Shown here: piece by piece, positions 1 to 64,000 of the stretch
Layout: every line of letters begins with the position of its first letter
Numbering within the stretch: position 1 is the stretch's first letter
Assembly (NCBI RefSeq): GCF_002210285.1
Contig: NZ_MWQE01000010.1
Location: forward strand, 62,001 to 126,000
DNA: 64,000 nt
Origin: Fibrobacter sp. UWR2
Lineage (GTDB): Bacteria > Fibrobacterota > Fibrobacteria > Fibrobacterales > Fibrobacteraceae
Direction: 5' to 3'
Translations under genes and position numbers: made by a program
Notes under the pieces: model-generated
Database searches by the model: none
What the model was told of the DNA's origin: nothing
What the model saw: only the letters and a program-made list of their open reading frames with translations

Positions 1-120
1 TACCGCGACGCTAGTTTCTTGAACATATGGCAAGCAACGTTCCGTCTCGGGAACCAGGGCTCGTTCAAGACCGACAGCCTGGTCATCACCGTGCGCGCCC
101 CGTACAGTTACGGCGAGTAA
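1..120 (+). CDS. 3' end of a protein of unknown function (partial)
   Basis: The first 120 bases form an open frame of 39 codons ending in TAA at 118-120; the start lies before the window. The visible C-terminus alternates hydrophobic and polar residues (for example TDSLVITVRAPY), which suits a beta-sandwich or barrel strand in an exported protein, but no family is recognisable from so short a piece. Codon usage matches the neighbouring genes. It converges on the pectate lyase gene, whose stop lies only 15 bases away, with no obvious terminator between them. Confidence 0.6.
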   Translation, partial: YRDASFLNIWQATFRLGNQGSFKTDSLVITVRAPYSYGE

Positions 121-134
121 AAAAGGAACCGCAC

Positions 135-2807
135 CTAGAACATTACCCTGTAAGGGATTTGCCTGTCGAAACGGCGGCCCTTCAGGTCGCGATAATTTTT
201 ATGCGCAGCCCCGCGCATATCGGCAGGGCGTGCACGACGGAGGTCCTGAATCAGGGTCGTAGAATCTCCTGTCGCAGTCGTATCGCCCGCGACAACAGAT
301 GTTGTGTCGTTTTCGTCTTGTCCGCCCTGCGAAGCGTTCACGGCAAGTCCCTGCGTCACGCCGATGTAGCGGCTAAAGGTATCGCCCGCGTTGTCCTTCA
401 GCGTAAACTGCACGTAGTCCGCACCTGCAAAGCTGTCGGCGAGTTTCACCGTCAACCTGGAACCGCTCACGGTCGCCGTCACGCCGCTCGGGGCCGACAC
501 GGTGTAGGTTCCGCCGTCGTAACCGCGGGTAAACTGCGAAAGGTCTATCACTTGGGTTTCGCCCTTCGCGAAGGTGTAGTGCGCGCGGGCCATCCATTCC
601 AGGTAGCGTTCCAGTTCCGTCCAGCCATCGCCCAGGCGGTCCCTGTTCGCTTCGCTAAAGTCACCGCTCTTCGACTTCGGATTGTACCCGTACATATTTT
701 CCCACCAGTCCGGAAGCCCGTCCAAATCGCTATCGTAGTCGTCGGCCCGGATTTCGCTCGGGTAAGGCTCCCAGCCCTTGATGTTCGCCGTATCCTTCAC
801 GTCGGTTTCGCGGTCGGGAATGCCCGCCATGCCGCCCACGGAACCCTTCATGCTGTAGGTTCCGTTCTTGGTTTCGTTTATCACGCGGGTGTCGTGATTG
901 TCAAGTACCGGCATGCGCTGGCCCACATCGCTCAGCACATCCTTGTAGGCGGCCTTCGCGCTCTGGACAGTCGCATACGAGGCAAAGAAGGGCTTGCTGT
1001 TCCAGGGTTCCCAATCCAGCACCTGCCCGCCGGAAAGCGAATACTCGCGACCGCAATTGTCGTTGGTGCCGTCGCAGGTGAACGTGCCGCCCGCAGCCTC
1101 GAGAATATTGTTGTGGTAGTAATACGCCTGCGAGCCCTTGCCCGTACCTTCGAACTGCGCGCGCAATGTATAGCCGTGCAAGGTAGTGGCGGCGCCCTCC
1201 TTGTAGTAATTGCCCACGAAGTTCACCTCGTGCGCACCGCCATCGGTCACGCGACTCACCCAGTTATAGACAACGTTGTTGAATATGTCGAGGCGACCCG
1301 CGTAGTAGCCGTTCCCGTCGAGGCCACCGCCCAGGCTCCAGTTGCGGCCCGCATTATGCGCAAGCAGGTTGTGGTGGAAACTGCCGATATCACCGCCGAT
1401 AGTCGCCGCATACCCGTGTCCCGTCCCGACGGGATAATTCTGGTGGTCCGCAATGTTCAGCGCCTCCGAAATCAGTGTGCGCTGCAGCGTGAGGTTCTTG
1501 CCGCCTCGGCTACTGAAGGCTTCGTCAATCGTCCAGCTGATGCTCGCATGGTCCAATATGCTGTGGTCGCCGCCGGTGAGCCCCATGCCGTCGTAGGTGG
1601 CGCCGTAGCCCAGGCGCACGCGCATGAAGCGGATGACCATGTCCTTGCCCGTGAACCCAATGGGGGCACTCTTGATGGTAATACCCTTGCCGGGAGCCGT
1701 CTGCCCCGCAATCGTCACGTAATCCTGATTGCAGACCAAACGCGATTTCAGCTGGATCATTCCCGACACCTTGAACATGATGGTACGCGGGCCAATTTCT
1801 GCCGTGCACGCCTCGCGCAAGGAACCCGCACCGTCATCGTTCAGGTTCGTCACGTACACCACCTTGCCACCGCGGCCACCCAGGGCGTTGCGGCCATAAC
1901 CTTCGGCACCTTCGAACGCGACGCGGCCCGGCTTGAACGACCAGACATTCCCTGCTGTGACCGTTCCGTTCGCATCGACCTCATCTACGCGCCAGTAGTA
2001 TGTCTGGAGCGGAGTCGTACCGCTCACCTTATACGAACTGCCGGATTGTTCACCCTTGTAAACCGCAGTGCTCGAAGGCGTTGCCGCAAGCACAGCCGCC
2101 GAATCCGTCCCGAAATAGACGCGATGCTTTACGGCCGACTTCGCCGCCGTCCACGAAAGCGTCAGCGCCCCGCTTTCGTGCGGAGCGTGGTAATCCAGAT
2201 CCGCAGGCGAAGGCCCTGTCGCCTGTGCCGCCGCATTGGGCACGTTCAGCTCAAAGCCGTTCAGGGTAACCGTGCCCGTATTCAACTTTATCGCGGTCGA
2301 GGCACCCGTACCGCTTACATTAAAAGTCACGTAGGCAATCGCCGCCTCGCCTGTCGAGAGCGCACGATTCGTGGGCTTGACCGACGTCTGCTTCGAGTTG
2401 TTCACATAGACATCGATGCTGTTGCTTACCGCCGTCCCATCGACATTGTTCAGGTACAAAAGGAGGCTGTGCGTCCCTGCCGCAAGATTCGAGAAGGTGA
2501 GCGTAATCGCCCCGCCGCCTTCGACCATCACGCCGTCACACACAAGGCGCGCATAGCTCGGGGACTGCACCCCGGCCTTGTACCAGTTGGCCTTGAGGTT
2601 CGCGCTTCCGGCGACATTCACCTTCACGCCCGAAAGCGTCGTATCTTTCGAAGCGACACCCGAAACCACCCACGGCACATAATTCGGCTCGGTTACCTCG
2701 CTTGAATTACGGCCGCTCATGTCAAAATCGACCTTGATGACGGGCGATGCGGCAAAGGCAAGCGCCGCCGAGAGGCCCAATACGCGAATAGAGTTCAAAC
2801 ATCCCAT
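135..2807 (-). CDS. Secreted pectate lyase, PL1-like, with accessory domains and basic C-terminal tail
   Basis: Likely cleaves polygalacturonate by beta-elimination outside the cell. The ATG at 2807 is chosen over an upstream in-frame GTG (2828) because AAAGGAG sits six bases before it. The order is signal peptide (about 1-21), a beta-sandwich that may bind carbohydrate (about 25-190), a fibronectin-III-like domain (about 200-290), then the parallel beta-helix lyase from about residue 296, opening with AEGYGRNALGGRGG and TNLNDDGAGSLREA, a typical start for this PL1 group. A calcium-binding-like DSDLDGLPDWWE segment, an Ig-like domain, an Asp/Thr linker and an Arg-rich tail (RRARPADMRG onward) follow. 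It is the third of three minus-strand pectin-related genes. The lyase assignment is good; substrate (pectate versus pectin) is inferred. Confidence 0.88.
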   Translation of the reverse strand: MGCLNSIRVLGLSAALAFAASPVIKVDFDMSGRNSSEVTEPNYVPWVVSGVASKDTTLSGVKVNVAGSANLKANWYKAGVQSPSYARLVCDGVMVEGGGAITLTFSNLAAGTHSLLLYLNNVDGTAVSNSIDVYVNNSKQTSVKPTNRALSTGEAAIAYVTFNVSGTGASTAIKLNTGTVTLNGFELNVPNAAAQATGPSPADLDYHAPHESGALTLSWTAAKSAVKHRVYFGTDSAAVLAATPSSTAVYKGEQSGSSYKVSGTTPLQTYYWRVDEVDANGTVTAGNVWSFKPGRVAFEGAEGYGRNALGGRGGKVVYVTNLNDDGAGSLREACTAEIGPRTIMFKVSGMIQLKSRLVCNQDYVTIAGQTAPGKGITIKSAPIGFTGKDMVIRFMRVRLGYGATYDGMGLTGGDHSILDHASISWTIDEAFSSRGGKNLTLQRTLISEALNIADHQNYPVGTGHGYAATIGGDIGSFHHNLLAHNAGRNWSLGGGLDGNGYYAGRLDIFNNVVYNWVSRVTDGGAHEVNFVGNYYKEGAATTLHGYTLRAQFEGTGKGSQAYYYHNNILEAAGGTFTCDGTNDNCGREYSLSGGQVLDWEPWNSKPFFASYATVQSAKAAYKDVLSDVGQRMPVLDNHDTRVINETKNGTYSMKGSVGGMAGIPDRETDVKDTANIKGWEPYPSEIRADDYDSDLDGLPDWWENMYGYNPKSKSGDFSEANRDRLGDGWTELERYLEWMARAHYTFAKGETQVIDLSQFTRGYDGGTYTVSAPSGVTATVSGSRLTVKLADSFAGADYVQFTLKDNAGDTFSRYIGVTQGLAVNASQGGQDENDTTSVVAGDTTATGDSTTLIQDLRRARPADMRGAAHKNYRDLKGRRFDRQIPYRVMF

Positions 2808-2871
2808 ACATAACTCCTTTCTGCCCACAAAAATACCCTCGGATTTGCTCCGGGGGTAGGGTAAAAGAAAT

Positions 2872-2892
2872 TTCCAGTTGTCCGCGGACTAC
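2872..2892. promoter_or_regulatory. Candidate operator upstream of the PL1 gene
   Basis: A dyad GTTGTC-CGCG-GACTAC lies 65 bases before the PL1 ATG. A closely related 21-base segment (16 of 21 identical) lies at 5964-5984 upstream of the PL11 gene, where the dyad is perfect (GTTGTC-CATA-GACAAC). Conserved position and symmetry suggest a shared regulator site; this is inference from two copies. Confidence 0.35.
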
Positions 2893-2908
2893 GGCGGGCA
2901 CCTGCGGT

Positions 2909-2941
2909 GCAAAAAAAAACGCCCCGGCTTCCGCCGGGACG
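2909..2941 (-). terminator. Rho-independent terminator of the PL11 gene
   Basis: Read on the minus strand, a 9-bp GC-rich stem (arms at 2933-2941 and 2920-2928) with a GGAA loop is followed directly by nine T residues. It lies about 20 bases after the PL11 stop codon, so the downstream PL1 gene probably needs its own promoter in 2808-2908. Confidence 0.85.
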
Positions 2942-2959
2942 TATCGTTTAGTTAGGAAA

Positions 2960-5869
2960 CTACCGTTCGACTCTTACCTGCACCGCATTCTGCATCGTGC
3001 GACCATTGAACTTGACACGGACCATGTAGACGCCCTCGGGGAGAGCCCTGATTTCGCGGGACAAGTCAGACGCTCCTGCCGGAACATTTCTTGCAAGGCG
3101 CGCCACCTGGTGGCCAGTCATGTCAAAGAAATCCACCTGGGCATACCCCGATTCGCGGGCAATCAGCGTACCATCTGCAAGATTCAGGTGTATTCCGGCA
3201 GCAATGCGAATGTTACCTGCAAAGTCGTCTTCTGCGGTGTAATCGCCACGGGTAAGTCCCGTCGTTCCCGAAGAGTCTCCCGCGACTTCAGCGCTCAAGG
3301 TGTCTATCGCCGAGAGTTGCGTTGAATCCTCAAAAAGCACCACGCCTTCGACATCAAAACCGATCTGGTCGATGTTCGGTGCACCCGCCTCTTCCAGCGA
3401 TTTCAGATAAAGTACATTTAACCCCTTCTGGAGCGAAACACCCACCGAGACGCTATCCCAGGTATCCCAATCAACAGTGGGCTTGAACGTCAGCGAACCG
3501 ACCAGGTCTTCATTCATCTTCACCATAATGCGACGCGTATCCGTTTTGCCGTGGGCGTAGCGCAGCACCATCGTTGCATTCTTGTATTCCTTCGGCGAAA
3601 CCAGGTGGTAAATGCCGTAGCTATCGAGACTGTTTTCGAAATCGTAGAATCCCGTGCCGCGGAAATTCTCGTGGTTGTCGGCAAAGGCTCCCTTTGCATC
3701 GGTCGGTACCGCCGCCTCGATATCGCTCCGAACCATAAGAGGAGCAGGCCCCGATTCCACGACACTCAGGATGGTGAATTTTCCGTTGCGAGTCGCTTCG
3801 CCAAAGTCAGCATTCCCGCCTTTCGTCGTAATCGTATAGGTAAACTCGCCCTCGACATCGGGAGTCCCGCTAAAATAGAGCGATGATGTCGTCGCATTCC
3901 ACACGGCCGTCACGCCTGCCGGGAGCCCGTCAACATTCGCCCCGTCCGCATGCTGGATCACGAAGGTGAACGGGACAATCGAATCACCCTTCACAATCAC
4001 CTGGCTCGAACTACCTGCGCCCTGCTTGACAATCGCGGCCGCCTTCGGCGTGTTGTCGCCTATCAGCACGATGTCCGGCTTCGGGAACTTGCCCTTGTTG
4101 CCATGCAGCCAAAAGCCCAGATGCGGTGGCTGGTTGTAGGCGGTATTCTGCCAGCTCATGCCATTGCGGTAAACCGGGTCGTGCGCAAGCGTGTACATGC
4201 GATGTTCGGTAGGCGTGGTCGTCGTGTAAATGTAAAGCTTGGAGGCTCCATCGTGCAAGATGACTTCCTCGCGCCAGTCACCCAGAATGTCACCGCTGAA
4301 ATTCGGTGTCGCCTTGGTGGTATTGCAACTGTTGCCCTGCATCTGGAAAAGCGTATTGCTCTGTTGCTTTGCATGGTCCCACTTGCTGATGGTCGTATTG
4401 TCCAACAATTCGTCAAGCAGGTCACCATCCCAGTAGATACGGAAGTTGTAGGCGGGACGCTTGTCGGCCTTCCAGATTTTTCCCTTAGCCGTATAAGTGT
4501 TCCAGTTTGCAGCAGACCAGAGTTCATGTCCACGGCTGTTGGAATCGACGTCGCCCGCGACACCGCGCCCGTTATCGCCCGAACTGGTTTCGTAGAAAAG
4601 CACCTTGCCAGTACGTGCGTCGTGCAAGTTGTAGCCGTAGGGCTTTTCCTCGTGGACCTGCCAAACCTCGAGGCCGTCGTTGTCGGGGTCCAAATCGCCA
4701 AAGTGGATTGCATCACCATGACCGTAACCTACACGGTACATGAACTTGCCATCGTGATCGATAGCGCAGTTACCCTGCATGATTTCATCAAATCCGTCGC
4801 CATCCACGTCACCCGCCGAAAGGTTATGGTTTCCCTGCCCGTAGCATTCCTTGCCGCTCGTCGCCGAATTGTGGTACCAGCGCTGCGTCAGCGATTTTCC
4901 ATCCCAGTCGTAGGCCGTGAGCGCCATGCGCGTGTAATAGCCGCGCTGGAAAACCATGCTCGGTTTCTTGCCATCGAGATAGGCATTTGTCGCAAGGAAG
5001 CGGTCGACGCGGTTCCCGTAACTGTCGCCCCAGTTCTTTACCGTACCGCGCCCTGGATTATAGGCGACGGTCGCCATTTCAAGTCCCGTTTCGCCGTTGA
5101 AAACCGTGAGGTATTCGTCACCGGTCAGAATGTATCCACTCGAATTGCGGTAATCGCTGGTATGTGCCGCATTGGCCGCTGCGCCCTTGCTTAGGTACTT
5201 TCCGCTGGCATCCTTCGTTCCCGGCGCAGTCTTTACGGCAAGTTCCGCCTTGCCGTCGCCATCGTAGTCACCCACGAGCATCTGCGTGTAGTGCGCACCC
5301 GCGCGGATGTTTACGCCCAGATCGATGCGCCAAAGTTTTTTGCCGCTCATCTTGTAACAGTCAATGATGACGTTGCCCGTCTTTCCCTTCTGGGAATTGT
5401 CCTTGGAATTGCTCGGATCCCACTTGAGAACCAACTCGAACTCGCCATCACCATCCACATCGCCCACGGCAATATCGTTGGGACTGTAGGTGTAGTCGCT
5501 ACCGCCTGCAGGCCTGTCCAGGTTCACTGTCAAAAACTGCTCGCCCCACACGGGTACGGCATCGTCAGATGCAAGTTCCTTGCCGTTTATGACAGCCTTT
5601 ACGGAATACCTGCTCGAGGCCGTCCCTTTCGCGTCGGTATAGTTGCTCGCCTGTGTCCCGCTGAGGCTCGCGATTTTCTCGCCATCGCGGTACAGGTTAA
5701 AGCCCGTCTCGGAGCCCTCGGTCCCGAGGACGCGCCAGCTGAGGAACACGCCCCCGCCGGTCTTAACCGCCACAAGCCCGCGGTTCAGCCATTCCATCTG
5801 GCGAGCCGCCTGCGACATGCCCACTCCAAGCGCGAGCGAAAGCCCAAACATCCACAACTTTTTCATCAT
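2960..5869 (-). CDS. Secreted rhamnogalacturonan lyase, family PL11, with sorting-like C-terminus
   Basis: Endolyase acting on the rhamnose-galacturonate backbone of pectin (RG-I). The start is the ATG at 5869, six residues from a strong AAAGGATTGG ribosome site; the frame extends further upstream without a start signal. A signal peptide (about 1-21) is followed by the PL11 eight-bladed propeller (about 24-610) with repeated calcium loops (GDVDGDGEFEL, GDYDGDGKAEL, GDVDGDGFDEI, GDVDSNSRGHEL), which are diagnostic of YesW/YesX relatives. Then come an Ig-like segment, a CBM-like beta-sandwich (about 740-870) and a C-terminal module of about 75 residues ending ALPEGVYMVRVKFNGRTM, resembling type IX secretion sorting domains. 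It sits between GH43 and PL1 genes on the same strand. Confidence 0.93.
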   Translation of the reverse strand: MMKKLWMFGLSLALGVGMSQAARQMEWLNRGLVAVKTGGGVFLSWRVLGTEGSETGFNLYRDGEKIASLSGTQASNYTDAKGTASSRYSVKAVINGKELASDDAVPVWGEQFLTVNLDRPAGGSDYTYSPNDIAVGDVDGDGEFELVLKWDPSNSKDNSQKGKTGNVIIDCYKMSGKKLWRIDLGVNIRAGAHYTQMLVGDYDGDGKAELAVKTAPGTKDASGKYLSKGAAANAAHTSDYRNSSGYILTGDEYLTVFNGETGLEMATVAYNPGRGTVKNWGDSYGNRVDRFLATNAYLDGKKPSMVFQRGYYTRMALTAYDWDGKSLTQRWYHNSATSGKECYGQGNHNLSAGDVDGDGFDEIMQGNCAIDHDGKFMYRVGYGHGDAIHFGDLDPDNDGLEVWQVHEEKPYGYNLHDARTGKVLFYETSSGDNGRGVAGDVDSNSRGHELWSAANWNTYTAKGKIWKADKRPAYNFRIYWDGDLLDELLDNTTISKWDHAKQQSNTLFQMQGNSCNTTKATPNFSGDILGDWREEVILHDGASKLYIYTTTTPTEHRMYTLAHDPVYRNGMSWQNTAYNQPPHLGFWLHGNKGKFPKPDIVLIGDNTPKAAAIVKQGAGSSSQVIVKGDSIVPFTFVIQHADGANVDGLPAGVTAVWNATTSSLYFSGTPDVEGEFTYTITTKGGNADFGEATRNGKFTILSVVESGPAPLMVRSDIEAAVPTDAKGAFADNHENFRGTGFYDFENSLDSYGIYHLVSPKEYKNATMVLRYAHGKTDTRRIMVKMNEDLVGSLTFKPTVDWDTWDSVSVGVSLQKGLNVLYLKSLEEAGAPNIDQIGFDVEGVVLFEDSTQLSAIDTLSAEVAGDSSGTTGLTRGDYTAEDDFAGNIRIAAGIHLNLADGTLIARESGYAQVDFFDMTGHQVARLARNVPAGASDLSREIRALPEGVYMVRVKFNGRTMQNAVQVRVER

Positions 5870-5963
5870 CCAATCCTTTCTTTGAATTACAGGCCCCGCA
5901 CCACCGGGAACCTGCACCTATAATATATCTCCGGCACTCCAAATAGTACCTTCACCACCACAC

Positions 5964-5984
5964 TTCCGGTTGTCCATAGACAAC
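5964..5984. promoter_or_regulatory. Candidate operator upstream of the PL11 gene
   Basis: Perfect 6-bp inverted repeat GTTGTC-CATA-GACAAC, 95 bases before the PL11 ATG, sharing 16 of 21 positions with 2872-2892 upstream of the PL1 gene. It is followed by a run of GGAGACAAG-like repeats. Function is inferred. Confidence 0.35.
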
Positions 5985-6011
5985 GGAGACAAGGGAGACA
6001 AGTTTCTTCGT

Positions 6012-6026
6012 GGGCACCTGCGGTGC
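6012..6026. repeat. Repeated 15-bp hairpin element GGGCACCTGCGGTGC (second copy at 2896-2910)
   Basis: The sequence GGGCACCTGCGGTGC occurs identically at 2896-2910 and 6012-6026, each time in the gap between two minus-strand pectin genes. It folds as GCACC-TGC-GGTGC. The copy here is followed on the plus strand by TTTTTG, which resembles a terminator, but no plus-strand gene needs one; it lies just after the stop of the GH43 gene. Confidence 0.5.
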
Positions 6027-6032
6027 TTTTTG

Positions 6033-8942
6033 TTACTTCGCAAAAACGGGCTGTCGGGCCTTGCGCAAACGCATTTCCTTTACCCGCGGGCTGTCCGCAG
6101 TTCCCAACAGGCGACCGCGCACATCGTAAACCTTCGCGCCACGCATATCCTGCAGGCTGCGTCCCGTTTCAACGCCATTGCGAACCGCAAACGACGTGGT
6201 CGAAGAATCAGGATCTTCCACCTGGATTTGCGTGCCGTCGCCTGCCACGCTATTCACGGAAACCGAAAGCAGGTCGACCACACTCTTCTCACAAGTAAAC
6301 CCGAGCGACATCTCGGCAGTCGATGCGCCCCTGTTTACCGCCTTGTAGTGATACGCCTTGCCATCTTGCGCCGTGATGCGGGCCGAGTAGGTAACGACAT
6401 CCTTTTCGCGCGAGACATCCATCACCACTTCGGCGTTGCGCATGATGCCAGCGAAATCGTCCCAGTTCCAGTCGAAATCGTAATAGAACGTCCCCGCGTT
6501 ATCCATCGCAAAGGCATCGGCACGCAACAGCGTCGTCGCCCCGCCGGCAGTCGCACGCACAATGTAATTGTCCCAGTTGTTCACCTTGTTCGCATCGGCA
6601 AGCCCGTAAACCGGCTTGTTCCCGTAATTCATAAAGCGGAATGTTGCGCTAAAGTCGCCCGAGACCTTGTATTCAGCCGTCTTCTGCGCATTGAACGCTA
6701 CATTGTATTCGCCACCGTCGTTTATCGTACCCGCCATGATGCGATTTTCAAGTGCTCCGTAGGCAACGCGGCTCAACTCGAGCGACGCCGCGTCGGCACC
6801 GAGCAATATTTCGTAATCGCCAACCGGTGTCCCCGTAGCCGTAACCGCATACACTAGCGAGTCGGATCCATCCTTCGCCGCACCGCGCAAGAACGCATAC
6901 ACATTTATCAGGTAGCCGTCCTTTTCTGCACGCAGGCGGACTTTTGCACCGTCGTACATCTTCTTGAAGGCATCCCAGTTTTCACCCCAGGCATTCCAGT
7001 AGTGCACCGTATTTTCGCCACCGAGCGTTTCCACGGAATAGCCGTCGGCACGCAGGTACCACATGTCGCCACCGTTCCTAAAGACGAGCACCCAGTTGTT
7101 CCAGTTTTCGGCTCCACTCTTTACCTTGTTCCTGAATTCAAATTCCGCGACAAAGTTTCCACTTACCTTCACGGACTCAAATTCGTCATAGGCATCCCAT
7201 GCCGTGCTAAAGTCCTTTTTCCCAACAACCTTCACGCTGTCGCCGTAATAGCGGGCATCCTGCAGCACTTCGGTTTTCGGCACACGGTAACCCCAGAAGG
7301 CACGGTTCCCCGCCTTGTTCATCGCCGAGAACGTAAGCGTCCGCTTGCTCATATCGTTCTGCAACTGGTCAAGCACCACGCCCTCATAGACAGTTCCACC
7401 CAGAGTGAGCGTCACATAGCTCCGGCCCTTCGCATAGTCGTAATCCCAGGTTCCCGTGTAGGCGCCTGTTACCGTACCGTCGGCATTGAGCTGCATGTTC
7501 TGTTCCTGGTTCACCGCCACGGAATCTTCCCAGGTCTGCGGGTTGTTCCTGGGCGGGTTATGCATAATCACCTTGTACGGGCCCGCGATATCGCTGCGGT
7601 CGAGCGCACGCGCCGGTAGCCCGTAACCCTCGTGATACTCGAAAGGTGCCGCCACAATCCAGCCCATCCTGTTAAAGAACAGCTGGTGAGTCTCGACATT
7701 GTGCCAACCCGTATGGTTGTTGAACTTGCGGTGATAAACCAGGTACATACCGCCATCGTCGTCGCGCAACAGCGAATTGTGCCCATCCGCAATTTCGGCC
7801 CGGTCTTCGGCCCAGAAACTCCAGCGGTAATTCGCGACAATCGGGAAACCGCGGTCGGTATTGCCCCAATAGTTCAGGATAAACTTTTCAAAAATCGCAG
7901 GAGTCCCATCCACATCGACATAGGGCCCCTTCACGTCCTTGCTGCGGAACACACGCATGGTGTAGCCGCCCTCGGGCGAATAGAACCCGTAACTCACGAA
8001 CAAGTAGTAGTAGCCATTGCCGTCCGCATCCTTGAAATACTGGATGTACGAGCCCTCGCCACTCACATAATAACCGCCACCCACGTGGATACCCATGTAA
8101 GGGTCCTCGAGCATCGAAGTCCCGCTCCACTTGGCCGCGCCGTTGTTCCCGTACTTGTACGAATAGTCCCTGAGACCGGAAGACTCATCGAGCTTGACCA
8201 GGAAAAGCCCGCCGCTCCACGAACCGTACAGGAGCCACAGGTTTCCGTCCTCGTCGTAGAACACGTTCGGGTCGATGCAGCTGGAACCATAGCCGCCATC
8301 CCACTTGCCCAAATTAGTGACACCGTTGTTCGCGATATAGTAACGCTCGTCGATTGTCGAAGAACCCGTCACCTTCGCGTAGTCGGCATTGGCGGCAGAA
8401 CCCGCCGTCTGCTTGTCCATCCCGCCGTAGACGACCGCACCCTTGTACTCGTACGGCCCCTCGATCTTGTCGGATGTCAGGAGCACAATGGAACTTTTCC
8501 AGTCCTCGCCCGCCATCGAAAAGTACAGGCACCACTTTTTCAGCTTCTTGTTCCACACGATATCGGGCGCCCACAGGTTCCCCTTGGCGGTCGCGGAATT
8601 CGTATGTTCCGCATAGTCGGCTTCCGCCTTGAACACGCTGTAGTAATCGTCCCTGGCCTCGTTGCCAGTGACATACACCGTGCCGCCCCTCGAAAGCTGC
8701 GGCGTAAACGGGGTCCAGTCCAGCATATCGCGGGAATATGCCGCCCCGTTCATGGTCCCGAATATGTAATAATACTTCGTCCGCGACTTGGCCGCATCGT
8801 TTTCAGGATACGAATTCCCGCCCGCGTCCTTATAGACCACAATGACGGAAGGATCGTGAACGGCGACCGAGGCCGCAAATGCGGCAACAGCCGCGAGAGA
8901 TAAGGCGACACACGCCGCCCTGAATGTTTCCAATACACCCAT
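6033..8942 (-). CDS. Secreted GH43 arabinanase-like enzyme with GH43_C domain and two tandem accessory modules
   Basis: Probably an endo-acting alpha-1,5-L-arabinanase that trims pectic arabinan. AAAGGAG precedes the ATG. After a signal peptide (about 1-24) the five-bladed GH43 propeller begins with HDPS (Asp30, the expected catalytic base); IDPNVFYDEDG and MLEDPYMG follow, and the latter contributes a likely catalytic Glu. A beta-barrel region around 445-565 (ending FWGYRVPK) matches the C-terminal domain seen in GH43 subfamily 4 arabinanases. Two further regions (about 570-730 and 730-900) share the pattern NWxN[WY]-x-LRAD-x-NWD[AD]F and look like an internal duplication, perhaps carbohydrate-binding. 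The protein ends in an Arg/Lys-rich tail (VRGRLLGT to RKARQPVFAK). First of three same-strand pectinolytic genes. Confidence 0.9.
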   Translation of the reverse strand: MGVLETFRAACVALSLAAVAAFAASVAVHDPSVIVVYKDAGGNSYPENDAAKSRTKYYYIFGTMNGAAYSRDMLDWTPFTPQLSRGGTVYVTGNEARDDYYSVFKAEADYAEHTNSATAKGNLWAPDIVWNKKLKKWCLYFSMAGEDWKSSIVLLTSDKIEGPYEYKGAVVYGGMDKQTAGSAANADYAKVTGSSTIDERYYIANNGVTNLGKWDGGYGSSCIDPNVFYDEDGNLWLLYGSWSGGLFLVKLDESSGLRDYSYKYGNNGAAKWSGTSMLEDPYMGIHVGGGYYVSGEGSYIQYFKDADGNGYYYLFVSYGFYSPEGGYTMRVFRSKDVKGPYVDVDGTPAIFEKFILNYWGNTDRGFPIVANYRWSFWAEDRAEIADGHNSLLRDDDGGMYLVYHRKFNNHTGWHNVETHQLFFNRMGWIVAAPFEYHEGYGLPARALDRSDIAGPYKVIMHNPPRNNPQTWEDSVAVNQEQNMQLNADGTVTGAYTGTWDYDYAKGRSYVTLTLGGTVYEGVVLDQLQNDMSKRTLTFSAMNKAGNRAFWGYRVPKTEVLQDARYYGDSVKVVGKKDFSTAWDAYDEFESVKVSGNFVAEFEFRNKVKSGAENWNNWVLVFRNGGDMWYLRADGYSVETLGGENTVHYWNAWGENWDAFKKMYDGAKVRLRAEKDGYLINVYAFLRGAAKDGSDSLVYAVTATGTPVGDYEILLGADAASLELSRVAYGALENRIMAGTINDGGEYNVAFNAQKTAEYKVSGDFSATFRFMNYGNKPVYGLADANKVNNWDNYIVRATAGGATTLLRADAFAMDNAGTFYYDFDWNWDDFAGIMRNAEVVMDVSREKDVVTYSARITAQDGKAYHYKAVNRGASTAEMSLGFTCEKSVVDLLSVSVNSVAGDGTQIQVEDPDSSTTSFAVRNGVETGRSLQDMRGAKVYDVRGRLLGTADSPRVKEMRLRKARQPVFAK

Positions 8943-9109
8943 ACCACACTCCTTTCCAGAGAATATATAAAAAATCTACACTTTTTGCAATTAAAAGTCA
9001 ATAGTTTTACAATATTTTAGAATAATATGATGAGATTTTAACAACGTTTTACTTAAAAAAAAGTCCACATTTTGCAAGATGTGCCACGAAAGGCGCCTTA
9101 AGCGCCCAT
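8943..9109. other. AT-rich upstream region of the GH43 gene
   Basis: This AT-rich stretch must carry the GH43 promoter. AT-rich tracts are obvious but no confident -35/-10 pair stands out. At 9087-9101 a hairpin GGCGC-CTTAA-GCGCC is followed on the minus strand by TTTCGT and may end the short minus-strand frame at 9110-9307. The operator-like dyad seen before PL1 and PL11 is absent here. Confidence 0.4.
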
Positions 9110-9307
9110 TTATTCCCTTATAACCGCATATTGCAGGGCGTAGAAGAGCCGCATCCAGTTGTTGGACTGCGTACCATCGAAGAAGAATACCTCGTCGACA
9201 CCACCGCGGATACCGCCATAACCGATTGTGGGGTTGAATGCAGCTGCAAAGCCTTCGCCCGAATCGAACTGCCTAGATTCCAACACGGCTTTTACACGGA
9301 AACTCAA
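9110..9307 (-). pseudogene. Short minus-strand frame, possible remnant gene of unknown function
   Basis: A 65-codon frame begins with TTG at 9307, immediately after an in-frame TAG, with AAGGTG a few bases upstream, and ends at a TAA followed by a terminator-like hairpin. The translation (for example GFAAAFNPTIGYGGIRGG and DEVFFFDGTQSNNWMRLF) looks like real protein rather than antisense noise, and no gene covers the opposite strand here. It lacks an ATG, a signal peptide and a recognisable family, so it may be the surviving 3' end of a longer envelope protein. A genuine small gene is the alternative. Confidence 0.3.
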
Positions 9308-9374
9308 CTACACCTTACGAAAAACCTTCTTTTTCGCGGGAAAACCGGCTATATTCCCCTGCGAGGTGTAAAAA

Positions 9375-10898
9375 ATGGGACGTGTTTGTAGACTGGCGAA
9401 AGGTGGGCTGTTTCTGGTTTTACTATCAATCTGCGCCTGCGGAGATTCCGTTTCCGAAGCACCAACCGGTACCGAAGTCGCAGCCACCGAAAGTACCACA
9501 AGCATTACGCCCGTCGATTTTCCGAACAGTTCATTTTTTAACAGTTCATCTTCTCTTTGGGCACCGCAAAGCTCTTCATCGTCTCAGGCGCAGCAAGGCT
9601 TTTCTTCGCCTCAAATACAGCCGACATCGTCTTCACTATGGAATTCGCAGACATCGTCTTCTTCCGTCAAAAACATCCCCCTGCCGAACAACGGCATTCC
9701 CTACGTGCGAATCACCGCCGCCGACAGCATAGATACGGGCTATGTCGCCTGCAGCATCGAGATTGCAGGTAACGGTCAATACGAGAGCATCGCACCGGCA
9801 AGCGCAAAAATTCGCCAGCGCGGCAACTCCACAAGGCTCTGGTACGACAAGAAGCCGTACCGCATCAAGCTTGACAATAAGACAAGTATTCTCGGGCTCC
9901 CTGCCAACAAGGACTGGGTGCTGCTCGCCAACTACCGCGACCAGAGCAAGTTCATGAACGCCATCGCGTTCGACATGGCGCGCTATATGGGCAGTTTCCC
10001 GTTCGTGAACGCGAACCGGTTCGTAGAGGTCGAAATCAACGGGGATTACATGGGCATGTACCAGTTGACCGAACAGATCGAGAGGGCCACAAGCCGCGTA
10101 GACATCGACACAAGCGGCCTGCTGCTCTGCCTCGACATGGACGACGGTCCGGAACTTTCCCCCGACGCAGGCAACAACTTCTACAGCAAGGTATACGGGA
10201 TGCCCGTCGCCGTAAAATATCCGAAAAACATTTCCGCAGAACGGCTCGAAGCCATCGCTGCCGACTTCGCCACCCTGGAACAGGCAATCGTAAGTGCCGA
10301 TTATGACAACGTGCAGAAACTGATAGACATGGAAAGTTTCATCGACTTCATCCTGCTACAGGAAATCACGCGCAATGTGGAACTGGAGGCACCGCGAAGC
10401 ATGTACCTCTACCGGGACAATACCGGGAAATACCACATGGGGCCCGTCTGGGATTTTGACGGAGGTTTCGGCTACGGCTGGGACGAGGATACCAAGGAGT
10501 ACTTCACGAGCCAGAGTTGGATTCTCGGGACAGGCAACCCCTCGAAAAGCCCCTACAACTGCACTGCAGAAAGCAAGAACGACTGGGGAATGTGCAACGG
10601 CACAAACATGCGTTTCAACAGTTACGACGGCAGGGCGGTTCCGGGTTTCTTCGCCAATATGTTCGCAAACGAGACTTTTCTCGCCGTATACAAGGCACGC
10701 TGGGAATCGCTCAAGACTGGCATCCTCGATGACGCCTTCACAAAACTCGATGCTTACGTTTTGCAGACTGCTATCGCGCTCGAGAACGACGCCACACGCT
10801 GGCCGCCTATCCGCCGGTACGATGTTGAAATCCAGAGTCTAAAAGCCTGGCTCACCGAGCGAATCGACAAATACAGCCGCGTTCTGGCGCAATATTAA
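9375..10898 (+). CDS. CotH-family protein kinase, surface lipoprotein
   Basis: Predicted atypical protein kinase of the CotH family exported as a lipoprotein. The ATG is eight bases after GAGG. The N-terminus has a hydrophobic segment and lipobox-like ICAC (Cys22), then a Ser-rich linker to about residue 110. The CotH domain follows: KIRQRGNSTR near 145, AIAFDMARYMG and NGDYMGMYQLTEQIE (about 195-235), and VWDFDGGFGYGWD near 358, whose DFD fits the metal-binding aspartates of CotH kinases. Family members phosphorylate spore-coat or secreted proteins; CotH modules also occur in anaerobic cellulolytic systems. Lying between pectinolytic enzymes and a GH44 gene, it may phosphorylate surface enzymes or adhesins, which is inference. 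Confidence 0.85.
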   Translation: MGRVCRLAKGGLFLVLLSICACGDSVSEAPTGTEVAATESTTSITPVDFPNSSFFNSSSSLWAPQSSSSSQAQQGFSSPQIQPTSSSLWNSQTSSSSVKNIPLPNNGIPYVRITAADSIDTGYVACSIEIAGNGQYESIAPASAKIRQRGNSTRLWYDKKPYRIKLDNKTSILGLPANKDWVLLANYRDQSKFMNAIAFDMARYMGSFPFVNANRFVEVEINGDYMGMYQLTEQIERATSRVDIDTSGLLLCLDMDDGPELSPDAGNNFYSKVYGMPVAVKYPKNISAERLEAIAADFATLEQAIVSADYDNVQKLIDMESFIDFILLQEITRNVELEAPRSMYLYRDNTGKYHMGPVWDFDGGFGYGWDEDTKEYFTSQSWILGTGNPSKSPYNCTAESKNDWGMCNGTNMRFNSYDGRAVPGFFANMFANETFLAVYKARWESLKTGILDDAFTKLDAYVLQTAIALENDATRWPPIRRYDVEIQSLKAWLTERIDKYSRVLAQY

Positions 10899-11005
10899 CC
10901 CTATCGTTGCACCTTTTTCAACATAGATGTGCCAAAAAGCACACCCCCTTTCACATTTCCCTTAAAAAAGATTATTTTAAGGATAGTTGTTTACTAGGGG
11001 TGTTT

Positions 11006-12943
11006 ATGAAAAAGATTCTAACCGCTGTTTTCGTCGCGGGTTTCGCGACGATATCCACCGCCGCCATCGACATCACCGTCGATACACAAAAGGGCGTCAA
11101 GAAAATCTCGCCATACCTGTACGGGCGCAATATCGACAAGATTAGCGACGGTACCGCCGAAACGGACACTACCGAAGAGGCGTTCATCAGCCAGATGCTC
11201 GAAGCGGGCATACACTTTTTACGCGCGAACAACGGCAACAACGCCACGCGCTACAACTGGCGCCACAAAATGACCGTCCACCCCGACTGGTACAACAACG
11301 TCTACACGCACGACTGGGCGAACACGGCACAGAAGGTCCTTGGCAAGATGCCCGGAATCGACGCCATGTACGCCTTCCAGCTCACGGGTTTCGCAGCAAG
11401 TTCCACCGACTACAACTTTGGCGACTGGAACTGGAAACAGGAACACGGTTTCTACGCGACACAAACGCTGGACCTCGCAGGCGGTGGTGAAGTATCCGAA
11501 GACGGCAAGGAACTCGTGAAGGCAGGCGACTACAAGCTCTACAACATGGAATGGCCCGCCGACTCCACCGTCGCGATTATCCCCTACTGGCGCGACGAGC
11601 TCAAGTTCGACATGAGCCGTTTCCAATACTGGAGCATGGACAACGAGATGGAAATCTGGCGCGGTACGCATTCCGACCTCGACCTGCCCGTCACGGGAGA
11701 CTTCCTGGTAGAGCGTTACATCGATGTCGCCAAGAAGGCTCGTGCCCAATGGAAGGACATCAAGCTCACCGGCCCCGTAACAGCAAACGAATGGCAATGG
11801 TGTTCCATTGGTTCATATAACGAACAGGACCGTCCCAAGGGACCCGAACGCAACTACTGCTGGCTCGAATACTTCATCATGAAGGTCGCCGAGGAACAGA
11901 AGGCTTCCGGCGTGCGACTGCTCGACGTTCTCGACATACACTGGTACCCGAGCGAAAAGGATTACGAATCGCGCGTAAACTGGTACCGCGTACTGTTCGA
12001 CACCACCTACAACTACCCCGGCGCAAACGGAATCAAGATGGTGAACGGCAGCTGGGACAACAACAACACCAAGGAATACATTTTCAAGCGCATCAACGAC
12101 TGGCTCGACAAGTACTTCGGCGAAGGCCACGGTATCACGCTCGGCATCACCGAGACAAGCCTCATCGACGAAGACGACCCGATGGTCACCGCCCTCACCT
12201 ACGCCTCGTTCATCGGCACCATGCAGGATAACGGCGTCGAGATATTCACCCCGTGGACATGGGGCAACGGCATGTACGAAACGGTCCACCTCTTCAGCCG
12301 CTACGGGCATGCAAACCGCATCGAATCCGTATCCACGAACGATTCGCTCGTCTCCGCCTACAGTTCCATTACCAACAAGGGCGACTCGCTCACCGTCATC
12401 TTCGTGAACCGCGCAGAGAAGGACGCGCAGGACGTGAACCTCAGCCTCGCGAACTTCGCCTCTGACGGGACGGTCAAAACGCTCACACTGCAGAACCTCC
12501 AGGGCGAGACTTTCGTATCGCACACGAACAACGCACTGAAAGAAGACGCGGCAGCAGCAAACGTGCAGGGCGGAGCCACGAGCGCAACGGGCGCCACCGC
12601 GAACAAGTTCTCGCTGAAGCTCCCCGCAAAATCCATCACCGCATTGTTGCTCACCACCGATACGCCAAAAGTCGTCGATTCTACCGACGCCATCAAGCCC
12701 GGCGACAGTCGCAGCATTGCGCACGTCACGGCAAGATACTACGTTACCGCCCAGGGCCGCACCATCACCTCACATGCAGTGGAAGGCATGGGCTCCACGC
12801 GCTATACACTCAGCAATGTACTCGGCCAAGTCATCGAAAGCGGCATCTGGAACCAGAAAAACTCTCTGAACATCAGTGTTCCGCACGCTGGCAAGTATAT
12901 CCTGCGCATCGGCAAGCAGAATCACTCCATTACAGTGAAATAA
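11006..12943 (+). CDS. Secreted GH44 endoglucanase/xyloglucanase
   Basis: Retaining endo-beta-1,4-glucanase or xyloglucanase of family GH44. The ATG at 11006 (AGGGGTGTTT just upstream) is preferred; the frame runs further upstream but without a start signal. Signal peptide about 1-19. The TIM barrel contains YWSMDNEMEIWRGTHSD with the likely acid/base Glu214, and GITETSL with the likely nucleophile Glu383, both in GH44 context. A C-terminal beta-sandwich typical of the family follows (about 450-560), then a linker and a short sorting-like end (VPHAGKYILRIGKQNHS). It is 107 bases downstream of the CotH gene, same strand, and is closed by a strong bidirectional terminator. Confidence 0.92.
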   Translation: MKKILTAVFVAGFATISTAAIDITVDTQKGVKKISPYLYGRNIDKISDGTAETDTTEEAFISQMLEAGIHFLRANNGNNATRYNWRHKMTVHPDWYNNVYTHDWANTAQKVLGKMPGIDAMYAFQLTGFAASSTDYNFGDWNWKQEHGFYATQTLDLAGGGEVSEDGKELVKAGDYKLYNMEWPADSTVAIIPYWRDELKFDMSRFQYWSMDNEMEIWRGTHSDLDLPVTGDFLVERYIDVAKKARAQWKDIKLTGPVTANEWQWCSIGSYNEQDRPKGPERNYCWLEYFIMKVAEEQKASGVRLLDVLDIHWYPSEKDYESRVNWYRVLFDTTYNYPGANGIKMVNGSWDNNNTKEYIFKRINDWLDKYFGEGHGITLGITETSLIDEDDPMVTALTYASFIGTMQDNGVEIFTPWTWGNGMYETVHLFSRYGHANRIESVSTNDSLVSAYSSITNKGDSLTVIFVNRAEKDAQDVNLSLANFASDGTVKTLTLQNLQGETFVSHTNNALKEDAAAANVQGGATSATGATANKFSLKLPAKSITALLLTTDTPKVVDSTDAIKPGDSRSIAHVTARYYVTAQGRTITSHAVEGMGSTRYTLSNVLGQVIESGIWNQKNSLNISVPHAGKYILRIGKQNHSITVK

Positions 12944-12973
12944 GCCTGCGCATTTCCTATGATCTGACACAAA

Positions 12974-13003
12974 AGCCTCCGGCGAAACTGCCGGAGGCTC
13001 TTT
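12974..13003. terminator. Bidirectional terminator between GH44 and metallopeptidase genes
   Basis: A 10-bp perfect stem (12974-12983 with 12990-12999) and GAAACT loop, followed by CTTTGG on the plus strand and preceded by AAA, so it can serve both convergent genes. Confidence 0.8.
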
Positions 13004-13026
13004 GGTGTGGATAGCAGAGGAGCAAG

Positions 13027-15414
13027 CTATCTGGTAATATTGATCGGTCGTGCCTCGTGGTAACTACCGGTCGAAACCTTCACGATGTAGGTGCCTGCGG
13101 GCATCTCGCTCATGTCGAAGGTTTGCACGTGCCCGCCTGCGTTCTGGATTCCCGTCACCTTCTGGTCGATCAGCGCGCCGAATCCGGTAAACAGGCTCAC
13201 CTTCACGTTGTCGTTTTGCGGGAGCGTGTATCGAACTTGAAGTTGCCCGCGACGGAACGCGACATTCATATGCGAGGGCGTGCCGTTCAAGCCGTACATC
13301 AGTGCGGTAGTCGACTCGCCATTGCCCTGCTCGTTCGTGAGCGTGATCGTCACCTTGAAGAGTACCGCCTTCCCGTTGTACTGGAGGCCCTGCGTAAACT
13401 TGTATGTATCACCGTTGTTCACGCGGTTCGGGTAGTGCCCGATGGAGAGCGTCCCCTTCGCGATATCCGCTTCGCTAAACACGTAGGCGTTTTCGCCCCA
13501 TTCCACCACGTTGCCCGTCTTGCCGAACCAGTGGCCGGGTGCGTTCGCGGTAGATTCGGTTACGTTGTTCCCGCTGGGTTCCTGCGCGAAGAAGGTTGCC
13601 TGCGTGAGTGTATTAGCGGTGAGTCCGAGCTTGCTTGCAACTTCGGCGACGTCGAATGTTGCGGTAACCGGAGCGTAGTTGTCGTCGATGGGGAGAGTCA
13701 CCTTGATGTCGTATGTCGCTGCGGTGGTTGCTGGCACAACGCTGCTGCTCGAGCTCGTGGGCTTCTCGCTGCTCGAAGAAACCGGGTTCACACTGCTGGA
13801 ACTCTGCGCGACACTGCTGCTCGATGCAACGGGGGCATCGCCAATTTCAGGCCACTTGTAATCCAGTTTGAAATCGTTGTAGTATTTCGTATTCGCGTCG
13901 CCTGCGCCGTTGATTCCTTCCTCGGGCTTGAGGCGGTAATCGTAGTGGTAGGTGCGCATGTCGGGGTTTTTCGAGTAATTGTAGTCGGTGTTCACGACGA
14001 TGGCGAAGGCCATCTTGCTGCCGCCCGTGCTGCTCGGGGTCTTCGCGATTTTAAGGATGGCGGTCTCGTTGCCCTTCACGGGTGTGCTGTACACCGGCGT
14101 GCCGTCCGTGGCGCGGTAGGCAAGCACCAGTCGCATGTTTTCGTTCGTGGAGTGCGAGCCGTTCGGATAGAGTGTCATGCTGATTTGCGTCGCTCCGTCC
14201 TTGAGCTTGAGCGGGATTACGTTAGAGCCCGACCATCCCGGAGTCAAGTCCTGGTTCGGCACCCAGTCGCCGTTGCTAACGGTGACGCTCTGGTACGGAG
14301 TCATTTTCCAGGTGTAGCTGTATTTGCCGTTGTCCCAGTAGTCCTGTTCCCAATACGTATTGCTTCCAAAATTCTGGTTCAGCAGGTTCTTGATTTCGTT
14401 GGACCACTTTTTCATGTCGAGCATCGCGAGCCTAGCGCGGAATTCCGTAATGAGCCTGCGCACGCCCTCGTCACCGAGGCCGATGTCGAGCCCGTAAGTT
14501 TCGAGCAGGTAGGTCGTCTTGCCGTAGGCGTGGCCGTACACCCAACGCACGGACCCCGTACCGAGCCATGTGCCCATGAACGTGGGGAAAATGTTGCTGT
14601 ACTGTGCACCGCCCAGGAGTGAACGCTGGTTCTTGCCGGTAACGCCCTGAGCGCCGGGGCCACCGAAGGTACCGTCGATGAGCCAGCCCGAGTAACATTC
14701 GATGGGCATGAAGGGCGCAATCACCGTCGCCGCGTTCAGGAATCCCATGCCGCTATAGACGCCTTCGCGGTGGCTGAACATGTCCTGCTGAATCCAGGTG
14801 TTGCCCGCTTCCTGGAACCAGTGCGCCTCCTTTGCGCCAGGGTAGCCGTTCGTCATCGAGTGGATGCCCTCGTGAATCATCGCGTCCATCTGCGCCACGC
14901 GATCGCGGTAGGGGCAGCTCGTGTTGAAACTGTACAGCGGGTAGAACGATGCCGCGACGGCCGTGTAGCCCGCAACCCATGTCTGCCATCCGCCGGTGGT
15001 GTCGGTCTTTGCGCCGCCCGCGCACGTGCCCGAGCCGTAGTAGTACACGGCGCTGTACTGGCCGTCCTGTGCCTGTGCGTCAGGTGCCCAGCCCATCTCG
15101 TTATAGAGGTACTCGAAGTCGGTATCGTATTTCTTGAGGATGCTGTCGATAGTCACGTCGGTAATGCGGCTGTCGCGATCCTTGCCCCAGTAGAAGGCCC
15201 ACCACTTGCCGGCCTTTTTGCCGGTCACGCCCGAACAGTTGTTGTTGAACTTGGTGGGCGGCTTGATTTCACCCAGGTTCGACTTGGTGTCGTAATCGAG
15301 GTCAGAGCGGTAGGCGGGCCATGTGTAGGCGTCCCCTTCCGCAGCGGAGGCCATGACCCCCATCCCTGCCGCGAGCGCTGCCGCGGCTATCCATCCCATA
15401 CACTTTTTTTGCAT
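13027..15414 (-). CDS. Secreted putative zinc metallopeptidase (HEGIH), DUF6055-like
   Basis: A signal peptide (about 1-24) leads into a domain with HEGIH at residues 181-185 and EAGN beginning at Glu202, the HExxH plus downstream Glu spacing of gluzincin-like zinc peptidases; peptidase activity is therefore likely but the substrate is unknown. I believe the family corresponds to DUF6055, from memory. A beta-sandwich-like region (about 390-540), a Ser-rich linker (SSSSVAQSSSS type, about 545-580), an Ig-like domain (about 585-715) and a sorting-like C-terminus ending EMPAGTYIVKVSTGS follow. GGAGTGTG precedes the ATG. It is divergent from the TIGR02147 regulator across a 214-base region with three copies of one motif, so joint control is possible. 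Confidence 0.75.
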   Translation of the reverse strand: MQKKCMGWIAAAALAAGMGVMASAAEGDAYTWPAYRSDLDYDTKSNLGEIKPPTKFNNNCSGVTGKKAGKWWAFYWGKDRDSRITDVTIDSILKKYDTDFEYLYNEMGWAPDAQAQDGQYSAVYYYGSGTCAGGAKTDTTGGWQTWVAGYTAVAASFYPLYSFNTSCPYRDRVAQMDAMIHEGIHSMTNGYPGAKEAHWFQEAGNTWIQQDMFSHREGVYSGMGFLNAATVIAPFMPIECYSGWLIDGTFGGPGAQGVTGKNQRSLLGGAQYSNIFPTFMGTWLGTGSVRWVYGHAYGKTTYLLETYGLDIGLGDEGVRRLITEFRARLAMLDMKKWSNEIKNLLNQNFGSNTYWEQDYWDNGKYSYTWKMTPYQSVTVSNGDWVPNQDLTPGWSGSNVIPLKLKDGATQISMTLYPNGSHSTNENMRLVLAYRATDGTPVYSTPVKGNETAILKIAKTPSSTGGSKMAFAIVVNTDYNYSKNPDMRTYHYDYRLKPEEGINGAGDANTKYYNDFKLDYKWPEIGDAPVASSSSVAQSSSSVNPVSSSSEKPTSSSSSVVPATTAATYDIKVTLPIDDNYAPVTATFDVAEVASKLGLTANTLTQATFFAQEPSGNNVTESTANAPGHWFGKTGNVVEWGENAYVFSEADIAKGTLSIGHYPNRVNNGDTYKFTQGLQYNGKAVLFKVTITLTNEQGNGESTTALMYGLNGTPSHMNVAFRRGQLQVRYTLPQNDNVKVSLFTGFGALIDQKVTGIQNAGGHVQTFDMSEMPAGTYIVKVSTGSYHEARPINITR

Positions 15415-15510
15415 AACACACTCCAGTTTTGATGCTACGCAAGAAATAGGTTTTTGAACCCGGAAATCCTAGATTTGGGGATTCCCCCAGAAAAGATTCC
15501 GTGTTGAGGG

Positions 15511-15615
15511 TGTGTAAAAAATTTTCTGGGACCATTTTGTGTAAGAATTTCTATAATCAAAACAGATTTTCAAGACAATTCTGCAAAACATATTGCTTTT
15601 TGTGTAAAAATTTTA
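15511..15615. promoter_or_regulatory. Three TGTGTAARAA-type repeats in the divergent control region
   Basis: Near-identical copies start at 15511 (TGTGTAAAAAATTTT), 15538 (TGTGTAAGAATTT) and 15601 (TGTGTAAAAATTTT), all in the same orientation. The third occupies the spacer between the predicted -35 and -10 boxes of the TIGR02147 gene, a position where bound protein would block transcription. Autoregulation by the adjacent regulator is an inference. Confidence 0.5.
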
Positions 15616-15621
15616 TATCTT
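15593..15621 (+). promoter_or_regulatory. Predicted promoter of the TIGR02147 regulator gene
   Basis: TTGCTT (15593-15598), 17-base spacer, TATCTT (15616-15621). The ATG at 15629 is only seven bases past the -10 box and no Shine-Dalgarno sequence is present, so the mRNA may be leaderless. Confidence 0.55.
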
Positions 15622-15628
15622 AAAAGAC

Positions 15629-16474
15629 ATGAGTATCGCCCTGGAACATCTGTTTGACTACGATGACTTCCGCAAGTTCATGCAGGACTATTTCGAAGAG
15701 CAGAAGAAAATGCGCTCCGTGTTTTCGCATCGCTTTTTTGCGGCGAAGGCGGGTTTCAGCAGTTCGTCGTACTGCCTGAACGTAATCCGCGGGCGCTTCA
15801 ATCTCACGCCCAAGTCTATCGAGAAAATTTCGAAGGCGATGGATTTTGAGCCCCTGCAGAAGGCATACTTCGAGGCGCTGGTGCAGTACAACCAGGCGCA
15901 GCAGGTGGACGAGCGCGACCAGGCGTGGGAACAGATTCTGCAGATCCGCAGGCAGATTGAGTTCACGCACGTGACGACGCGCGAGCAGGCCTACTTTAGC
16001 AAGTGGTACTATCCGGTGATACGCGAACTTGCGGTGGAATCGGACTGGAACGGCGATTTTCGCGTGCTGGCCCGCTCGCTTACCCCGCAGATAACGACGG
16101 AGGAGGCCCGCGAGGCGGTGAAGAACCTGCTGGAATGGGGCCTGTTGAAAAAGGATGGCGAACGTTATGAGCGCGTATCGCAGATGCTCGATGCCGCGGA
16201 AATTCCGCCAATTGCCCTCCGGAAAATCCGCCGCGAGTATATACAGCATGCGATTGGTGCAGTGGAGGCCATGCCGAAAAACGAACGCTTTGCCGCCTTC
16301 ACGACGCTTGCGATGAGCGAGAAATCCTATAATTATGCGGTAGAGGTATTGGAAGAGGCCCGCAAGAAGATTATTGCGCGGGCAGCTAACGACCTGGATG
16401 TGGAGCGCGTTTACGAGATGATGCTCGTGGCATTCCCGATGAGCAAGAAAGTCGGAACGGAGGTTGAAAGATGA
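15629..16474 (+). CDS. TIGR02147 family putative transcriptional regulator
   Basis: Belongs to a paralogous family expanded in Fibrobacter (TIGR02147, DUF4423-containing) with a helix-turn-helix-like N-terminus. FDYDDFRKFMQDYFEEQK opens the protein, then FAAKAGFSSSSYCLNVIRG (about 38-56) resembles a lambda-repressor-type HTH, and an alpha-helical regulatory part (about 100-281) includes ARSLTPQITTEEAREAVKNL. The usual family length is about 270-300 residues, and this one is 281. The stop overlaps the start of the downstream LamG lipoprotein gene (ATGA), so the two are translated as a pair. The role in gene control is family knowledge and weakly tested; the target is inferred to include its own operon. 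Confidence 0.85.
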   Translation: MSIALEHLFDYDDFRKFMQDYFEEQKKMRSVFSHRFFAAKAGFSSSSYCLNVIRGRFNLTPKSIEKISKAMDFEPLQKAYFEALVQYNQAQQVDERDQAWEQILQIRRQIEFTHVTTREQAYFSKWYYPVIRELAVESDWNGDFRVLARSLTPQITTEEAREAVKNLLEWGLLKKDGERYERVSQMLDAAEIPPIALRKIRREYIQHAIGAVEAMPKNERFAAFTTLAMSEKSYNYAVEVLEEARKKIIARAANDLDVERVYEMMLVAFPMSKKVGTEVER

Positions 16475-17916
16475 AACGTTTGATTGTTTATCTAAAACAG
16501 CCTGCCATTTGCCGCGCGTGGGCGCTCGCTTTTGCCGCATCCCTTGCGTTTTTTGCCTGCTCGAACGGCGACGATGTTGCGGGCGGCGTTACCGATATCG
16601 GGAACTCTATTGCTCGAGAACCGGATACGACAAAGATTGCAGGGACTGTTGTCGACATGCAGGGCAACAGGATGCCTGCCGCGCGCCTCACGCTGTATTG
16701 GGATAACGGTTATGCAATTGAGGATTCGCTGGAAGCTGTTGCCGATTCGAATGCTCAGTTCGAATTCAGGGTCGCAAGCACTGACATGCATGGCTATCTG
16801 CAAAACGGGCGGACGACCGTCATCCAGTATGCGGATTCTGCAAGGGGCGTGGTAAATGCGTTTGCGGGCGTTTATCTGTATGCACGGTCGGGTTCCCTTT
16901 CGGGAATCTCGCTTCCGCCGAGTGGAAAGGCTACCGAGGTCCGTATCGGGTCGCGCAAGGCCCTGCGCGGGAGCATGTCCGGCGTGGCTTCGGGCAAGGT
17001 TCACATCGGCGGAACGAATCTTAGCGCCGACATACAGGAAGATGGCTCGTTCAGTTTCGATTCCATCCCGCCGGGAATGCAGGAAGAATTAATTTATTCA
17101 GAAAGCGATTCCGTGCTGGGCTATATTCCGTTTACCATACAAGATGAAGGCGATACCGTTGTCCTCCCGCAACTTGAAAACTACGACGGTTTCCTCTGGA
17201 ACCTTGACCTGCCTATGCTTGCGGATGCGTACGGGTTTAGCTCTTACCATACCGATTATGTTGTTAGGTTCGATACCAGCCGCAGTGCGGTAGATATCAA
17301 TATGGCTGGTGACGAGCAGGTGTTCGGCCATAACGGCAAACTGGCGGACAGCGTGAATTACGTGGATGGCGTAAAGGGCAAGGCCGTGCTCCTGGAACCG
17401 GGCCAGTATATCGATCTCGATACCCTCAACCCGACCGGTGGCGACTTTACGCTTTCGCTCTGGACAAAATGGAACGGCCCCAACGGTGAGCACCAGGTGC
17501 TGTTCTGCCAGCGCGCTTACTGGAGCGATTCTACGTCAAGGTTCCAGTGGCACTACGAGGTAAATAGCGGTTCGTTTGCCGTAATGAAGAGCATGCCGGG
17601 CAGGCCCGAGGCGGTATTCTTCGGGGATTCGACCAGCGTGCCTGTTGGCGAGTGGGCGATGCTCACGCTCGTGTCCAGGGACCACAAGGTAAGCATGTAC
17701 GTGAACGGCAAACCCGTAGCGATTGCGGGTAGCGACGGTACTGAATTTGCAGGCGAGTTCGTGCCGAACGAACTGACCCGCAGCGTCCCCTTCCGCATCG
17801 GCGGCGACGAAATCGAGACCGAAACCTGGAACGGGCCGCTCGATGAAATCCGCATTGAATCGATTGCCCACAGCCCCGAGTGGATAAAGATCCGGTACGA
17901 CAATCTGAAGCCATAA
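16471..17916 (+). CDS. LamG-domain surface lipoprotein coupled to the TIGR02147 regulator
   Basis: A lipoprotein signal ends with AFFAC (Cys about 33). A carboxypeptidase-regulatory-like or Ig-like fold (about 55-220, KIAGTVVDMQGNRMPAARLTL) is followed by a concanavalin/LamG domain (about 300-475) with GDFTLSLWTKW, GEWAMLTLVSRDHKVSMYVNG and GPLDEIRIES, a fold that often binds carbohydrate. GGAGG seven bases before the ATG lies inside the regulator gene and the start overlaps its stop, indicating translational coupling. A function in sensing or binding polysaccharide at the surface is an inference from the fold and partner. A weak terminator hairpin follows. Confidence 0.8.
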   Translation: MKRLIVYLKQPAICRAWALAFAASLAFFACSNGDDVAGGVTDIGNSIAREPDTTKIAGTVVDMQGNRMPAARLTLYWDNGYAIEDSLEAVADSNAQFEFRVASTDMHGYLQNGRTTVIQYADSARGVVNAFAGVYLYARSGSLSGISLPPSGKATEVRIGSRKALRGSMSGVASGKVHIGGTNLSADIQEDGSFSFDSIPPGMQEELIYSESDSVLGYIPFTIQDEGDTVVLPQLENYDGFLWNLDLPMLADAYGFSSYHTDYVVRFDTSRSAVDINMAGDEQVFGHNGKLADSVNYVDGVKGKAVLLEPGQYIDLDTLNPTGGDFTLSLWTKWNGPNGEHQVLFCQRAYWSDSTSRFQWHYEVNSGSFAVMKSMPGRPEAVFFGDSTSVPVGEWAMLTLVSRDHKVSMYVNGKPVAIAGSDGTEFAGEFVPNELTRSVPFRIGGDEIETETWNGPLDEIRIESIAHSPEWIKIRYDNLKP

Positions 17917-17939
17917 AAAGCAACATATTCGCTTTTTTC
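17915..17939 (+). terminator. Weak rho-independent terminator after the LamG lipoprotein gene
   Basis: A 7-bp AAAAAGC/GCTTTTT stem with a nine-base loop, ending in a T run, directly at the stop codon. Confidence 0.45.
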
Positions 17940-17959
17940 AAAAAATTACTCCAAAAGGC

Positions 17960-17989
17960 TTGACAGAGCCCCTATGTTTAGTATATATT
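17960..17989 (+). promoter_or_regulatory. Sigma-70-type promoter of ruvAB
   Basis: Consensus TTGACA (17960-17965) and a TATATT box (17984-17989), 18 bases apart (16 if the overlapping TATATA is used), about 50 bases before the ruvA ATG. No clear LexA box was found next to it. Confidence 0.6.
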
Positions 17990-18038
17990 TGTGCAGTAAA
18001 CATTCGTGCACAAGGTTTTACGGCATAGAGGAAGCCCC

Positions 18039-18647
18039 ATGATCGAAAGAATTAAAGGTATTCTTGCAGAAAAATCCCCCACTTTCGTGGTCGTGGACGT
18101 GAATGGAGTCGGGTACGGCGTGAACATTTCGGCCTATACCGCAGGCAAGCTACCCGAAATCGAAAACGAGGTGACGCTCCATACCTACCTCGCCGTACGC
18201 GAAGATTCGATGACGCTGTTCGGATTTGCCGACAAGACCGAAAAAGACATTTTCCTGATGTTGCTCGACGTGAACGGAGTCGGCCCCAAGATGGCGCAGC
18301 GCATCCTGAGTGGAGTCTCCCCCGCCGACCTCCTGAACATGATTGCAAGCGATAACAAGGCCGCACTTTCAAAAATCAAGGGCCTCGGCAAAAAGACCTG
18401 CGAACAGATGACGCTCAGCCTCAAAGAAAAGGCAGCAACACTCCTGCAGGCGCTTGGCAACGTAGATGGCTCAGGCGTTACCAGCATAGGCACCCTCACC
18501 GGTGCCAAAATGGAAGCCGTCCTCGCCCTTCACACGCTCGGCGTGAAGGACCCGGCAGCAGAGAAGGCCGTCGTGAAGGCGGCAGAAATCCTGGGCGACA
18601 GCGCCGATGCCGCAGCCCTTATCCCCGAGGCGCTGAAGTACTTATAA
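18039..18647 (+). CDS. ruvA: Holliday junction DNA helicase subunit RuvA
   Basis: Binds the four-way junction as a tetramer and loads RuvB for branch migration. The ATG at 18039 follows GAGGAAG by five bases. Domain I OB fold (1-65, MIERIKGILAEKSPTFVVVDVNGVGYGV), domain II with two helix-hairpin-helix motifs (LLDVNGVGPKMAQRILSG about 75-92, and KIKGLGKKTCEQM about 110-122), and the RuvB-contacting domain III at the C-terminus (ALHTLGVKDPAAEKAV). Full length for the family at 202 residues. It is followed by ruvB after 51 bases on the same strand, the common ruvAB order. Confidence 0.97.
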   Translation: MIERIKGILAEKSPTFVVVDVNGVGYGVNISAYTAGKLPEIENEVTLHTYLAVREDSMTLFGFADKTEKDIFLMLLDVNGVGPKMAQRILSGVSPADLLNMIASDNKAALSKIKGLGKKTCEQMTLSLKEKAATLLQALGNVDGSGVTSIGTLTGAKMEAVLALHTLGVKDPAAEKAVVKAAEILGDSADAAALIPEALKYL

Positions 18648-18698
18648 AAAATTTATGAATCCGGCTGGCCATCGGCCATCAGGATGACAGGTCATAAC

Positions 18699-19739
18699 AT
18701 GGAAGACAACCGCATCATTTCCCCGCAGAAGAGTTCCTTTGACGACAGCGATTCAGACAAGAATCTGAGACCGCCCAGCCTTGCCGAATTCACCGGCCAA
18801 GAAGACATCAAGGAAAGTCTTTCCATCGCCATCGAGGCTGCCAAGCACCGCGGTGACGCTCTTGACCATTGCCTTTTTGCGGGGCCACCGGGCCTCGGCA
18901 AAACCACCCTCGCAGGCATCATCGCCAAAGAGATGGGCGTAAACATCCACATTACCAGCGGGCCCGTGCTCGAGAAGGCAAGCGACCTCGCCGGGCTACT
19001 CACGAGCCTGCAGGAGAACGACGTGCTGTTTATCGACGAAATCCACCGTCTGAACCGCACCGTCGAGGAATACCTCTACCCCGCCATGGAAGATTTCCGG
19101 CTCGACATCATGCTGGATTCGGGCCCAGCAGCACGTAGCGTGAACCTGCCGCTCAAGCACTTCACCCTCGTTGGCGCCACGACCCGCAGCGGGCAACTGA
19201 CCGGACCGCTCCGCGACCGCTTCGGCCTTCAATACCGACTGGAACTCTACAACGAGAAGGACCTCGTCAAGATCCTGATGCGTAGCGCTGGTATTCTGGA
19301 TATTGAACTTTCGGAAGATGCCGCAAGAATGCTCGGCGGCAGGTGCCGCGGGACTCCCCGAATCGCGAACCGCGTGCTCCGGAGATGCCGCGACGTGGCA
19401 CAAGTTCGCGGAACCGGCATAATCGACGTACAGGCCGCAAGCAAGACTCTCGACATGCTCGGAATAGACAAGGAAGGCCTGGACCCGACGGACCGCCGTA
19501 TCCTTTCTACCATGATGGACATGTTCGATGGCGGGCCCGTAGGTATCGGCACCATCAGCGCCGCGATGGGCGAAGAGCCTAATACCATTGAAGAAGTTTA
19601 CGAACCCTACCTTATACAGAAGGGCCTCTTAAACCGCACCCCCCGCGGGCGAATCGCCACACGCAATGCCTATGAGATGTTCCACAAGAAGATTCCCCAG
19701 AATCTCGACCCCGCCTTAGACCAAATTAACTTGTTCTAA
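18699..19739 (+). CDS. ruvB: Holliday junction branch migration ATPase RuvB
   Basis: Hexameric AAA+ motor of the RuvABC complex. Walker A GPPGLGKTT (about 61-69), Walker B DEIH (about 113), sensor 1 GATTRSGQL and arginine-finger region PLRDRFG, then a winged helix at the C-terminus (GLLNRTPRGR). The start at 18699 (MEDNRI) is chosen because AGG at the earlier ATG (18684) is too close to it, while it is well spaced for this one. Length, 346 residues, is normal. Confidence 0.97.
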   Translation: MEDNRIISPQKSSFDDSDSDKNLRPPSLAEFTGQEDIKESLSIAIEAAKHRGDALDHCLFAGPPGLGKTTLAGIIAKEMGVNIHITSGPVLEKASDLAGLLTSLQENDVLFIDEIHRLNRTVEEYLYPAMEDFRLDIMLDSGPAARSVNLPLKHFTLVGATTRSGQLTGPLRDRFGLQYRLELYNEKDLVKILMRSAGILDIELSEDAARMLGGRCRGTPRIANRVLRRCRDVAQVRGTGIIDVQAASKTLDMLGIDKEGLDPTDRRILSTMMDMFDGGPVGIGTISAAMGEEPNTIEEVYEPYLIQKGLLNRTPRGRIATRNAYEMFHKKIPQNLDPALDQINLF

Positions 19740-19742
19740 AGT

Positions 19743-21275
19743 TCAGCGGAATTCCGGTGCGATCGTCATCACGAGATTCACGCCATGTAGACCATGGAAA
19801 CCCAGTTGTACGCGGAACCAGTACATATCCGGTCTGCGCACGCGTACTCCAAATCCCCAGGAATTGTAGAACCGGTCGAACGACCATTCCTTGAATCCTG
19901 GTGCATGCATCATATACTCATTGAAAAGGACCCCATCGACGTAATAGTCGATAGGCCAGCGGTACTCCATGCTCAGGCTCATCACATGGCGGGTGGACCA
20001 TGCATTGCCATAACCTCGGAACGGGAATCTCGGACCAACAATCGTGTACGCATCGACAGCCGCATGGCCCTGTTCCATTTCCCAGATATCTACAAGGCGG
20101 TACTGTAGTGCAATGACGCGACGTTCAAAAAGCGTCTCGCGTACATTTTCCGGGCGCCACATGCGCAAGGCGGCATCCCAGTTGAAGTCCGTATAGAACC
20201 GCCTGTTCTGCCGAGCTTCCTTTCTCGAAAAGTGGAATGTTTCCGCCTTGCCGAAATAGAAGTAATGCTGCAGCAAGACCTCGGTACGCATGTAGTCATG
20301 GTTCGCCCCATCGTCTACAATCGACTCCGACGCCCTGGTTCCAAGCGCATTCGAAAGATCCTGCCTCGAGATTCCGCTGTACTCACCCACAAAGACATAG
20401 CGTGCCGAGAGTTGCATACGGCTACCGCGGCTCGGCGTAAACGGGAAGTCGAGGTTATCGAACAGGATGGACGCCTCTACCGGATACTGCATAAAATGCT
20501 GGTACAACCCGTGGTCGCCGACATAGAACTTATCGTCGACAAGGATACTATCCTGCGTCTTGTTCGGGAAGTCATGCCTCTTGAAATCAACACGGCCATT
20601 GAATTCCAGGCTCCAGCGGCCATCGCTTGTCAAAGGCAAGCCGGTACGAAAATCGAACGTCATCGAGGAATCCGGCATTATGAACGATTCCTTCGTTCCC
20701 GGAATGATAAACCGGGCATCACTGTCCCAATACTTGCGGAAGCGGAGTCCCCCCAGAAGCCTCGTGCCAAAAAGCTGGTGCTTCGTGTATCGCAGATCAA
20801 TATACCAGTCACCGTTTGCAAAGTACTGTGGCGACAGAACAAGATAGTCCTTGTCCAAGAACAGGCTCCGGTGGCGGTACGTAAAGCCGAGCATCGTAGT
20901 ATTGCCCGGTTTCAAGTTCATTATCGGGTACAGGAGTACGTTACGCTTCTCGCCGAACGTAATAAGGTCAATGGATGTTTCGATAACACCATTATCAAAG
21001 GCATACTTGATAGGCTGCGCTATCGGATAGACGGCTCCGTTCAGGGCAGGCTGGATAATGTGCTCGAAAGGCCATACAAAAAAACGGGACCAGAAAGAAG
21101 ACCCCGTATCGACTGTCGCGGTATCATTCGAGACAACAGCCGAATCCACGGAAGCAGCAGACGAGGCCGTAGAATCCGCGGTCTGCGCCACCGAGAAAAC
21201 AGCCATAAACGCCAACGAGAGCAAAAGACTTCTCGGGCGCACAAATCCGATACCGATGTCTAACCATCTAGCCAT
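19743..21275 (-). CDS. Omp85-like outer-membrane beta-barrel protein
   Basis: A signal peptide (about 1-31, ending VAQTAD) and a Ser/Ala/Thr-rich stretch precede a barrel of many alternating beta strands. FDNLDFPFTPSRGSRMQLSARYVFVG (about 290-315) resembles the VRGF/late-strand region of Omp85/D15 surface antigens, though POTRA domains are missing; the N-terminal 100 residues are too short for them. The chain ends in an aromatic-basic pair (FR), close to a BAM signal. No Shine-Dalgarno is present; a TAAATT box lies eight bases before the ATG. Neighbours (ruvB convergent, VanZ-like upstream) give no functional clue. Confidence 0.65.
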   Translation of the reverse strand: MARWLDIGIGFVRPRSLLLSLAFMAVFSVAQTADSTASSAASVDSAVVSNDTATVDTGSSFWSRFFVWPFEHIIQPALNGAVYPIAQPIKYAFDNGVIETSIDLITFGEKRNVLLYPIMNLKPGNTTMLGFTYRHRSLFLDKDYLVLSPQYFANGDWYIDLRYTKHQLFGTRLLGGLRFRKYWDSDARFIIPGTKESFIMPDSSMTFDFRTGLPLTSDGRWSLEFNGRVDFKRHDFPNKTQDSILVDDKFYVGDHGLYQHFMQYPVEASILFDNLDFPFTPSRGSRMQLSARYVFVGEYSGISRQDLSNALGTRASESIVDDGANHDYMRTEVLLQHYFYFGKAETFHFSRKEARQNRRFYTDFNWDAALRMWRPENVRETLFERRVIALQYRLVDIWEMEQGHAAVDAYTIVGPRFPFRGYGNAWSTRHVMSLSMEYRWPIDYYVDGVLFNEYMMHAPGFKEWSFDRFYNSWGFGVRVRRPDMYWFRVQLGFHGLHGVNLVMTIAPEFR

Positions 21276-21309
21276 CGTGAAATAATTTATAATAATTGAG
21301 AGCGGAATG

Positions 21310-21771
21310 TTAGCCGTCTTTTTCGCGAAGCGGGTCGAACCTGTTCAGAAGCAGGCAAATGAGGGCGTATACAGAGCCTCCCGTGAGGCCCCCCAGGAGA
21401 TCGGCCACCAAGTCGAGCGGGCTACAGTCGCGGCCCTCGACAAAGCTCTGGTGGAATTCGTCGGTACAGCCATAGGCGACAACGAGTGCCGTCACGACAA
21501 GGACCCGCAGCCACTGCCTCTTGGACCATTGGGCGCGAGACCACCACATGGCAAAGCAGCCCGCAAGCGTCGCATATTCGCAGAAATGCGCCAACTTGTC
21601 CCAGACCTGCGGAAGGTCTTCCAGCTGCTCGTTAGTAAGAGACGACAGTTTGAAGATAATTGCCATGCATAGCACGGCTGGCACGGCCCGGAAAAACGGG
21701 TATTTTTCAAATAGCGATTCAAACATCCTGCCAAGAAATGTAGAAAATAAATTAATGACAAAGGATTGCAT
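21310..21771 (-). CDS. VanZ-like small membrane protein
   Basis: About four transmembrane helices in 153 residues with the family signatures DKLAHFCEYATLAG (about 60) and DEFHQSFVEGRDCSPLDLVADLLGG (about 104-128). VanZ in enterococci gives low-level teicoplanin resistance; the general role of family members is unknown and a link to resistance should not be assumed. The start could also be the ATG at 21726. The gene is divergent from rlmI across 77 bases and lies upstream of the Omp85-like gene on the same strand. Confidence 0.8.
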   Translation of the reverse strand: MQSFVINLFSTFLGRMFESLFEKYPFFRAVPAVLCMAIIFKLSSLTNEQLEDLPQVWDKLAHFCEYATLAGCFAMWWSRAQWSKRQWLRVLVVTALVVAYGCTDEFHQSFVEGRDCSPLDLVADLLGGLTGGSVYALICLLLNRFDPLREKDG

Positions 21772-21848
21772 TTCTTTTTTCTTGTGCGAGTATCGTTTTC
21801 CGGGTATAAAAAAATTTGCATGAGGGCCATTTTTCTACATTTACGCAC

Positions 21849-23042
21849 ATGAAAGCGATTACCCTGAAGGCCGGACGCGAGAAGTCCGCATTGCGTTATC
21901 ACCCGTGGATCTTTAGCGGAGCCGTCGACGAGGTCGTCGGCGACCCTGCACTCGGCGATACCGTCGAGGTTTACAGCTACCGGAGCGACTTCCTGGGTCT
22001 TGCGGCATACTCGCCCAAGTCCCAGATCCGCGGGCGCTTCTGGACATTCGGCGAGAAGGGCAACATCGACCGAGAATTCTTCAGCGACCTGCTTGACCGG
22101 GCGATTGCCGCCCGCAAGAGCCGCGGCTTCGACATCGAGGACAAGGAGAGCGCATTCCGCCTCATCAATGCGGAAAACGACGGTATCCCCGGATGCATCA
22201 TCGACAAGTATGCCGACATCTACTCGGTGGAAATCCTTGCCGCCGGTGCGGAAGTCCACCGCAATACGATTTACGAACTCCTCGCCGAAAAGACGCACTG
22301 CCGAGGCATCTACGAGCGCTGCGATTCAGACGTGCGCAAAAAAGAAGGTCTGCCGCTCCGTACGGGAGTCGTGTACGGCGAGGTGAGCGACGAGCCCGTC
22401 ATCATCAACGAGAACGGTATCCTCTTCCCCATCGACGTGAAGAACGGGCACAAGACGGGCTACTACCTCGACCAGCGCGACGCACGCCGCCGCATCGGCG
22501 AGCTTTCAAAGGGCAAGAAAGTTTTGAACTGTTTCTGCTACACCGGCGGATTCGGGCTATACGCCCTCCGTGGCGGTTGCGAGAAGGTATACCAGGTGGA
22601 TGTTTCCAAGGACGCCCTCAAGCTCGCGAAGGAAGGCATCATGCGCAACAAGCTCAGCACCACGCATGCAACGCATGTAGAAGCGGATGTATTCCAGTAC
22701 CTGCGCAAGTGCCGCGACAAGGCTGAAACATTCGACCTCATCGTGCTGGACCCGCCCAAGTTCGTAGAGAGCAAGGACAACCTGCAGAAAGGCGCCCGCG
22801 GGTACAAGGACATCAATCTGCTCGCCATGAAGCTCTTGGCCGAAGGCGGCATGCTCGCGACTTTCAGCTGCTCCGGACTCATGGAAATGGACTTGTTCCA
22901 AAAGATTATCGCGGATGCCGCCGCCGATGCGAGACGGCGCGTTCAAATCATTGAACGCTTCGGCCAGCCCGCCGACCATCCCGTAAATACGGCCTTCCCC
23001 GAAGGCCAGTACCTCAAGGGATTGCTCGTACAGGTGGTCTAA
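21849..23042 (+). CDS. rlmI: 23S rRNA m5C methyltransferase RlmI-like
   Basis: SAM-dependent methyltransferase of the RlmI/YccW group, expected to methylate a cytosine of 23S rRNA. N-terminal PUA domain (about 1-80, KAGREKSALRYHPWIFSGAV), a middle EEHEA-like region, and a Rossmann domain with VLNCFCYTGGFGLYALRGG (motif I, about 218-236), and LDPPKFVESKDNL (motif IV, about 302). 397 residues, normal length. No Shine-Dalgarno precedes the ATG; a TACATT box seven bases upstream suggests a leaderless message. A terminator follows. Confidence 0.9.
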   Translation: MKAITLKAGREKSALRYHPWIFSGAVDEVVGDPALGDTVEVYSYRSDFLGLAAYSPKSQIRGRFWTFGEKGNIDREFFSDLLDRAIAARKSRGFDIEDKESAFRLINAENDGIPGCIIDKYADIYSVEILAAGAEVHRNTIYELLAEKTHCRGIYERCDSDVRKKEGLPLRTGVVYGEVSDEPVIINENGILFPIDVKNGHKTGYYLDQRDARRRIGELSKGKKVLNCFCYTGGFGLYALRGGCEKVYQVDVSKDALKLAKEGIMRNKLSTTHATHVEADVFQYLRKCRDKAETFDLIVLDPPKFVESKDNLQKGARGYKDINLLAMKLLAEGGMLATFSCSGLMEMDLFQKIIADAAADARRRVQIIERFGQPADHPVNTAFPEGQYLKGLLVQVV

Positions 23043-23059
23043 TTTTTCACACAAAAAAG

Positions 23060-23087
23060 ATGCCCGACCAAGTCGGGCATGACTTTT
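23060..23087. terminator. Bidirectional terminator between rlmI and GH16 genes
   Basis: A 9-bp perfect stem (23060-23068 with 23072-23080), CAA loop, A-rich before and GACTTTT after; it can serve both converging genes. Confidence 0.8.
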
Positions 23088-23106
23088 ACACTCGGGCAAG
23101 ATAACC

Positions 23107-24648
23107 CTACTTTTTAAACCGCAGGATTTCCGTGCGGTTTTTGCTTTGTACGGCAATGTGGTAAATGCCTGCAGGCAAGGCCTGCACATCAAATGTTGCC
23201 GAGCGCATTGCCCTGCGGAGCATCACCTCGCGGCCCTGCAGGTCAAGGATGCGTACCATCGCACCTTCGACAAAGCCGCTGCCGAGTTCAACAAACAGAT
23301 GATTGTCGGCATAGTGGACAGAAGTTCCATACACGCTTGCGAAATTTCCAAGATACGGAAGTGCCGTCTTGCCGGTATCCGTTACAGAGGTATCTTTCTT
23401 CGTCGGAATTTCATCATCTTTGCCGAGCAAGCGCCACATCTGGTTCCATTCCCAGTCGTCAGCCCAGCTCTGCACCACGCGTTCGCCGTCAGTCGTCGCA
23501 CGCAGGTACATGTCACTGTGCTGCATCTTCATGCGCACCACCGAGCCCTCGTAGCCGGACTGCTTTTCCATCACCACCTTCTGGTGACTGCCCGCGTTCC
23601 ATTTGTACAGGCCCATCGTAATGCCCGCATCCTTCGATTCATTCGGGGTATCCAGCGACATGTCGCCAAAGTTGATACGGTAGGTTGTCGAAGAGAGCGG
23701 CGTAATCGTCACGACGGCATTGTCGCCACTGCAGTCGCCCAGCGCTAGCTTATCCTCGGATGTTCTCACCATGCACGTACCGAAATTCATCGACATGATG
23801 CGCACCGTATCGGGTTTCGCCGGCTTGGCCTGCCACACGCGCACCCAGTCCGCTTCAAAGTAGGCGGGCTTATCAGACGTGATTTCGATGTCATCGCCAG
23901 CCCAGCCTCCGATGGCAAGGTTCACGATAATATACTGCGCCGAGAGCTGCTTGATTTCGGTCGGGCGATTGTAGCTGGCAAACTTCTTGTCATCGAAATA
24001 GAAACTGAGTGTTGACTCGTCCCACTCCACGCCATAGTTGTGGAAGCCCGCGGAACGGTCCACGTCATCGTCCTTGTGCCCACCGAAAGAGGCCTCGTGG
24101 TCCCACGCCGAGCCATGACTGTTGTACCAGCTCGGGTCGGTGTAATGCAGGTAGTAATGGTGCTGCTTGCGCGAAGCCGGAATTTCAAGAATGTCGATTT
24201 CCGGTGGCCAGCCATCTTGCAGCGTCCAGAAAGCAGGCCACGTTCCCTTTTGCCACGGGGCCTTGAAACGGCCTTCAATATAGCCGTACTTCACTTCGAA
24301 ATGATTCTTGGTATCAATCGCACCCGAGGTGTAATCGACCGGGATTTCCTTGTTGTTGAACTTCGCCTTTTTCCCGTTGGCATTCGGGTGCACCTTCTTT
24401 TCGCCCTTCAGCTTGAGCGTACCGTCGGAAACGATTACATTCTCTTCGGCGCAGTAGGCGCGGTGATTATGCGTGGGGCCCCAGTTGTACGTGGGGTTCC
24501 ACTTTTTCTTGTCTAACGAAGTTCCGTCAAAGTTGTCTTCGAACACCAATTCCCAGCCGCTGAAGTTTGCGGGAGGTTCGGCAAAAGATAGCGTCGCGGC
24601 GCACAGCACCGCAAACGATAAAGATTCAATTGAACAGATTTTTTTCAC
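23107..24648 (-). CDS. Secreted GH16 beta-glucanase (laminarinase/lichenase type)
   Basis: Endo-acting beta-1,3- or mixed-linkage glucanase. The GTG at 24648 is chosen because AGGGA sits six bases upstream; a TTG at 24654 is also in frame. Signal peptide about 1-24. The jelly-roll catalytic domain (about 28-255) contains EIDILE at 150-155, the nucleophile and acid/base pair of GH16, preceded by GTWPAFWTL. A second domain (about 260-400, ending WNQMWRLLGK) looks like a trefoil or other ligand-binding module. A sorting-like C-terminus follows (ALPAGIYHIAVQSKN). The FISUMP lipoprotein gene ends 26 bases upstream of this start on the same strand, so the two may be co-transcribed. Confidence 0.92.
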   Translation of the reverse strand: MKKICSIESLSFAVLCAATLSFAEPPANFSGWELVFEDNFDGTSLDKKKWNPTYNWGPTHNHRAYCAEENVIVSDGTLKLKGEKKVHPNANGKKAKFNNKEIPVDYTSGAIDTKNHFEVKYGYIEGRFKAPWQKGTWPAFWTLQDGWPPEIDILEIPASRKQHHYYLHYTDPSWYNSHGSAWDHEASFGGHKDDDVDRSAGFHNYGVEWDESTLSFYFDDKKFASYNRPTEIKQLSAQYIIVNLAIGGWAGDDIEITSDKPAYFEADWVRVWQAKPAKPDTVRIMSMNFGTCMVRTSEDKLALGDCSGDNAVVTITPLSSTTYRINFGDMSLDTPNESKDAGITMGLYKWNAGSHQKVVMEKQSGYEGSVVRMKMQHSDMYLRATTDGERVVQSWADDWEWNQMWRLLGKDDEIPTKKDTSVTDTGKTALPYLGNFASVYGTSVHYADNHLFVELGSGFVEGAMVRILDLQGREVMLRRAMRSATFDVQALPAGIYHIAVQSKNRTEILRFKK

Positions 24649-24673
24649 AACCAATCCCTAAACCCTGTAGGTT

Positions 24674-25666
24674 TTATTCATCCTTTACGCAACGGACCGA
24701 AAGTCCATTGATCTTTCTCACCGTATTCACGATGGCATTGTCGTTGCTGCAATCCAAGTACATGTGGTAAGCCAGGGAATCCGCAGCACCGCCGTCGGCT
24801 TCCGTGGCAGCCCACATGAGGGAAGAGCAACCGTGATAGGTAAAACCGTCCTGGGTGCTGGTAGTAAACTTCATGCCCGCGGGGAGTGCCGTAAAGCCGA
24901 AGTCATCTGTACCGCTACCTTCGTTTTCCCAACCACTCATAGACTTGAGCTTGCTAGAGCCCTTCCAAAGAATCTCGTTCAAGGAATCTGCCCCGACTTC
25001 CTGCAACAGGGATTCCCAGTCCGCCTTAGTCGGCAAGCGCCAGCCTTCGGGGCAAATCCTCTGTGCAACGTTCCACGTGTAGAGGCGACCTGCCGATTCG
25101 CAGTTCTCGGGCTTGTCCCAGTAGCACCAGTCGTTCTTGATAGAGCTCGCCGCCCCTTCAATGTCGAAGTAGTTCAAATTCTCGGCCATCCAGACCTGGC
25201 CGCCGATGGTCGTCGTCTTGTAAACATTCCCGTCACGCGGGTCCGTCATCGAGCCATAGGCAAAGTCGGGATTGTCGTGCGCACCCCTGGGGTCGTAGAA
25301 ATGCCATACGCCCAAGCTGTCAGGATCGTGACGCGCCGTATCTGCCGGACTGATGTTGAACTCTTCAAGGAAATCGGAAATTTCTTCTTCGGTCCAGGAA
25401 TAGCCCGTATCGCTAGAAGAAGCCTCTTCGCTCGAAGATGACTCAGGTATTTCGGTTTCGGCAATACCTTCGTCCAGAGCCTCAGACTCCGTGGAACCAG
25501 ATTCCGCTTCTGGAGCGGGCTGCTTTGCAGACTGCGCTACGGCGCCTTCAGCTTTTTCCACAGCACTCACGTCCCCTTCTGCACTTCCAGGATTGCCAGT
25601 ACCATTGCTACATGCGAAAAGAAACGCAGATATGGCGACCGTTGATATGAGCCGAAAATTTTTCAT
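24674..25666 (-). CDS. Fibrobacter major paralogous domain (FISUMP, TIGR02145) lipoprotein
   Basis: The ATG at 25666 follows GGGGGATTGGTC. A lipoprotein signal ends FLFAC (Cys19). An acidic Ser/Glu/Ala linker (about 25-95) leads to the FISUMP domain (about 140-330) with the hallmark MTDPRDGNVYKTTTIGGQVWMAENLNY-type opening, CPEGWRLPTKADWESLL, GFTALPAGM and the cysteine-rich end LSVRCVKDE. The family is expanded in Fibrobacter and its function is unknown, with surface exposure expected. It lies just upstream of the GH16 gene with the same orientation, which could mean a partner role in glucan binding; that is speculation. Confidence 0.9.
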   Translation of the reverse strand: MKNFRLISTVAISAFLFACSNGTGNPGSAEGDVSAVEKAEGAVAQSAKQPAPEAESGSTESEALDEGIAETEIPESSSSEEASSSDTGYSWTEEEISDFLEEFNISPADTARHDPDSLGVWHFYDPRGAHDNPDFAYGSMTDPRDGNVYKTTTIGGQVWMAENLNYFDIEGAASSIKNDWCYWDKPENCESAGRLYTWNVAQRICPEGWRLPTKADWESLLQEVGADSLNEILWKGSSKLKSMSGWENEGSGTDDFGFTALPAGMKFTTSTQDGFTYHGCSSLMWAATEADGGAADSLAYHMYLDCSNDNAIVNTVRKINGLSVRCVKDE

Positions 25667-25749
25667 GACCAATCCCCCTTTAGGATCCTTTACCTTAATC
25701 TATGTTTTTTCAAGCCAAAACGCAATAGGGAGCACCTATACGGAAAAAG

Positions 25750-25780
25750 TAAAAAGCCCCTTTGATGGGGCTCTTTTTAG
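25750..25780 (-). terminator. Terminator of the TPR protein gene
   Basis: AGCCCC/GGGGCT stem flanked by A- and T-runs (arms 25755-25760 and 25767-25772); reading the minus strand it ends in TTTTTAC, about 30 bases past the TPR stop codon. Confidence 0.75.
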
Positions 25781-25802
25781 ACATAAAGCAACTATCAACC
25801 GC

Positions 25803-27164
25803 TTAACGGGCACGACGCGGGAGTTCAGAAGCATGCCTCTCGAGCCACACGGCATCTTCGAGCGCGCGTTCGGCTTCAGTTGCCCAGTCGGATTCCGGAT
25901 ACTGCTGAACTACAGTGCGGTAGCGCGTTACGGCACTATGGAAATCACGGAGTTCGCGGTAGATATTCCCCATCTGGAGCATCGAGAAATAGTACTCATC
26001 GGTACTGACACCCTTATCAAGGAGAGCCTTGTAGACTCGCAGGGCCTCACCAAGATTGCCACTCTTGTACAGGAGGTTTGCATTCGCGACGCTGTATTCT
26101 TCGTCAGCTGCCGCAGGCGACGGAGTAACAGGCTTTTCCACCGAGGGCGCGGGTTTCGCGGCCGCCTGCGCCGGAGTCTCGGCAGATTTCTTTTCAGCAG
26201 CAGTCTCCGTCTCGGCGGCCTTTGCCGCTTCTACCGCAGCCTTCATTTCAGCAAGGCGGCTTTCGGCAGATGCACGGAACTTTCCATCGGGAGCGGCCTT
26301 CTTGAGGTATGCCGCAAGGGCCTTCTTTTCCTGGTCTGCGCGATTTGTCTTCTGGTAAACAAGAGCAAGGTAGTAGTTCGCGTCGTTACCTTGTTCCTTA
26401 TAGGCAAGTCCCTTCTTCAGGTTGAACTCCGCCTTGTCGTACTCACCCATCTCGTAACGGGTCACGCCCGCATAGAAATAGGCACCGGCATGTCCGGGCT
26501 GCTTAGCAAGAACTTCACGCCACATCGTGGCAGCTTCCTTGTACTTGCCTTCGGCAAGGAAAGCCTTGCCCTTCTCGAACGGATCGGTCGGAGCCACAGG
26601 TTCGGCACTGACAGCGGGCTTCTGGGGAGCAGGTTCCGCCACCTTTTGCGGAGCTGGAGCAGGTTCGCTCACCTTGACCGGTTCCGGAGCGGGTTCGGCA
26701 ACCTTCTGCGGAGCAGGGGGCTCAGCCTTCGGGGCTTCCGCAACAGGAGCTGCGGGAGCCGATTCAGCAGGTGCGGCAGTCTCTACAGGGGCAGCAACTT
26801 CTTCGGCAGGCCTGTTCTTCGGATCCTTCGCACGCTCCTCGGCAGCCTTCTTCTTGTCGCCCAGGGCCTCGTAAACCTTAGCGATACCTTCGTAAGCGGC
26901 GCTCATCGTCGGCTCGAACTTATAGGCAAGCCTGTAGTTCGCGATGGCCCTGCTGTAATTCTTAGTCTTCGTGTAGACTTCTGCTGCACGGAAATATGCC
27001 TCGCCATTCTTCGGTTGCTCCGCAAGAATCGCCCTGTATTCACCGAGAGCCATTTCGTAATCGCCCTTGGCCTCAAAAATGGCCCCCTGTTCAAGGCGCG
27101 GGTCGCTCGCAAGCGAGATTCCAATCGAAAGAACCAGTAAAACGGCAGAAAGTCGAATATTCAT
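25803..27164 (-). CDS. Periplasmic tetratricopeptide-repeat protein with Pro/Ala/Glu-rich linkers
   Basis: The ATG at 27164 (MNIRLSAVLL) is chosen because it begins a clear signal peptide; the open frame extends 31 codons further without a start signal. TPR motifs occur near 25-115 (GAIFEAKGDYEMALGEYRA, GEAYFRAAEVYTKTKNYSRA), 200-290 (KGKAFLAEGKYKEAATMWRE) and 370-440 (NLGEALRVYKALLDKG, GNIYRELRDFHSAVTRYR), separated by two low-complexity Pro/Ala/Glu segments. The last block resembles YbgF/BamD-type TPRs. It likely scaffolds protein assembly in the periplasm; partner unknown. A TAAATT box eight bases before the ATG with no Shine-Dalgarno suggests a leaderless message. Confidence 0.75.
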   Translation of the reverse strand: MNIRLSAVLLVLSIGISLASDPRLEQGAIFEAKGDYEMALGEYRAILAEQPKNGEAYFRAAEVYTKTKNYSRAIANYRLAYKFEPTMSAAYEGIAKVYEALGDKKKAAEERAKDPKNRPAEEVAAPVETAAPAESAPAAPVAEAPKAEPPAPQKVAEPAPEPVKVSEPAPAPQKVAEPAPQKPAVSAEPVAPTDPFEKGKAFLAEGKYKEAATMWREVLAKQPGHAGAYFYAGVTRYEMGEYDKAEFNLKKGLAYKEQGNDANYYLALVYQKTNRADQEKKALAAYLKKAAPDGKFRASAESRLAEMKAAVEAAKAAETETAAEKKSAETPAQAAAKPAPSVEKPVTPSPAAADEEYSVANANLLYKSGNLGEALRVYKALLDKGVSTDEYYFSMLQMGNIYRELRDFHSAVTRYRTVVQQYPESDWATEAERALEDAVWLERHASELPRRAR

Positions 27165-27190
27165 GTAACGACAATTTAGAAAAAATATCC

Positions 27191-27240
27191 AAAAAAAATG
27201 GCACGCGACAATGAATTGAAGGTCTTTCACGTCACGTGCC
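27191..27240 (-). terminator. Terminator of the second PL1 gene
   Basis: On the minus strand a 10-bp stem (arms 27231-27240 and 27200-27209, one G-T pair) with a loop of about 21 bases, followed by ATTTTTTTT. Confidence 0.6.
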
Positions 27241-27279
27241 AACACCCGGGTCCACACCCGTGCATATTTAGGGGGGAGG

Positions 27280-29358
27280 TTATTGTTTATTTATGCACAG
27301 GGTTTTCATCCCGTATTCATTTACCAATCGAACAAAATAGACACCCGTAGGCAATCTCGAAAGGTCGACTACGCGGGCCGTACTCGAGAGAACCTTCCGG
27401 CCATCCACGCGGGCCACACTCACGCGGAATGCGACCGGGGAATAAATTTCAAGGCGAGATTCCCCCGCAACATAGCGCATGGATTCGCCATGCAGGGGCA
27501 TGGAAGCCACCAACGCATCCGTGCTGCTAGAGGATTCCACACTCGACGAACTTTCGGCCCCTTCGGACGAAGAGGATTCTGCGCTCGAGGAACTAGATTT
27601 TTCAGACGAGCTGGACTTAGCAGAACTGGAAGATACCGGAACGGACGAAGAACTTGACTTCGCAGAACTGCTGGAGGAAGGTTCATCCCCACCGGCAGGG
27701 ATGACGGTTCCAGACCAGCCCTTGTACGCCACGAGCGCATCCTTGAGCGGTTGGTTCACATCAGAAGAAGCATCATCAACAGAATTGTCGAAAGTCCACT
27801 TGAAATCGCCACCCTGCACACGGCCCGCATACCGGACAACGTTGTCCCTAGCCGTCGCGGCATCGTCCACCTTGTAGCTGTACATCACGGAATTGTCGGT
27901 ATCGAAGTTGTTGTAGGTGTTTGCGCCGTCATACGACTTGACCGTAGAGGGTACCTTCGTGTTGCGGCTATCCACGACATACGCATCGAAGTCTTCGGAG
28001 GTATTGATCCCCTGGCTTGCCGCCGTCGTTTCCACACCCTTTACCTTGTACGAGGTTGCACCATACGGAATGAACGTGTAGGAGCCTTCCATGTAATTGC
28101 CGTAAGCCTTGATGGTACCGCCCGCTTCCTTGCTGAAAGTGCCGTTGTTCGTCGGGTCGCGCTTGGTGCCGCTCGCATACACGTCCGTCCCCTGCATCGA
28201 AGTGAGCATCGGGTACTTGCAGTTGCGGAAGTAGTTGTTTTCCATAAACACCGAGGAACCAAGCGTGGAGCCCGCACCGTATTTGGCGTTGCCGTCGTAG
28301 TAGTTGTTGTACACGTGGGCGCTGTAGTAGCGCACACGCGGATGGCGGCTGTCAGAATGATCGTACCAGTTGTGGTGATAGGTAATGTAGTAGCCTTCGG
28401 TCGTACCTTCCTTGAGTCCGAGCAGGTTAGACTTGCCATTGTCCCAGAAGTGGTTGTAGCTGAACGTCACATACGTCGAAAGCTTGCAGTCGAGCGCGCC
28501 GTCACCCTTTTTCTGGTCGGCATCGGAACCCGCATCGCCATAGAAGAAGTCGCAGTTGTGCACCCACACGTACTGGTTGTTCTGCTGCAGGCCGATGTTG
28601 TCGCCCTCGTCGCTGTTCACGTTCATGATGCCGAGGTTGCGGATTTCCACGTTCTGCGCGTTCTTGACGCGGATTCCCCAGCCGTTCACGGTCGCGTCGG
28701 GCCCGACACCCTCCACCGTCACGTAGGAGGTTTCAGACTTGCCGAGGTCAATCACCATGTCGCCCTGCACAAGCGAATCCGAATCCGTCACGTTGCCGAC
28801 AAAGCGCAGGTCGAGCGGAGTCGTCTCGTAGCCCTTCTTGTAGCAGTTCAATATGCCCTGGAAACTCTTGCAAGTCGTCTTTGTCCCCTTGGAACTTGTA
28901 GCCACGTCCATCGTCACGGTATTCTTGGTGCTTTCGGTAATGTAGAGTACCACGGCGCCATCCTTGAGCGTGCCGTCAGCCTTGTACGCACCGGGAACGC
29001 GCCCATTGGAAAAAGCAAAACCGCTGCGGTCGTGCGCCTTCACCGAGAGCGTCTTCGTCGTAGCGGCAGCGCCCTCCTTGCCGCCCTTCACGCCAGCAAC
29101 CTTGAGCGTGTAGTCGCCCGCCTTGAGCCCCGGAACGTCTACGCGCCAGATGGAACCGTACTTGCGGACAAGCTGCGCATCGACCTTCACGTCGGTTTTT
29201 CCCGCACCGCTATAGTACACGTTGTAGCTGTCGGAGCCATCCGGGCTCCATTCCGCATAGGCAGATTCCAACCAGCCCCCTGCGGTCGACAGAGAAACCT
29301 CGGCATACGAGGCAACCGCCACGCCGAGCCCAAGAATCATCATCGAAGAAAATTTCAT
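27280..29358 (-). CDS. Secreted pectate lyase, family PL1
   Basis: Calcium-dependent pectate lyase. Signal peptide about 1-19, a beta-sandwich (about 20-110), then the parallel beta-helix (about 115-480) with the PL1 signatures VEGVGPDATVNGWGI, WVHNCDFFYGDAGSDADQKKGDGALD, FSYNHFWDNGKSNLLG and DHSDSRHPRVRY, where the last carries the conserved catalytic Arg region. A long poly-serine linker (SSSSAKSSSSS type, about 560-620) joins it to a C-terminal sorting-like domain (LPTGVYFVRLVNEYG). It is the window's second PL1 gene but differs in domain plan from 135-2807, using a Ser linker and sorting-like end rather than a basic tail. It is divergent from the barrel cassette at 29674 and its leader contains repeated GAATGTTC motifs. 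Confidence 0.93.
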   Translation of the reverse strand: MKFSSMMILGLGVAVASYAEVSLSTAGGWLESAYAEWSPDGSDSYNVYYSGAGKTDVKVDAQLVRKYGSIWRVDVPGLKAGDYTLKVAGVKGGKEGAAATTKTLSVKAHDRSGFAFSNGRVPGAYKADGTLKDGAVVLYITESTKNTVTMDVATSSKGTKTTCKSFQGILNCYKKGYETTPLDLRFVGNVTDSDSLVQGDMVIDLGKSETSYVTVEGVGPDATVNGWGIRVKNAQNVEIRNLGIMNVNSDEGDNIGLQQNNQYVWVHNCDFFYGDAGSDADQKKGDGALDCKLSTYVTFSYNHFWDNGKSNLLGLKEGTTEGYYITYHHNWYDHSDSRHPRVRYYSAHVYNNYYDGNAKYGAGSTLGSSVFMENNYFRNCKYPMLTSMQGTDVYASGTKRDPTNNGTFSKEAGGTIKAYGNYMEGSYTFIPYGATSYKVKGVETTAASQGINTSEDFDAYVVDSRNTKVPSTVKSYDGANTYNNFDTDNSVMYSYKVDDAATARDNVVRYAGRVQGGDFKWTFDNSVDDASSDVNQPLKDALVAYKGWSGTVIPAGGDEPSSSSSAKSSSSSVPVSSSSAKSSSSEKSSSSSAESSSSEGAESSSSVESSSSTDALVASMPLHGESMRYVAGESRLEIYSPVAFRVSVARVDGRKVLSSTARVVDLSRLPTGVYFVRLVNEYGMKTLCINKQ

Positions 29359-29673
29359 ACCATCATCCCTTTTTCAAGAACATTCGGGAACATTCCCTCA
29401 CGGCGTCCCAAATGTTCTCAAAATTTCTTTTTAAAAGATAACCCAAATTCAATCAAAATGCAACATATTTTTGTAAATATTTCAATTACTACCATATTTT
29501 TGTTCTCAATTTTTACAAAAATAACCTAATTAACGCAATTTTTGCGTACAATAAGACGGGACCGGCATGCCGCATAACAACAAAAACACAACAAAAAACA
29601 ACACCTATTTTCCCACACAGACTCCAAAATCCACCTGATTTTTTTTATCCTTTACTCAAATCAATTCGGAACA
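29359..29673. other. AT-rich divergent control region, PL1 gene and envelope cassette
   Basis: 315 bases without a gene. Close to the PL1 start lie GAACATTCGG and GAACATTCCC in direct repeat ten bases apart (29378-29397), with AATGTTCT at 29411-29418 in inverted orientation to AGAACATT at 29377. A perfect ACGCAA-TTT-TTGCGT hairpin lies at 29533-29547. The rest is AT-rich and must hold promoters for both directions, though no convincing -35/-10 pair could be chosen. Confidence 0.5.
29377..29418. promoter_or_regulatory. Repeated GAATGTTC motifs in the leader of the PL1 gene
   Basis: Three copies of GAACATT/AATGTTC within 42 bases, 20-60 bases upstream of the PL1 ATG: two head-to-tail at exactly one helical turn, one inverted. 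The arrangement is typical of an operator for an oligomeric regulator; none is identified in the window. Confidence 0.4.
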
Positions 29674-30879
29674 ATGATGAAGCCAAAAATACTATTGACA
29701 ATGTTGTCCCTATTTTTTGCAACAACGTTTGCAGAAAGCCCGTCCGACACAGCCAATTTCAACGTTCTCCACGGAGCCGCCTACTACAATGCGGTGCTGA
29801 CCCCGAGCGAAGCGCCCTCCGTACACAGGAACATCTACACCCCGTACCTCATGTACGGCAGCAACCTTGTCGCCCTCGGCCCATCGAACGCCTACGGTAT
29901 CGCCAGCTACACATCCAACAACCAGACTTCTTTCCTTGCCTATCTCAACAACATGGCTATGCTCGGCATCGCCACAAAGTCTTTCGGTTTCAGCATCGCT
30001 TTCGACATCGACGAAAAATTGAACTTCTTTAAGGAAAAGGACGCCTACCACAAAGAAGAAACTACCGAAATTCATGGTCGCGCCAACAACCTTACGCTCC
30101 GCCTTGCCTTCCCCATGCAGTCCATCGACTTCCTGGCGACCTTGAGATACTACCAGTCAAACGATTCCCTCGCCATGGTCGACTACGCGGACAGCGAAGG
30201 CAAGATCGACTACGACTACCATAGGCTAGCCCACGACATTTACGGCGCAATTACATTCACGAACAGGCCCTCCGCCAAGAACTTCTCCTGGAGAACCGGA
30301 GGAAGCCTTGGCCGTGAATTCTGGTGGAAGGATTCCACCCTGAAAAGCACCATCGACCCTGACGACAATTACAAGCACACCTCCGAAAGAGACGACAGCT
30401 ACTTCTACGCAAGCCTTTTCTACAACTTCGGCTACATCGTCCTGAAATCCGGGAACGCCCGCGTGCACGTAGGCAACAACGCGAGCCTCAACGCCTACAT
30501 CTTCGACAGAGTCGAAGACAAGGACAATCACCGCAAGGATGCCTACATGCGCGGCACCCTCACCCTCACCCCCCACCTTCTCGCCGAATACGTCTTGAAC
30601 GAGAACTGGGTAATCTGGGCCAGCGCGGATTACAGCTGGAGCAGCAACGCCTATCGCGAGGAGTACATCGAGCTCTACAAGACCGAAGACGAGACCAAGA
30701 ACTACTTTACGCGTTTTTCGACAAAGAGCGGCAGAGTCTACACGACTACGGGCGTGCTTTTCAGATACAAACACCTGACGCTTGAAACCTCTATCATGTC
30801 CGGTTTTTACAACAATCCCTTCAGAGGTTTCACCGGCAACACCATACTATTCGACTTCTCCGGAATCGTAACATTCTAA
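29674..30879 (+). CDS. Outer-membrane beta-barrel protein of unknown function (paralogue of 31458-32828)
   Basis: A signal peptide (about 1-20, LFFATTFAES) is followed by about 380 residues of amphipathic strands ending in aromatic VTF, a BAM-type C-terminus. It is clearly related to the product of 31458-32828: both contain a GS-x-V-x(4)-PS/TSA segment near the N-terminus, a rNxFW/FSWrtG strand in the middle, and FYNNPFRGF near the C-terminus. The ATG at 29677 could also be the start (GGAACA precedes both). First gene of a four-gene plus-strand cassette; the Ser-rich lipoprotein gene begins 14 bases later. No known porin family was recognised. Confidence 0.7.
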   Translation: MMKPKILLTMLSLFFATTFAESPSDTANFNVLHGAAYYNAVLTPSEAPSVHRNIYTPYLMYGSNLVALGPSNAYGIASYTSNNQTSFLAYLNNMAMLGIATKSFGFSIAFDIDEKLNFFKEKDAYHKEETTEIHGRANNLTLRLAFPMQSIDFLATLRYYQSNDSLAMVDYADSEGKIDYDYHRLAHDIYGAITFTNRPSAKNFSWRTGGSLGREFWWKDSTLKSTIDPDDNYKHTSERDDSYFYASLFYNFGYIVLKSGNARVHVGNNASLNAYIFDRVEDKDNHRKDAYMRGTLTLTPHLLAEYVLNENWVIWASADYSWSSNAYREEYIELYKTEDETKNYFTRFSTKSGRVYTTTGVLFRYKHLTLETSIMSGFYNNPFRGFTGNTILFDFSGIVTF

Positions 30880-30893
30880 CTGAGAGGAAAACT

Positions 30894-31400
30894 ATGAAAA
30901 AGACAATCTTTTTTGCATTGTACCTGGTTTTCGCCCTTATCGTAGCGTGCTCCACCGATTCCACCATCAACGGTCCGAGCAATCTCAACACCCCGCACAA
31001 TAAGACGTACGCGACGAACTCCAGCAGTTCCAAGAAGTCTTCGAGCAGCACGGAATCTTCCAGTTCCGTCAGTTCGTCTAGTGCAAAGTCCTCTTCTAGC
31101 GAAGAAGAAGACGAATCCAGCAGTTCGGAGGAGTCCAGTTCGTCCAGCGTTTCTAGTTCTTCTACGGAATCGAGTTCTTCCAGCGATGGGGATTCTTCCA
31201 GCAGCGCCGAAGACTCGGATTCTTCATCTTCCAGCGATGAGGATTCCTCCAGCAGCGCCGAAGACCCGGACTCTTCATCTTCCAGCGATGAGGATTCCTC
31301 CAGCAGTGCCGAGGACCCGGACTCTTCATCTTCCAGCGATGAGGATTCCTCCAGCAGTGCTGAAGACCCGGATTCTTCATCCTCTAGCGAAGAGGATTAA
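30894..31400 (+). CDS. Serine/acidic repeat lipoprotein
   Basis: GAGAGGAAAACT precedes the ATG. Lipoprotein signal with ALIVAC (Cys19). From residue about 44 to the end it is almost only Ser, Asp and Glu, built in its C-terminal half from a 17-residue unit (DSSSSSDEDSSSSAEDP) encoded by 51-bp tandem repeats. There is no globular domain, so it may be a surface brush, spacer or cation-binding tether. Poly-Ser linkers are common within Fibrobacter enzymes, but here the linker is the whole mature protein. It sits between two paralogous barrel genes. Confidence 0.8.
   Translation: MKKTIFFALYLVFALIVACSTDSTINGPSNLNTPHNKTYATNSSSSKKSSSSTESSSSVSSSSAKSSSSEEEDESSSSEESSSSSVSSSSTESSSSSDGDSSSSAEDSDSSSSSDEDSSSSAEDPDSSSSSDEDSSSSAEDPDSSSSSDEDSSSSAEDPDSSSSSEED
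31218..31370 (+). repeat. Three tandem 51-bp repeats in the Ser-rich lipoprotein gene
   Basis: Units begin at 31218, 31269 and 31320, with a partial fourth at 31371 running into the stop. They are nearly identical at the DNA level (a few substitutions), in frame, and could expand or shrink by slippage or recombination without frameshift. Confidence 0.9.
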
Positions 31401-31457
31401 CCCAAAAGTTTTAAAGTCAAGATAAAAGTTTAAAGAATAACAACAAAAGGATACAGA

Positions 31458-32828
31458 ATGAAGATAAAACTGATAACCCTGACTGCAGCGGCAGCGCTGA
31501 CTGTCGCCATGGCCCAGGAAAACAGCGACAATGTGGGTCTCGCATCCACCGACAACGCTCCCGCGACCGAACAAGCGCCGGAGCCGGCGCCGGCGCCGGC
31601 TCCCGCTCCTGCTCCGCAAGTAACACCAGCACCTGCCGCACCAGCTCCCCAGGCGGCCACCACGGCGGCAACCGATACCGCAACCAAGAAGCCCACTGCG
31701 CTTCACGGTATCTCGTACAACAACGTTGGCAACACGGCCGCAGAATCGACCGTCGCCGACAACCTGAACAAGCCCTACAAGATGGCCGGTTCCAAGTTCG
31801 TCTATATCGAACCCACCAGCGCATTCAGTGCCGTGGCCTTCGGAGACCAGAGCACAAAGTTTATCTCCTTTGAAATGTCGAACAACCTCGGGCTTGCAAC
31901 CTTCGGTATCGCAAACAGGGGATTCGGCGCATCCATCAGCTACGCTCTCGGAAAGGAAATCACCTTTACCAAGAGCCGTGATGCCTACGAACAGACCACC
32001 GAAGACGAATACACCGTCTCTGCCGGTGACATCGTCCGCGCCAGGTTCGCCCTCCCTCTGGGAGCATTTGACCTGAACGCAACCCTCTTCTGGCTCACCT
32101 ACCAGAACGAGACCTCCACTTCTGAAGAGTACAAGGATTCCGACGACAAGACAACGACTGACGTCGAAAACGACTTCTGGGATCTCGGCGGAAAGGTTTC
32201 CGTGAGCAACGACCCCTCGGCAAGGAACATCTTCTGGAATGCGGGCGTAACCTTCACTCGTCACGAGAACTCCTACGAAAGGGAACACAAGGCAGGCTCT
32301 ACGACTTCCAAGACCGAGACCTCGGGCATGGACGCACATATCTATATCCAGCCCGAATTCAACATCGGCGGAACAATCCTCAAGGGTAACAGGGCACGAG
32401 TCCTGCTCGGCCTCAACACCCGCGCCCCGCTCAAGTTCTATGACGAATTCGATGACGACACCCGCAAGAACAAGGACGACTTCTTCACGATGGGCGTCTA
32501 CGCCGTGCCGAACATCTTTGCCGAAATCAAGCTCGGCAACTGCTGGCATATCTATGGCGGCGCTGACTACACCTGGGCAGTGTTCACCATGGAAAGCGAA
32601 GAATACATCACGGACTACAACGACGAAATCGACATCGTGAAGAACAACATCACAAGAATCCGCTCTCTTACCGGTGCAACGACAGTCAATCTCGGAGCCC
32701 GCTTCTACTACAACAACTTCGCGCTGGAAGCTTCCGTCGAGAACACGTTCTACAACAATCCCTTCCGTGGCTTCGCCGACGGCAACAACAACATCCTCGC
32801 CAACTTCGGCGGATTCATCTACTTCTAA
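31458..32828 (+). CDS. Outer-membrane beta-barrel protein with Pro/Ala-rich N-terminus (paralogue of 29674-30879)
   Basis: Signal peptide about 1-19, then a Pro/Ala linker (PEPAPAPAPAPAP, about 41-55, encoded by a GC-rich simple repeat), then a barrel region to the C-terminal Phe (GGFIYF). It is homologous to the first barrel of the cassette and shares FYNNPFRGF. The Pro/Ala linker could span peptidoglycan or reach a periplasmic partner. AAGGATACAG precedes the ATG. A small lipoprotein gene follows after 15 bases. Confidence 0.7.
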   Translation: MKIKLITLTAAAALTVAMAQENSDNVGLASTDNAPATEQAPEPAPAPAPAPAPQVTPAPAAPAPQAATTAATDTATKKPTALHGISYNNVGNTAAESTVADNLNKPYKMAGSKFVYIEPTSAFSAVAFGDQSTKFISFEMSNNLGLATFGIANRGFGASISYALGKEITFTKSRDAYEQTTEDEYTVSAGDIVRARFALPLGAFDLNATLFWLTYQNETSTSEEYKDSDDKTTTDVENDFWDLGGKVSVSNDPSARNIFWNAGVTFTRHENSYEREHKAGSTTSKTETSGMDAHIYIQPEFNIGGTILKGNRARVLLGLNTRAPLKFYDEFDDDTRKNKDDFFTMGVYAVPNIFAEIKLGNCWHIYGGADYTWAVFTMESEEYITDYNDEIDIVKNNITRIRSLTGATTVNLGARFYYNNFALEASVENTFYNNPFRGFADGNNNILANFGGFIYF

Positions 32829-32843
32829 TCGGGAGGCACTATC

Positions 32844-33077
32844 ATGAAAAAAATTATCGCTATTCTCTTCTCTTCCATGATGTTCGCCGCCCTCACCGCG
32901 TGCTCCGCGGGAGAAGACAGTTCCATCTCATCCCCACGTTCGGGATCCTTCATCGAAAGTCTCTGCGCCATATACACGACAGAGAAGAATACTTCGTACG
33001 GCGTCGTCTATTCCTGCAAGGACAACGGCAAGCAGTACATCTGCTCTGCTACCGAATGCGAGCCGTATACCGACTAA
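32844..33077 (+). CDS. Small cysteine-containing lipoprotein
   Basis: 77 residues. GGAGG eight bases before the ATG. The lipoprotein signal ends LTAC (Cys20); the short mature part has four more cysteines (SLCAIY, YSCKD, YICSA, TECEP), possibly two disulfides. No family recognised. It is the last gene of the cassette barrel, Ser-rich lipoprotein, barrel, small lipoprotein, and is followed by a terminator. Confidence 0.75.
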   Translation: MKKIIAILFSSMMFAALTACSAGEDSSISSPRSGSFIESLCAIYTTEKNTSYGVVYSCKDNGKQYICSATECEPYTD

Positions 33078-33104
33078 GTAATTCTGAACGTATCCTTTTT
33101 AGCA

Positions 33105-33136
33105 AGGCGCGCCCTTTTGTGGGGTGCGTCTTTTGC
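33105..33136. terminator. Bidirectional terminator after the envelope cassette
   Basis: Stem GCGCGCCC (33107-33114) with GGGTGCGT (33122-33129), including two G-T pairs, followed by CTTTTGC; the converging small membrane protein gene ends just beyond it. Confidence 0.65.
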
Positions 33137-33137
33137 A

Positions 33138-33464
33138 TTAAAGTTTTTCGAGTTCCGCATACAGGTCGTACAGACGCTGCACACCGTTCTCGAGCCCGAA
33201 ATAGTGCTTGATGTAAGGTACCAGGAGCACAAGGAATAGTGCCGCAAGCACAAGCACCATAATCTCGGGACACGCCACAAAGAACAGGAAACTCCCGACC
33301 GTCAATAGCGCAAAAAGGACCAGCACAATTTCGTGCGCAAGCCGCTCATGCTGGAAAAATTCTATGCGGGTCCGCACCGAAAGCAGTTGCTCGGCAGAAA
33401 GTGGACGCCCCACCTCAAGAAGCGACTTCAGGTACGCTTCATAATCGGACAGTTTCTTGATCAT
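33138..33464 (-). CDS. Small protein with two transmembrane helices
   Basis: 108 residues with a charged N-terminal helix (1-42), two adjacent hydrophobic helices (about 43-64 and 66-86) and a charged C-terminus. AAGGGCTAGAT precedes the ATG. No family is recognised. It is divergent from the acyl-CoA ligase across 80 bases; a membrane accessory role is possible but unsupported. Confidence 0.65.
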   Translation of the reverse strand: MIKKLSDYEAYLKSLLEVGRPLSAEQLLSVRTRIEFFQHERLAHEIVLVLFALLTVGSFLFFVACPEIMVLVLAALFLVLLVPYIKHYFGLENGVQRLYDLYAELEKL

Positions 33465-33544
33465 ATCTAGCCCTTTATGGGTAAAATAATTAAAAAATCA
33501 AAAAAAAAGTTCCTTTTTGGGGCAAGAATACGTATTTTGTGTAC

Positions 33545-35326
33545 ATGGAACCGCTGCAGTTCACATCCCTCCCGTCCCTGTTCTTCGCGAACTGTTCACG
33601 CGACGATTTCGGAGGATGGTACAAGCGGGTCAACGGAGATTGGCTGCACTATTCCAAGGAATTTCTTCGGGATACGGCCATCTACTGCGCCATCGCTCTC
33701 GACAACTGCGGCATGGACCCGCAAGACAACGTCGGCATCATCGCCCCAAGTTCGCCGGAATGGATTGTCGCCGACATCGCGACACAGGTGAACCACAGGG
33801 AAACCATCCCGCTATTCCCGAATATCGCACCCGAGAACTTTCTATACCAGTGCAACGAATCGCAGGTGCAAGTCCTTATCGTAAATGCAGTGACGGACCT
33901 TAGCCTGCCTCTTCAGGCTATACTTTCCCATTTCAAGCGCATCATATGCATCGACGGGACATCGCACCTACCCGAGAACGGCATCTACTGGAACGATTTC
34001 ATAGAAGAGGGCCAGAAACACAGCGAAGACCCGAAGTACTTCAGCTGGATTGACAATCAGATACAGAGTATCAAACCCGATGACATCTTCAGCGTCATCT
34101 ATACGAGCGGATCTACCGGTACGCCGAAGGGAGCAGAACTTTCGCACCGGAACATGCTCGTGCAGATCCAGAACCTGCTCGAATTCTACCGAATGAACCG
34201 CAAGGAAGATTCCGCCCTCACCATCTTGCCTGTAGCGCATGTTCTCGAGCGCATGGTCGTATATTTCTATACCTTGAACGGCATAAAGATTTACTTCGCG
34301 GACGACCCGAAAAACACGGCGCAAATTCTCAAGGAAGTGCACCCGGCCATCATGGTGGTCGTGCCCCGGATACTCGAGCGACTCTACGAAAGCATGACCA
34401 TCATCGGCGACCATGCAAAGGGCCCGAAGAGCCTCTTCATCAAGAGTGCCATCAAGCTTGCGAAACTGAGCGACCCCGAAAAGCGCAAGACCCCCATGCA
34501 AAGGCTGTACGACAAGCTCGTCTACAAGAAAATGCGCGATGCCCTCGGCGGTAACTTCAAGCTCCTTATAAGCGGCGGAAGCGCCCTAAACAAGTCCATA
34601 CTGCGTTTTTTGCTCAACATTGGGCTCCCCGTGTACGAAGGCTTCGGCATGACAGAATGCAGCCCTGTAATTTCGGTGAACAGCCCGTTCTGCTCCAAAC
34701 CGGGTAGTATCGGGAAGCCGCTCCCGTATCTCAGTGTCCGCATAGGCGACCAGAACGAGATTCAGGTGAAGGGAGAAAGCGTCTTCAGGGGCTACCGCAA
34801 CAAGCCCGAACTCAATGCACAGATCTTTACCGAGGACGGTTTCTACAAGACCGGCGACCAGGGATTTTTCGACGAAGACGGATTCCTGAACTTCAACGGT
34901 CGCATCAAGGAACTCCTCAAGACAAGCACCGGCAAGTACGTAAGCCCGAACCCCATCGAGCTCGAACTCTGCCGCCACCCCGCCGTGGAACAGGCGCTAG
35001 TCATCGCGAACGACCGCAAGTTCGCATCTGCCGTCATCTGGCTAAATCCCGAAGGGGCACGTCGCCTGCTCAAGTTGAAAAAAGAGGAATTCGATATCGA
35101 GAAGGCGCTGCAGTCGCTACGCGTCCGCGAGGCAATCAACAGGCACATCACGCGCGTAAACAAGAAACTCAACCACTGGGAACAGATTCGCAAGTGGACT
35201 CTCGTAGGCGATGAGCTCACTGTAGAATCCGGGCTCCTCACGCCTACGCTGAAAATCCGGCGCTCGATAGCCGAGGCCCGCTATGCGGAGCAGATAGAAG
35301 CGATGTACAGGAAACCCGAAGCCTAG
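33545..35326 (+). CDS. AMP-binding long-chain acyl-CoA ligase
   Basis: Activates fatty acids to acyl-AMP and then acyl-CoA. The P-loop YTSGSTGTPKG starts at about residue 186, followed by YEGFGMTECSP (A5-type motif, about 366), KTGDQGFFDEDGFLNFNGRIKEL (A7/A8 motifs, about 440) and a C-terminal lid. At 593 residues it matches FAA/FadD15-type ligases used for lipid recycling. A TATTTT box six bases before the ATG, with no Shine-Dalgarno, suggests a leaderless message. Its stop overlaps the stop of the converging CorC-type gene within the palindrome CTAG. Confidence 0.88.
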   Translation: MEPLQFTSLPSLFFANCSRDDFGGWYKRVNGDWLHYSKEFLRDTAIYCAIALDNCGMDPQDNVGIIAPSSPEWIVADIATQVNHRETIPLFPNIAPENFLYQCNESQVQVLIVNAVTDLSLPLQAILSHFKRIICIDGTSHLPENGIYWNDFIEEGQKHSEDPKYFSWIDNQIQSIKPDDIFSVIYTSGSTGTPKGAELSHRNMLVQIQNLLEFYRMNRKEDSALTILPVAHVLERMVVYFYTLNGIKIYFADDPKNTAQILKEVHPAIMVVVPRILERLYESMTIIGDHAKGPKSLFIKSAIKLAKLSDPEKRKTPMQRLYDKLVYKKMRDALGGNFKLLISGGSALNKSILRFLLNIGLPVYEGFGMTECSPVISVNSPFCSKPGSIGKPLPYLSVRIGDQNEIQVKGESVFRGYRNKPELNAQIFTEDGFYKTGDQGFFDEDGFLNFNGRIKELLKTSTGKYVSPNPIELELCRHPAVEQALVIANDRKFASAVIWLNPEGARRLLKLKKEEFDIEKALQSLRVREAINRHITRVNKKLNHWEQIRKWTLVGDELTVESGLLTPTLKIRRSIAEARYAEQIEAMYRKPEA

Positions 35327-36657
35327 TTCTTCGAGATAATCTTGAACTTGCCTGTCGGAGTGCCCTTGCCCGGCGGGAGAATCATCATCACCTTCTCCAT
35401 GCGGGTTCCGTCCATCTTGAGGACACGGAACTTGTAGCCCTTAATCTCGACCTCCGCACCCGGCGACGGGATAATCCCGAGCGTCGCCTGGATAAGGCCG
35501 GAAAGTGTCTCCACATGGGAGCCTTCAGGCGGAGTGAGTTCCACTTCGAGTTCGTCTTCCAGGTCGGAAAGCGTCATGAGCGGGTCAAGGATGTAGCGGC
35601 CGTCCTTCAGTTTCTGCACGTCATCTTCCTCGTCGACATCGTCCTCGTCGCGGATTTCACCCACGATTTCTTCCAGGATGTCTTCGAGCGTCACGAGACC
35701 GGCCGTACCGCCGTATTCGTCAATGACGATGGCAAGCTGGTTACCCGTCTTGCGCAATTCCGTCAGCAGGTCGTCAATCTTCTTGTGGTAAGGCACGAAC
35801 ACCGGCGGCATCACGATCTTCATGATGTCGAACGGTTCGGAACCATGCTCGGTGTACCATTCCAGAAAGTCGCGGTTCGAAAGGATACCCACGATGTTGT
35901 CCATCGTGTCCTTGTAAACAGGCAGGCGCGAATGGCGTTCGCTGTTCAAGACCTTCACCAAGTCGGCAAGCGGCGTATCCACGTCGATGGCGCACATGTC
36001 CACACGCGGGGTCATGATTTCGCGCACCGGAGTCTCCACGAAGTCGAAGATGTTGAGGATCATCTGCTGTTCTTCTTTTTCAAGGCCCTCGTCTTCACCA
36101 TCCTGCATGTCAGAAAGGTCGGCTTGCACGGCATCGCGCATTTCCTCGGGCAAGAAGCTCAGTTTGGAATCGTAGCCGAAGAGTTCCAGCAACTTCACGA
36201 ACACGACATGGCAGAACTTCGCCACCGGCACAAAAGGCAGGCGGATGATGCGGAAAAGCGGCACAAGAATTACAGACAACGTATCAGGCTTGAGACTTGC
36301 CACCAGGTACGGGATAAATACCGTAAGCACGTACAGCACGGCACATGCCACAATCAGGTAGAGCGCAAGAACCAAGTAGAAGTTGTCATGGAGAACAGGT
36401 AACGAGAAGTACTTCGCATAAAGGAAAAATCCGAGCACGCCGGCACTCACGTTGCCGAAAATGCGTCCGATGGAAACGCACTCGTTAAAGCCGTTCCACT
36501 TCACAAGGGTCGCAATCTTCTCTTCGCGCTCGTTACGCTCCTTAGGGTCGCGCTTTGCGAATATAAGGCTGAACGCACACTTGGTGGCAGAGAACGTAGC
36601 CGACACAAGAACAAACACGCACAAGAATACCGTCAAGACGACGTTATGATTTTCCAT
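35323..36657 (-). CDS. HlyC/CorC (CNNM-type) transporter with CBS pair
   Basis: N-terminal DUF21/CNNM membrane domain (about 1-180, four hydrophobic segments), a tandem CBS pair (about 205-325, [26 protein letters not shown] and [17 protein letters not shown]), and a CorC_HlyC domain (about 345-430). Family members transport or sense Mg2+/Co2+ or affect membrane integrity. The ATG at 36657 overlaps the ybeY stop (TGATG), so the GTG one codon earlier is less likely. The ybeY-CorC order is common in bacteria. Last gene of a three-gene operon. Confidence 0.9.
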
Positions 36658-37115
36658 CACGCCTTCTCCTTGTAGAGGTCAAGCCCGAGGAATTCGCATT
36701 CGCGCTTGCGCATGACCTTGCGGTCTGCCGCCTTGATGTGGTCGTAACCAGAGAGGTGCAAGAGCCCGTGAACAATCACGCGCTTGAGTTCGGCATAGAA
36801 CGTGTTGCCGTACTCCGGAGCCTGGCGCTTCACCTGGTCGCGGGCGATATAGATTTCGCCCAAAAAATCCTCTTCGTGCCATTCATACGAAAGCACGTCC
36901 GTCACCTTGTCGAGCCCGCGGTAGTCGCGGTTCATCTCGCGCACGAAGGCATCGGTGCAGAGGACGATATTGACGTTTTTTTCCTTTCCTTCTTCGCGGA
37001 GGAGCTTGCGAGCCATAGCTTCGAACTTGGCCTTCCAAGGGAATACCTCGATATCCCCCTCGCACAGGAAATCAATCTTGTATTTCTTCTTTTTACTACT
37101 AGCAGGGTCTGCCAT
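36657..37115 (-). CDS. ybeY: Endoribonuclease YbeY (rRNA maturation factor)
   Basis: Zinc-dependent RNase in 16S rRNA 3'-end maturation and ribosome quality control. The metal site HGLLHLSGYDH is intact near residues 117-127, and LSYEWHEEDFLGEIYI is typical of the family. 152 residues, normal. The ATG overlaps the stop of the preceding 96-residue gene (TAATG) and its own stop overlaps the CorC-type start (TGATG), so the three are translationally coupled. Confidence 0.95.
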   Translation of the reverse strand: MADPASSKKKKYKIDFLCEGDIEVFPWKAKFEAMARKLLREEGKEKNVNIVLCTDAFVREMNRDYRGLDKVTDVLSYEWHEEDFLGEIYIARDQVKRQAPEYGNTFYAELKRVIVHGLLHLSGYDHIKAADRKVMRKRECEFLGLDLYKEKA

Positions 37116-37405
37116 TAAATGTTATACCACTTCTTGAGGGTTTCAATCATGGCTTCGGCCTGAGCCTTGCCACTGATATTGAACTTGCTGCGAGCCTTGA
37201 ACGCACCACCGGCCTTCTGGTAACGGCGCAGATAAACTTTCGGTTCGCCAAACTCACCCGTTTTGGCGTTTTTTTCTTGGCAAAGGAACATCATGGTCTG
37301 CCAGGCACCCTTGGTAAGGGTGACCTTGTCGAGTTCCTTGATAATCTGCTCGCCGGTTTCGACGTCGCTCATTTCCACGGTGGGTTCTTCTACTTCGATA
37401 CTCAT
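37115..37405 (-). CDS. Conserved-looking 96-residue protein of unknown function, first gene of the ybeY operon
   Basis: GAGG six bases before the ATG. An acidic N-terminus (MSIEVEEPTVEMSDVETGEQ) is followed by a compact domain (TLTKGAWQTMMFLCQEKN to KAQAEAMIETLKKWYNI). The basic-aromatic pattern (KVYLRRYQKAGGAFKARSKFNIS) could bind nucleic acid, but no family is recognised. Stop-start overlap with ybeY suggests a function linked to RNA processing or ribosomes; this is only contextual. Confidence 0.7.
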   Translation of the reverse strand: MSIEVEEPTVEMSDVETGEQIIKELDKVTLTKGAWQTMMFLCQEKNAKTGEFGEPKVYLRRYQKAGGAFKARSKFNISGKAQAEAMIETLKKWYNI

Positions 37406-37520
37406 TTGTGTCCTCTTTTAATTAGCACAAAAAACTTATACCAAAGATACAATTATTGCACGCTTTTTAACCACAATAAAATATATTTATAACATGTTTA
37501 CATCTCGCAAGCGAGGAATT

Positions 37521-39467
37521 ATGTCTTTTTCTGCGAAAATCAAGGTATCGATAGTACTGCTCATGGCAGTCGGGTCCTGTGCCATGGCCGCAAAAAGCAC
37601 CACGGGCAAGGTCGTCGGTCAGCTTGGTGACACAAAAGTCCAAAAAGCAACCAAGATTGGCGAATGGAGTGACTTAAAGATCGGTAACAAGGTCAAGGAA
37701 AAAGACCAGATTCACACAGGTATCGAATCCAGTGTCGCCATCGCCCTTTCCGACGGTAGTTCCATCGTAGTCCAGGAACTCTCTCTCGTAGAATTTACCA
37801 CACTTCAGGCCGAAAACGGCGCCCAGGTCGCCCTTACCGACGTGAAGACCGGCAAGGTCAAGTTCGACGCCCAGAAACAGCACTCCGGCGGAAGCTTCAA
37901 GTTCAAGACAGCCACCGCCACAGCAGCAATCCGCGGTACAAGCGGCCTCTTCGGCATGACACCAGGCAACGCGGCGGCCATCCTTTCGCTTGCCAACGGC
38001 AACGGTCTGTTCCGCACTATCGAAGGCAGTGAATGCGACGTTGTCGGAGGCCAGACGGCCTTCTTCAGAAAGGGGTCGAAAAAGTGTAACGTCATCGAGG
38101 CCAAATCCTCCGGTAACCGCCATTACCTAAAGATGATCGAAGCCTTTCTGGATGACGCAAGCAAATCCGACGAGCAGGTCATCTCCGAATCAATGGCGGC
38201 CGATAGCGCTTTCCAGTCCGAAATCGAAAAGGTCAAGGACCTGCTAAAGTGCCAATTCGATGCCCTAGAAGACACGATTACCACGAACTCCGTTACTATC
38301 AAGGGTGCCTGTAACGCCGGCGTGAAGCTCGTCCTTTCGGGCGCAAATATCGAAAACCCCAGCGGATTCGAATACACTACAAGCTGGGCCCCGAGCGCCG
38401 ACGGAGCAAAAAAGTTCGCCGCAACCTGCAGCATTACGCTCGACGTCCCGTGCCAGAACGAGAAAGAGAAGGGCAAGACTCCCCAGGTATGCAAAAAGGA
38501 AGTTTCTGCAGAATGCGGCCTGCTGACCACATTCTACAAGGCTAGCGATGATTCCACAGAAATCGATTCCAGCGCGGCAAAGCCCTTCGAGGTGACCACT
38601 GTCTCGCCAGTAACGGTCTGTGACCCCGGTTCCGTCACCATCGAGGGGACCTTCGACCAGACCGACCCCAACGGAACCCTCTTCGTCAAGATTAACAAGT
38701 ACAAGTCGAGGAACCTCGTGCCCCTGAGCGCCAACGGAGAATTCTCGCACACGATTACCATCAACGACATCCTCCGCAACTGGAACGAGACGGAAGTTAC
38801 CGTAGAATACCAGGGAAAGAGTGGCACGTTCAGCAAGAAAATCAAGTTGAATATCGACAAGACCTGCAAGCAGGTGAACCAGCTCCGCCCGACGATTACC
38901 TTTATCAGTGCAGACTCGATCAGGTGCAGAGCCTCCTTCTCGCTCCTCGGGGCCAATGACGACCTGGTTATCCTCTCCCGCAAAATCGACGGAGGGAACG
39001 CCAAGGAGAACTCGTTCAACAAGAACGCCATCTACATAGCGGACCTAAAGACTGGCGTCCATGAATACACAATTACAGCCGAAGACCAAGCCGGCAACAA
39101 GAGCACACTCAAGAAGACCCTGGGATGCTACCCCCTGAGCCAACCGAAAATCGAACATTCTGGCGGAATCATCGAAACCCCGCGTGTGCCTCCGGCACCT
39201 CCGCAGGCAGCATCAACCCTCATCCATAAGACTATGCGCTTCAGGATTACGGGCGTACCGCAGCAGGACCCCATCCACATCAGGACCATCCGGATTATCC
39301 AGGACCAAAAGAACACTCTTCTCGTAATCCGCAACGACCAGATTACGGATCTTGAATACAATATTCCGGTAACCCTTTCGCGCGACACCACTTCATATAT
39401 AAAAGTTTATGTTGAAATGAAAAATGGCAGGAAAATCACCTCCGTCAAGGTATACAAGGTTCCATAA
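37521..39467 (+). CDS. Secreted FecR-domain protein with Ig-like repeats
   Basis: The ATG at 37521 is five bases after GAGG; an upstream in-frame ATG (37494) lacks one. After a signal peptide (about 1-24) a FecR domain spans about 30-160 (GDTKVQKATKIGEWSDLKIG, TGIESSVAIALSDGSSIVVQ, TATAAIRGTSGLFGM). Several Ig-like beta-sandwiches fill the rest (about 240-640), with paired cysteines. There is no transmembrane anchor and no sigma factor gene beside it, unlike classical FecR anti-sigma regulators, so it is more likely a structural or peptidoglycan/OMP-associated protein. The stop overlaps the next gene's start (TAATG). Confidence 0.8.
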   Translation: MSFSAKIKVSIVLLMAVGSCAMAAKSTTGKVVGQLGDTKVQKATKIGEWSDLKIGNKVKEKDQIHTGIESSVAIALSDGSSIVVQELSLVEFTTLQAENGAQVALTDVKTGKVKFDAQKQHSGGSFKFKTATATAAIRGTSGLFGMTPGNAAAILSLANGNGLFRTIEGSECDVVGGQTAFFRKGSKKCNVIEAKSSGNRHYLKMIEAFLDDASKSDEQVISESMAADSAFQSEIEKVKDLLKCQFDALEDTITTNSVTIKGACNAGVKLVLSGANIENPSGFEYTTSWAPSADGAKKFAATCSITLDVPCQNEKEKGKTPQVCKKEVSAECGLLTTFYKASDDSTEIDSSAAKPFEVTTVSPVTVCDPGSVTIEGTFDQTDPNGTLFVKINKYKSRNLVPLSANGEFSHTITINDILRNWNETEVTVEYQGKSGTFSKKIKLNIDKTCKQVNQLRPTITFISADSIRCRASFSLLGANDDLVILSRKIDGGNAKENSFNKNAIYIADLKTGVHEYTITAEDQAGNKSTLKKTLGCYPLSQPKIEHSGGIIETPRVPPAPPQAASTLIHKTMRFRITGVPQQDPIHIRTIRIIQDQKNTLLVIRNDQITDLEYNIPVTLSRDTTSYIKVYVEMKNGRKITSVKVYKVP

Positions 39468-42400
39468 TGAAACATCCTTACAAGACTCTTCTTTCCACGA
39501 TTGCCATTGGTTCAGCAATAGTATTTGCACAGGCACCCGATACGACCGCAAAGGCTGTTCCTGTACAGGCCGATTCTACACAGGTTTCCGATTCCACCGC
39601 AACTCCGGCACCGGAGGCTGATGTTGCGAAGGTGGCCGCCGATTCCGCCACAGGCGGTTTCGTCGCCGACACGACGATGCCCCCGCCTTCGCTCCTCGAA
39701 GGAACGGAACTCGCCGGCAATGTTCACGGCTTCTTGAAAATCGACAAGTCCCCGTACCTCGTTACCGAAGACCTCGTCGTAGCCCCGAACACGAGCCTCA
39801 TCATAGAGCCGGGTGTCGTCCTCTATTTCAAGCCGGGAACCGGCATCCAGGTGAACAAGGGCCAGCTCGTCATCGCAGGCTCCAAGATTTCTCCTGTCAC
39901 CCTGCGTTCTGCATACGACCGTCCGAAGGCCGGCGACTGGAAGGGCATCACCATCACCGGTGACGAGCGCGCAGAAATCAGGAACGTCCATATCAGCGAC
40001 GCGGAAGCAGGCATCGCCGTAGAAAACAGTTCCATGGACCTGCAGGGCGCCGTCATCGAGAACACCTCCGTTCGCGGCGTATATGCACGCAACGCCAGCA
40101 TCTCGGTCAGCGACTGTGAATTCATCGGCAACCAGGTCGCCCTAAACATTTCGAACTACGGTTTCGGCAAGATCGAGCGCGGCAAGTTCCAGAAGAACAA
40201 GGTCGCCATCATGAACTCCGAACTTGCAGAGACAAATATCTCGTCGACACTCATCAGCGAGAACGAGATTGGCGTACTCAATATGGGTAACAGCCTCATC
40301 TCGCTGAGCAACACCAAAATCGGCAAGAACGATCTCGGCGTTTCGTCGGCAGAAGTGCTCGACCCGACAATCATCGAGGCTGTCAAGGAAAACAAGGTTG
40401 ACCTGGACAACGAAGCGGTCGCCACATCTGCGCTCCTTCCGCCTTCACCCGAGATTCCGGGCATCGAGCAGCGTCCGCTCCGACCGAACGACAAGATTTC
40501 CTCCGTTGCCGACGAACGTTCGTACGCGCTCACCGACAGCGATTCCACGCAGGCTCGCTGGAGCATCATCGGCAATGCGATGATCGGCGGAGCGTACCAT
40601 ATCGTAAACACGAGCGAAAACGATAGTAAGGAAAATGACATTATCGGCAACGACACCATCGCCCCGGGCAAGGAATACAAGAACAACTTCCAGGTTCCCG
40701 GCCTTGTCGGCAAGGCTAGTGCCTACCTCCTCATGCAATCCGTAGACGGCGAGACCATCGAGTTCAACGCCGACCTGAGTGCCGATTCCTGGAACCATTT
40801 CTCCCCGAACCCGGTCTCCCTGAGCTACACCGACGCCTACAACAGGGTTGTCCTAGGCGACTTCCAGCTGATGGGCGGCGAAACCTACCTGGCCGGGCTC
40901 CCGGTATTCGGCGCGGACTACACCGTTTCGCTCATGAAGAACAATGCCGACCAGCCGCTCTTCCAGTTGAACGGATTCTTCGGCGAAGCAAGGCGTAGCC
41001 TCGTAGAAGGCGACCGTCACCCCTATATCTACAACGATTACATCGATGACGGCGAACTCCAGGCCCAACGCCTCGCCTATGGCGGATTCGTCAAATGGGC
41101 GCCAGTACGCCGTTTCGATGCAAAGCTCGGCGTAATCTACGCAAACGACGAACTTGAAGACCCGCTGCTGCGCGACGGTGCCAGCAGTTCCTGGGCAACG
41201 AGTGACCCGATACAGGAATCCTTCACGCTCTATGCCGATGGAAACTGGCTGTTCTTCCCCGGCGACATCGAACTCAACGGACAGATTGCAGTTGGCCGTG
41301 CCGACACTACCGACGTGGTTCGCCAGAGGGCAATCAACAAGGTGTTCTCCGATGCGAAAATCAGCACATCGTCTTACAACTTGCTCCGCCAGCTGATGCA
41401 GAACACATCGCGCATCAACCAGCTTTCCGACGCGGAACTCAACTCTATCTTCGGCGACAACACGACACTTAGCCGCAAGCAGATGCGCGACTCCCTGCAG
41501 GCACTCATCAGCAAGGCCAAGTACGCACAGAAAGACGAAGAAGAAAACCGCGACGACGATCGCGTTCTCGGCCTCAACTGGGGCAGTCAGAATTTCGCCA
41601 TTGGTGCATCGCTCAACTGGAATATCTACAAGACAAGTATCAATGGTCACATCAAGTATGTGGGCGAAGACTTCTATAGCGCCGGTTCCCCGAACCAACT
41701 TTCGGACACACGTGAATTTGGCGGACGCATTGAACAAGACATTCTCGGATTCTGGGACCTCGGATTCCAGTACCAGATTAATGTCGAAAACGCTGCCAAG
41801 GGCAAGAAAACCAACATTTTCGGCCTAAGCGAAGGTACGGAATGGGGCCTTTTCGGCGATGACGAAGGTTCCTGGTTCGACAAGCACGAACTCGACAACG
41901 ATCGTACCAAGTACATCCAGAACGTCGGTCTTGACAACTTGTTCAAGATCAACAAGAACGTCGATGTAAGTTTCGCATACAACTTCGAATACAAGACCCA
42001 ATACCGTCCATTCCAGTTGCACCACAACTACGTGCTCGAAGACGGCATTTATAAGGACGACTGGTTCAAAGCCCGCAAGGGACGTGATTCCATCGTGATT
42101 GAGGAAGGCGATGATTCCACCCATGTCGACAGAGAAAGATGGGCCGAATACATGTCACTCGCAAAGGATTCCGTCATCGCATCGCGATTCCAGGAAAGGC
42201 TCTTCAAGCACACCTGGAACCTCGGAGCAACAGTCCGCGCGTTCAATTCCGTATTCAAGGTGAATGGCCTGTGGACCTACCGTACCGACGGATCCGTATT
42301 CCACAGGGACAGCCTGGTCGAAGACATGGACCTCTCGAATTCCACTTGGGGCAAGCTCGGATACTACTTTGGCGGTTCCAACTACTTCGAGCAATCCTAC

Positions 42401-42781
42401 CCCATCTCCGTGACGACGACTCTTCCGATTCTCCAGAACCGTTTTGCCATCACGCCGCGTTTCAAGAGCTACAACCGCGACAACATGGGTGAATTCGAAA
42501 TCTACATCGAAGACGAATTCGAGATGCCGTTCAAGAACCGCTTCCTGATACTAGGCATCAACTCTTCGTTCCGCTACATGACCACCAGCTGGGAAGAAAA
42601 CGACAAAGACATCGAAGAAACCGAAATGGACATTCTCAGCAACGTAAACCTCCGCGTGAACCACAACAAGAAGTTCTACACGGAATGGTTCGTGGGAACG
42701 GCGGTCTATTTCCGGCCCGACAACAAGAGCAACGAATACAGCGACATCTACATGGGCGTGAACGCGCACTACGTATTCTGA
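39467..42781 (+). CDS. Large outer-membrane protein: beta-helix domain plus C-terminal beta-barrel
   Basis: 1104 residues. Signal peptide about 1-22, an Ala/Thr/Asp linker (about 23-75), a right-handed beta-helix (about 85-310) seen as repeated short strands such as NTSLIIEPGVVLYFKPGTGIQ-like and VNKGQLVIAG, VENSSMDLQGAVIENTS, NSLISLSNTKIG. A long C-terminal region (about 380-1104) has alternating strands and ends in VF, as in BAM-assembled barrels. The DKSPYLVTEDLVVAPNTSL opening is like bacterial surface beta-helix proteins. Translationally coupled to the FecR-domain gene. The pair may form a surface complex for adhesion or transport; function unknown. Confidence 0.75.
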   Translation: MKHPYKTLLSTIAIGSAIVFAQAPDTTAKAVPVQADSTQVSDSTATPAPEADVAKVAADSATGGFVADTTMPPPSLLEGTELAGNVHGFLKIDKSPYLVTEDLVVAPNTSLIIEPGVVLYFKPGTGIQVNKGQLVIAGSKISPVTLRSAYDRPKAGDWKGITITGDERAEIRNVHISDAEAGIAVENSSMDLQGAVIENTSVRGVYARNASISVSDCEFIGNQVALNISNYGFGKIERGKFQKNKVAIMNSELAETNISSTLISENEIGVLNMGNSLISLSNTKIGKNDLGVSSAEVLDPTIIEAVKENKVDLDNEAVATSALLPPSPEIPGIEQRPLRPNDKISSVADERSYALTDSDSTQARWSIIGNAMIGGAYHIVNTSENDSKENDIIGNDTIAPGKEYKNNFQVPGLVGKASAYLLMQSVDGETIEFNADLSADSWNHFSPNPVSLSYTDAYNRVVLGDFQLMGGETYLAGLPVFGADYTVSLMKNNADQPLFQLNGFFGEARRSLVEGDRHPYIYNDYIDDGELQAQRLAYGGFVKWAPVRRFDAKLGVIYANDELEDPLLRDGASSSWATSDPIQESFTLYADGNWLFFPGDIELNGQIAVGRADTTDVVRQRAINKVFSDAKISTSSYNLLRQLMQNTSRINQLSDAELNSIFGDNTTLSRKQMRDSLQALISKAKYAQKDEEENRDDDRVLGLNWGSQNFAIGASLNWNIYKTSINGHIKYVGEDFYSAGSPNQLSDTREFGGRIEQDILGFWDLGFQYQINVENAAKGKKTNIFGLSEGTEWGLFGDDEGSWFDKHELDNDRTKYIQNVGLDNLFKINKNVDVSFAYNFEYKTQYRPFQLHHNYVLEDGIYKDDWFKARKGRDSIVIEEGDDSTHVDRERWAEYMSLAKDSVIASRFQERLFKHTWNLGATVRAFNSVFKVNGLWTYRTDGSVFHRDSLVEDMDLSNSTWGKLGYYFGGSNYFEQSYPISVTTTLPILQNRFAITPRFKSYNRDNMGEFEIYIEDEFEMPFKNRFLILGINSSFRYMTTSWEENDKDIEETEMDILSNVNLRVNHNKKFYTEWFVGTAVYFRPDNKSNEYSDIYMGVNAHYVF

Positions 42782-42842
42782 CGAGACCGTTCGCGCCTAG
42801 CCCAGGTTTTAAATTGCTCCGGCAAGCGCTCACTCTCACTCC

Positions 42843-42867
42843 AAAGGTCCGTTAATACGGGCCTTTT
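42843..42867 (+). terminator. Terminator of the FecR / beta-helix operon
   Basis: 9-bp stem AAAGGTCCG (42843-42851) with CGGGCCTTT (42858-42866), one G-T pair, TTAATA loop, ending in TTTTCC. Confidence 0.6.
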
Positions 42868-42922
42868 CCGTTCACGGGGTACTGCTAATTTCGAAATCAC
42901 TTACCAGTTTTTTATTTTTGGG

Positions 42923-44518
42923 ATGATGCTCACCTACCGCTACAGAGAATTGGCCGTAGCCCTCGAAAAGAAGGGTGAAGTACGCCATGCCTTGGCGCGC
43001 GAACTGCGCTTGAACCCTGAGGAGATATTTAATCTAGTGGTAGAGAGGTTTGCGCTGGACAGCCGCCGCAAGGGAGCACCACACTGGAGTTACAACGTCA
43101 TCTTTGACGTAGCGCGCCCGCTACACGCCTCGGGCAATGCGGCCCGCGGGCTAATCGAGGCTACACGGGAGCGCGAATCACTAGAAAGTGACCCGCTTAC
43201 CGCAAGCGTTCCGATGGCAAGCCATGTGGACGTTATCGGAGCGGGCCCCGCAGGGCTGTGGGCAGCCCTCCACCTGCTGCGTCGCGGATTCACCGTCGAT
43301 TTGTACGAGCAGGGAAAAACCGTAGAGGAGCGGTTCCGCGACATCCGCAGGTTCTTCGCCGACCGAATCTTCAACGAACATTCCAACGTACTGTTCGGCG
43401 AAGGCGGGGCCGGCGCATTCAGTGACGGCAAGCTCAACACCCGCAGCCGCAATATTTTTTCGGAAACGGTCCTGCGCGACATGGTGGATTTCGGCGTAGA
43501 CGAAAGTGTCGTGACGTTTGCGAAACCGCACATTGGCACCGACAGGCTCGTGCTGATGCTGCGCCAGATCCGCGCGGAGATTGCACGGCTCGGCGGGAAG
43601 ATACACTTCAATACCGCGCTTGAGGATGTGGAAATCAAGGAAGGCCGGATTTGCGCGATTAAATTAAATGAATTAAACAGCGCCGCCCGCTGGCAAAAGT
43701 GCGAAGCCCTGGTACTTGCCACGGGGCATTCCGCCCGCGGGATTTATGAACTCCTGGCCGCCCGCGGGGTGACACTCGAAAGCAAGGCCTTCGCGATGGG
43801 CGTACGCGTAGAACACCCGCAGGCCCTTATCAACCTCAGGCAACTCGGGAAGGGCGTAGACACGCGCCTCACGGGTGCCGCCGAATACTTCCTCGCCACC
43901 CCGACACTTAACAAGACGAGCAGCGCCTACAGTTTCTGCATGTGCCCGGGTGGAGTCCTGGTGCCCTGCGCATCGGAACCGGGAACGCTCGCCACCAACG
44001 GCATGAGCTACAGCCGCCGCAACGGGCACACCGCAAACGGCGCGATTGTCGTACCCGTAGAAGCGAGCGAGACGACCTTCGGCGGGCTCGATTTCCAGCG
44101 CAAGACGGAACGAGACGCCTTCGAGGTCGGCGGCAAGGCATACGCCGCACCGGCACAGACCATCAAATCATTCCTCGCCCACCACGCCGACAGAAATTTG
44201 CCCAAAACGACTTACCCCTGCGGGCTTGTCGCCTGCAACATGTGGGACTGGCTTGACAAGAAAATCTGCAAATCGCTTGCAGAAGGTTTCCAAAATTTTG
44301 ACCGCAAGATTCCGGGATTTATCGAGCAGGGCCTGATTGTCGCGCCCGAGACGCGAACAAGTTCCCCGGTACGCATCACGCGCAATAACGATACGCTAGA
44401 AAGCGTCAACACGCAGGGGCTCTTTGTGCTCGGTGAAGGCGCTGGCTATTCCGGCGGAATCGTCACAAGCGCCGCAGACGGCGTAAGACTCGCTGTACGA
44501 GCGAAGAGAAGCGAGTAA
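42923..44518 (+). CDS. FAD-dependent dehydrogenase (COG2509-type oxidoreductase)
   Basis: N-terminal small domain (about 1-85) followed by a Rossmann FAD site VDVIGAGPAGLWAALHLLRRG (about 101-121) and the FAD-contact FGEGGAGAFSDGKLNTR (about 156-172); GEGAGYSGGIVTSAADG at the C-terminus closes the flavin site. This is the pattern of the uncharacterised FAD dehydrogenase family COG2509, whose substrate is unknown. 531 residues, normal. No Shine-Dalgarno is obvious. Flanked by a terminator and by a convergent YbjQ-like gene, so probably monocistronic. Confidence 0.85.
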   Translation: MMLTYRYRELAVALEKKGEVRHALARELRLNPEEIFNLVVERFALDSRRKGAPHWSYNVIFDVARPLHASGNAARGLIEATRERESLESDPLTASVPMASHVDVIGAGPAGLWAALHLLRRGFTVDLYEQGKTVEERFRDIRRFFADRIFNEHSNVLFGEGGAGAFSDGKLNTRSRNIFSETVLRDMVDFGVDESVVTFAKPHIGTDRLVLMLRQIRAEIARLGGKIHFNTALEDVEIKEGRICAIKLNELNSAARWQKCEALVLATGHSARGIYELLAARGVTLESKAFAMGVRVEHPQALINLRQLGKGVDTRLTGAAEYFLATPTLNKTSSAYSFCMCPGGVLVPCASEPGTLATNGMSYSRRNGHTANGAIVVPVEASETTFGGLDFQRKTERDAFEVGGKAYAAPAQTIKSFLAHHADRNLPKTTYPCGLVACNMWDWLDKKICKSLAEGFQNFDRKIPGFIEQGLIVAPETRTSSPVRITRNNDTLESVNTQGLFVLGEGAGYSGGIVTSAADGVRLAVRAKRSE

Positions 44519-44619
44519 AGGGCCCCCCTCAAGGCAAACTGTCGCCATAAATGAGTGAGTGAACACTCGAACGAAGTGAATGTGTGAACGTGTAAATAGA
44601 CTCTTGAAGCAAACAAGAA

Positions 44620-44931
44620 TTACTTGAATTTCACGGCAGTCCCGTACACGATAATTTCGGACGACCCCGCCATGACAGATGACGTCGCAAAGCGCACGTT
44701 CACAACAGCGTCACCACCGATACGGGACGCTTCGTCTATCATGCGCTGCATCGCGATGTTGCGAGCATCGTTCAGCATCTCGGTATAGCCGGCAATTTCG
44801 CCACCGATAATCGTCTTGAGGCCCGCAAAAATATCGCGCACAACGTTCTTGCTGAACACGACACTGCCCTTGACCACCTGGATAGTCTCAATTTCCTTGC
44901 CCGTAATAAAGTCTGTCGTTACAATCTGCAT
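44620..44931 (-). CDS. YbjQ/DUF74-family protein
   Basis: 103 residues matching the YbjQ pattern throughout: VKGSVVFSKNVVRDIFAGLKTIIGGE, ARNIAMQRMIDEASRIGGDAVVNVRF and a C-terminal GTAVKF. Family members form pentamers of unknown function, sometimes called heavy-metal-binding domain proteins. GGAGG lies eight bases before the chosen ATG; another ATG lies closer to it. The upstream gene is the CcsBA gene, 54 bases away on the same strand. Confidence 0.9.
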   Translation of the reverse strand: MQIVTTDFITGKEIETIQVVKGSVVFSKNVVRDIFAGLKTIIGGEIAGYTEMLNDARNIAMQRMIDEASRIGGDAVVNVRFATSSVMAGSSEIIVYGTAVKFK

Positions 44932-44985
44932 ATTCCATGCCTCCTTTTTTGCATGAATATATAAAAAACAGCGTTGATTTGAATT

Positions 44986-47094
44986 TTATTTTAGACGTAA
45001 CTTGACAAAACGTTCAATAAGCACGATGAACAGCACATCGGCAATCTCAAATACACCTAGCCACATAGCGGTGCCGTTCTGGAACCCGTAACTGTGCAGC
45101 CCTACCCCGAGCAGGTTCACGCCGAACCAGCAGAGGAAGGTCACAATCACGTTGAAGCAGTTGAACAGGGCGAAGGTACGAGCATTCACTAGGCGACCAG
45201 AGCGCAAATGCAAAAGGAGCATCGCCCACAGGATAACGAAAAGCGCGCCACATTCCTTCGGGTCGAATCCCCAGAAGCGGCCCCACGCATAGTCCGCCCA
45301 CACGCCGCCCAGGAGCGTGCCGATTACGGTAAATACAGCGCCAAACACAAGCGTGCCGTACAGGAGCGAATCGAGCGGAGAGGCTGCGAGATCCTTTTCT
45401 GAAGATACCGCGCTGGCAATAGATGCACGGAACAGCGCCACGTGCGCCACGACACCCGAAAGGATCATGGCCGCAAAACCGAGTGCAATCGTGAACACGT
45501 GTACCGTGAGGAATACCGAGGAATTCAGCACCGCCGGGATGGGCCGGAACGTATCGCCCGGTTCCAGCACGAACTTCGCGAAGAACAGGAGCACCGCCGC
45601 CATGAATGTCACGGGAACCATGAGCGTGAAGGTTCTCTTCTTGCAGAAAACAAACGCCCCCGCCTCAAAGGCCATCAAGAGCATAGCAACAAGCAACACG
45701 ATTTCGTACAGGCTCGAAAGCGGAGCGCGGGCGGCAACGTATGTGCGCAAGGCGAAAAGAACCACAAGGACACCCGCTGTCGCAATGCAGGCCCCATTCG
45801 CAGCGACATCGAGTTTCCGCGACTTGAACACCATATTCAACGAGGCAAGCAGGCAGGCGATAAACGCTAGGACAAAGGCAATCAAGGCAAAATTCGCCTT
45901 ATGGTAGAACACTTCCGTCGCAAGCCGTTTTGCATTCACCGACGCCGATGAAGACTCCTCGACAACGGTAAATGCAGTTTTATTCTTTACCGCCTCGTAC
46001 TGCAACACATTCGAATAGAGTCGCCGCATCTCGAGAGTCGCCGGATGTTCATCATCCCGGCTCGCATAGAGTTCCAACAAACTGCGTGATTGCGTCAACT
46101 CCGCATAGCTCACATAACGGCGGTCTTCAGGCAAGCGTAACGCCTGCAAGACATCGCTGCGCAACACCTTGAACAGTGCCAGGTTCCTTGCTTTTTCCGG
46201 CAAATCCTTTATCCACCCAACAATGTTTACGGCAGACTCCTTCCCGTCGCAAAAATCCTTTTCCCGGCACTTGTATGTAACTCGCCCGCTCAAATCATCG
46301 AGGATTCCTCGCGCAAAAGAGTCAAACGGACGCACTACGCCATCCGCAATCACCGGAGCCTTTCCATCCACCGAGAACCATATCAGGGCATCATCCGGAA
46401 TTTCGTCAGCCCGTGCATCCATCGGCAGGGCAAGCATCGCGAGCGCCAACACCGACACGATTTTTGCGCCCTTTCGAGATGTTGATTTCCGAGACAAACG
46501 CACCTTCACCACATAATGGAACGCCGCTCCCAGCAGGAACAGCACCATGAACACGTACGGCACGAAATGGAACGGGTCATAATAAACCTTGTACATCGAG
46601 ATGACCTTGTCCTTCGACATAGGCAGGTCACCCCGGAAATGCGCGTAGTAGGGCCAGCCTTCGAGGAGAACGGATTCATCCAGATTCACGGGCTCCGCAC
46701 CCAGGCTATCATTTGCCGCAAAAAACTTGACCTTCTGCGTGGTCGAACTAGAGAACCCGTTATATTCCTGCTTCATGGCGCTCCCGACAACGCCACCAAC
46801 AAGCAAGGTAAGCAGGGCAACGTGCATAAGCCAGAGGCTAACATTCTTGAACCCGCGGGGCAACCGGAAAGCCATGCTCGCGATCAAGTGTAGCGAGGCT
46901 ACAACCGCAATGCTCTTGAAAGCAGGGAGCGGGACCACGCCCAGTGCCCATATAAAGAAACTGTCAAAGAAACGATCCACGGCGACCGACGCCGAAAAGC
47001 CAGCCGCTTCCGCATTCGCCTGTGCCAGCACTCCCCAGAACGTGAGCACCAGGAAGGCGACAATGACCGCCGCAGTCACCTTCAGCGACGCCAT
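44986..47094 (-). CDS. CcsB-CcsA fusion, cytochrome c maturation (heme lyase)
   Basis: System II cytochrome c synthetase: exports heme and joins it to CxxCH motifs. N-terminal ResB/CcsB-like part with several membrane helices (about 1-215), a periplasmic part (about 225-395), and a CcsA part with about eight helices (about 400-702). The heme-handling segment reads WGRFWGFDPKECGA (about 605), where relatives usually have WGxxWxWDPKE; here the last Trp is Phe. Histidines expected as heme ligands remain (VHVFTIALG, LLLHLRSG). No c-type cytochrome gene is in the window. Its ATG is 21 bases after the phosphatase stop. Confidence 0.85.
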   Translation of the reverse strand: MASLKVTAAVIVAFLVLTFWGVLAQANAEAAGFSASVAVDRFFDSFFIWALGVVPLPAFKSIAVVASLHLIASMAFRLPRGFKNVSLWLMHVALLTLLVGGVVGSAMKQEYNGFSSSTTQKVKFFAANDSLGAEPVNLDESVLLEGWPYYAHFRGDLPMSKDKVISMYKVYYDPFHFVPYVFMVLFLLGAAFHYVVKVRLSRKSTSRKGAKIVSVLALAMLALPMDARADEIPDDALIWFSVDGKAPVIADGVVRPFDSFARGILDDLSGRVTYKCREKDFCDGKESAVNIVGWIKDLPEKARNLALFKVLRSDVLQALRLPEDRRYVSYAELTQSRSLLELYASRDDEHPATLEMRRLYSNVLQYEAVKNKTAFTVVEESSSASVNAKRLATEVFYHKANFALIAFVLAFIACLLASLNMVFKSRKLDVAANGACIATAGVLVVLFALRTYVAARAPLSSLYEIVLLVAMLLMAFEAGAFVFCKKRTFTLMVPVTFMAAVLLFFAKFVLEPGDTFRPIPAVLNSSVFLTVHVFTIALGFAAMILSGVVAHVALFRASIASAVSSEKDLAASPLDSLLYGTLVFGAVFTVIGTLLGGVWADYAWGRFWGFDPKECGALFVILWAMLLLHLRSGRLVNARTFALFNCFNVIVTFLCWFGVNLLGVGLHSYGFQNGTAMWLGVFEIADVLFIVLIERFVKLRLK

Positions 47095-47115
47095 CTTTTT
47101 CAGCAGGGGTTTCGT

Positions 47116-48108
47116 CTAGATAGCCTCCACCCACACGAACTTGCTTTCGTCCAGGGTCTGTTCGCCATCAAAGCGGTAAGCCGCCAAACGCCCGTCGCCG
47201 CGGTAGCCCGCCACGCTAAAGTCAAGGCAGCACACGTTGCCCCGAATAAGTTTCGGCAGTCCGGTCAGCCAGTAGTGTCCGAAGAACACCGGGCGTTCAC
47301 CTTCGCCATAAAAGTCATGCCCGAGCACTTCCGCCGGCACATCGCAGGCTGGCAATTCCACTCCCGGCTGGAAGGAGAGTTCCCGCATCGTCTTTCCCTT
47401 CGGGTCAATCCACCACCGGATCCGCGCCCGCTTGCGGAGCACGCCTTCCCCATCGCGGAACGTAATCCCGTCGGGCAAGTTCATCTCGGGCCCCTTCAAG
47501 AAGTAGTTTATAGGGTCAAAGAGTGAATCCTCATACTCATTGAACTGGTCATTCGCACGCGCGATAAGTTCGTCAAAGTTCCCGTCGGCAAAGCAACTGA
47601 TTCCCTGCGCCTTCAACGCCTCGGCCGCACCCCTGTCAAAACAGGCGTGCTGGGCCCGGAACGCAGGAGTTTCGATAAAGAACGGAAGCGTCCTCAGGAA
47701 CATGAGCATGTCCTCGAATTCCTTCTTCCGGCCCTTGTAGCTCTCGACAGTCCTCGTGTGGATCGCCACCTTGTTGAAACTGTGCTCGCGCAGGTAGCCC
47801 CCGGGGATGCAGTGAATCACGTGAGAACCGCCGGCTCCGTTCTGCTGCCAAAAACAGAGCGCATTGAACTCGTGGTTCCCCATCAGGGCGACCGCCGAAC
47901 CTGCGTCGCGCATCGCACGTACCAAGTCAATCACTTCGCGCGACTGGCTCCCGCGATCGATGTAGTCCCCCAGAAACACGACAGAACGCTCGCCCCCCGG
48001 GTAGCGGAACGCGCCCGACGATTCGACATAGCCCAACTGTTTCAGAAGCAGCCGCAATTCGTCGTAATGGCCATGGATATCGCCAATAAAGTCGATGGAG
48101 GAGTTCAT
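47116..48108 (-). CDS. Metallophosphoesterase, PPP-type serine/threonine phosphatase fold
   Basis: Two-metal calcineurin-like phosphatase with GDIHGHYDEL (about 8), VVFLGDYIDRGSQS (about 44) and MGNHEF (about 76) and a late GHYWLTG histidine. Closest in style to ApaH/PrpE-like or Shelph phosphatases; the substrate (phosphoprotein or dinucleotide) cannot be read from sequence. 330 residues. No Shine-Dalgarno; a TATCTT box six bases before the ATG suggests a leaderless message. Downstream is the CcsBA gene. Confidence 0.85.
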   Translation of the reverse strand: MNSSIDFIGDIHGHYDELRLLLKQLGYVESSGAFRYPGGERSVVFLGDYIDRGSQSREVIDLVRAMRDAGSAVALMGNHEFNALCFWQQNGAGGSHVIHCIPGGYLREHSFNKVAIHTRTVESYKGRKKEFEDMLMFLRTLPFFIETPAFRAQHACFDRGAAEALKAQGISCFADGNFDELIARANDQFNEYEDSLFDPINYFLKGPEMNLPDGITFRDGEGVLRKRARIRWWIDPKGKTMRELSFQPGVELPACDVPAEVLGHDFYGEGERPVFFGHYWLTGLPKLIRGNVCCLDFSVAGYRGDGRLAAYRFDGEQTLDESKFVWVEAI

Positions 48109-48174
48109 GTGGTAAAGATATATTTTTTACAGGTTACGGCCGCGCTTCGCGCTGTTCAAACCCGAGATATACAA

Positions 48175-48202
48175 AAAAGACCTGTTCCATTGGAACAGGT
48201 CC
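48175..48202 (-). terminator. Terminator after the tRNA 3' fragment
   Basis: Perfect 10-bp stem GACCTGTTCC/GGAACAGGTC (48181-48190 and 48193-48202 region) followed on the minus strand by TTTTTTG. Confidence 0.8.
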
Positions 48203-48210
48203 CATTCGTG

Positions 48211-48238
48211 CGGGTGCCAGGACTCGAACCTGGAGCGG
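48211..48238 (-). repeat. 28-bp exact copy of the 3' end of tRNA-Arg
   Basis: Bases 48211-48238 are identical to 48413-48440, which encode the T arm, the 3' acceptor strand and discriminator base of tRNA-Arg. No matching anticodon arm or D arm is seen beside this copy, so it is a fragment. It could be an attachment-site remnant or a degraded second tRNA. Confidence 0.8.
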
Positions 48239-48377
48239 GGTTTCGACCGCTCGTTCGTCGTCTCTAGCGTAAAAATTCCGGTTACTCGCTCGCTCTCGCG
48301 TTCACGCCCGGTATCCGCCCGGGCGCGACCTGCTCACGGCGGCTCCCGCTTCTCGTTCCAAATTGGGGATAAAACAA

Positions 48378-48412
48378 AAAAGATGCCTCGCTTATCGCGA
48401 AGCATCTTTTTC
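48378..48412 (-). terminator. Terminator of tRNA-Arg
   Basis: Stem AAAAAGATGC/GCATCTTTTT with an inner TCGC/GCGA pair; reading the minus strand it begins right after the tRNA and ends in TTTTTTG. Confidence 0.85.
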
Positions 48413-48486
<74 letters not shown>

Positions 48487-48576
48487 TTGAACGACCCCAA
48501 ATATAGCATTATCGGTTGAATTGTCAAGGGATTTTTCTAAATTTGTTTCATAATTTCCACTTGCGAAGTGTCTACG

Positions 48577-50859
48577 ATGCAAAAAATCAAGCCTATTCTC
48601 AATTTTCTGGGTTCTTTCCTAAAGAAACTCTTTACGGACAAGAAATTCATCATTTGCCTCGCCATTCTGTCCGCACCCGTAGTTCTCGGAATCGTAGGCG
48701 TCATCGTGACCTACAACCATTTCTCCTCTGAGCTTCCGTCCCTCGCGCAGCTCGAACAGATCAACCCGAAACTCGTGACCAATATCTACGACATGAACGG
48801 GAAGATTGCGCACAAGTATTTCGTGGAACGCCGCGAATGGGTCAGTTTCGATTCCATTCCCGAAAACGCGATTCACGCCGTGATGGCTACCGAAGACCGA
48901 GCCTTCTACAAGCACTGGGGCATGAATGTCTGGGCCATCCCGTCCGCCATCGTCGAGAGCGCCCTGAGCGGAAAACAGCTCCGCGGAGCCTCCACCCTCA
49001 CCCAGCAGTTGACCAAACTTCTTTTCCTTACGCCGGAACGCTCCATCTCCCGTAAAATCAAGGAAGCGATGACGGCCATCCGCATCGAGCAGACCTACAC
49101 CAAGCAGGAAATCCTTGAATTTTACCTGAACGAGGTCTACCTAGGCGGAGGCAACTACGGTTTCCAGGCCGCAGGCAAGTACTACTTCGGTCACTCGCTC
49201 GACAGCCTCACGATTCCGGAATTCGCCGTCCTAGCCGGCATGCTCAAGGCGCCCGAATCCTACCGCCCCGACAAACACCCGAAAGCCTCGCTCGAACGCC
49301 GCAATACGGTGCTCTACGCCATGTACGATGCCGGCTACATCAGCAAGGAAGACTACCGCAAGTACGTGGCGACCCCGATTGTGCTCGCCGAGAAGGAACC
49401 GGAGACCGGAGCCGGACTCTACTACTTCGAAGAAATCCGCAAGTACATGGAAAAGAAGTACGGACAGAACTCGCTCTATGCCGACGGCGTTTCCATCTAC
49501 AGTACCATTGACCCCGACATTCAGAACGTCGCCGACAGCGTGGCCAAGGCGACCGTCGCCAAGTACCGCGCGGAATTCAAGAAGAAGGCCATCAAGAACC
49601 TCAGGCTTGCCGACAAGTACGAGATGGACAAGGACTCCATCTACGCCCACTTTGACAGTGTCTACGCACTCTTCAAGCAGGATTACCTGAGCAAGGACAA
49701 CGGACCGAACCCCAAGAAATGGCGCTACCCGCCCGAGGTCCGCTACCACGAGGCCCAGATTGCCATGGTCGTCATCGAGAACGAGACCGGCGCTATCCGC
49801 GCGATGGTCGGCGGTAACGACTTCAACGAATCCCGCTACAACCGAGCCGTGCAGTCCCTTCGCCAGCCGGGATCCTCCTTCAAGCCTATCGTCTACTCCG
49901 TAGCCATGGACAACGGCGCCAGCCCCTGCGACTCCGTGAACGACGCCCCCATCACCATGACCGACGAAACGGCGGCAACCGGCATGTGGCGTCCGCACAA
50001 CTCCGAAAAGAACTTTGAAGGCATGATGACGCTCCGCAAGGCGCTCTACCGCTCCAAGAACATTCCCGCAGTCCTTACCGCATCGAAGTACGGTCTTAGC
50101 GCCGTGGTGAACTACGCCCGCGCATTCGGCATCCGCAAGGCTCCACTTGTTGCCGTCCCGAGCCTCGCCCTCGGTTCCGTGGGTGCAACCCTCCTCGAAA
50201 TGACATCTGCCTATACGGTATTCCCGAACGGCGGTACGCGCATCGAGCCGTACATGATCGAATCTATCGAAGACAAGAACGGCGAGGCCATCGAGAAGAA
50301 TTCCAAGGTCGAAAGCGTCGTGATGAAGCCCCCTTCAGCCTACCTGATGGTCGATATCCTCAAGGACGTGAACCTCCGCGGTACGGGCTACAAGGTGACC
50401 GCAAGCGGGTTTAACCATCCAAGCGGCGGCAAGACCGGTACGACGAACGACTACACCGATGCATGGTATATCGGCTTTACCAAGCACTACACCATGGGCG
50501 TGTGGATTGGCTTTGACCAGGCCGTTTCCATGGGCGTAGGCCACACGGGCGGCAACTACGCACTTCCGCCGTGGATTGCCGTGATGACGAAGATCCACAA
50601 GGGTCTCCCGCAGAAATCCTTCCCCGTTCCGGCAGGCGTTATCGGAAAGGGAGTATGCAACATTACAGGTAAACTAGCAGGCGAGTACTGCACCGAAAAG
50701 ACATACTGCCTCTACACCACCAACAACTACCCTGACGAAGTCTGCGACGGCGACCACTACAAGGTGCGCACCAAGTCCGCAGATGACGCAACCCTGTTCA
50801 GCAACAAGGGCAGCATAGAGCATTCCGAAGGCGCGAAAAAGACGCGCAAGATGTTCTAA
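48577..50859 (+). CDS. mrcA: Penicillin-binding protein 1A (bifunctional peptidoglycan synthase)
   Basis: Class A PBP that polymerises glycan strands and cross-links peptides in the periplasm. One N-terminal membrane helix (about 20-42), GT51 domain with ATEDRAFYKHWG (catalytic Glu106) and RGASTLTQQLTK (about 132), then the transpeptidase with SSFK (Ser433, Lys436), SKN (493) and KTGT (619). The C-terminus has four cysteines (GVCNITGKLAGEYCTEK, CLYT, EVCDG). The ATG at 48577 is chosen; an in-frame GTG lies at 48568. No strong Shine-Dalgarno. 760 residues, normal length. Confidence 0.95.
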   Translation: MQKIKPILNFLGSFLKKLFTDKKFIICLAILSAPVVLGIVGVIVTYNHFSSELPSLAQLEQINPKLVTNIYDMNGKIAHKYFVERREWVSFDSIPENAIHAVMATEDRAFYKHWGMNVWAIPSAIVESALSGKQLRGASTLTQQLTKLLFLTPERSISRKIKEAMTAIRIEQTYTKQEILEFYLNEVYLGGGNYGFQAAGKYYFGHSLDSLTIPEFAVLAGMLKAPESYRPDKHPKASLERRNTVLYAMYDAGYISKEDYRKYVATPIVLAEKEPETGAGLYYFEEIRKYMEKKYGQNSLYADGVSIYSTIDPDIQNVADSVAKATVAKYRAEFKKKAIKNLRLADKYEMDKDSIYAHFDSVYALFKQDYLSKDNGPNPKKWRYPPEVRYHEAQIAMVVIENETGAIRAMVGGNDFNESRYNRAVQSLRQPGSSFKPIVYSVAMDNGASPCDSVNDAPITMTDETAATGMWRPHNSEKNFEGMMTLRKALYRSKNIPAVLTASKYGLSAVVNYARAFGIRKAPLVAVPSLALGSVGATLLEMTSAYTVFPNGGTRIEPYMIESIEDKNGEAIEKNSKVESVVMKPPSAYLMVDILKDVNLRGTGYKVTASGFNHPSGGKTGTTNDYTDAWYIGFTKHYTMGVWIGFDQAVSMGVGHTGGNYALPPWIAVMTKIHKGLPQKSFPVPAGVIGKGVCNITGKLAGEYCTEKTYCLYTTNNYPDEVCDGDHYKVRTKSADDATLFSNKGSIEHSEGAKKTRKMF

Positions 50860-50904
50860 TTCCCTTTCGGAAAATCACAGCCTAAATATCGCGTAAAATC
50901 GCCT

Positions 50905-50929
50905 AAATCCCTTTATTTTAAAGGGATTT
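50905..50929. terminator. Stem-loop after the PBP1A gene
   Basis: Perfect 11-bp stem AAATCCCTTTA/TAAAGGGATTT with TTT loop, about 45 bases after the stop codon. No immediate U-run follows (AAACGTTTTTA), so it may be an mRNA 3' end or an operator near the rlmN promoter. Confidence 0.5.
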
Positions 50930-50944
50930 AAACGTTTTTATCCC

Positions 50945-50973
50945 TTAACAAAAAACTGTTTTTTTTCTATCTT
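50945..50973 (+). promoter_or_regulatory. Promoter of the rlmN operon
   Basis: TTAACA (50945-50950), 17-base spacer, TATCTT (50968-50973). The ATG at 50983 is nine bases past the -10 box and lacks a Shine-Dalgarno sequence, so transcription would begin at or just before the start codon. Confidence 0.6.
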
Positions 50974-50982
50974 TACACCACT

Positions 50983-52050
50983 ATGGAATGGCCGCGCAAC
51001 ATAAAGTCCCTAACGACAGACGAGCTTAAGGCTTGGCTCAGGGACGTAAACGAAAAGCAGTACCGCGCCGACCAAATCCAGAAATGGCTTTTTTGCCAGC
51101 AGGTGCGCAGTTTCGACGAGATGGTGAACGTTCCGCCCGCGCTCCGCGAGAAACTCGCTGCGCAGTTCAGCATGCTCGCCCTCAAGGAAGACCAGCACCT
51201 CGTCTCTACCGACGGTACAGTAAAATGGCTCTTTGAGACCCACGACGGTCACCATATCGAAACGGTGATGATCCCTGCGAACGGTCGTTTTTCCGTATGC
51301 GTATCCACGCAGATTGGCTGCGCGCAGAACTGCGCCTTCTGCCGTACCGCCAAGATGGGTTTCACCAGGAACCTCGAAGCAGGCGAAATCCTCGAAGAAA
51401 TCCTCGCCGTAAACTGGTACCTCAAAGATAACGGCATCCTCGACGCCGACGGAAAGATTGCCCAGGTCACCAACATCATCTTCATGGGAATGGGCGAACC
51501 GCTCAACAACCTGGAACAGGTACACCGCGTGTGCTGCACGCTGCATAACCAGAGCCTGTTCAACATGGGCGCAAAGCGCATGACCGTGAGCACCTCGGGC
51601 GTCGTCCCGAAAATAAAGGAACTTGTAGACAGGAACACACCCTGCTGCCTCGCGGTAAGCCTCAACAGCACGAACAACGAGTACCGTTCGTCCGTGATGC
51701 CCGTAAACAGGGTCTGGCCCATCGAGAAACTGCTCGAGGCGGTCGATGACTACATCCGCCGCACCGACAACTACGTCACTTTCGAATTCGTCCTCATCCA
51801 GGGAATCACCTGTACACCGAAGGCAGCAAAGGAACTTATCCGCATTTGCGCCCCCCGCCGCGTGAAGGTGAACGCCATCGTGCTTAACGACGGGGACGAC
51901 CCGACACTCCACGCTCCGACTCCGGAAGAAGTAGAAGACTTCCTCGCCGCAGTCCGGGCAGCCGAAATTCAAATAACGATCCGCAATCCGCGTGGCCGCG
52001 ACATTCTCGCCGCCTGCGGACAGCTTGCGTACAAAAAGGAAGGTAAATAA
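50983..52050 (+). CDS. rlmN: Dual-specificity RNA methyltransferase RlmN
   Basis: Radical-SAM enzyme making m2A at position 2503 of 23S rRNA (and m2A37 in some tRNAs). The [4Fe-4S] motif CAQNCAFC gives Cys113, Cys117 and Cys120; GMGEPLNN (about 172) binds SAM. The two catalytic cysteines expected near the motif-distal end are consistent with CPVRRVKV-like and AACGQL near the C-terminus (ILAACGQLAYK). 355 residues. First gene of a plus-strand run; its stop overlaps the next start (TAATG). Confidence 0.95.
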   Translation: MEWPRNIKSLTTDELKAWLRDVNEKQYRADQIQKWLFCQQVRSFDEMVNVPPALREKLAAQFSMLALKEDQHLVSTDGTVKWLFETHDGHHIETVMIPANGRFSVCVSTQIGCAQNCAFCRTAKMGFTRNLEAGEILEEILAVNWYLKDNGILDADGKIAQVTNIIFMGMGEPLNNLEQVHRVCCTLHNQSLFNMGAKRMTVSTSGVVPKIKELVDRNTPCCLAVSLNSTNNEYRSSVMPVNRVWPIEKLLEAVDDYIRRTDNYVTFEFVLIQGITCTPKAAKELIRICAPRRVKVNAIVLNDGDDPTLHAPTPEEVEDFLAAVRAAEIQITIRNPRGRDILAACGQLAYKKEGK

Positions 52051-52670
52051 TGTTAACGCAGAACCTCCCGGAATTCTGGGACAATCTCTATGCCAACGGC
52101 AAGGATTACTGGAATTTCAAGAAGGCGACTCCGGCCCTGCTTGAATTCTTCAAGCACCCCTCCTGCCCCGCCACGGGCTCCGTACTGGTTCCCGGTGCAG
52201 GCTTCGGCTACGATGCCGAGGCATGGGCAAAGCGCGGGCACGATGTCCTCGCAGTCGATTTCGCTGCAACCGCAGTCGACGAACTGGACCACCTGAGCCG
52301 TGCGCACAAGAACCTGCGTTCCCTCGACCTCGACCTGTTCACGCTCTCCCCCAAGGACCCGAAACGCGGCGGACAGCTGTTCGACATCGTGTACGACTAC
52401 GGTACGTTCTCCGCAATCCACCCGGGGCGCCGTGATGAATTTTTCGAAGTCTGCTACAAGATGCTCAAGGACGATGGACTCTTCATCTGCCTCATGTACC
52501 CGCTCATAAACGGCAAGACCCTCCAAGGTCCGCCGCACTGCACCAGCGAAGGCGAACTCATGGCACGCCTCGACGGCGTATTCGACATCGTCGAGCGCAT
52601 TCCGGCAGTCAACAGCCTCCCCGGCCGCGAAGGCAAGGAAGAATTCTGGCTGATGAAGAAGTGCCTGTAA
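52050..52670 (+). CDS. SAM-dependent methyltransferase, thiopurine-methyltransferase-like
   Basis: 206 residues, TPMT family plan: FWDNLYANGKDYWNFKKATPALLEFF at the N-terminus, glycine loop VLVPGAGFGYDAEAWAKRGHDVLAVDFA (motif I, about 45-72) and DIVYDYGTFSAIHPGRRDEFF (about 112-132). Bacterial members methylate small thiols, selenium or tellurium species, or harmless xenobiotics; substrate unknown. Coupled to rlmN by a TAATG overlap. Confidence 0.85.
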   Translation: MLTQNLPEFWDNLYANGKDYWNFKKATPALLEFFKHPSCPATGSVLVPGAGFGYDAEAWAKRGHDVLAVDFAATAVDELDHLSRAHKNLRSLDLDLFTLSPKDPKRGGQLFDIVYDYGTFSAIHPGRRDEFFEVCYKMLKDDGLFICLMYPLINGKTLQGPPHCTSEGELMARLDGVFDIVERIPAVNSLPGREGKEEFWLMKKCL

Positions 52671-52715
52671 CTTTTTCTACCTTTGAACTAGATTTTTTAA
52701 CACAAGGATTTTATT

Positions 52716-53213
52716 ATGGCACAAGATTTATGTCCCTGCGGATCTGGAAAAGAATACGGCGAATGCTGCGAACCCATTATCAAGGGAACCACCCTCGCCC
52801 CGAGCCCCGAAGCCCTCATGCGTTCCCGCTACACGGCCTACGTGAAGCACGAAATCAAGTGGCTCAAGGACTCCCTCGAACCCACGCAGCGTGGCGACTT
52901 TGACGAACCGAGCGTAGAAGCCTGGAGCAAGGAATCCGAATGGCTCGGCATCGAAATCAAGCAGACCAAGACCGAAGAAGAAAAGAACATCGGCTGGGTC
53001 GAATTCAACGCCCGCTTCAAGCAGGGTAACGTGACCCGCAACCACCACGAACTCGGCGAGTTCCACAAGGTGGGTGGCGCCTGGTTCTTCTATGACGGCC
53101 GTGCAGTGAAGCAGGAAACCGTGAAGAAGACCACTCCGGACGTGGGCCGCAACGACCCGTGCCCGTGCGGATCTGGCAAGAAATACAAGAAGTGCTGCGG
53201 CGCTGGCAAGTAA
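52716..53213 (+). CDS. YchJ-like protein with two SEC-C zinc motifs
   Basis: 165 residues with an N-terminal SEC-C motif ([15 protein letters not shown], about 6-20) and a C-terminal one ([14 protein letters not shown], about 148-161), bracketing a YchJ/NTF2-like middle domain ([19 protein letters not shown]). SEC-C zinc motifs also occur in SecA, where they bind SecB; YchJ function is unknown. AAGGA eight bases before the ATG. Sits in the rlmN-argC run. Confidence 0.9.
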
Positions 53214-53222
53214 AGGTTAAAG

Positions 53223-54185
53223 ATGTTCAAAGTTTTTGTTGACGGCGAAGCAGGAACGACCGGCCTGCAGATTTACGAGAGGCTCGCAAAGCGCACCGAT
53301 ATCGAAGTGCTGCGCATCGCCCCCGAACTCCGCAAGGATGTAAACGAACGCAAGAGGCTCATCAACGAGTCCGACGTGACGTTCCTTTGCCTGCCCGATG
53401 CGGCAGCGATTGAAAGTGCCGCCCTCTGCGAAAACCCGAACACCCGCGTTATCGACGCCTCTACGGCGCATCGCGTAAACCCTGCGTGGACCTACGGCAT
53501 GCCCGAACTCTCGGCGGCCCAGCGCGAGGCGATTGCAAAGAGCAGGCGCATCGCGAACCCCGGCTGTCACGCCTCGGGATTCATTCTCGGCGTTTACCCG
53601 CTGGTTGCCGCAGGCATCCTCCCGAAGAACGCGAACCTTTCGGCATACAGCATTACCGGTTATTCCGGCGGCGGCAAGAAGCTCATCGCCGAATACGAAG
53701 AAGCAGCCGCAATGGAACACAAGGCCGGCGAATCAAAGGCCATCATGGCCCCCGCCCCCTACGCGCTTGCGCTTAGCCACAAGCACCTGCCCGAAATGAA
53801 GAAGTACTGCGAACTGGAGAACACACCGTTCTTCAATCCGGTACTCGGCCCCTTCTACAAGGGCATGGCGGTGACGGTTTCCATCTTCGCGAATGCGCTC
53901 AACAAGAAGCTCGGTCCCGAAGGCCTCACCGAAATATTGGCAAAGCACTACGAAGGCAGCCGTTTCGTGAAGGTGATGCCCTATGAAGCAGCCCCCACGC
54001 TATTCAACGGAAGGCTTGACCCGACGGTCTGCAACGACACAAATAACGCCCGCATCCAGGTTTTCGGCAACGAGAACGTAATGCAGGTGACGACTATTAT
54101 CGACAACCTGGGCAAGGGCGCCAGCGGCGCCGCCATCCAGAACATGAACATCGCACTCGGACTAGACGAAGGAATCAGCCTTTAA
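53223..54185 (+). CDS. argC: N-acetyl-gamma-glutamyl-phosphate reductase
   Basis: NADPH-dependent third step of arginine synthesis. The sequence belongs to the shorter type-2 ArgC group: FVDGEAGTTGLQIYERL at the N-terminus (nucleotide binding), catalytic Cys115 in ANPGCHASGF, and TGYSGGGKKL (about 144-153). 320 residues. The stop TAA overlaps the obg start (TAATG), an unusual pairing of arginine synthesis with a ribosome-associated GTPase. Confidence 0.93.
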   Translation: MFKVFVDGEAGTTGLQIYERLAKRTDIEVLRIAPELRKDVNERKRLINESDVTFLCLPDAAAIESAALCENPNTRVIDASTAHRVNPAWTYGMPELSAAQREAIAKSRRIANPGCHASGFILGVYPLVAAGILPKNANLSAYSITGYSGGGKKLIAEYEEAAAMEHKAGESKAIMAPAPYALALSHKHLPEMKKYCELENTPFFNPVLGPFYKGMAVTVSIFANALNKKLGPEGLTEILAKHYEGSRFVKVMPYEAAPTLFNGRLDPTVCNDTNNARIQVFGNENVMQVTTIIDNLGKGASGAAIQNMNIALGLDEGISL

Positions 54186-55231
54186 TGTTTCTTGACGAAA
54201 AATCAATCGAAGTGCGTTCCGGCAAGGGCGGCGACGGCATCTGCAGTTTCCACCGTGAAAAGTTCGTGCCTCTGGGAGGCCCGGACGGCGGTGATGGCGG
54301 GCGCGGCGGTCACGTAATCCTCAAGGTGAACGAGCAGTACTCCACGCTCCTCGACATGGGCAACGCGCGCCTGTACAAGGCGAAGAACGGCCAGCCCGGT
54401 GGAGCCAAGCGCTGCACGGGAGCTTCGGCGGACGACCTTATCGTGGATGTCCCGCGAGGCACAATCGTCAAGGACAGCGACGGCCGCATCCTGGCCGACC
54501 TCACCGAAGTAGGGCAGAAATGGATTGCCGCACGCGGCGGCAAGGGCGGCATGGGCAACCAGCATTTCGCCACCCCCAAGATCCAGGCTCCGCGCAAGTG
54601 CACTCCGGGCGAAAAGGGCGAAGTCCGCGAACTCTTCTTGGAACTCAAGCTCATGGCAGACGTGGGCCTCGTCGGGTTCCCGAACGCGGGCAAGTCGAGC
54701 CTCGTGAACAAGATTTCAAGCGGTCGCCCGAAAGTCGGCGACTACCCCTTCACCACCCTCGAACCGGTGCTCGGCATCGTGCAGACGAACGGCCACAGTT
54801 TCGTGGTTGCTGACATCCCCGGTCTCCTGGAAGGTGCCAGCGAAGGCAAGGGCCTCGGCCACCAGTTCCTCAAGCATATCGAACGCACGCACACGCTGCT
54901 GTTCGTGATTGATGGCTTTGCCGAGAACGCCTACGAGCAGTTCACCGTGCTCAAGGAAGAACTCAAGGCGTTCCACCCGAAGCTCGCCAAGAAGCCCTAC
55001 CTCATTGCACTCAACAAGAGCGACCTCGGCATCGACGACGCCCTCAAGCAGTTCAAGGCTCACCGTGAAAAGGTCATCGTGACATCGGCCATGAACGGAG
55101 ACGGCTGCAAGGAACTCATCCAGGCACTCGACGAAGCCGTCCCGCACGTGCAAAAGAAGAAAATCGGCTGGGAAAGCAAGAGCGTTCCCACCGCTAGCGG
55201 CAAAAAGGGCGGCTGGGGCAAGAAGGCTTAG
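54185..55231 (+). CDS. obg: Obg/CgtA GTPase, ribosome assembly
   Basis: Essential GTPase of 50S maturation and stress response. Glycine-rich Obg fold (about 1-158, GGDGGRGGHVILK), then the G domain with GFPNAGKSSL (P-loop, about 163), DIPGLLEGASEGKG (G3, about 214) and NKSD (G4, about 278). The chain ends at 348 with a basic tail (KKKIGWESKSVP to GGWGKKA) and has no OCT domain. Many Obg proteins lack it, so this is normal variation. Followed by smpB after 3 bases. Confidence 0.96.
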   Translation: MFLDEKSIEVRSGKGGDGICSFHREKFVPLGGPDGGDGGRGGHVILKVNEQYSTLLDMGNARLYKAKNGQPGGAKRCTGASADDLIVDVPRGTIVKDSDGRILADLTEVGQKWIAARGGKGGMGNQHFATPKIQAPRKCTPGEKGEVRELFLELKLMADVGLVGFPNAGKSSLVNKISSGRPKVGDYPFTTLEPVLGIVQTNGHSFVVADIPGLLEGASEGKGLGHQFLKHIERTHTLLFVIDGFAENAYEQFTVLKEELKAFHPKLAKKPYLIALNKSDLGIDDALKQFKAHREKVIVTSAMNGDGCKELIQALDEAVPHVQKKKIGWESKSVPTASGKKGGWGKKA

Positions 55232-55234
55232 CGC

Positions 55235-55708
55235 ATGGCCAAGAAGGAGCAACAGAGCACGCCGGTCATCATGAACCGCAAGGCGTCGCACCTCTATTTC
55301 GTCGACGAGACGTTCGAGGTGGGCATCATGCTCATTGGCTCCGAAGTCAAGTCCATCCGTGACGGCAAATGCACCATCAGCGAAGCCTGGGTCGACGTGG
55401 ACGAGAAAAAAGACGAACTCTGGCTCGTGGGCGCCCGCATAGACGAATACCTTTTCGCGAACCGGTTCAACCATTTCCCCGCACGCAAGCGCAAGCTCCT
55501 CGCCCACGCCCATGAAATCCAGAAAATGCGCAAGGCGAAGGAACTCAAGGGTTGCACCATCGTCCCGCTGAAACTATACTTTAAGAACCGACGTGCTAAA
55601 CTCGAAATTGGAATATGCAGAGGCAAGGATCAACGCGACAAGCGTCAGGATATAATCAACCGCGAAGCAAAGCTGGAAATGGACCGCGCCGCAAAGGCAC
55701 ACCGTTAA
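55235..55708 (+). CDS. smpB: SsrA-binding protein SmpB
   Basis: Carries tmRNA to stalled ribosomes for trans-translation. OB-fold core with MNRKASHLYFVDETFEVGIMLIGSEVKSIRDGKC-type opening and the basic C-terminal tail (DKRQDIINREAKLEMDRAAKAHR in part) needed in the decoding centre; 157 residues, normal. The ssrA gene itself is not in the window. The last 94 bases overlap the predicted start of the downstream amidase gene in another frame. Confidence 0.96.
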   Translation: MAKKEQQSTPVIMNRKASHLYFVDETFEVGIMLIGSEVKSIRDGKCTISEAWVDVDEKKDELWLVGARIDEYLFANRFNHFPARKRKLLAHAHEIQKMRKAKELKGCTIVPLKLYFKNRRAKLEIGICRGKDQRDKRQDIINREAKLEMDRAAKAHR

Positions 55709-56832
55709 TCCTCGCTTTGCTCCTGGTTGTCGGCTGGGCAATCTCGTTTGCCGACGTGACTGCCGTCGATGCCGAAGCCTTCTCCAAGAAAATCGGAGCA
55801 TCGTTCCACTGGTTCCCCGTACAGAAATCCTTCATCATGGTCGCGGACAAGGATACCGCGAAATTCGCCATCGGGCTGCCCTTCGCCTACGTGAACGGTG
55901 AATCGCTTGACCTTTCGGCAAGCCCGGTACTCGAAGACGGCCACCTTTGGATTGCGGAATACGACGCAAACCGCATTTTCCAGAAGGCAAAACCGGCAAG
56001 CAGCAGTTCTACTGCAGCAAGTTCCAGCGCGGTAAAGAATACGACTGCGCAAGCCGCCAAGTCTTCGGCTAGCAACAAGACCACCGCCCCCAAGAACGAG
56101 ACCGCGGGCACGCGCGAAGTCAAGACCATCGTCATTGACCCCGGCCACGGCGGCAAGGACTCCGGAGCACTCGGCAAGAACTCGCAAGAAAAGGACATCG
56201 TGCTTTCCATCGGCAAGTTGGTGAAGAAAGCCCTCGAGAAGGAAGGCTTCAACGTGAAGATGACCCGCGACAAGGACGTGTTCATCGAGCTCGGCCAGCG
56301 CGCGAACCTCGCGAACCAGTGGGACGGTGACCTGTTCATCAGCCTGCACTGCAACGCCATCGACGCGACCCCAGAACGCAAGAAGCAGATCCGCGGCTAC
56401 CACGTGTACGTGCTGCGCGCCCCCGAAAGCGAAGAAGACAAGGCCATTGCCCGCCGCGAAAACAAGGTGGCTACACTGTACGGCGAAAAGAACGCAAAAG
56501 AAGAACTTTCCCCCATCGAATGGTTCAAGCTGGAAGCCCGCCTCGAAAAGTACAAGCAGAACAGCTACATGTTCACCGAAGAAATGCTCAAGGCCCTCGA
56601 CGGCGGCAAAATCAAGCGTCAGGCAGGCGGTGTCGGCGGTGCAGGGTTCATGGTACTCGTGGGCGCACTCATGCCCGCCGTGCTATTCGAAATCGGGTTC
56701 ATCAGCAACCTCGAGGACGAGGCCTACATGATGAGCAAAGACGGCCAGGCCGATATCGCCGCACGCATCGCGAAGGCCGTAAGCACCTACAAGGAAGCAG
56801 TGCACAGCTACCGCGAAACGCTCGGACGGTAG
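55615..56832 (+). CDS. N-acetylmuramoyl-L-alanine amidase (AmiA/B/C type), exported
   Basis: Zinc amidase cleaving the lactyl-alanine bond of peptidoglycan during cell separation. Export signal (about 24-47, RRKGTPLILALLLVVGWAISFAD), a small N-terminal domain (about 48-125), a Ser/Ala/Thr/Lys linker (about 126-168), then Amidase_3 with VIDPGHGGKDSGA (Zn His near 178), QEKDIVLS and HCNA, and the blocking-helix region. The only available ATG is at 55615 inside smpB, giving a 94-base overlap in a different frame and a long basic N-region; a later non-ATG start remains possible. Ends next to the converging lipoprotein gene without a clear terminator. Confidence 0.85.
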   Translation: MQRQGSTRQASGYNQPRSKAGNGPRRKGTPLILALLLVVGWAISFADVTAVDAEAFSKKIGASFHWFPVQKSFIMVADKDTAKFAIGLPFAYVNGESLDLSASPVLEDGHLWIAEYDANRIFQKAKPASSSSTAASSSAVKNTTAQAAKSSASNKTTAPKNETAGTREVKTIVIDPGHGGKDSGALGKNSQEKDIVLSIGKLVKKALEKEGFNVKMTRDKDVFIELGQRANLANQWDGDLFISLHCNAIDATPERKKQIRGYHVYVLRAPESEEDKAIARRENKVATLYGEKNAKEELSPIEWFKLEARLEKYKQNSYMFTEEMLKALDGGKIKRQAGGVGGAGFMVLVGALMPAVLFEIGFISNLEDEAYMMSKDGQADIAARIAKAVSTYKEAVHSYRETLGR

Positions 56833-57876
56833 TTATTCCGCGTCAGCGTCAATCCTCTCCAATTCTTTATTAATCAGGTCCAGGCATTCCTGAAGGATTC
56901 CATCGTACTTTTCCCGATAGAGATCAGTCGTCTCGGGCGTTCCGTCCGCACATGTCCTGGTCTTCGCCACATAGCCGTTAAACCAGTGATCGGACATGCT
57001 CACACTTACGTGTTCTGTATCATAATCATAATTCGCCCAATAATAGGGGAACAGATTCCCTCTCAAGGTATTCTTTTCTCGATCAACGATACTATCCAGG
57101 AACACCTTTTTCGCTTCGGGCAAGGTATCGTTTTCATCAAGGACCTTCACAATCCTTTCGTACAGTTCCTTCTGCACATCGGCAAGGACATCTACAAACA
57201 GGGCAAAGGTATCCTGCGGGCAGTTCGTGACCAGGTCTTCTGGCTCCGCGCTAGAACTGGAACTTTCCGCAACGGAACTGGAACTATGCGTCTCGTAGTA
57301 TTCCTTTTCTGTGACGTAGGCGATTCCATTGTCTTGCGCATACAGCTTGTAATCCTTGCCATCGGAGCATTTAAGATACGGAACCGAATAATGGGGGCAA
57401 ACCTGGTACACGATACCATAAAGCGGCACCTCTTCCTGAATGGCGCCACACGAAAGCAGCTTTTTTTCCCACTTGTTCAGAATCTTTTCCGAGACCGTAG
57501 TGTCCTTTTTCAGGAACTCCTGTAAATCCATACACGAATAGTAAGGTTCCGAAGATACGGGGCAGCTTCCTACCACGGACAGGTATGTCGTGCAGGTTAC
57601 GGAGGTATCCCTAGCCAACCTAAGTTTTTCTTCACTCGACGAACTCAACTCCCCTACATCAGAGGAACTAGACAGGGCGACATCCGAAGAACTCGACTCG
57701 GGTACTACAGACGAACTTTCCGGTTCAGCACTGGAACTAGTCCCCGTAACATCCGAAGAAGATTCTGGATCAGGCGTATTATCCGGCCCCTGGGAATTCG
57801 AATCACCTCCACAACTCGCCCAAAAGAAGCCTGCGACTGTCAAGCAGCCTAAGCGAAAGAACCTGCGAATATTCAT
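56833..57876 (-). CDS. Lipoprotein of unknown function, downstream member of a paralogous pair
   Basis: AAAAGGAGAAAATC precedes the ATG. Lipoprotein signal ends FFWASC (Cys22). A Ser/Glu/Asp linker (about 25-85, SSSS clusters) leads to a domain with conserved cysteines (about 90-200: VTCTTY, GSCPV, YSCMDLQEFLKKDTTVSEKIL, LLSCGA, CPHY) and a second Ser linker, then a helical C-terminal domain (about 215-347: NCPQDTFALFVDVLADVQKELYERIVKVL, HWFNGYVAKTRTCADGTPETTD). Closely related in every segment to 57909-58997 (32 bases upstream), so they arose by tandem duplication. No known family recognised. Confidence 0.8.
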   Translation of the reverse strand: MNIRRFFRLGCLTVAGFFWASCGGDSNSQGPDNTPDPESSSDVTGTSSSAEPESSSVVPESSSSDVALSSSSDVGELSSSSEEKLRLARDTSVTCTTYLSVVGSCPVSSEPYYSCMDLQEFLKKDTTVSEKILNKWEKKLLSCGAIQEEVPLYGIVYQVCPHYSVPYLKCSDGKDYKLYAQDNGIAYVTEKEYYETHSSSSVAESSSSSAEPEDLVTNCPQDTFALFVDVLADVQKELYERIVKVLDENDTLPEAKKVFLDSIVDREKNTLRGNLFPYYWANYDYDTEHVSVSMSDHWFNGYVAKTRTCADGTPETTDLYREKYDGILQECLDLINKELERIDADAE

Positions 57877-57908
57877 GATTTTCTCCTTTTCCCTTTAATA
57901 TAAACAGG

Positions 57909-58997
57909 TTACTTTACCTTGGCCAGCTGGCTATTCAGCAAGTCAAGAGCCTCCTCATAGATGGCGTCATACGACGCCTTGTATGATTCCGTGATTTCCG
58001 GAGTTCCGCCTGCACAGGTTTTCGTCTTGGCAATGTAGCCGTCAAACCAGTTTACAGAATATGCACCGTGGGTTCCGAGCTCACCAAGGACAACCTCTTC
58101 TATCCGGAGGTCACCTTCAAGGTATGGAGCAAAGTTGCCTTTCAGCTTCTTGTTCTCACGATCCAGGACACCTTCCAGATAAGTCTTTTGAGCTTCGCTG
58201 AGTTCCGTATTTTCTTCCAGGTTCTTCACGATTTTTTCGTACAGCGCGCCCTGCACATCGGCAAGGATATCGGCAAACAGCGAAAATTCATCATGCGGGC
58301 AGTTTTGAACTAGATCCTCCTGCACCGAGCTAGAACTTTCCACAGCAGAACTGGAACTTTCCGTTGCAGAACTGGAACTTATTCCATGGGCCGCATTGTA
58401 TTCCTCGATATTCTTGTAAACCAGGTCACCATCCACCTTGTAATCGGGATAGTAGACGCCATTGGAGCACTTCATTTCAACTTTAGTATAGGTGGGAGCA
58501 TTGGCACAAGGATCATAGAAAACGCCATAAACGGCCACAGGCATCGAAACCGCCCCGCACGACTCCAACTTTTCTTCCCAGGCCAGCAATACTTTTTCTG
58601 TTACGGACGTGTCCTTTTTCAGGAAGTCCTGCAATTCCATGCACGAATAACTGGGCAAAGACGCAGAAGTGTTTTTGCAAGTTGAATACGTGCTTTTTTC
58701 CTTTGCACAGGTTACAGAGGAATCGCTTGCCAAAATATATTGTTTAGCGCTAGAAGAACTCTCGATTTGATTACTCGAAGAACTTGTAGCATCCGACGAA
58801 GAAGACTCGTGCGCAACATCAGAAGATTCCGGTTCCGCGGAAGAACTAGTCTGTGGCTGTGTCACGGATGAACTTTCAGGTTCATCGCCGTCATCCGCTC
58901 CATTCGCTCCAGTAGAAGAATTCGAATCACCGCAACTCGCCCAAAAAAAGCCAGCAACGGACAAAAAACTCAAACGAAACAATCTACGGATATTCAT
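57909..58997 (-). CDS. Lipoprotein of unknown function, upstream member of a paralogous pair
   Basis: AGGAGG precedes the ATG. Same plan as the downstream gene: lipobox WASC (Cys22), Ser-rich linker (about 35-85), cysteine domain (VTCAKEKSTYSTC, YSCMELQDFLKKDTSVTEKVL, ESCGA), second Ser linker (SSSSATESSSSAVESSSS), C-terminal helical domain (NCPHDEFSLFADILADVQGALYEKIVKNL, NWFDGYIAKTKTCAGGTPEIT). Divergence between the copies is greatest in linkers. Surface-exposed cell envelope protein is likely; function unknown. Confidence 0.8.
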   Translation of the reverse strand: MNIRRLFRLSFLSVAGFFWASCGDSNSSTGANGADDGDEPESSSVTQPQTSSSAEPESSDVAHESSSSDATSSSSNQIESSSSAKQYILASDSSVTCAKEKSTYSTCKNTSASLPSYSCMELQDFLKKDTSVTEKVLLAWEEKLESCGAVSMPVAVYGVFYDPCANAPTYTKVEMKCSNGVYYPDYKVDGDLVYKNIEEYNAAHGISSSSATESSSSAVESSSSVQEDLVQNCPHDEFSLFADILADVQGALYEKIVKNLEENTELSEAQKTYLEGVLDRENKKLKGNFAPYLEGDLRIEEVVLGELGTHGAYSVNWFDGYIAKTKTCAGGTPEITESYKASYDAIYEEALDLLNSQLAKVK

Positions 58998-59078
58998 ACT
59001 TCCTCCTTTTTTACCATAAAATATATTCTTTTTCAGGCCAATGATATTTTATTCTAAATATTTTTATGGACAAAAAGT

Positions 59079-59112
59079 AAAAGCCGGATGCATACAGCAC
59101 CCGGCTTTTTAA
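59079..59112. terminator. Bidirectional-looking terminator downstream of yebC
   Basis: 13-base arms AAAAGCCGGATGC (59079-59091) and GCACCCGGCTTTT (59097-59109), one mismatch, ATACA loop, with A-runs before and T-runs after. It lies just after the yebC stop (minus strand). Confidence 0.85.
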
Positions 59113-59126
59113 AGTTTCACGGATTC

Positions 59127-59870
59127 TTACTCAGCGTCCATGTCGGCTTCGTCGATTTCGGCGTTGTGGTAGACTTCCTGCACATCGTCGTGATCTTCGA
59201 ACTTGTCGATGAGCTTGAGGAGCTTCACCGCGTCGTCGTGGCCGAGCTTGACCGGGTCGTTGGCGACGTAGGAGAGTTCGGCGCTCATCATTTCGATGTT
59301 CGCAGCTTCGAGAGCCTTGGAAACGGCGTCAAATGCTTCCGGAGAGGTGGAAATTTCATGCACGCCGTCTTCGGTGGACATGTCTTCGGCACCGGCTTCG
59401 AGCACGAGGTCCATCACCTGGTCTTCGGGGTACTTCTCGGCGTCGACGATAATCACGCCCTTGTAAGTGAAGGCCCAGGAAACGGAGCCGGATTCGCCCA
59501 TGGAACCGTTGTTCTTGTTAAAGATGTTGCGGATTTCGGCAACGGTGCGGACCTTGTTGTCGGTCATGCACTGCACCATGATGGCGATTCCGCCCGGGCC
59601 GCGTCCTTCGTACATCGGCTCCGTCATTTCGGTACCGGAGTTCGCACCCGTACCCTTGGCGATGGCGCTTTCGATGTTCTTGGTCGGCAGGCTCTGGCTC
59701 TTGGACTTGAGAATGGCGGCACGCAGACGCGGGTTCGCATCCGGGTTTCCGCCACCGAGCTTGGCAGCGATGGAGATTTCCTTAATCAACTTGTTCCAAG
59801 CCTTGGCGCGAGCGACGTCAGTCTTGGCTTTCTTGCGTTTGGTGGTGGCCCATTTGGAGTGACCGGACAT
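59127..59870 (-). CDS. yebC: YebC/PmpR-family protein (DUF28)
   Basis: GAGGTAATCT precedes the ATG. Three-domain DUF28 fold: MSGHSKWATTKRKKAKTD at the N-terminus, then KGTGANSGTEMTEPMYEGRGPGGIAIMVQC (about 91-115) and the acidic domain (about 130-240). Family members act as transcription regulators or, more recently described, relieve ribosome stalling. 247 residues, normal. It lies downstream of the lysine-tailed protein gene on the same strand. Confidence 0.95.
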   Translation of the reverse strand: MSGHSKWATTKRKKAKTDVARAKAWNKLIKEISIAAKLGGGNPDANPRLRAAILKSKSQSLPTKNIESAIAKGTGANSGTEMTEPMYEGRGPGGIAIMVQCMTDNKVRTVAEIRNIFNKNNGSMGESGSVSWAFTYKGVIIVDAEKYPEDQVMDLVLEAGAEDMSTEDGVHEISTSPEAFDAVSKALEAANIEMMSAELSYVANDPVKLGHDDAVKLLKLIDKFEDHDDVQEVYHNAEIDEADMDAE

Positions 59871-59912
59871 AGATTACCTCAAATTATTGCGGTTTTCGTT
59901 TTGGTTAAAAAT

Positions 59913-60653
59913 TTACCTTTTCTTCATCATCAGACAGCGCTTCCTTTCTTTCGGAGTGAAGCTCGGATCGTCGCATTCATCCTCATCCCTAGAAGCCTTC
60001 TTTTTTTTCTTTTTCTTCTTCGGCTGGTCTTCTTCTGCCATATCCTTCATGCGCTTCTTCTTTTTCTCGGAGACGCTCATGGCGGCAGCTTCTTCGGCAG
60101 CCTCCTGCTTCTTGCGCTTCATCGCCTTGAGCTTGCCCTTGTCCATCGGGTCGGCAGAAGCCTTCGTGATTTCGCGTTCGTACTTGCCGTCCCAAATCTT
60201 GCCAAGCAGCGAACCCGAAGAAAGGGCATCCTGCAGGCCCGACTTGGACCAATCGTCATCGACCGGCGGCAGCAGTTTGAACTTCACGTTGCGAACCGTT
60301 GTCGGTTCGTCGTCGAAGTAGATCATGACATCGAAGAGACCAACCTGATATACATCGCCGTTGATTTCCACAGGAGAATTGTCAATATAGGCAAGCACCG
60401 CATAGAGGTCACCTTCGAAAAGGGCCTCGCGGAGGGCTTCCGAATCGCCATTGGGCACGCGCACCTCACCGATGGCCTGGAACGACCACGGAGCCACATC
60501 CACCTTCAGCGAGAATTTTTGGAAACCCTTCTCAGCATCCTTCAACTTCAGGAGCGCTCCGGAGAACGCCTGAAACTTCGGCTTGATGTTACCCTGCTGT
60601 GCATAGCCTACTACTGCAAACGCAAGCACAAGCAATGCCAGAATCTTCTTCAT
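59913..60653 (-). CDS. Exported protein with long lysine-rich tail, unknown function
   Basis: GGGAGGGT precedes the ATG. Signal peptide (about 1-18, AFAVVGYAQ), a compact domain (about 25-165, FQAFSGALLKLKDAEKGFQKFSLKV, FDVMIYFDDEPTTVRNVKFKL), then a strongly basic coiled region (about 170-246) with a run of eight Lys (KKKKKKKKAS) and EDEC ... CLMMKKR. The lysines are encoded by a long T/C-rich tract on the plus strand, including eight consecutive T, a site where slippage is possible. No family recognised. Located between yebC and the phosphohexomutase gene. Confidence 0.7.
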   Translation of the reverse strand: MKKILALLVLAFAVVGYAQQGNIKPKFQAFSGALLKLKDAEKGFQKFSLKVDVAPWSFQAIGEVRVPNGDSEALREALFEGDLYAVLAYIDNSPVEINGDVYQVGLFDVMIYFDDEPTTVRNVKFKLLPPVDDDWSKSGLQDALSSGSLLGKIWDGKYEREITKASADPMDKGKLKAMKRKKQEAAEEAAAMSVSEKKKKRMKDMAEEDQPKKKKKKKKASRDEDECDDPSFTPKERKRCLMMKKR

Positions 60654-60669
60654 AAACCCTCCCTAATAA

Positions 60670-62283
60670 TCAGTTCTTGAAAAACAGCGCCTTCGCAGCC
60701 TCGAACATCGGGTCCTTTTCATCCGGTTCGCGGCATTCGGTGTAGATGCGCACCTTCGGTTCGGTACCCGACGGACGCACGAGCATCCAGGAGTCGTCTT
60801 CGAAGATGACCTTCACGCCATCGAGCGTAAGGAGCTGCTTAACAGTCTTCTCGTTCTTGCCGACCATGACCTTGGCACCCGGCTTCGCGATCGTTGCGAT
60901 AGCGTCGACCTTGGCCTTGAGCGGGGCACCCACGAGGGACTTGTCCACTTCGAAGCCCGAGCGGGTCGGGTAGAAGCGGCCGTACTCTTCGTAAAGGGCA
61001 TCGAGGTATTCGCCGAGGTTCTTGCCGGTAACGGCCATGATTTCAAGAGCGATGAGGAGGCCGAACTGGGCATCCTTCTCGAGCGTGTTGTTGAGGCCGG
61101 AGATACCGTCGGATTCTTCGAACGCCACGAGAGCCTTCTGCTTCGCATTGCGGCTGAGCCACGGGCGGAAGTTCTTGAAGCCCACCGGAGTTTCCATCAC
61201 AGGCACACCGAGTTTTTCGGCAATAATGTTCACAAAGTTAGATGTAGCGACGGACTTGGCAACACAGCCCTGTTCCTTGCGCCAGGTGGCCATGTAGTGG
61301 AACGCGATGGCACCGAACTGGTTCATGTCAATTTCACGCGTACCGTCGTAGAAGCGGATGCGGTCGCCATCCGGGTCGAAAATCGCACCGAGGCGGAACT
61401 CGCTCTTGCTTTCGTCCAAAACCTTGCGGACCTTCTCGAGGTTCTTGCTGGACGGTTCCGGGGCGATGCCGCCGAACAGGGAATCGTCTTCGTTGCGGAG
61501 CGTGATGAGGCATTCCGGATTGTCGAGCAGGGCGGCAGGGCGGCGGCGGGTAGAGCCGTGCACGTGGTCGCACACGAGGGTCAGGCGGCCCTTCTTGATG
61601 AATTCCTTGATGCGGTCGAACTTGATGGTGCCCTGCTTAACGAGGAATTCCTTGTAAATCTTGAGGGAGTCGATGATTTCCCAGTCAACCTTGCCCACCG
61701 GTTCAAACTTCCAGGTGGCCATCATTTCGTTGCTGAGCTTCGTGATGACGTTCGTGATTTCCGGACCGGCAGGACCGCCGTCGGCCGGGTTGAACTTGAT
61801 ACCGTTGTAGTGGCTCGGGTTGTGGCTCGGGGTCATGTTGATGGAGCAGGCGGCACCGAGCATCTCGATAGCGGCGCTGAATTCCGGAGTCGGCATCTCG
61901 CCACCGTAGTAGACCTTCACGCCGGCCTTGGCGAACTGGTCGGCCACAGCCTCGCAGAACTCGTGACCGAGGAGGCGGTTATCGTGGCCAACAACCACGC
62001 CGCGCTTCTGGAGTTCGGCAAAGTCCTTCACGCCGAGGGCAGCAAAGAGTTCGGGAGTAGCTTCCTTGTAGAGGCGCACGATGGCGGCACCCACGACCTG
62101 CAGATTGCGGAGGGTAAATTCAGAACCGATTTCGCCGCGCCAGCCGGAAGTACCGAAGCTCACCTTGGCACTTTCCTGCGAGGTCAGGGCGACCTGCTTC
62201 ACCTGTTCGACCAGGCCCATATCGGTGGCCGGGTTGAATTCGGGGGACTGAATCTTCTTCCAAATCTGGGTAATGTTTTCCAT
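60670..62283 (-). CDS. Phosphoglucomutase/phosphomannomutase family enzyme
   Basis: Interconverts hexose 1- and 6-phosphates, supplying glycogen and cell-wall precursors. All four alpha-phosphohexomutase signatures are present: TPSHNPSHYNGIKF (phosphoserine loop, about 152), DPDGDRIRF (metal loop, about 304), FEESDGISG (sugar loop, about 383) and RPSGTEPKVRIYTE (phosphate loop, about 504). 537 residues. AAAAAGGAACCTTT precedes the ATG. The exact substrate cannot be decided from sequence alone. Divergent from dapA across 340 bases. Confidence 0.92.
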   Translation of the reverse strand: MENITQIWKKIQSPEFNPATDMGLVEQVKQVALTSQESAKVSFGTSGWRGEIGSEFTLRNLQVVGAAIVRLYKEATPELFAALGVKDFAELQKRGVVVGHDNRLLGHEFCEAVADQFAKAGVKVYYGGEMPTPEFSAAIEMLGAACSINMTPSHNPSHYNGIKFNPADGGPAGPEITNVITKLSNEMMATWKFEPVGKVDWEIIDSLKIYKEFLVKQGTIKFDRIKEFIKKGRLTLVCDHVHGSTRRRPAALLDNPECLITLRNEDDSLFGGIAPEPSSKNLEKVRKVLDESKSEFRLGAIFDPDGDRIRFYDGTREIDMNQFGAIAFHYMATWRKEQGCVAKSVATSNFVNIIAEKLGVPVMETPVGFKNFRPWLSRNAKQKALVAFEESDGISGLNNTLEKDAQFGLLIALEIMAVTGKNLGEYLDALYEEYGRFYPTRSGFEVDKSLVGAPLKAKVDAIATIAKPGAKVMVGKNEKTVKQLLTLDGVKVIFEDDSWMLVRPSGTEPKVRIYTECREPDEKDPMFEAAKALFFKN

Positions 62284-62623
62284 AAAGGTTCCTTTTTAGT
62301 TTTAACGGGCAAAATTTAGTAAAAGGCGAGTGCAGCGACAAAACAATTTATTGTTTTGGCATTGCCGAGCCGAACTAAATGCGCTCTGAAAGAGCGCCAA
62401 TTTAGTAAAAGTTGCATATTGACAAAGTTCGTATTTCGTTATGCCTCAACGTTTTACATTTATCGTATAATCAAGCCCCGGCAAACAAGAGCAACACGCC
62501 ACCCGGCAAATTAGTTTGTACGCAACCCCTCGCGGCAGAGCCATTGTTGAGCCAACGCTTTCACCCCAAGTCACAGGCACCATATAACTAGGAACAACCA
62601 ACATTTATTATTTTTAGGCCACT
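62284..62623. other. Divergent intergenic region between phosphohexomutase and dapA
   Basis: 340 bases without a protein gene. Contains AAAACAA-TTTA-TTGTTTT (62339-62357 region), a strong two-part hairpin ACTAAAT-GCGCTCT-GAA-AGAGCGC-CA-ATTTAGT (62374-62406), the repeat AATTTAGTAAAAG twice, a TTGACA box at 62419-62424 and a perfect TATAAT at 62466-62471 with no good -35 at 17 bases. The dapA leader could be about 145 bases. No lysine riboswitch core was recognised. Confidence 0.5.
62374..62406. promoter_or_regulatory. Strong two-part hairpin between phosphohexomutase and dapA
   Basis: Inner stem GCGCTCT/AGAGCGC with GAA loop and outer stem ACTAAAT/ATTTAGT separated by two unpaired bases. No U-run follows in either direction, so it is not a standard terminator. 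Confidence 0.5.
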
Positions 62624-63580
62624 ATGCAGATTACTAACGCTTCTCAACTTACTGGTGTTTTCCCCGCGTTGTTCACCCCGCTCAAGAACGACGACCCCAA
62701 GAACCTTCGCAACTCCATCGACTACAAGAAGATGGGTCAGATGATTGACGACGTGATTGCAAACGGCGCAAGTGGCGTGCTCCCTGCCGTGACCACGGGT
62801 CAGAGTGCGACGGTCTCTCCGCAGCAGCACCTCGATGTCATCAAGTTTACTCTCGACTACGTGGACGGCCGCGTGCCTGTTATTGCCGGTGCCGGCAGCA
62901 ACTGCACCCGCGAATCCATCGAAATGATCGAGAACGTGCAGAAGATTGCCCCGGTGGCAGTCCTCTGCGTTACCGGCTACTACAACAACCCGCCGCAGGA
63001 AGGCCTCCTGAAGCACTACCGCACGCTCAGCAGCGAGACCGGTGCCAAGATCGTTATCTACAACGTTCCGGGCCGCACCTCCAGCTACGTGCATCCCGAC
63101 ACCCTTATCGAACTTGCCGAAGACAAGAACATCATCGGCCTCAAGCAGGCCGTGGAATTCGGCTTTGGCGAGAAGTTCCACGAAGACACGATGCGCGTCA
63201 TCAAGGAAACGAAGGGCAAGGACTTCGCCGTGATGAGCGGTGAAGACGGCTTGTTCGCCGACCTCCTCGAGATGGGCGGCACGGGCCTCATCAGCGCTTC
63301 GGGCAACATCCCCGAGGCCACGAAGACGTTCGTCGAACTGTACAAGGCATTCCAGGCCGGCGACAAGGAGAAGGCGCACAACCTGCAGAAGGATGCCCGC
63401 GACTTTATCGACATCACGTTCTGCCGCAAGAACCCGATTCCGCTGGGCACACTGTTCAACAGCCCGCTGTTCCAGCCGCTCGTGAGCGTGAAGGACACGG
63501 CCAACGGCGCCGACGCTGTCGCCCGCATCATGAAGCTTATCGAAGAAAAGGCCCCGAGCCTGAAGAAGTACCACGTCTAG
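62624..63580 (+). CDS. dapA: 4-hydroxy-tetrahydrodipicolinate synthase
   Basis: Class I aldolase condensing pyruvate with aspartate semialdehyde, the first step of the lysine/diaminopimelate branch. Catalytic Lys174 lies in IIGLKQAVE and Tyr146 in VIYNVPGRT, spaced as in E. coli DapA; LPAVTTGQSATVS (about 45-57) and VTGYYNNPPQEGL are conserved. 318 residues, slightly long. AGG five bases before the ATG may be the ribosome site, although a TATTTT box also lies nine bases upstream. The next gene starts 11 bases after the stop. Confidence 0.93.
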   Translation: MQITNASQLTGVFPALFTPLKNDDPKNLRNSIDYKKMGQMIDDVIANGASGVLPAVTTGQSATVSPQQHLDVIKFTLDYVDGRVPVIAGAGSNCTRESIEMIENVQKIAPVAVLCVTGYYNNPPQEGLLKHYRTLSSETGAKIVIYNVPGRTSSYVHPDTLIELAEDKNIIGLKQAVEFGFGEKFHEDTMRVIKETKGKDFAVMSGEDGLFADLLEMGGTGLISASGNIPEATKTFVELYKAFQAGDKEKAHNLQKDARDFIDITFCRKNPIPLGTLFNSPLFQPLVSVKDTANGADAVARIMKLIEEKAPSLKKYHV

Positions 63581-63591
63581 GAGAAAAAACT

Positions 63592-64000
63592 ATGGCCAAG
63601 AAATCCATTATCGACGAAATCTGCGACTACATCAAGAAGCAGAAACTCTCCCCCATTCCCGTCCAAACCCTGAACGAGGAAGCTGAATCGACCCGCTACT
63701 TCGGCGGCGACCTCAAGGAATTCATCGCTGCAGCAAAGACGCTCGGCGCAAAGGGAATCTTCGTGGAAGAACTCTACCTCGAAGACGACGAGTTCTACTA
63801 CGACAGCGGCATGGACGATGACGAGTACATGGCGCTCTACGGCAACGAGAATGTCGAATGCCAGTGCGGCGAAGACTGCAAGTGCGGCAAGGGCAAGAAG
63901 AAGGCCAAGGACGACGACAGCGATGTCGACGCCGTCTACTTCGAACCCGAGGACCTCGACGGTCTCGACCTCACGCTCCTCAAGCCGCAGATGGCCAAGT
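63592..64000 (+). CDS. 5' part of an acidic protein of unknown function (runs off the window)
   Basis: Starts 11 bases after dapA with GGAGAAAAAACT before the ATG, so probably the same operon. 136 codons are visible and open to the end. The N-terminal part (about 1-65, DEICDYIKKQKLSPIPV, RYFGGDLKEFIAAAKTLGAKGIFVEEL) is followed by a very acidic segment with a cysteine cluster CQCGEDCKCGKGKKK (about 93-107), which looks like a metal-binding loop, and then Asp-rich sequence. No family recognised. Confidence 0.7.
   Translation, partial: MAKKSIIDEICDYIKKQKLSPIPVQTLNEEAESTRYFGGDLKEFIAAAKTLGAKGIFVEELYLEDDEFYYDSGMDDDEYMALYGNENVECQCGEDCKCGKGKKKAKDDDSDVDAVYFEPEDLDGLDLTLLKPQMAK

Follow-up and report, generated by a model that had tools for sequence, protein, structure and literature searches.

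Conserved repeats upstream of a TIGR02147 regulator gene in Fibrobacter as candidate operators of a putatively self-regulated regulator-lipoprotein unit

The regulator-lipoprotein locus

The window, a 64,000-nucleotide stretch of the Fibrobacter sp. UWR2 genome, contains a regulator gene followed by a lipoprotein gene and preceded by short repeats and a promoter-like region (Table 1). The encoded regulator matched the TIGR02147 profile with 216.2 bits (cut-off 50) and the DUF4423 profile PF14394 with 82.1 bits (cut-off 30).

Table 1. Positions of the genes and sequence elements at the locus, numbered from the first letter of the window
Feature	Position	Strand	Remarks
Divergent gene (metallopeptidase of the original prediction)	13027-15414		Present upstream
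Half-site copy 1, TGTGTAAAAA	15511-15520	+	Candidate operator; the close orthologues L033-L035 have a counterpart at around -121
Half-site copy 2, TGTGTAAGAA	15538-15547	+	Candidate operator; 63 bp upstream of copy 3
-35-like TTGCTT	15593-15598	+	TTG(A/C)TT kept in many orthologues
Half-site copy 3, TGTGTAAAAA	15601-15610	+	Candidate operator; within the promoter spacer; first base at -28 relative to the ATG, a position shared by most orthologues
-10-like TATCTT	15616-15621	+	Ends 7 nt before the ATG; a -10-like hexamer recurs in many orthologues
TIGR02147 (Fsuc_second)/DUF4423 regulator, 281 aa	15629-16474	+	Assigned by profile matches
Predicted helix-turn-helix, codons 34-53 (helices 34-41 and 48-53)	15728-15787	+	Candidate specificity residues 35, 46 and 51
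Lipoprotein gene, LamG_3 domain	16471-17916	+	ATGA overlap with the regulator gene; predicted to be co-transcribed; conserved partner

The sequence of the window protein gave no significant match to helix-turn-helix families; among the family members, 13 of 90 matched HTH_31 and 10 of 90 matched HTH_3, with E values up to 1. In the AlphaFold model (mean pLDDT 89.6), residue 35 is located in the first helix of the predicted motif, residues 49 and 51 in the second, and residue 46 just before the latter. The best structural match to residues 12-94 was a HigA antitoxin (VIA Z 8.6, a value that is not decisive; 74 residues, 2.2 A), while residues 115-191 weakly resembled ArsR/MarR-like winged-helix chains (Z about 6). 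A Foldseek search with the model returned no match at E below 0.001. The protein is predicted from this model to carry an N-terminal Xre/HigA-like helix-turn-helix.

Repeats in the promoter region

Upstream of the regulator gene, three genuine copies of TGTGTAARAA were confirmed at 15511, 15538 and 15601, all in the same orientation as claimed in the original prediction. The third copy was said to fill exactly the interval between the -35 and -10 elements; it does lie inside the spacer, but it covers only 10 of the 17 bp between TTGCTT and TATCTT. This promoter matches the consensus at 8 of 12 positions, and a consensus promoter scan did not pick it up.

Within its own 3.28-Mb genome the motif occurs in 11 exact copies, of which the three at this locus form the sole cluster. 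A genome-wide search with a 15-bp core and at most two mismatches revealed no other cluster and no regulon, only 40 scattered matches. The best of these outside the locus (L203) is intergenic, with about 360 bp separating it from the long ORF that follows. By the local sequence alone, finding three copies is only modestly unlikely rather than extreme: in 7 of 300 dinucleotide shuffles of the intergenic region, some 10-mer appeared three times with at most one mismatch (p about 0.02). These shuffles are what speaks for chance repetition in an AT-rich intergenic region, and we regard conservation, rather than the local count, as the decisive evidence on the motif.

The original prediction named a lack of repeats upstream of orthologues as one of its possible refutations; such repeats were found. 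At least two motif copies were present in 31 of 34 promoters, a set comprising the window gene and its orthologues, compared with 0 of 135 promoters of other paralogues. Two other genera are included, and their proteins are 80% (L223) and 67% (L226) identical to the nearest reference protein. Since the repeats are retained in orthologues despite differing flanks and neighbouring genes, chance is an extremely improbable explanation, excluded in practice by this conservation.

In the orthologues, the last copy mostly starts 27-28 bp before the start codon, and the last two copies are mostly spaced 31, 63 or 92 bp apart, with exceptions of 65-97 bp in L152, L169, L223 and L226. The prevailing spacings are close to three, six and nine helical turns, so the sites tend toward one face of the DNA. 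Comparison of the neighbourhoods of 30 orthologous loci identified the lipoprotein gene in all 30 and the metallopeptidase gene in 18. The motif and the lipoprotein gene are kept at the 12 loci that have no metallopeptidase gene nearby, which ties the motif to the unit of regulator and lipoprotein; no support was found for the proposal that it also controls the divergent metallopeptidase gene.

Several neighbouring cases were observed. Two co-paralogues of the window gene (L153 and L168, about 63-65% identical) carry the helix KTSSYCLNV instead of SSSSYCLNV, and their promoters have no GTGTAAA repeats, providing a natural case of possible operator change. At eight loci (L038, L040, L042, L045, L050-L052 and L059) the regulator shares 86-90% identity with the window protein, and its partner lipoprotein only 32-35%; the pairing is retained there while the lipoprotein diverges or is exchanged. 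In seven genomes (G001, G004, G007, G042, G045, G046 and G071), one group of paralogues aligns to the window protein with a single internal TGA. These places are read as open frames by the family search, and the TGA is possibly an alignment or end effect.

Putative operator layout across TIGR02147 paralogues

Upstream regions were compared for 139 TIGR02147 genes, drawn from five genomes of the genus. Related regulators were found to share one operator word and distant regulators to use another, with the same layout recurring. Usually, two half-sites face each other around about 5 bp, and 70-73 bp downstream comes a third, directly ahead of the -35 element. Examples are TATGCAAC-GGAGT-GTTGCATA followed by TTTTGTTGCATAAAAC at L021, ATGAAACA-GGG-TGTTTCAT followed by TGTTTCAT at L010, and TATGATAC-GGAGC-GTATCATA followed by TGTATCAT at L145. 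The suggestion that similar repeats would occur upstream of other paralogues was thus borne out in the form of equivalent repeats of different sequence. The window clade is, judging by its promoters, a variant of this layout, with direct repeats and the last copy shifted into the promoter spacer.

Direct repeats at 70-74 bp were about 8-fold enriched over matches between non-orthologous promoters (31 vs 3.9 promoter-offset cells), and within-promoter matches ranked above cross-promoter matches (Kolmogorov-Smirnov p 8e-11). Self-repeats beyond the 99% shuffle level were present in 37 of the 139 promoters, with 1.4 expected, and the 70-74 bp spacing was absent from 22 other upstream regions of the window. 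When the search was unanchored, about a quarter of 30 promoters from the window's own genome stood out against shuffles; such a search is too weak alone, and orthologues and cross-promoter controls were therefore needed.

The operator words are subgroup-specific and sometimes shared, as in the case of GTATCAT, which several regulators of one genome have. The inverted repeat of L021 was found only at its own locus, its one near match (two mismatches) being the L010 operator. In a distant class (G159, 30 loci), seven promoters ranked in the top 5% for self-repeats and no common spacing was detected; beyond the TIGR02147 family the layout therefore cannot be regarded as established. A divergent clade comprising L002, L063, L064, L065 and L067, with the helix SSG(L/F)YLDL, contains repeated GTGTTC words; GTGT is common to these words and to the motif of the window clade.

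Covariation between operator bases and regulator residues

For 31 promoters, the operator word was called blind to the protein and 241 alignment columns were ranked for each base. Residues are given in L021 numbering, in which 30, 41, 44 and 46 correspond to residues 35, 46, 49 and 51 of the window protein. The top column for base 3 was residue 41, with an adjusted mutual information of 0.70 against 0.34 for the runner-up; residues 46 and 44 led for base 4 (0.79 and 0.76), and residue 30 for base 1 (1.00, with only two A against 29 G). All of these columns are in or beside predicted helices 2 and 3. Base 5 formed a negative case, as the recognition helix was not its best predictor among the 241 columns.

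Stepwise changes were observed within one group, in which the residues at 41, 42 and 46 pair with operator words as PNL with GTATAAT, PNV with GTAGTAT, PSV with GTAGCAT and SSV with GTTGCAT. The association of proline 41 with A at base 3 gave a Fisher p of 4e-4 after protein clusters were collapsed at 60% identity. In a first hold-out of four genomes, the core-type promoters fitted the rules; the exceptions were two members of the divergent clade with the SSG(L/F)YLDL helix, which use GTGT. A second hold-out of eight genomes was evaluated with rules fixed beforehand, the residue-30 rule having been added after the column ranking. The residue-30 rule held in 17/17 cases, with G strongly predominating at base 1, the residue-41 rule in 17/18 and the residue-46 rule in 14/14. 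Two or three calls came from divergent helices for which the register of the operator word is doubtful, and one or more of these entered the count as agreement; many of the hold-out proteins were 70-90% identical to training proteins, with a minority at 52-70%.

That the half-site covaries with the predicted helix-turn-helix speaks for binding of each regulator to its own promoter, with the caveat that operator words and proteins share a phylogeny. The covariation suggests that each subgroup has its own operator word, readable from a few amino acids of the regulator. Together with the conservation in orthologues and the repeats of the paralogues, this makes it very likely, as originally predicted, that the repeats in the window are operator half-sites for the product of the adjacent TIGR02147 gene; physical binding of the regulator to them is highly probable.

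Alternatively, the motif might serve another DNA-binding protein of more global action, or be an element of the core promoter in this lineage, as the overlap of copy 3 with the promoter and the AT-rich region might indicate. We consider this very unlikely, given that the other paralogue promoters do not carry two copies and have words of their own, that those words track recognition-helix residues, and that the motif is rare in the genome.

Predicted start sites and DNA shape

A -10-like hexamer whose end precedes the start codon by 4-10 nt, in most cases by 6-7 nt, was identified in 74 of 139 TIGR02147 genes; the same placement was found at 20 of 278 background positions and in 5 of 22 other genes. 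The transcripts of the family are probably leaderless on this basis. Given where the -10-like TATCTT of the window ends relative to the ATG, the regulator-lipoprotein mRNA is likewise likely to lack a leader.

The spacers of the 31 core promoters contain A-tracts that recur at 10-bp intervals (z 11.4 at lag 10 and 9.4 at lag 20). Other intergenic regions also show a weak 10-bp periodicity (z 3.1), so only the strength of the phasing in the core group, with z values of 9.5 to 11.4, is notable. This suggests that curved DNA lies between the two operator parts of the core promoters. In the window promoter taken alone, A-tract phasing was absent.

Proposed mode of regulation

Our overall reading, which we hold to be quite probable, is that the half-sites are bound by the TIGR02147 product of the next gene in a local negative autoregulation of the regulator-lipoprotein unit. 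The bound regulator would occupy copy 3 between the -35 and -10 elements and block the polymerase, and further regulator, bound at copies 1 and 2 along the same face of the helix, could help to stabilise this occupancy. The promoter held down in this way would be the source of the probably leaderless mRNA, and repression could be lifted by a signal sensed through the DUF4423 part. Cooperation between the copies is moderately probable. The direct-repeat layout of the window differs from the inverted-repeat layout of most paralogues, a point that counts against this explanation.

Copy 3 had been described as a repressor site. Its place between the -35 and -10 elements was verified, and it is from this position that we infer repression, which we consider reasonably likely at the window promoter. 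The opposite sign, with the regulator binding its sites as an activator of its own operon, is unlikely: the promoter-proximal half-site of the core group begins about 50 bp ahead of the start codon and immediately upstream of the -35 element, which is an activator-like place, and the -35 and -10 elements of the window clade are weak by consensus, but a protein bound to copy 3 inside the spacer should hinder the polymerase, and the core promoters already possess good -35 and -10 elements.

Relation to known autoregulators

HigA proteins bind operators in their own promoters, and the C proteins of restriction-modification systems use repeated operator sites at their own promoter. The window regulator may work like either of them. 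The HigA-type antitoxin repressors have the Xre fold and provided the best structural match described above; the small Xre-fold controller proteins C.AhdI and C.Esp1396I were also among the structural matches. In contrast to HigA, the window regulator is paired with a lipoprotein gene instead of an adjacent toxin gene, and it contains an extra DUF4423 region weakly resembling winged-helix folds. Unlike in the C-protein systems, its sites are spread over about 100 bp and the regulator has an extra C-terminal domain. Neither a HigB toxin gene nor restriction-modification genes are adjacent, the neighbours in the window being the LamG lipoprotein and a DUF4859 protein. The locus has none of the defining neighbours of the two systems and is therefore not filed with either.

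The literature searched, which covered few subscription journals, contained no paper on TIGR02147 and no DNA site, ligand or regulatory role for it, in agreement with the earlier statement that no DNA site has been described for the family. DUF4423 appeared in one incidental mention in a Bdellovibrio proteome, and nothing on point was found on Fibrobacter promoters, regulators or operators. The predicted operator layout and the testable specificity code would be novel, and Xre-like autoregulation is known.

Family size, lipoprotein partners and significance

TIGR02147 is among the largest paralogous families of the phylum. It was present in 156 of the 167 genomes searched, with 31 copies in the window's own genome and as many as 55 matches in other genomes. 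At 57 of the 59 loci examined (from L001-L030 and L061-L090), the TIGR02147 gene is followed within 200 bp by the opening of an ORF, and nearly all of these ORFs read as lipoproteins. A strict lipobox pattern was detected in 39 of them, and several others start inside the signal peptide. The partner domains among those tested included CBM_4_9, Fib_succ_major, and LamG_3 with CarboxypepD_reg.

For the family as a whole, we give about even weight to a model of many separate autoregulatory circuits per genome. Each subgroup would have its own operator at leaderless promoters, in which DNA curved by helically phased A-tracts connects a distal inverted repeat to the promoter half-site; the word would be readable from two or three residues of the recognition helix together with one where helix 2 begins. 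Linking every member's predicted operator to named residues makes the binding of a family without assigned function testable. The natural stepwise swaps of residues and bases are also good data on how specificity changes after duplication. The conserved pairing of regulator and lipoprotein, with carbohydrate-binding and Fib_succ_major domains among the partners, points to switchable surface lipoproteins in these fibre-degrading bacteria.

In many of the partner lipoproteins, the lipid-anchored cysteine is followed by a common short motif resembling VAGGxxExxNxIA. In G042 (contig C3:145090-160937), five TIGR02147 genes were found on one strand within 16 kb, likely a site of recent duplication.

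Follow-up and report, generated by a model that had tools for sequence, protein, structure and literature searches.

The cassette at positions 29674–33077 of the window (the whole 64,000-nucleotide stretch of Fibrobacter sp. UWR2 DNA that was analysed) consists of a two-gene unit, a barrel gene followed by a small lipoprotein gene, that is present twice in diverged form. This pairing recurs across the family and, judged from sequence and gene order, has the look of a membrane complex of two parts that has yet to be described. The elements of the cassette are:

29674–30879, plus strand: B1, a PopA-like outer-membrane β-barrel, predicted to be plugged, of 401 aa with a signal peptide and a C-terminal Phe (ORF, paralogue alignment, model and PDB match).
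30805–30831, plus strand: B1 last-loop motif FYNNPFRGF, at a position equivalent to PopA loop 8.
30894–31400, plus strand: LP1, a small lipoprotein of 168 aa, with a motif beside the lipid-anchored Cys and then a Ser/Asp/Glu repeat tail.
30948–30977, plus strand: LP1 post-lipobox motif CSTDSTINGP (orthologue and profile comparison).
31176–31398, plus strand: 51-nt tandem repeat, 4.4 copies, encoding the Ser-rich tail of LP1.
31458–32828, plus strand: B2, a PopA-like outer-membrane β-barrel, predicted to be plugged, of 456 aa, paralogue of B1.
31572–31691, plus strand: Pro/Ala-rich extension near the B2 N terminus, located after the signal peptide and before the plug, predicted to be disordered in the model.
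32748–32774, plus strand: B2 last-loop motif FYNNPFRGF, at a position equivalent to PopA loop 8.
32844–33077, plus strand: LP2, a small lipoprotein of 77 aa, with a motif beside the lipid-anchored Cys and then a four-Cys mini-domain.
32901–32939, plus strand: LP2 post-lipobox motif CSAGEDSSISSPR (orthologue and profile comparison).
33102–33136, plus strand: terminator-like hairpin behind the cassette (−24.2 kcal/mol, z −4.07).

This layout agrees with an earlier note on the same DNA, which had described four plus-strand ORFs with a terminator behind them: the positions match, the gaps in B1–LP1–B2–LP2 are 14, 57 and 15 nt, and a strong hairpin lies 3′ of LP2, which a simple terminator scan left unflagged. 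The barrels, which the note had called homologous, can be aligned along 382 residues with 32% identity (E 1e-50), and this genome has no other member of their family. The note had also recognised no known family, and none of the four proteins scores above the cut-off of a Pfam or NCBIfam model; the same is true of Pfam for 65 barrel relatives. Its view of the two lipoproteins as unrelated has to be revised. Both ORFs start with a lipoprotein signal and lipobox (the pattern by which lipoproteins were called throughout) and, for all that LP1 is Ser-rich and LP2 Cys-rich, a motif next to the lipid-anchored Cys is common to LP1 (CSTDSTINGP) and LP2 (CSAGEDSSISSP). The two profiles match with a probability of 97.3% (E 1.7e-11), part of the score coming from the signal peptide. 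It is because LP1 and LP2 share this motif that the cassette can be read as one unit present twice. Elsewhere in the window, the divergent neighbour at 27280–29358 encodes a secreted protein that resembles pectate lyases and has a Ser-rich linker and a C-terminal extension, and 56833–57531 and 57909–58640 are adjacent minus-strand paralogues of 232 and 243 aa that start MDLQEFLKKDT and MELQDFLKKDT.

A gene-neighbourhood survey bears out the proposed partnership of lipoprotein and barrel. In an initial set of 80 neighbourhoods, 54 of 84 barrels have a lipoprotein 60 nt or less downstream, versus 11 of 453 control genes (Fisher p 3e-41, a value inflated by genome relatedness), and in an extended set one stands behind 73 of 161 barrels. 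For the 65 pairs that were measured, spacing is 9–22 nt. Eight genera have paired units, one of these genera belonging to a second family of the order, and the units lie at unrelated genomic sites with differing flanks and no other gene in common; some adjoin a gene that we take from its sequence to encode seryl-tRNA synthetase, together with other housekeeping genes, outside sugar-use clusters. Relatives of B2 were found in 104 of the 111 genomes of the family and 109 of the 168 of the phylum, with weak matches only beyond the order; the set includes many metagenome-assembled genomes, and related genomes make the counts non-independent. Together these data support the assignment of each lipoprotein to the barrel that precedes it. 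The earlier note held that its pairing would fail if barrel homologues lacked a lipoprotein neighbour in most genomes. Counted by genome, the pairing stands narrowly, at least one paired barrel being present in 54 of 100 and lone barrels only in 46; counted by barrel, it is the minority state (67 of 156 paired, 89 without a lipoprotein neighbour). Given those 89, not every member of the family needs a lipoprotein.

That so many barrels manage alone, and that a complex between the two proteins is something we infer, leaves some room for co-expression only, in which the lipoprotein is an independent small envelope protein whose gene stays with that of the barrel for reasons of dosage, without any binding between the two. 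We think this unlikely: each of the best 14 LP2-type matches in 80 genomes (E ≤ 7e-13) comes immediately after a barrel, the spacing is tight, nothing else is conserved nearby, and the gain and loss of the lipoprotein follow the barrel clades. On a barrel tree (152 rows; FastTree, unrooted), lone and paired labels require 12 changes, against a mean of 49.6 when shuffled, and the unpaired barrels fall mostly into discrete, separate clades. Lipoproteins overlooked behind lone barrels were looked for in 23 loci read by eye, most of which proved truly lone: at L049 a damaged start had hidden the pair, at L103 the lipoprotein lay at 45 nt, and in most of the others the frames contain none. Pairing in the upstream direction was rejected, as the ‘448-aa lipoprotein’ before one clade of lone barrels looks like a FAD/GidA-type enzyme.

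The tandem of two units is found in this genome and seven others, and G042 has an independent combination. As B1 and B2 belong to separate supported clades, the cassette did not arise by recent duplication; the tandem is either old or was brought together. Genome G044 has a B1-type unit that breaks off within the Ser-repeat lipoprotein at a contig end (L117) and a B2-type unit that opens another contig (L045); here the tandem is probably intact and was split by the assembly at the repeat.

Modelling indicates that both barrels resemble PopA (Bd0427), a plugged, oligomeric, lipid-trapping outer-membrane protein of Bdellovibrio (PMC12228718; PDB 9gf0, 9ga1). Mature B1 was modelled with a 55-row alignment (pLDDT 91, pTM 0.84). 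For B2, the model is of a read-through chain that includes LP2, an artificial single-chain device in which the intervening TAA is read as Gly; both parts folded, the barrel mostly with pLDDT >90 (pTM 0.68). Foldseek ranks PopA first in the PDB for the B2 model (E 4.1e-7, TM 0.58 normalised to PopA length, with 0.33 for the next fold) and for that of B1 (E 8.3e-6, TM 0.51, with autotransporter and LptD barrels close in E-value), although the superpositions are loose, at an rmsd of ~9 Å. PopA is also described as having an N-terminal plug with three small helices, a short inner edge, a tall outer wall and a hydrophobic loop 8 (PMC12228718). The B1 model has counterparts of the first three: three short helices (15–20, 30–35 and 37–40) precede the first barrel strand, and strand lengths of 7–10 residues (first seven), 16–25 (eight in the middle) and 9–10 (last two) predict an inner edge that is short and an outer wall that is tall. 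The strand count in the models is 16–18, varying with how strands near the plug are counted (16 in the PopA superfamily). Where PopA has its hydrophobic loop 8, between the last two strands, B1 and B2 carry FYNNPFRGF, a motif that is replaced in several subfamilies and lies in a region of low confidence in the B1 model. The Pro/Ala-rich extension of B2 is common in the barrel family and absent from B1. B1 and B2 also differ from PopA: a PDB sequence search with the barrel profile returned low-complexity chance matches only and no PopA, so that sequence relation is undetectable; and each gene is trailed by a dedicated small lipoprotein, of which the consulted parts of PMC12228718 make no mention for PopA.

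Fibrobacter FSU_2404 and FSU_0230 are listed as PopA superfamily members (PMC12228718), and our genome carries a second kind of barrel at L206:11047-12339 (contig C3:108046-109338), behind OmpA/TPR/ExbB/ExbD/TonB-like genes, that is probably the counterpart of F. succinogenes FSU_2404, an identity drawn from gene order and protein sizes only. This type is present in 40 of the 41 family genomes searched. It has a last-loop motif at the equivalent place (LFRNPFQG versus FYNNPFRG in B2), but it is housed in a TonB/ExbD cluster and the B1/B2 profile does not retrieve it, which makes it a separate family. Kinship was also sought by profile comparison and not upheld: hhalign aligned 20 columns, the last-loop motif alone, at a non-significant E of 0.08. 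Because the superpositions are loose and only this motif is shared, non-significantly, with the FSU_2404 type, we call B1 and B2 PopA-like by fold and treat membership of the PopA superfamily as unproven. A 126-aa lipoprotein-like protein (MRYTILLTLALFLLGCSERTERIEN...) is encoded at L206:12425-12805, 85 nt behind the FSU_2404-type barrel.

The models bear on what the lipoprotein might do. Both barrels are predicted to be plugged by their own N-terminal helices, which makes a luminal plug not the likeliest role for it. FadL and TodX appear at lower ranks of the Foldseek lists for both models, and pectate-lyase-like and other secreted-enzyme genes lie nearby, as would suit an ordinary FadL- or porin-like substrate channel whose lipoprotein binds substrate or gates the surface, a miniature SusC/SusD-type pair for fibre breakdown. 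We regard this as very unlikely, given partners of 23–60 aa, too small for a SusD-like domain, and the location of the units, outside sugar-use clusters, next to the presumed seryl-tRNA synthetase and further housekeeping genes. No SusC/SusD-type domain (TonB-dependent receptor or SusD-like) was matched at cut-off in Pfam or NCBIfam in any of the four proteins. PopA, the nearest solved fold, also has a barrel closed by its plug (PMC12228718), another point against this reading.

Comparison of the partner lipoproteins locates their constant part in the stretch beside the lipid anchor; the remainder is acidic, Ser-rich, Cys-rich or almost missing. Directly after the lipobox, LP2 orthologues follow C-S/T-A/G-x-x-D/N-S-S/T-I-S/T-S/G-P-R and LP1 orthologues C-S/T-x-D/E-x-T/I/A-I-x-S/G-P. 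The start of the mature protein matches C[ST][AGSNTH][DEKA] in 61 of 67 partners versus 2 of the 59 lipoproteins from the same DNA that are not partners. A fuller post-lipobox motif is present in 22 of the 67, by a pattern that replaced an initial, too strict one (6 matches), controls having been counted with the initial pattern only. Mature partners are 23–203 residues long, the shortest (23 aa) holding almost nothing beyond the motif; because they can be so short, we consider the anchor-proximal motif the probable active part of the lipoprotein. In the read-through model, the last 40 residues of LP2 are confidently predicted (pLDDT ~90) to form a mini-domain with four cysteines. A similar mini-domain (C..Y...C.D...Y.C....C) recurs in the partners at L053, L057, L052, L055 and L075, and weak matches from the LP2-type search suggest that it may also occur in longer unrelated ORFs.

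The tails are variable and strongly acidic (median net charge −11; zero or below in 64 of 67) and often Ser- or Cys-rich, as exposed segments would be, and a Ser at +2 together with acidic residues resembles the surface-export signal of Bacteroidota. The barrel could thus be a route or receptor for its lipoprotein, with the tail threaded through it or displayed at the surface and the Ser- or Cys-rich part working outside the cell. Precedents would be surface-lipoprotein systems and RcsF with its porins. The lipoprotein RcsF similarly combines a disordered segment with a barrel partner, but its signalling domain is folded and its barrels are general porins, whereas partners of the LP type can be as small as 23 aa and each has its own barrel. 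Several partners are nearly tail-less (mature length 23–30 aa) and the barrel models are occupied by their own N-terminus; both tell against a surface route, which we judge improbable.

The reading that we prefer makes the lipoprotein a dedicated lipopeptide subunit of its PopA-like barrel, acting as LptM does on LptD. We give this about as much credence as doubt; the pairing is well supported, and the binding and the mechanism are what we infer from it. LptM is a short lipoprotein that in most bacteria is conserved only next to the acylated Cys, has a poorly conserved tail and binds the LptD barrel (PMC10567701). LP1 and LP2 share with LptM (YifL) the small size, the outer-membrane lipoprotein character, the conserved segment beside the acylated Cys, the poorly conserved tail and, if our reading holds, service to a barrel. 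They differ from it in being encoded directly behind their own barrel, a protein of ~380–450 aa that lacks a Pfam match and is not LptD, and the LptM segment PF13627 is absent from the Pfam matches of LP1 and LP2 at E ≤ 1. Each unit would then consist of an internally plugged PopA-like outer-membrane barrel and its own small outer-membrane lipoprotein, encoded directly downstream. As conservation is confined to a dozen residues at the acyl anchor and the gene travels with the barrel, a small subunit on the periplasmic face is suggested: the 10–13 conserved residues would engage the barrel at the periplasmic leaflet, possibly setting the acyl chains against its lipid-facing edge, while the acidic, Ser-rich or Cys-rich tail would be a free extension. 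Our first choice of role is that the lipoprotein probably aids assembly or stability of the barrel, as LptM does for LptD.

A bolder extension, attractive but decidedly unlikely, would have the acyl anchor serve a lipid-trapping barrel as a lipid that is encoded in the genes. The chains of the lipopeptide would fill or seal the hydrophobic, periplasm-open central chamber of a PopA-like oligomer, held by the C-S/T-x-D-S-T-I-x-S/G-P segment beneath that chamber; if so, clades that lost the lipoprotein would have reverted to a chamber filled with ordinary phospholipid.

PopA-type barrels, whose function is unclear, have been recognised only since 2025. A barrel family of PopA-like fold with a co-inherited lipoprotein, in a major fibre-degrading gut lineage, offers a handle on the binding partners and assembly of such barrels, and a lipoprotein acting as we propose would extend the LptM kind of small-lipoprotein subunit to a second sort of barrel.
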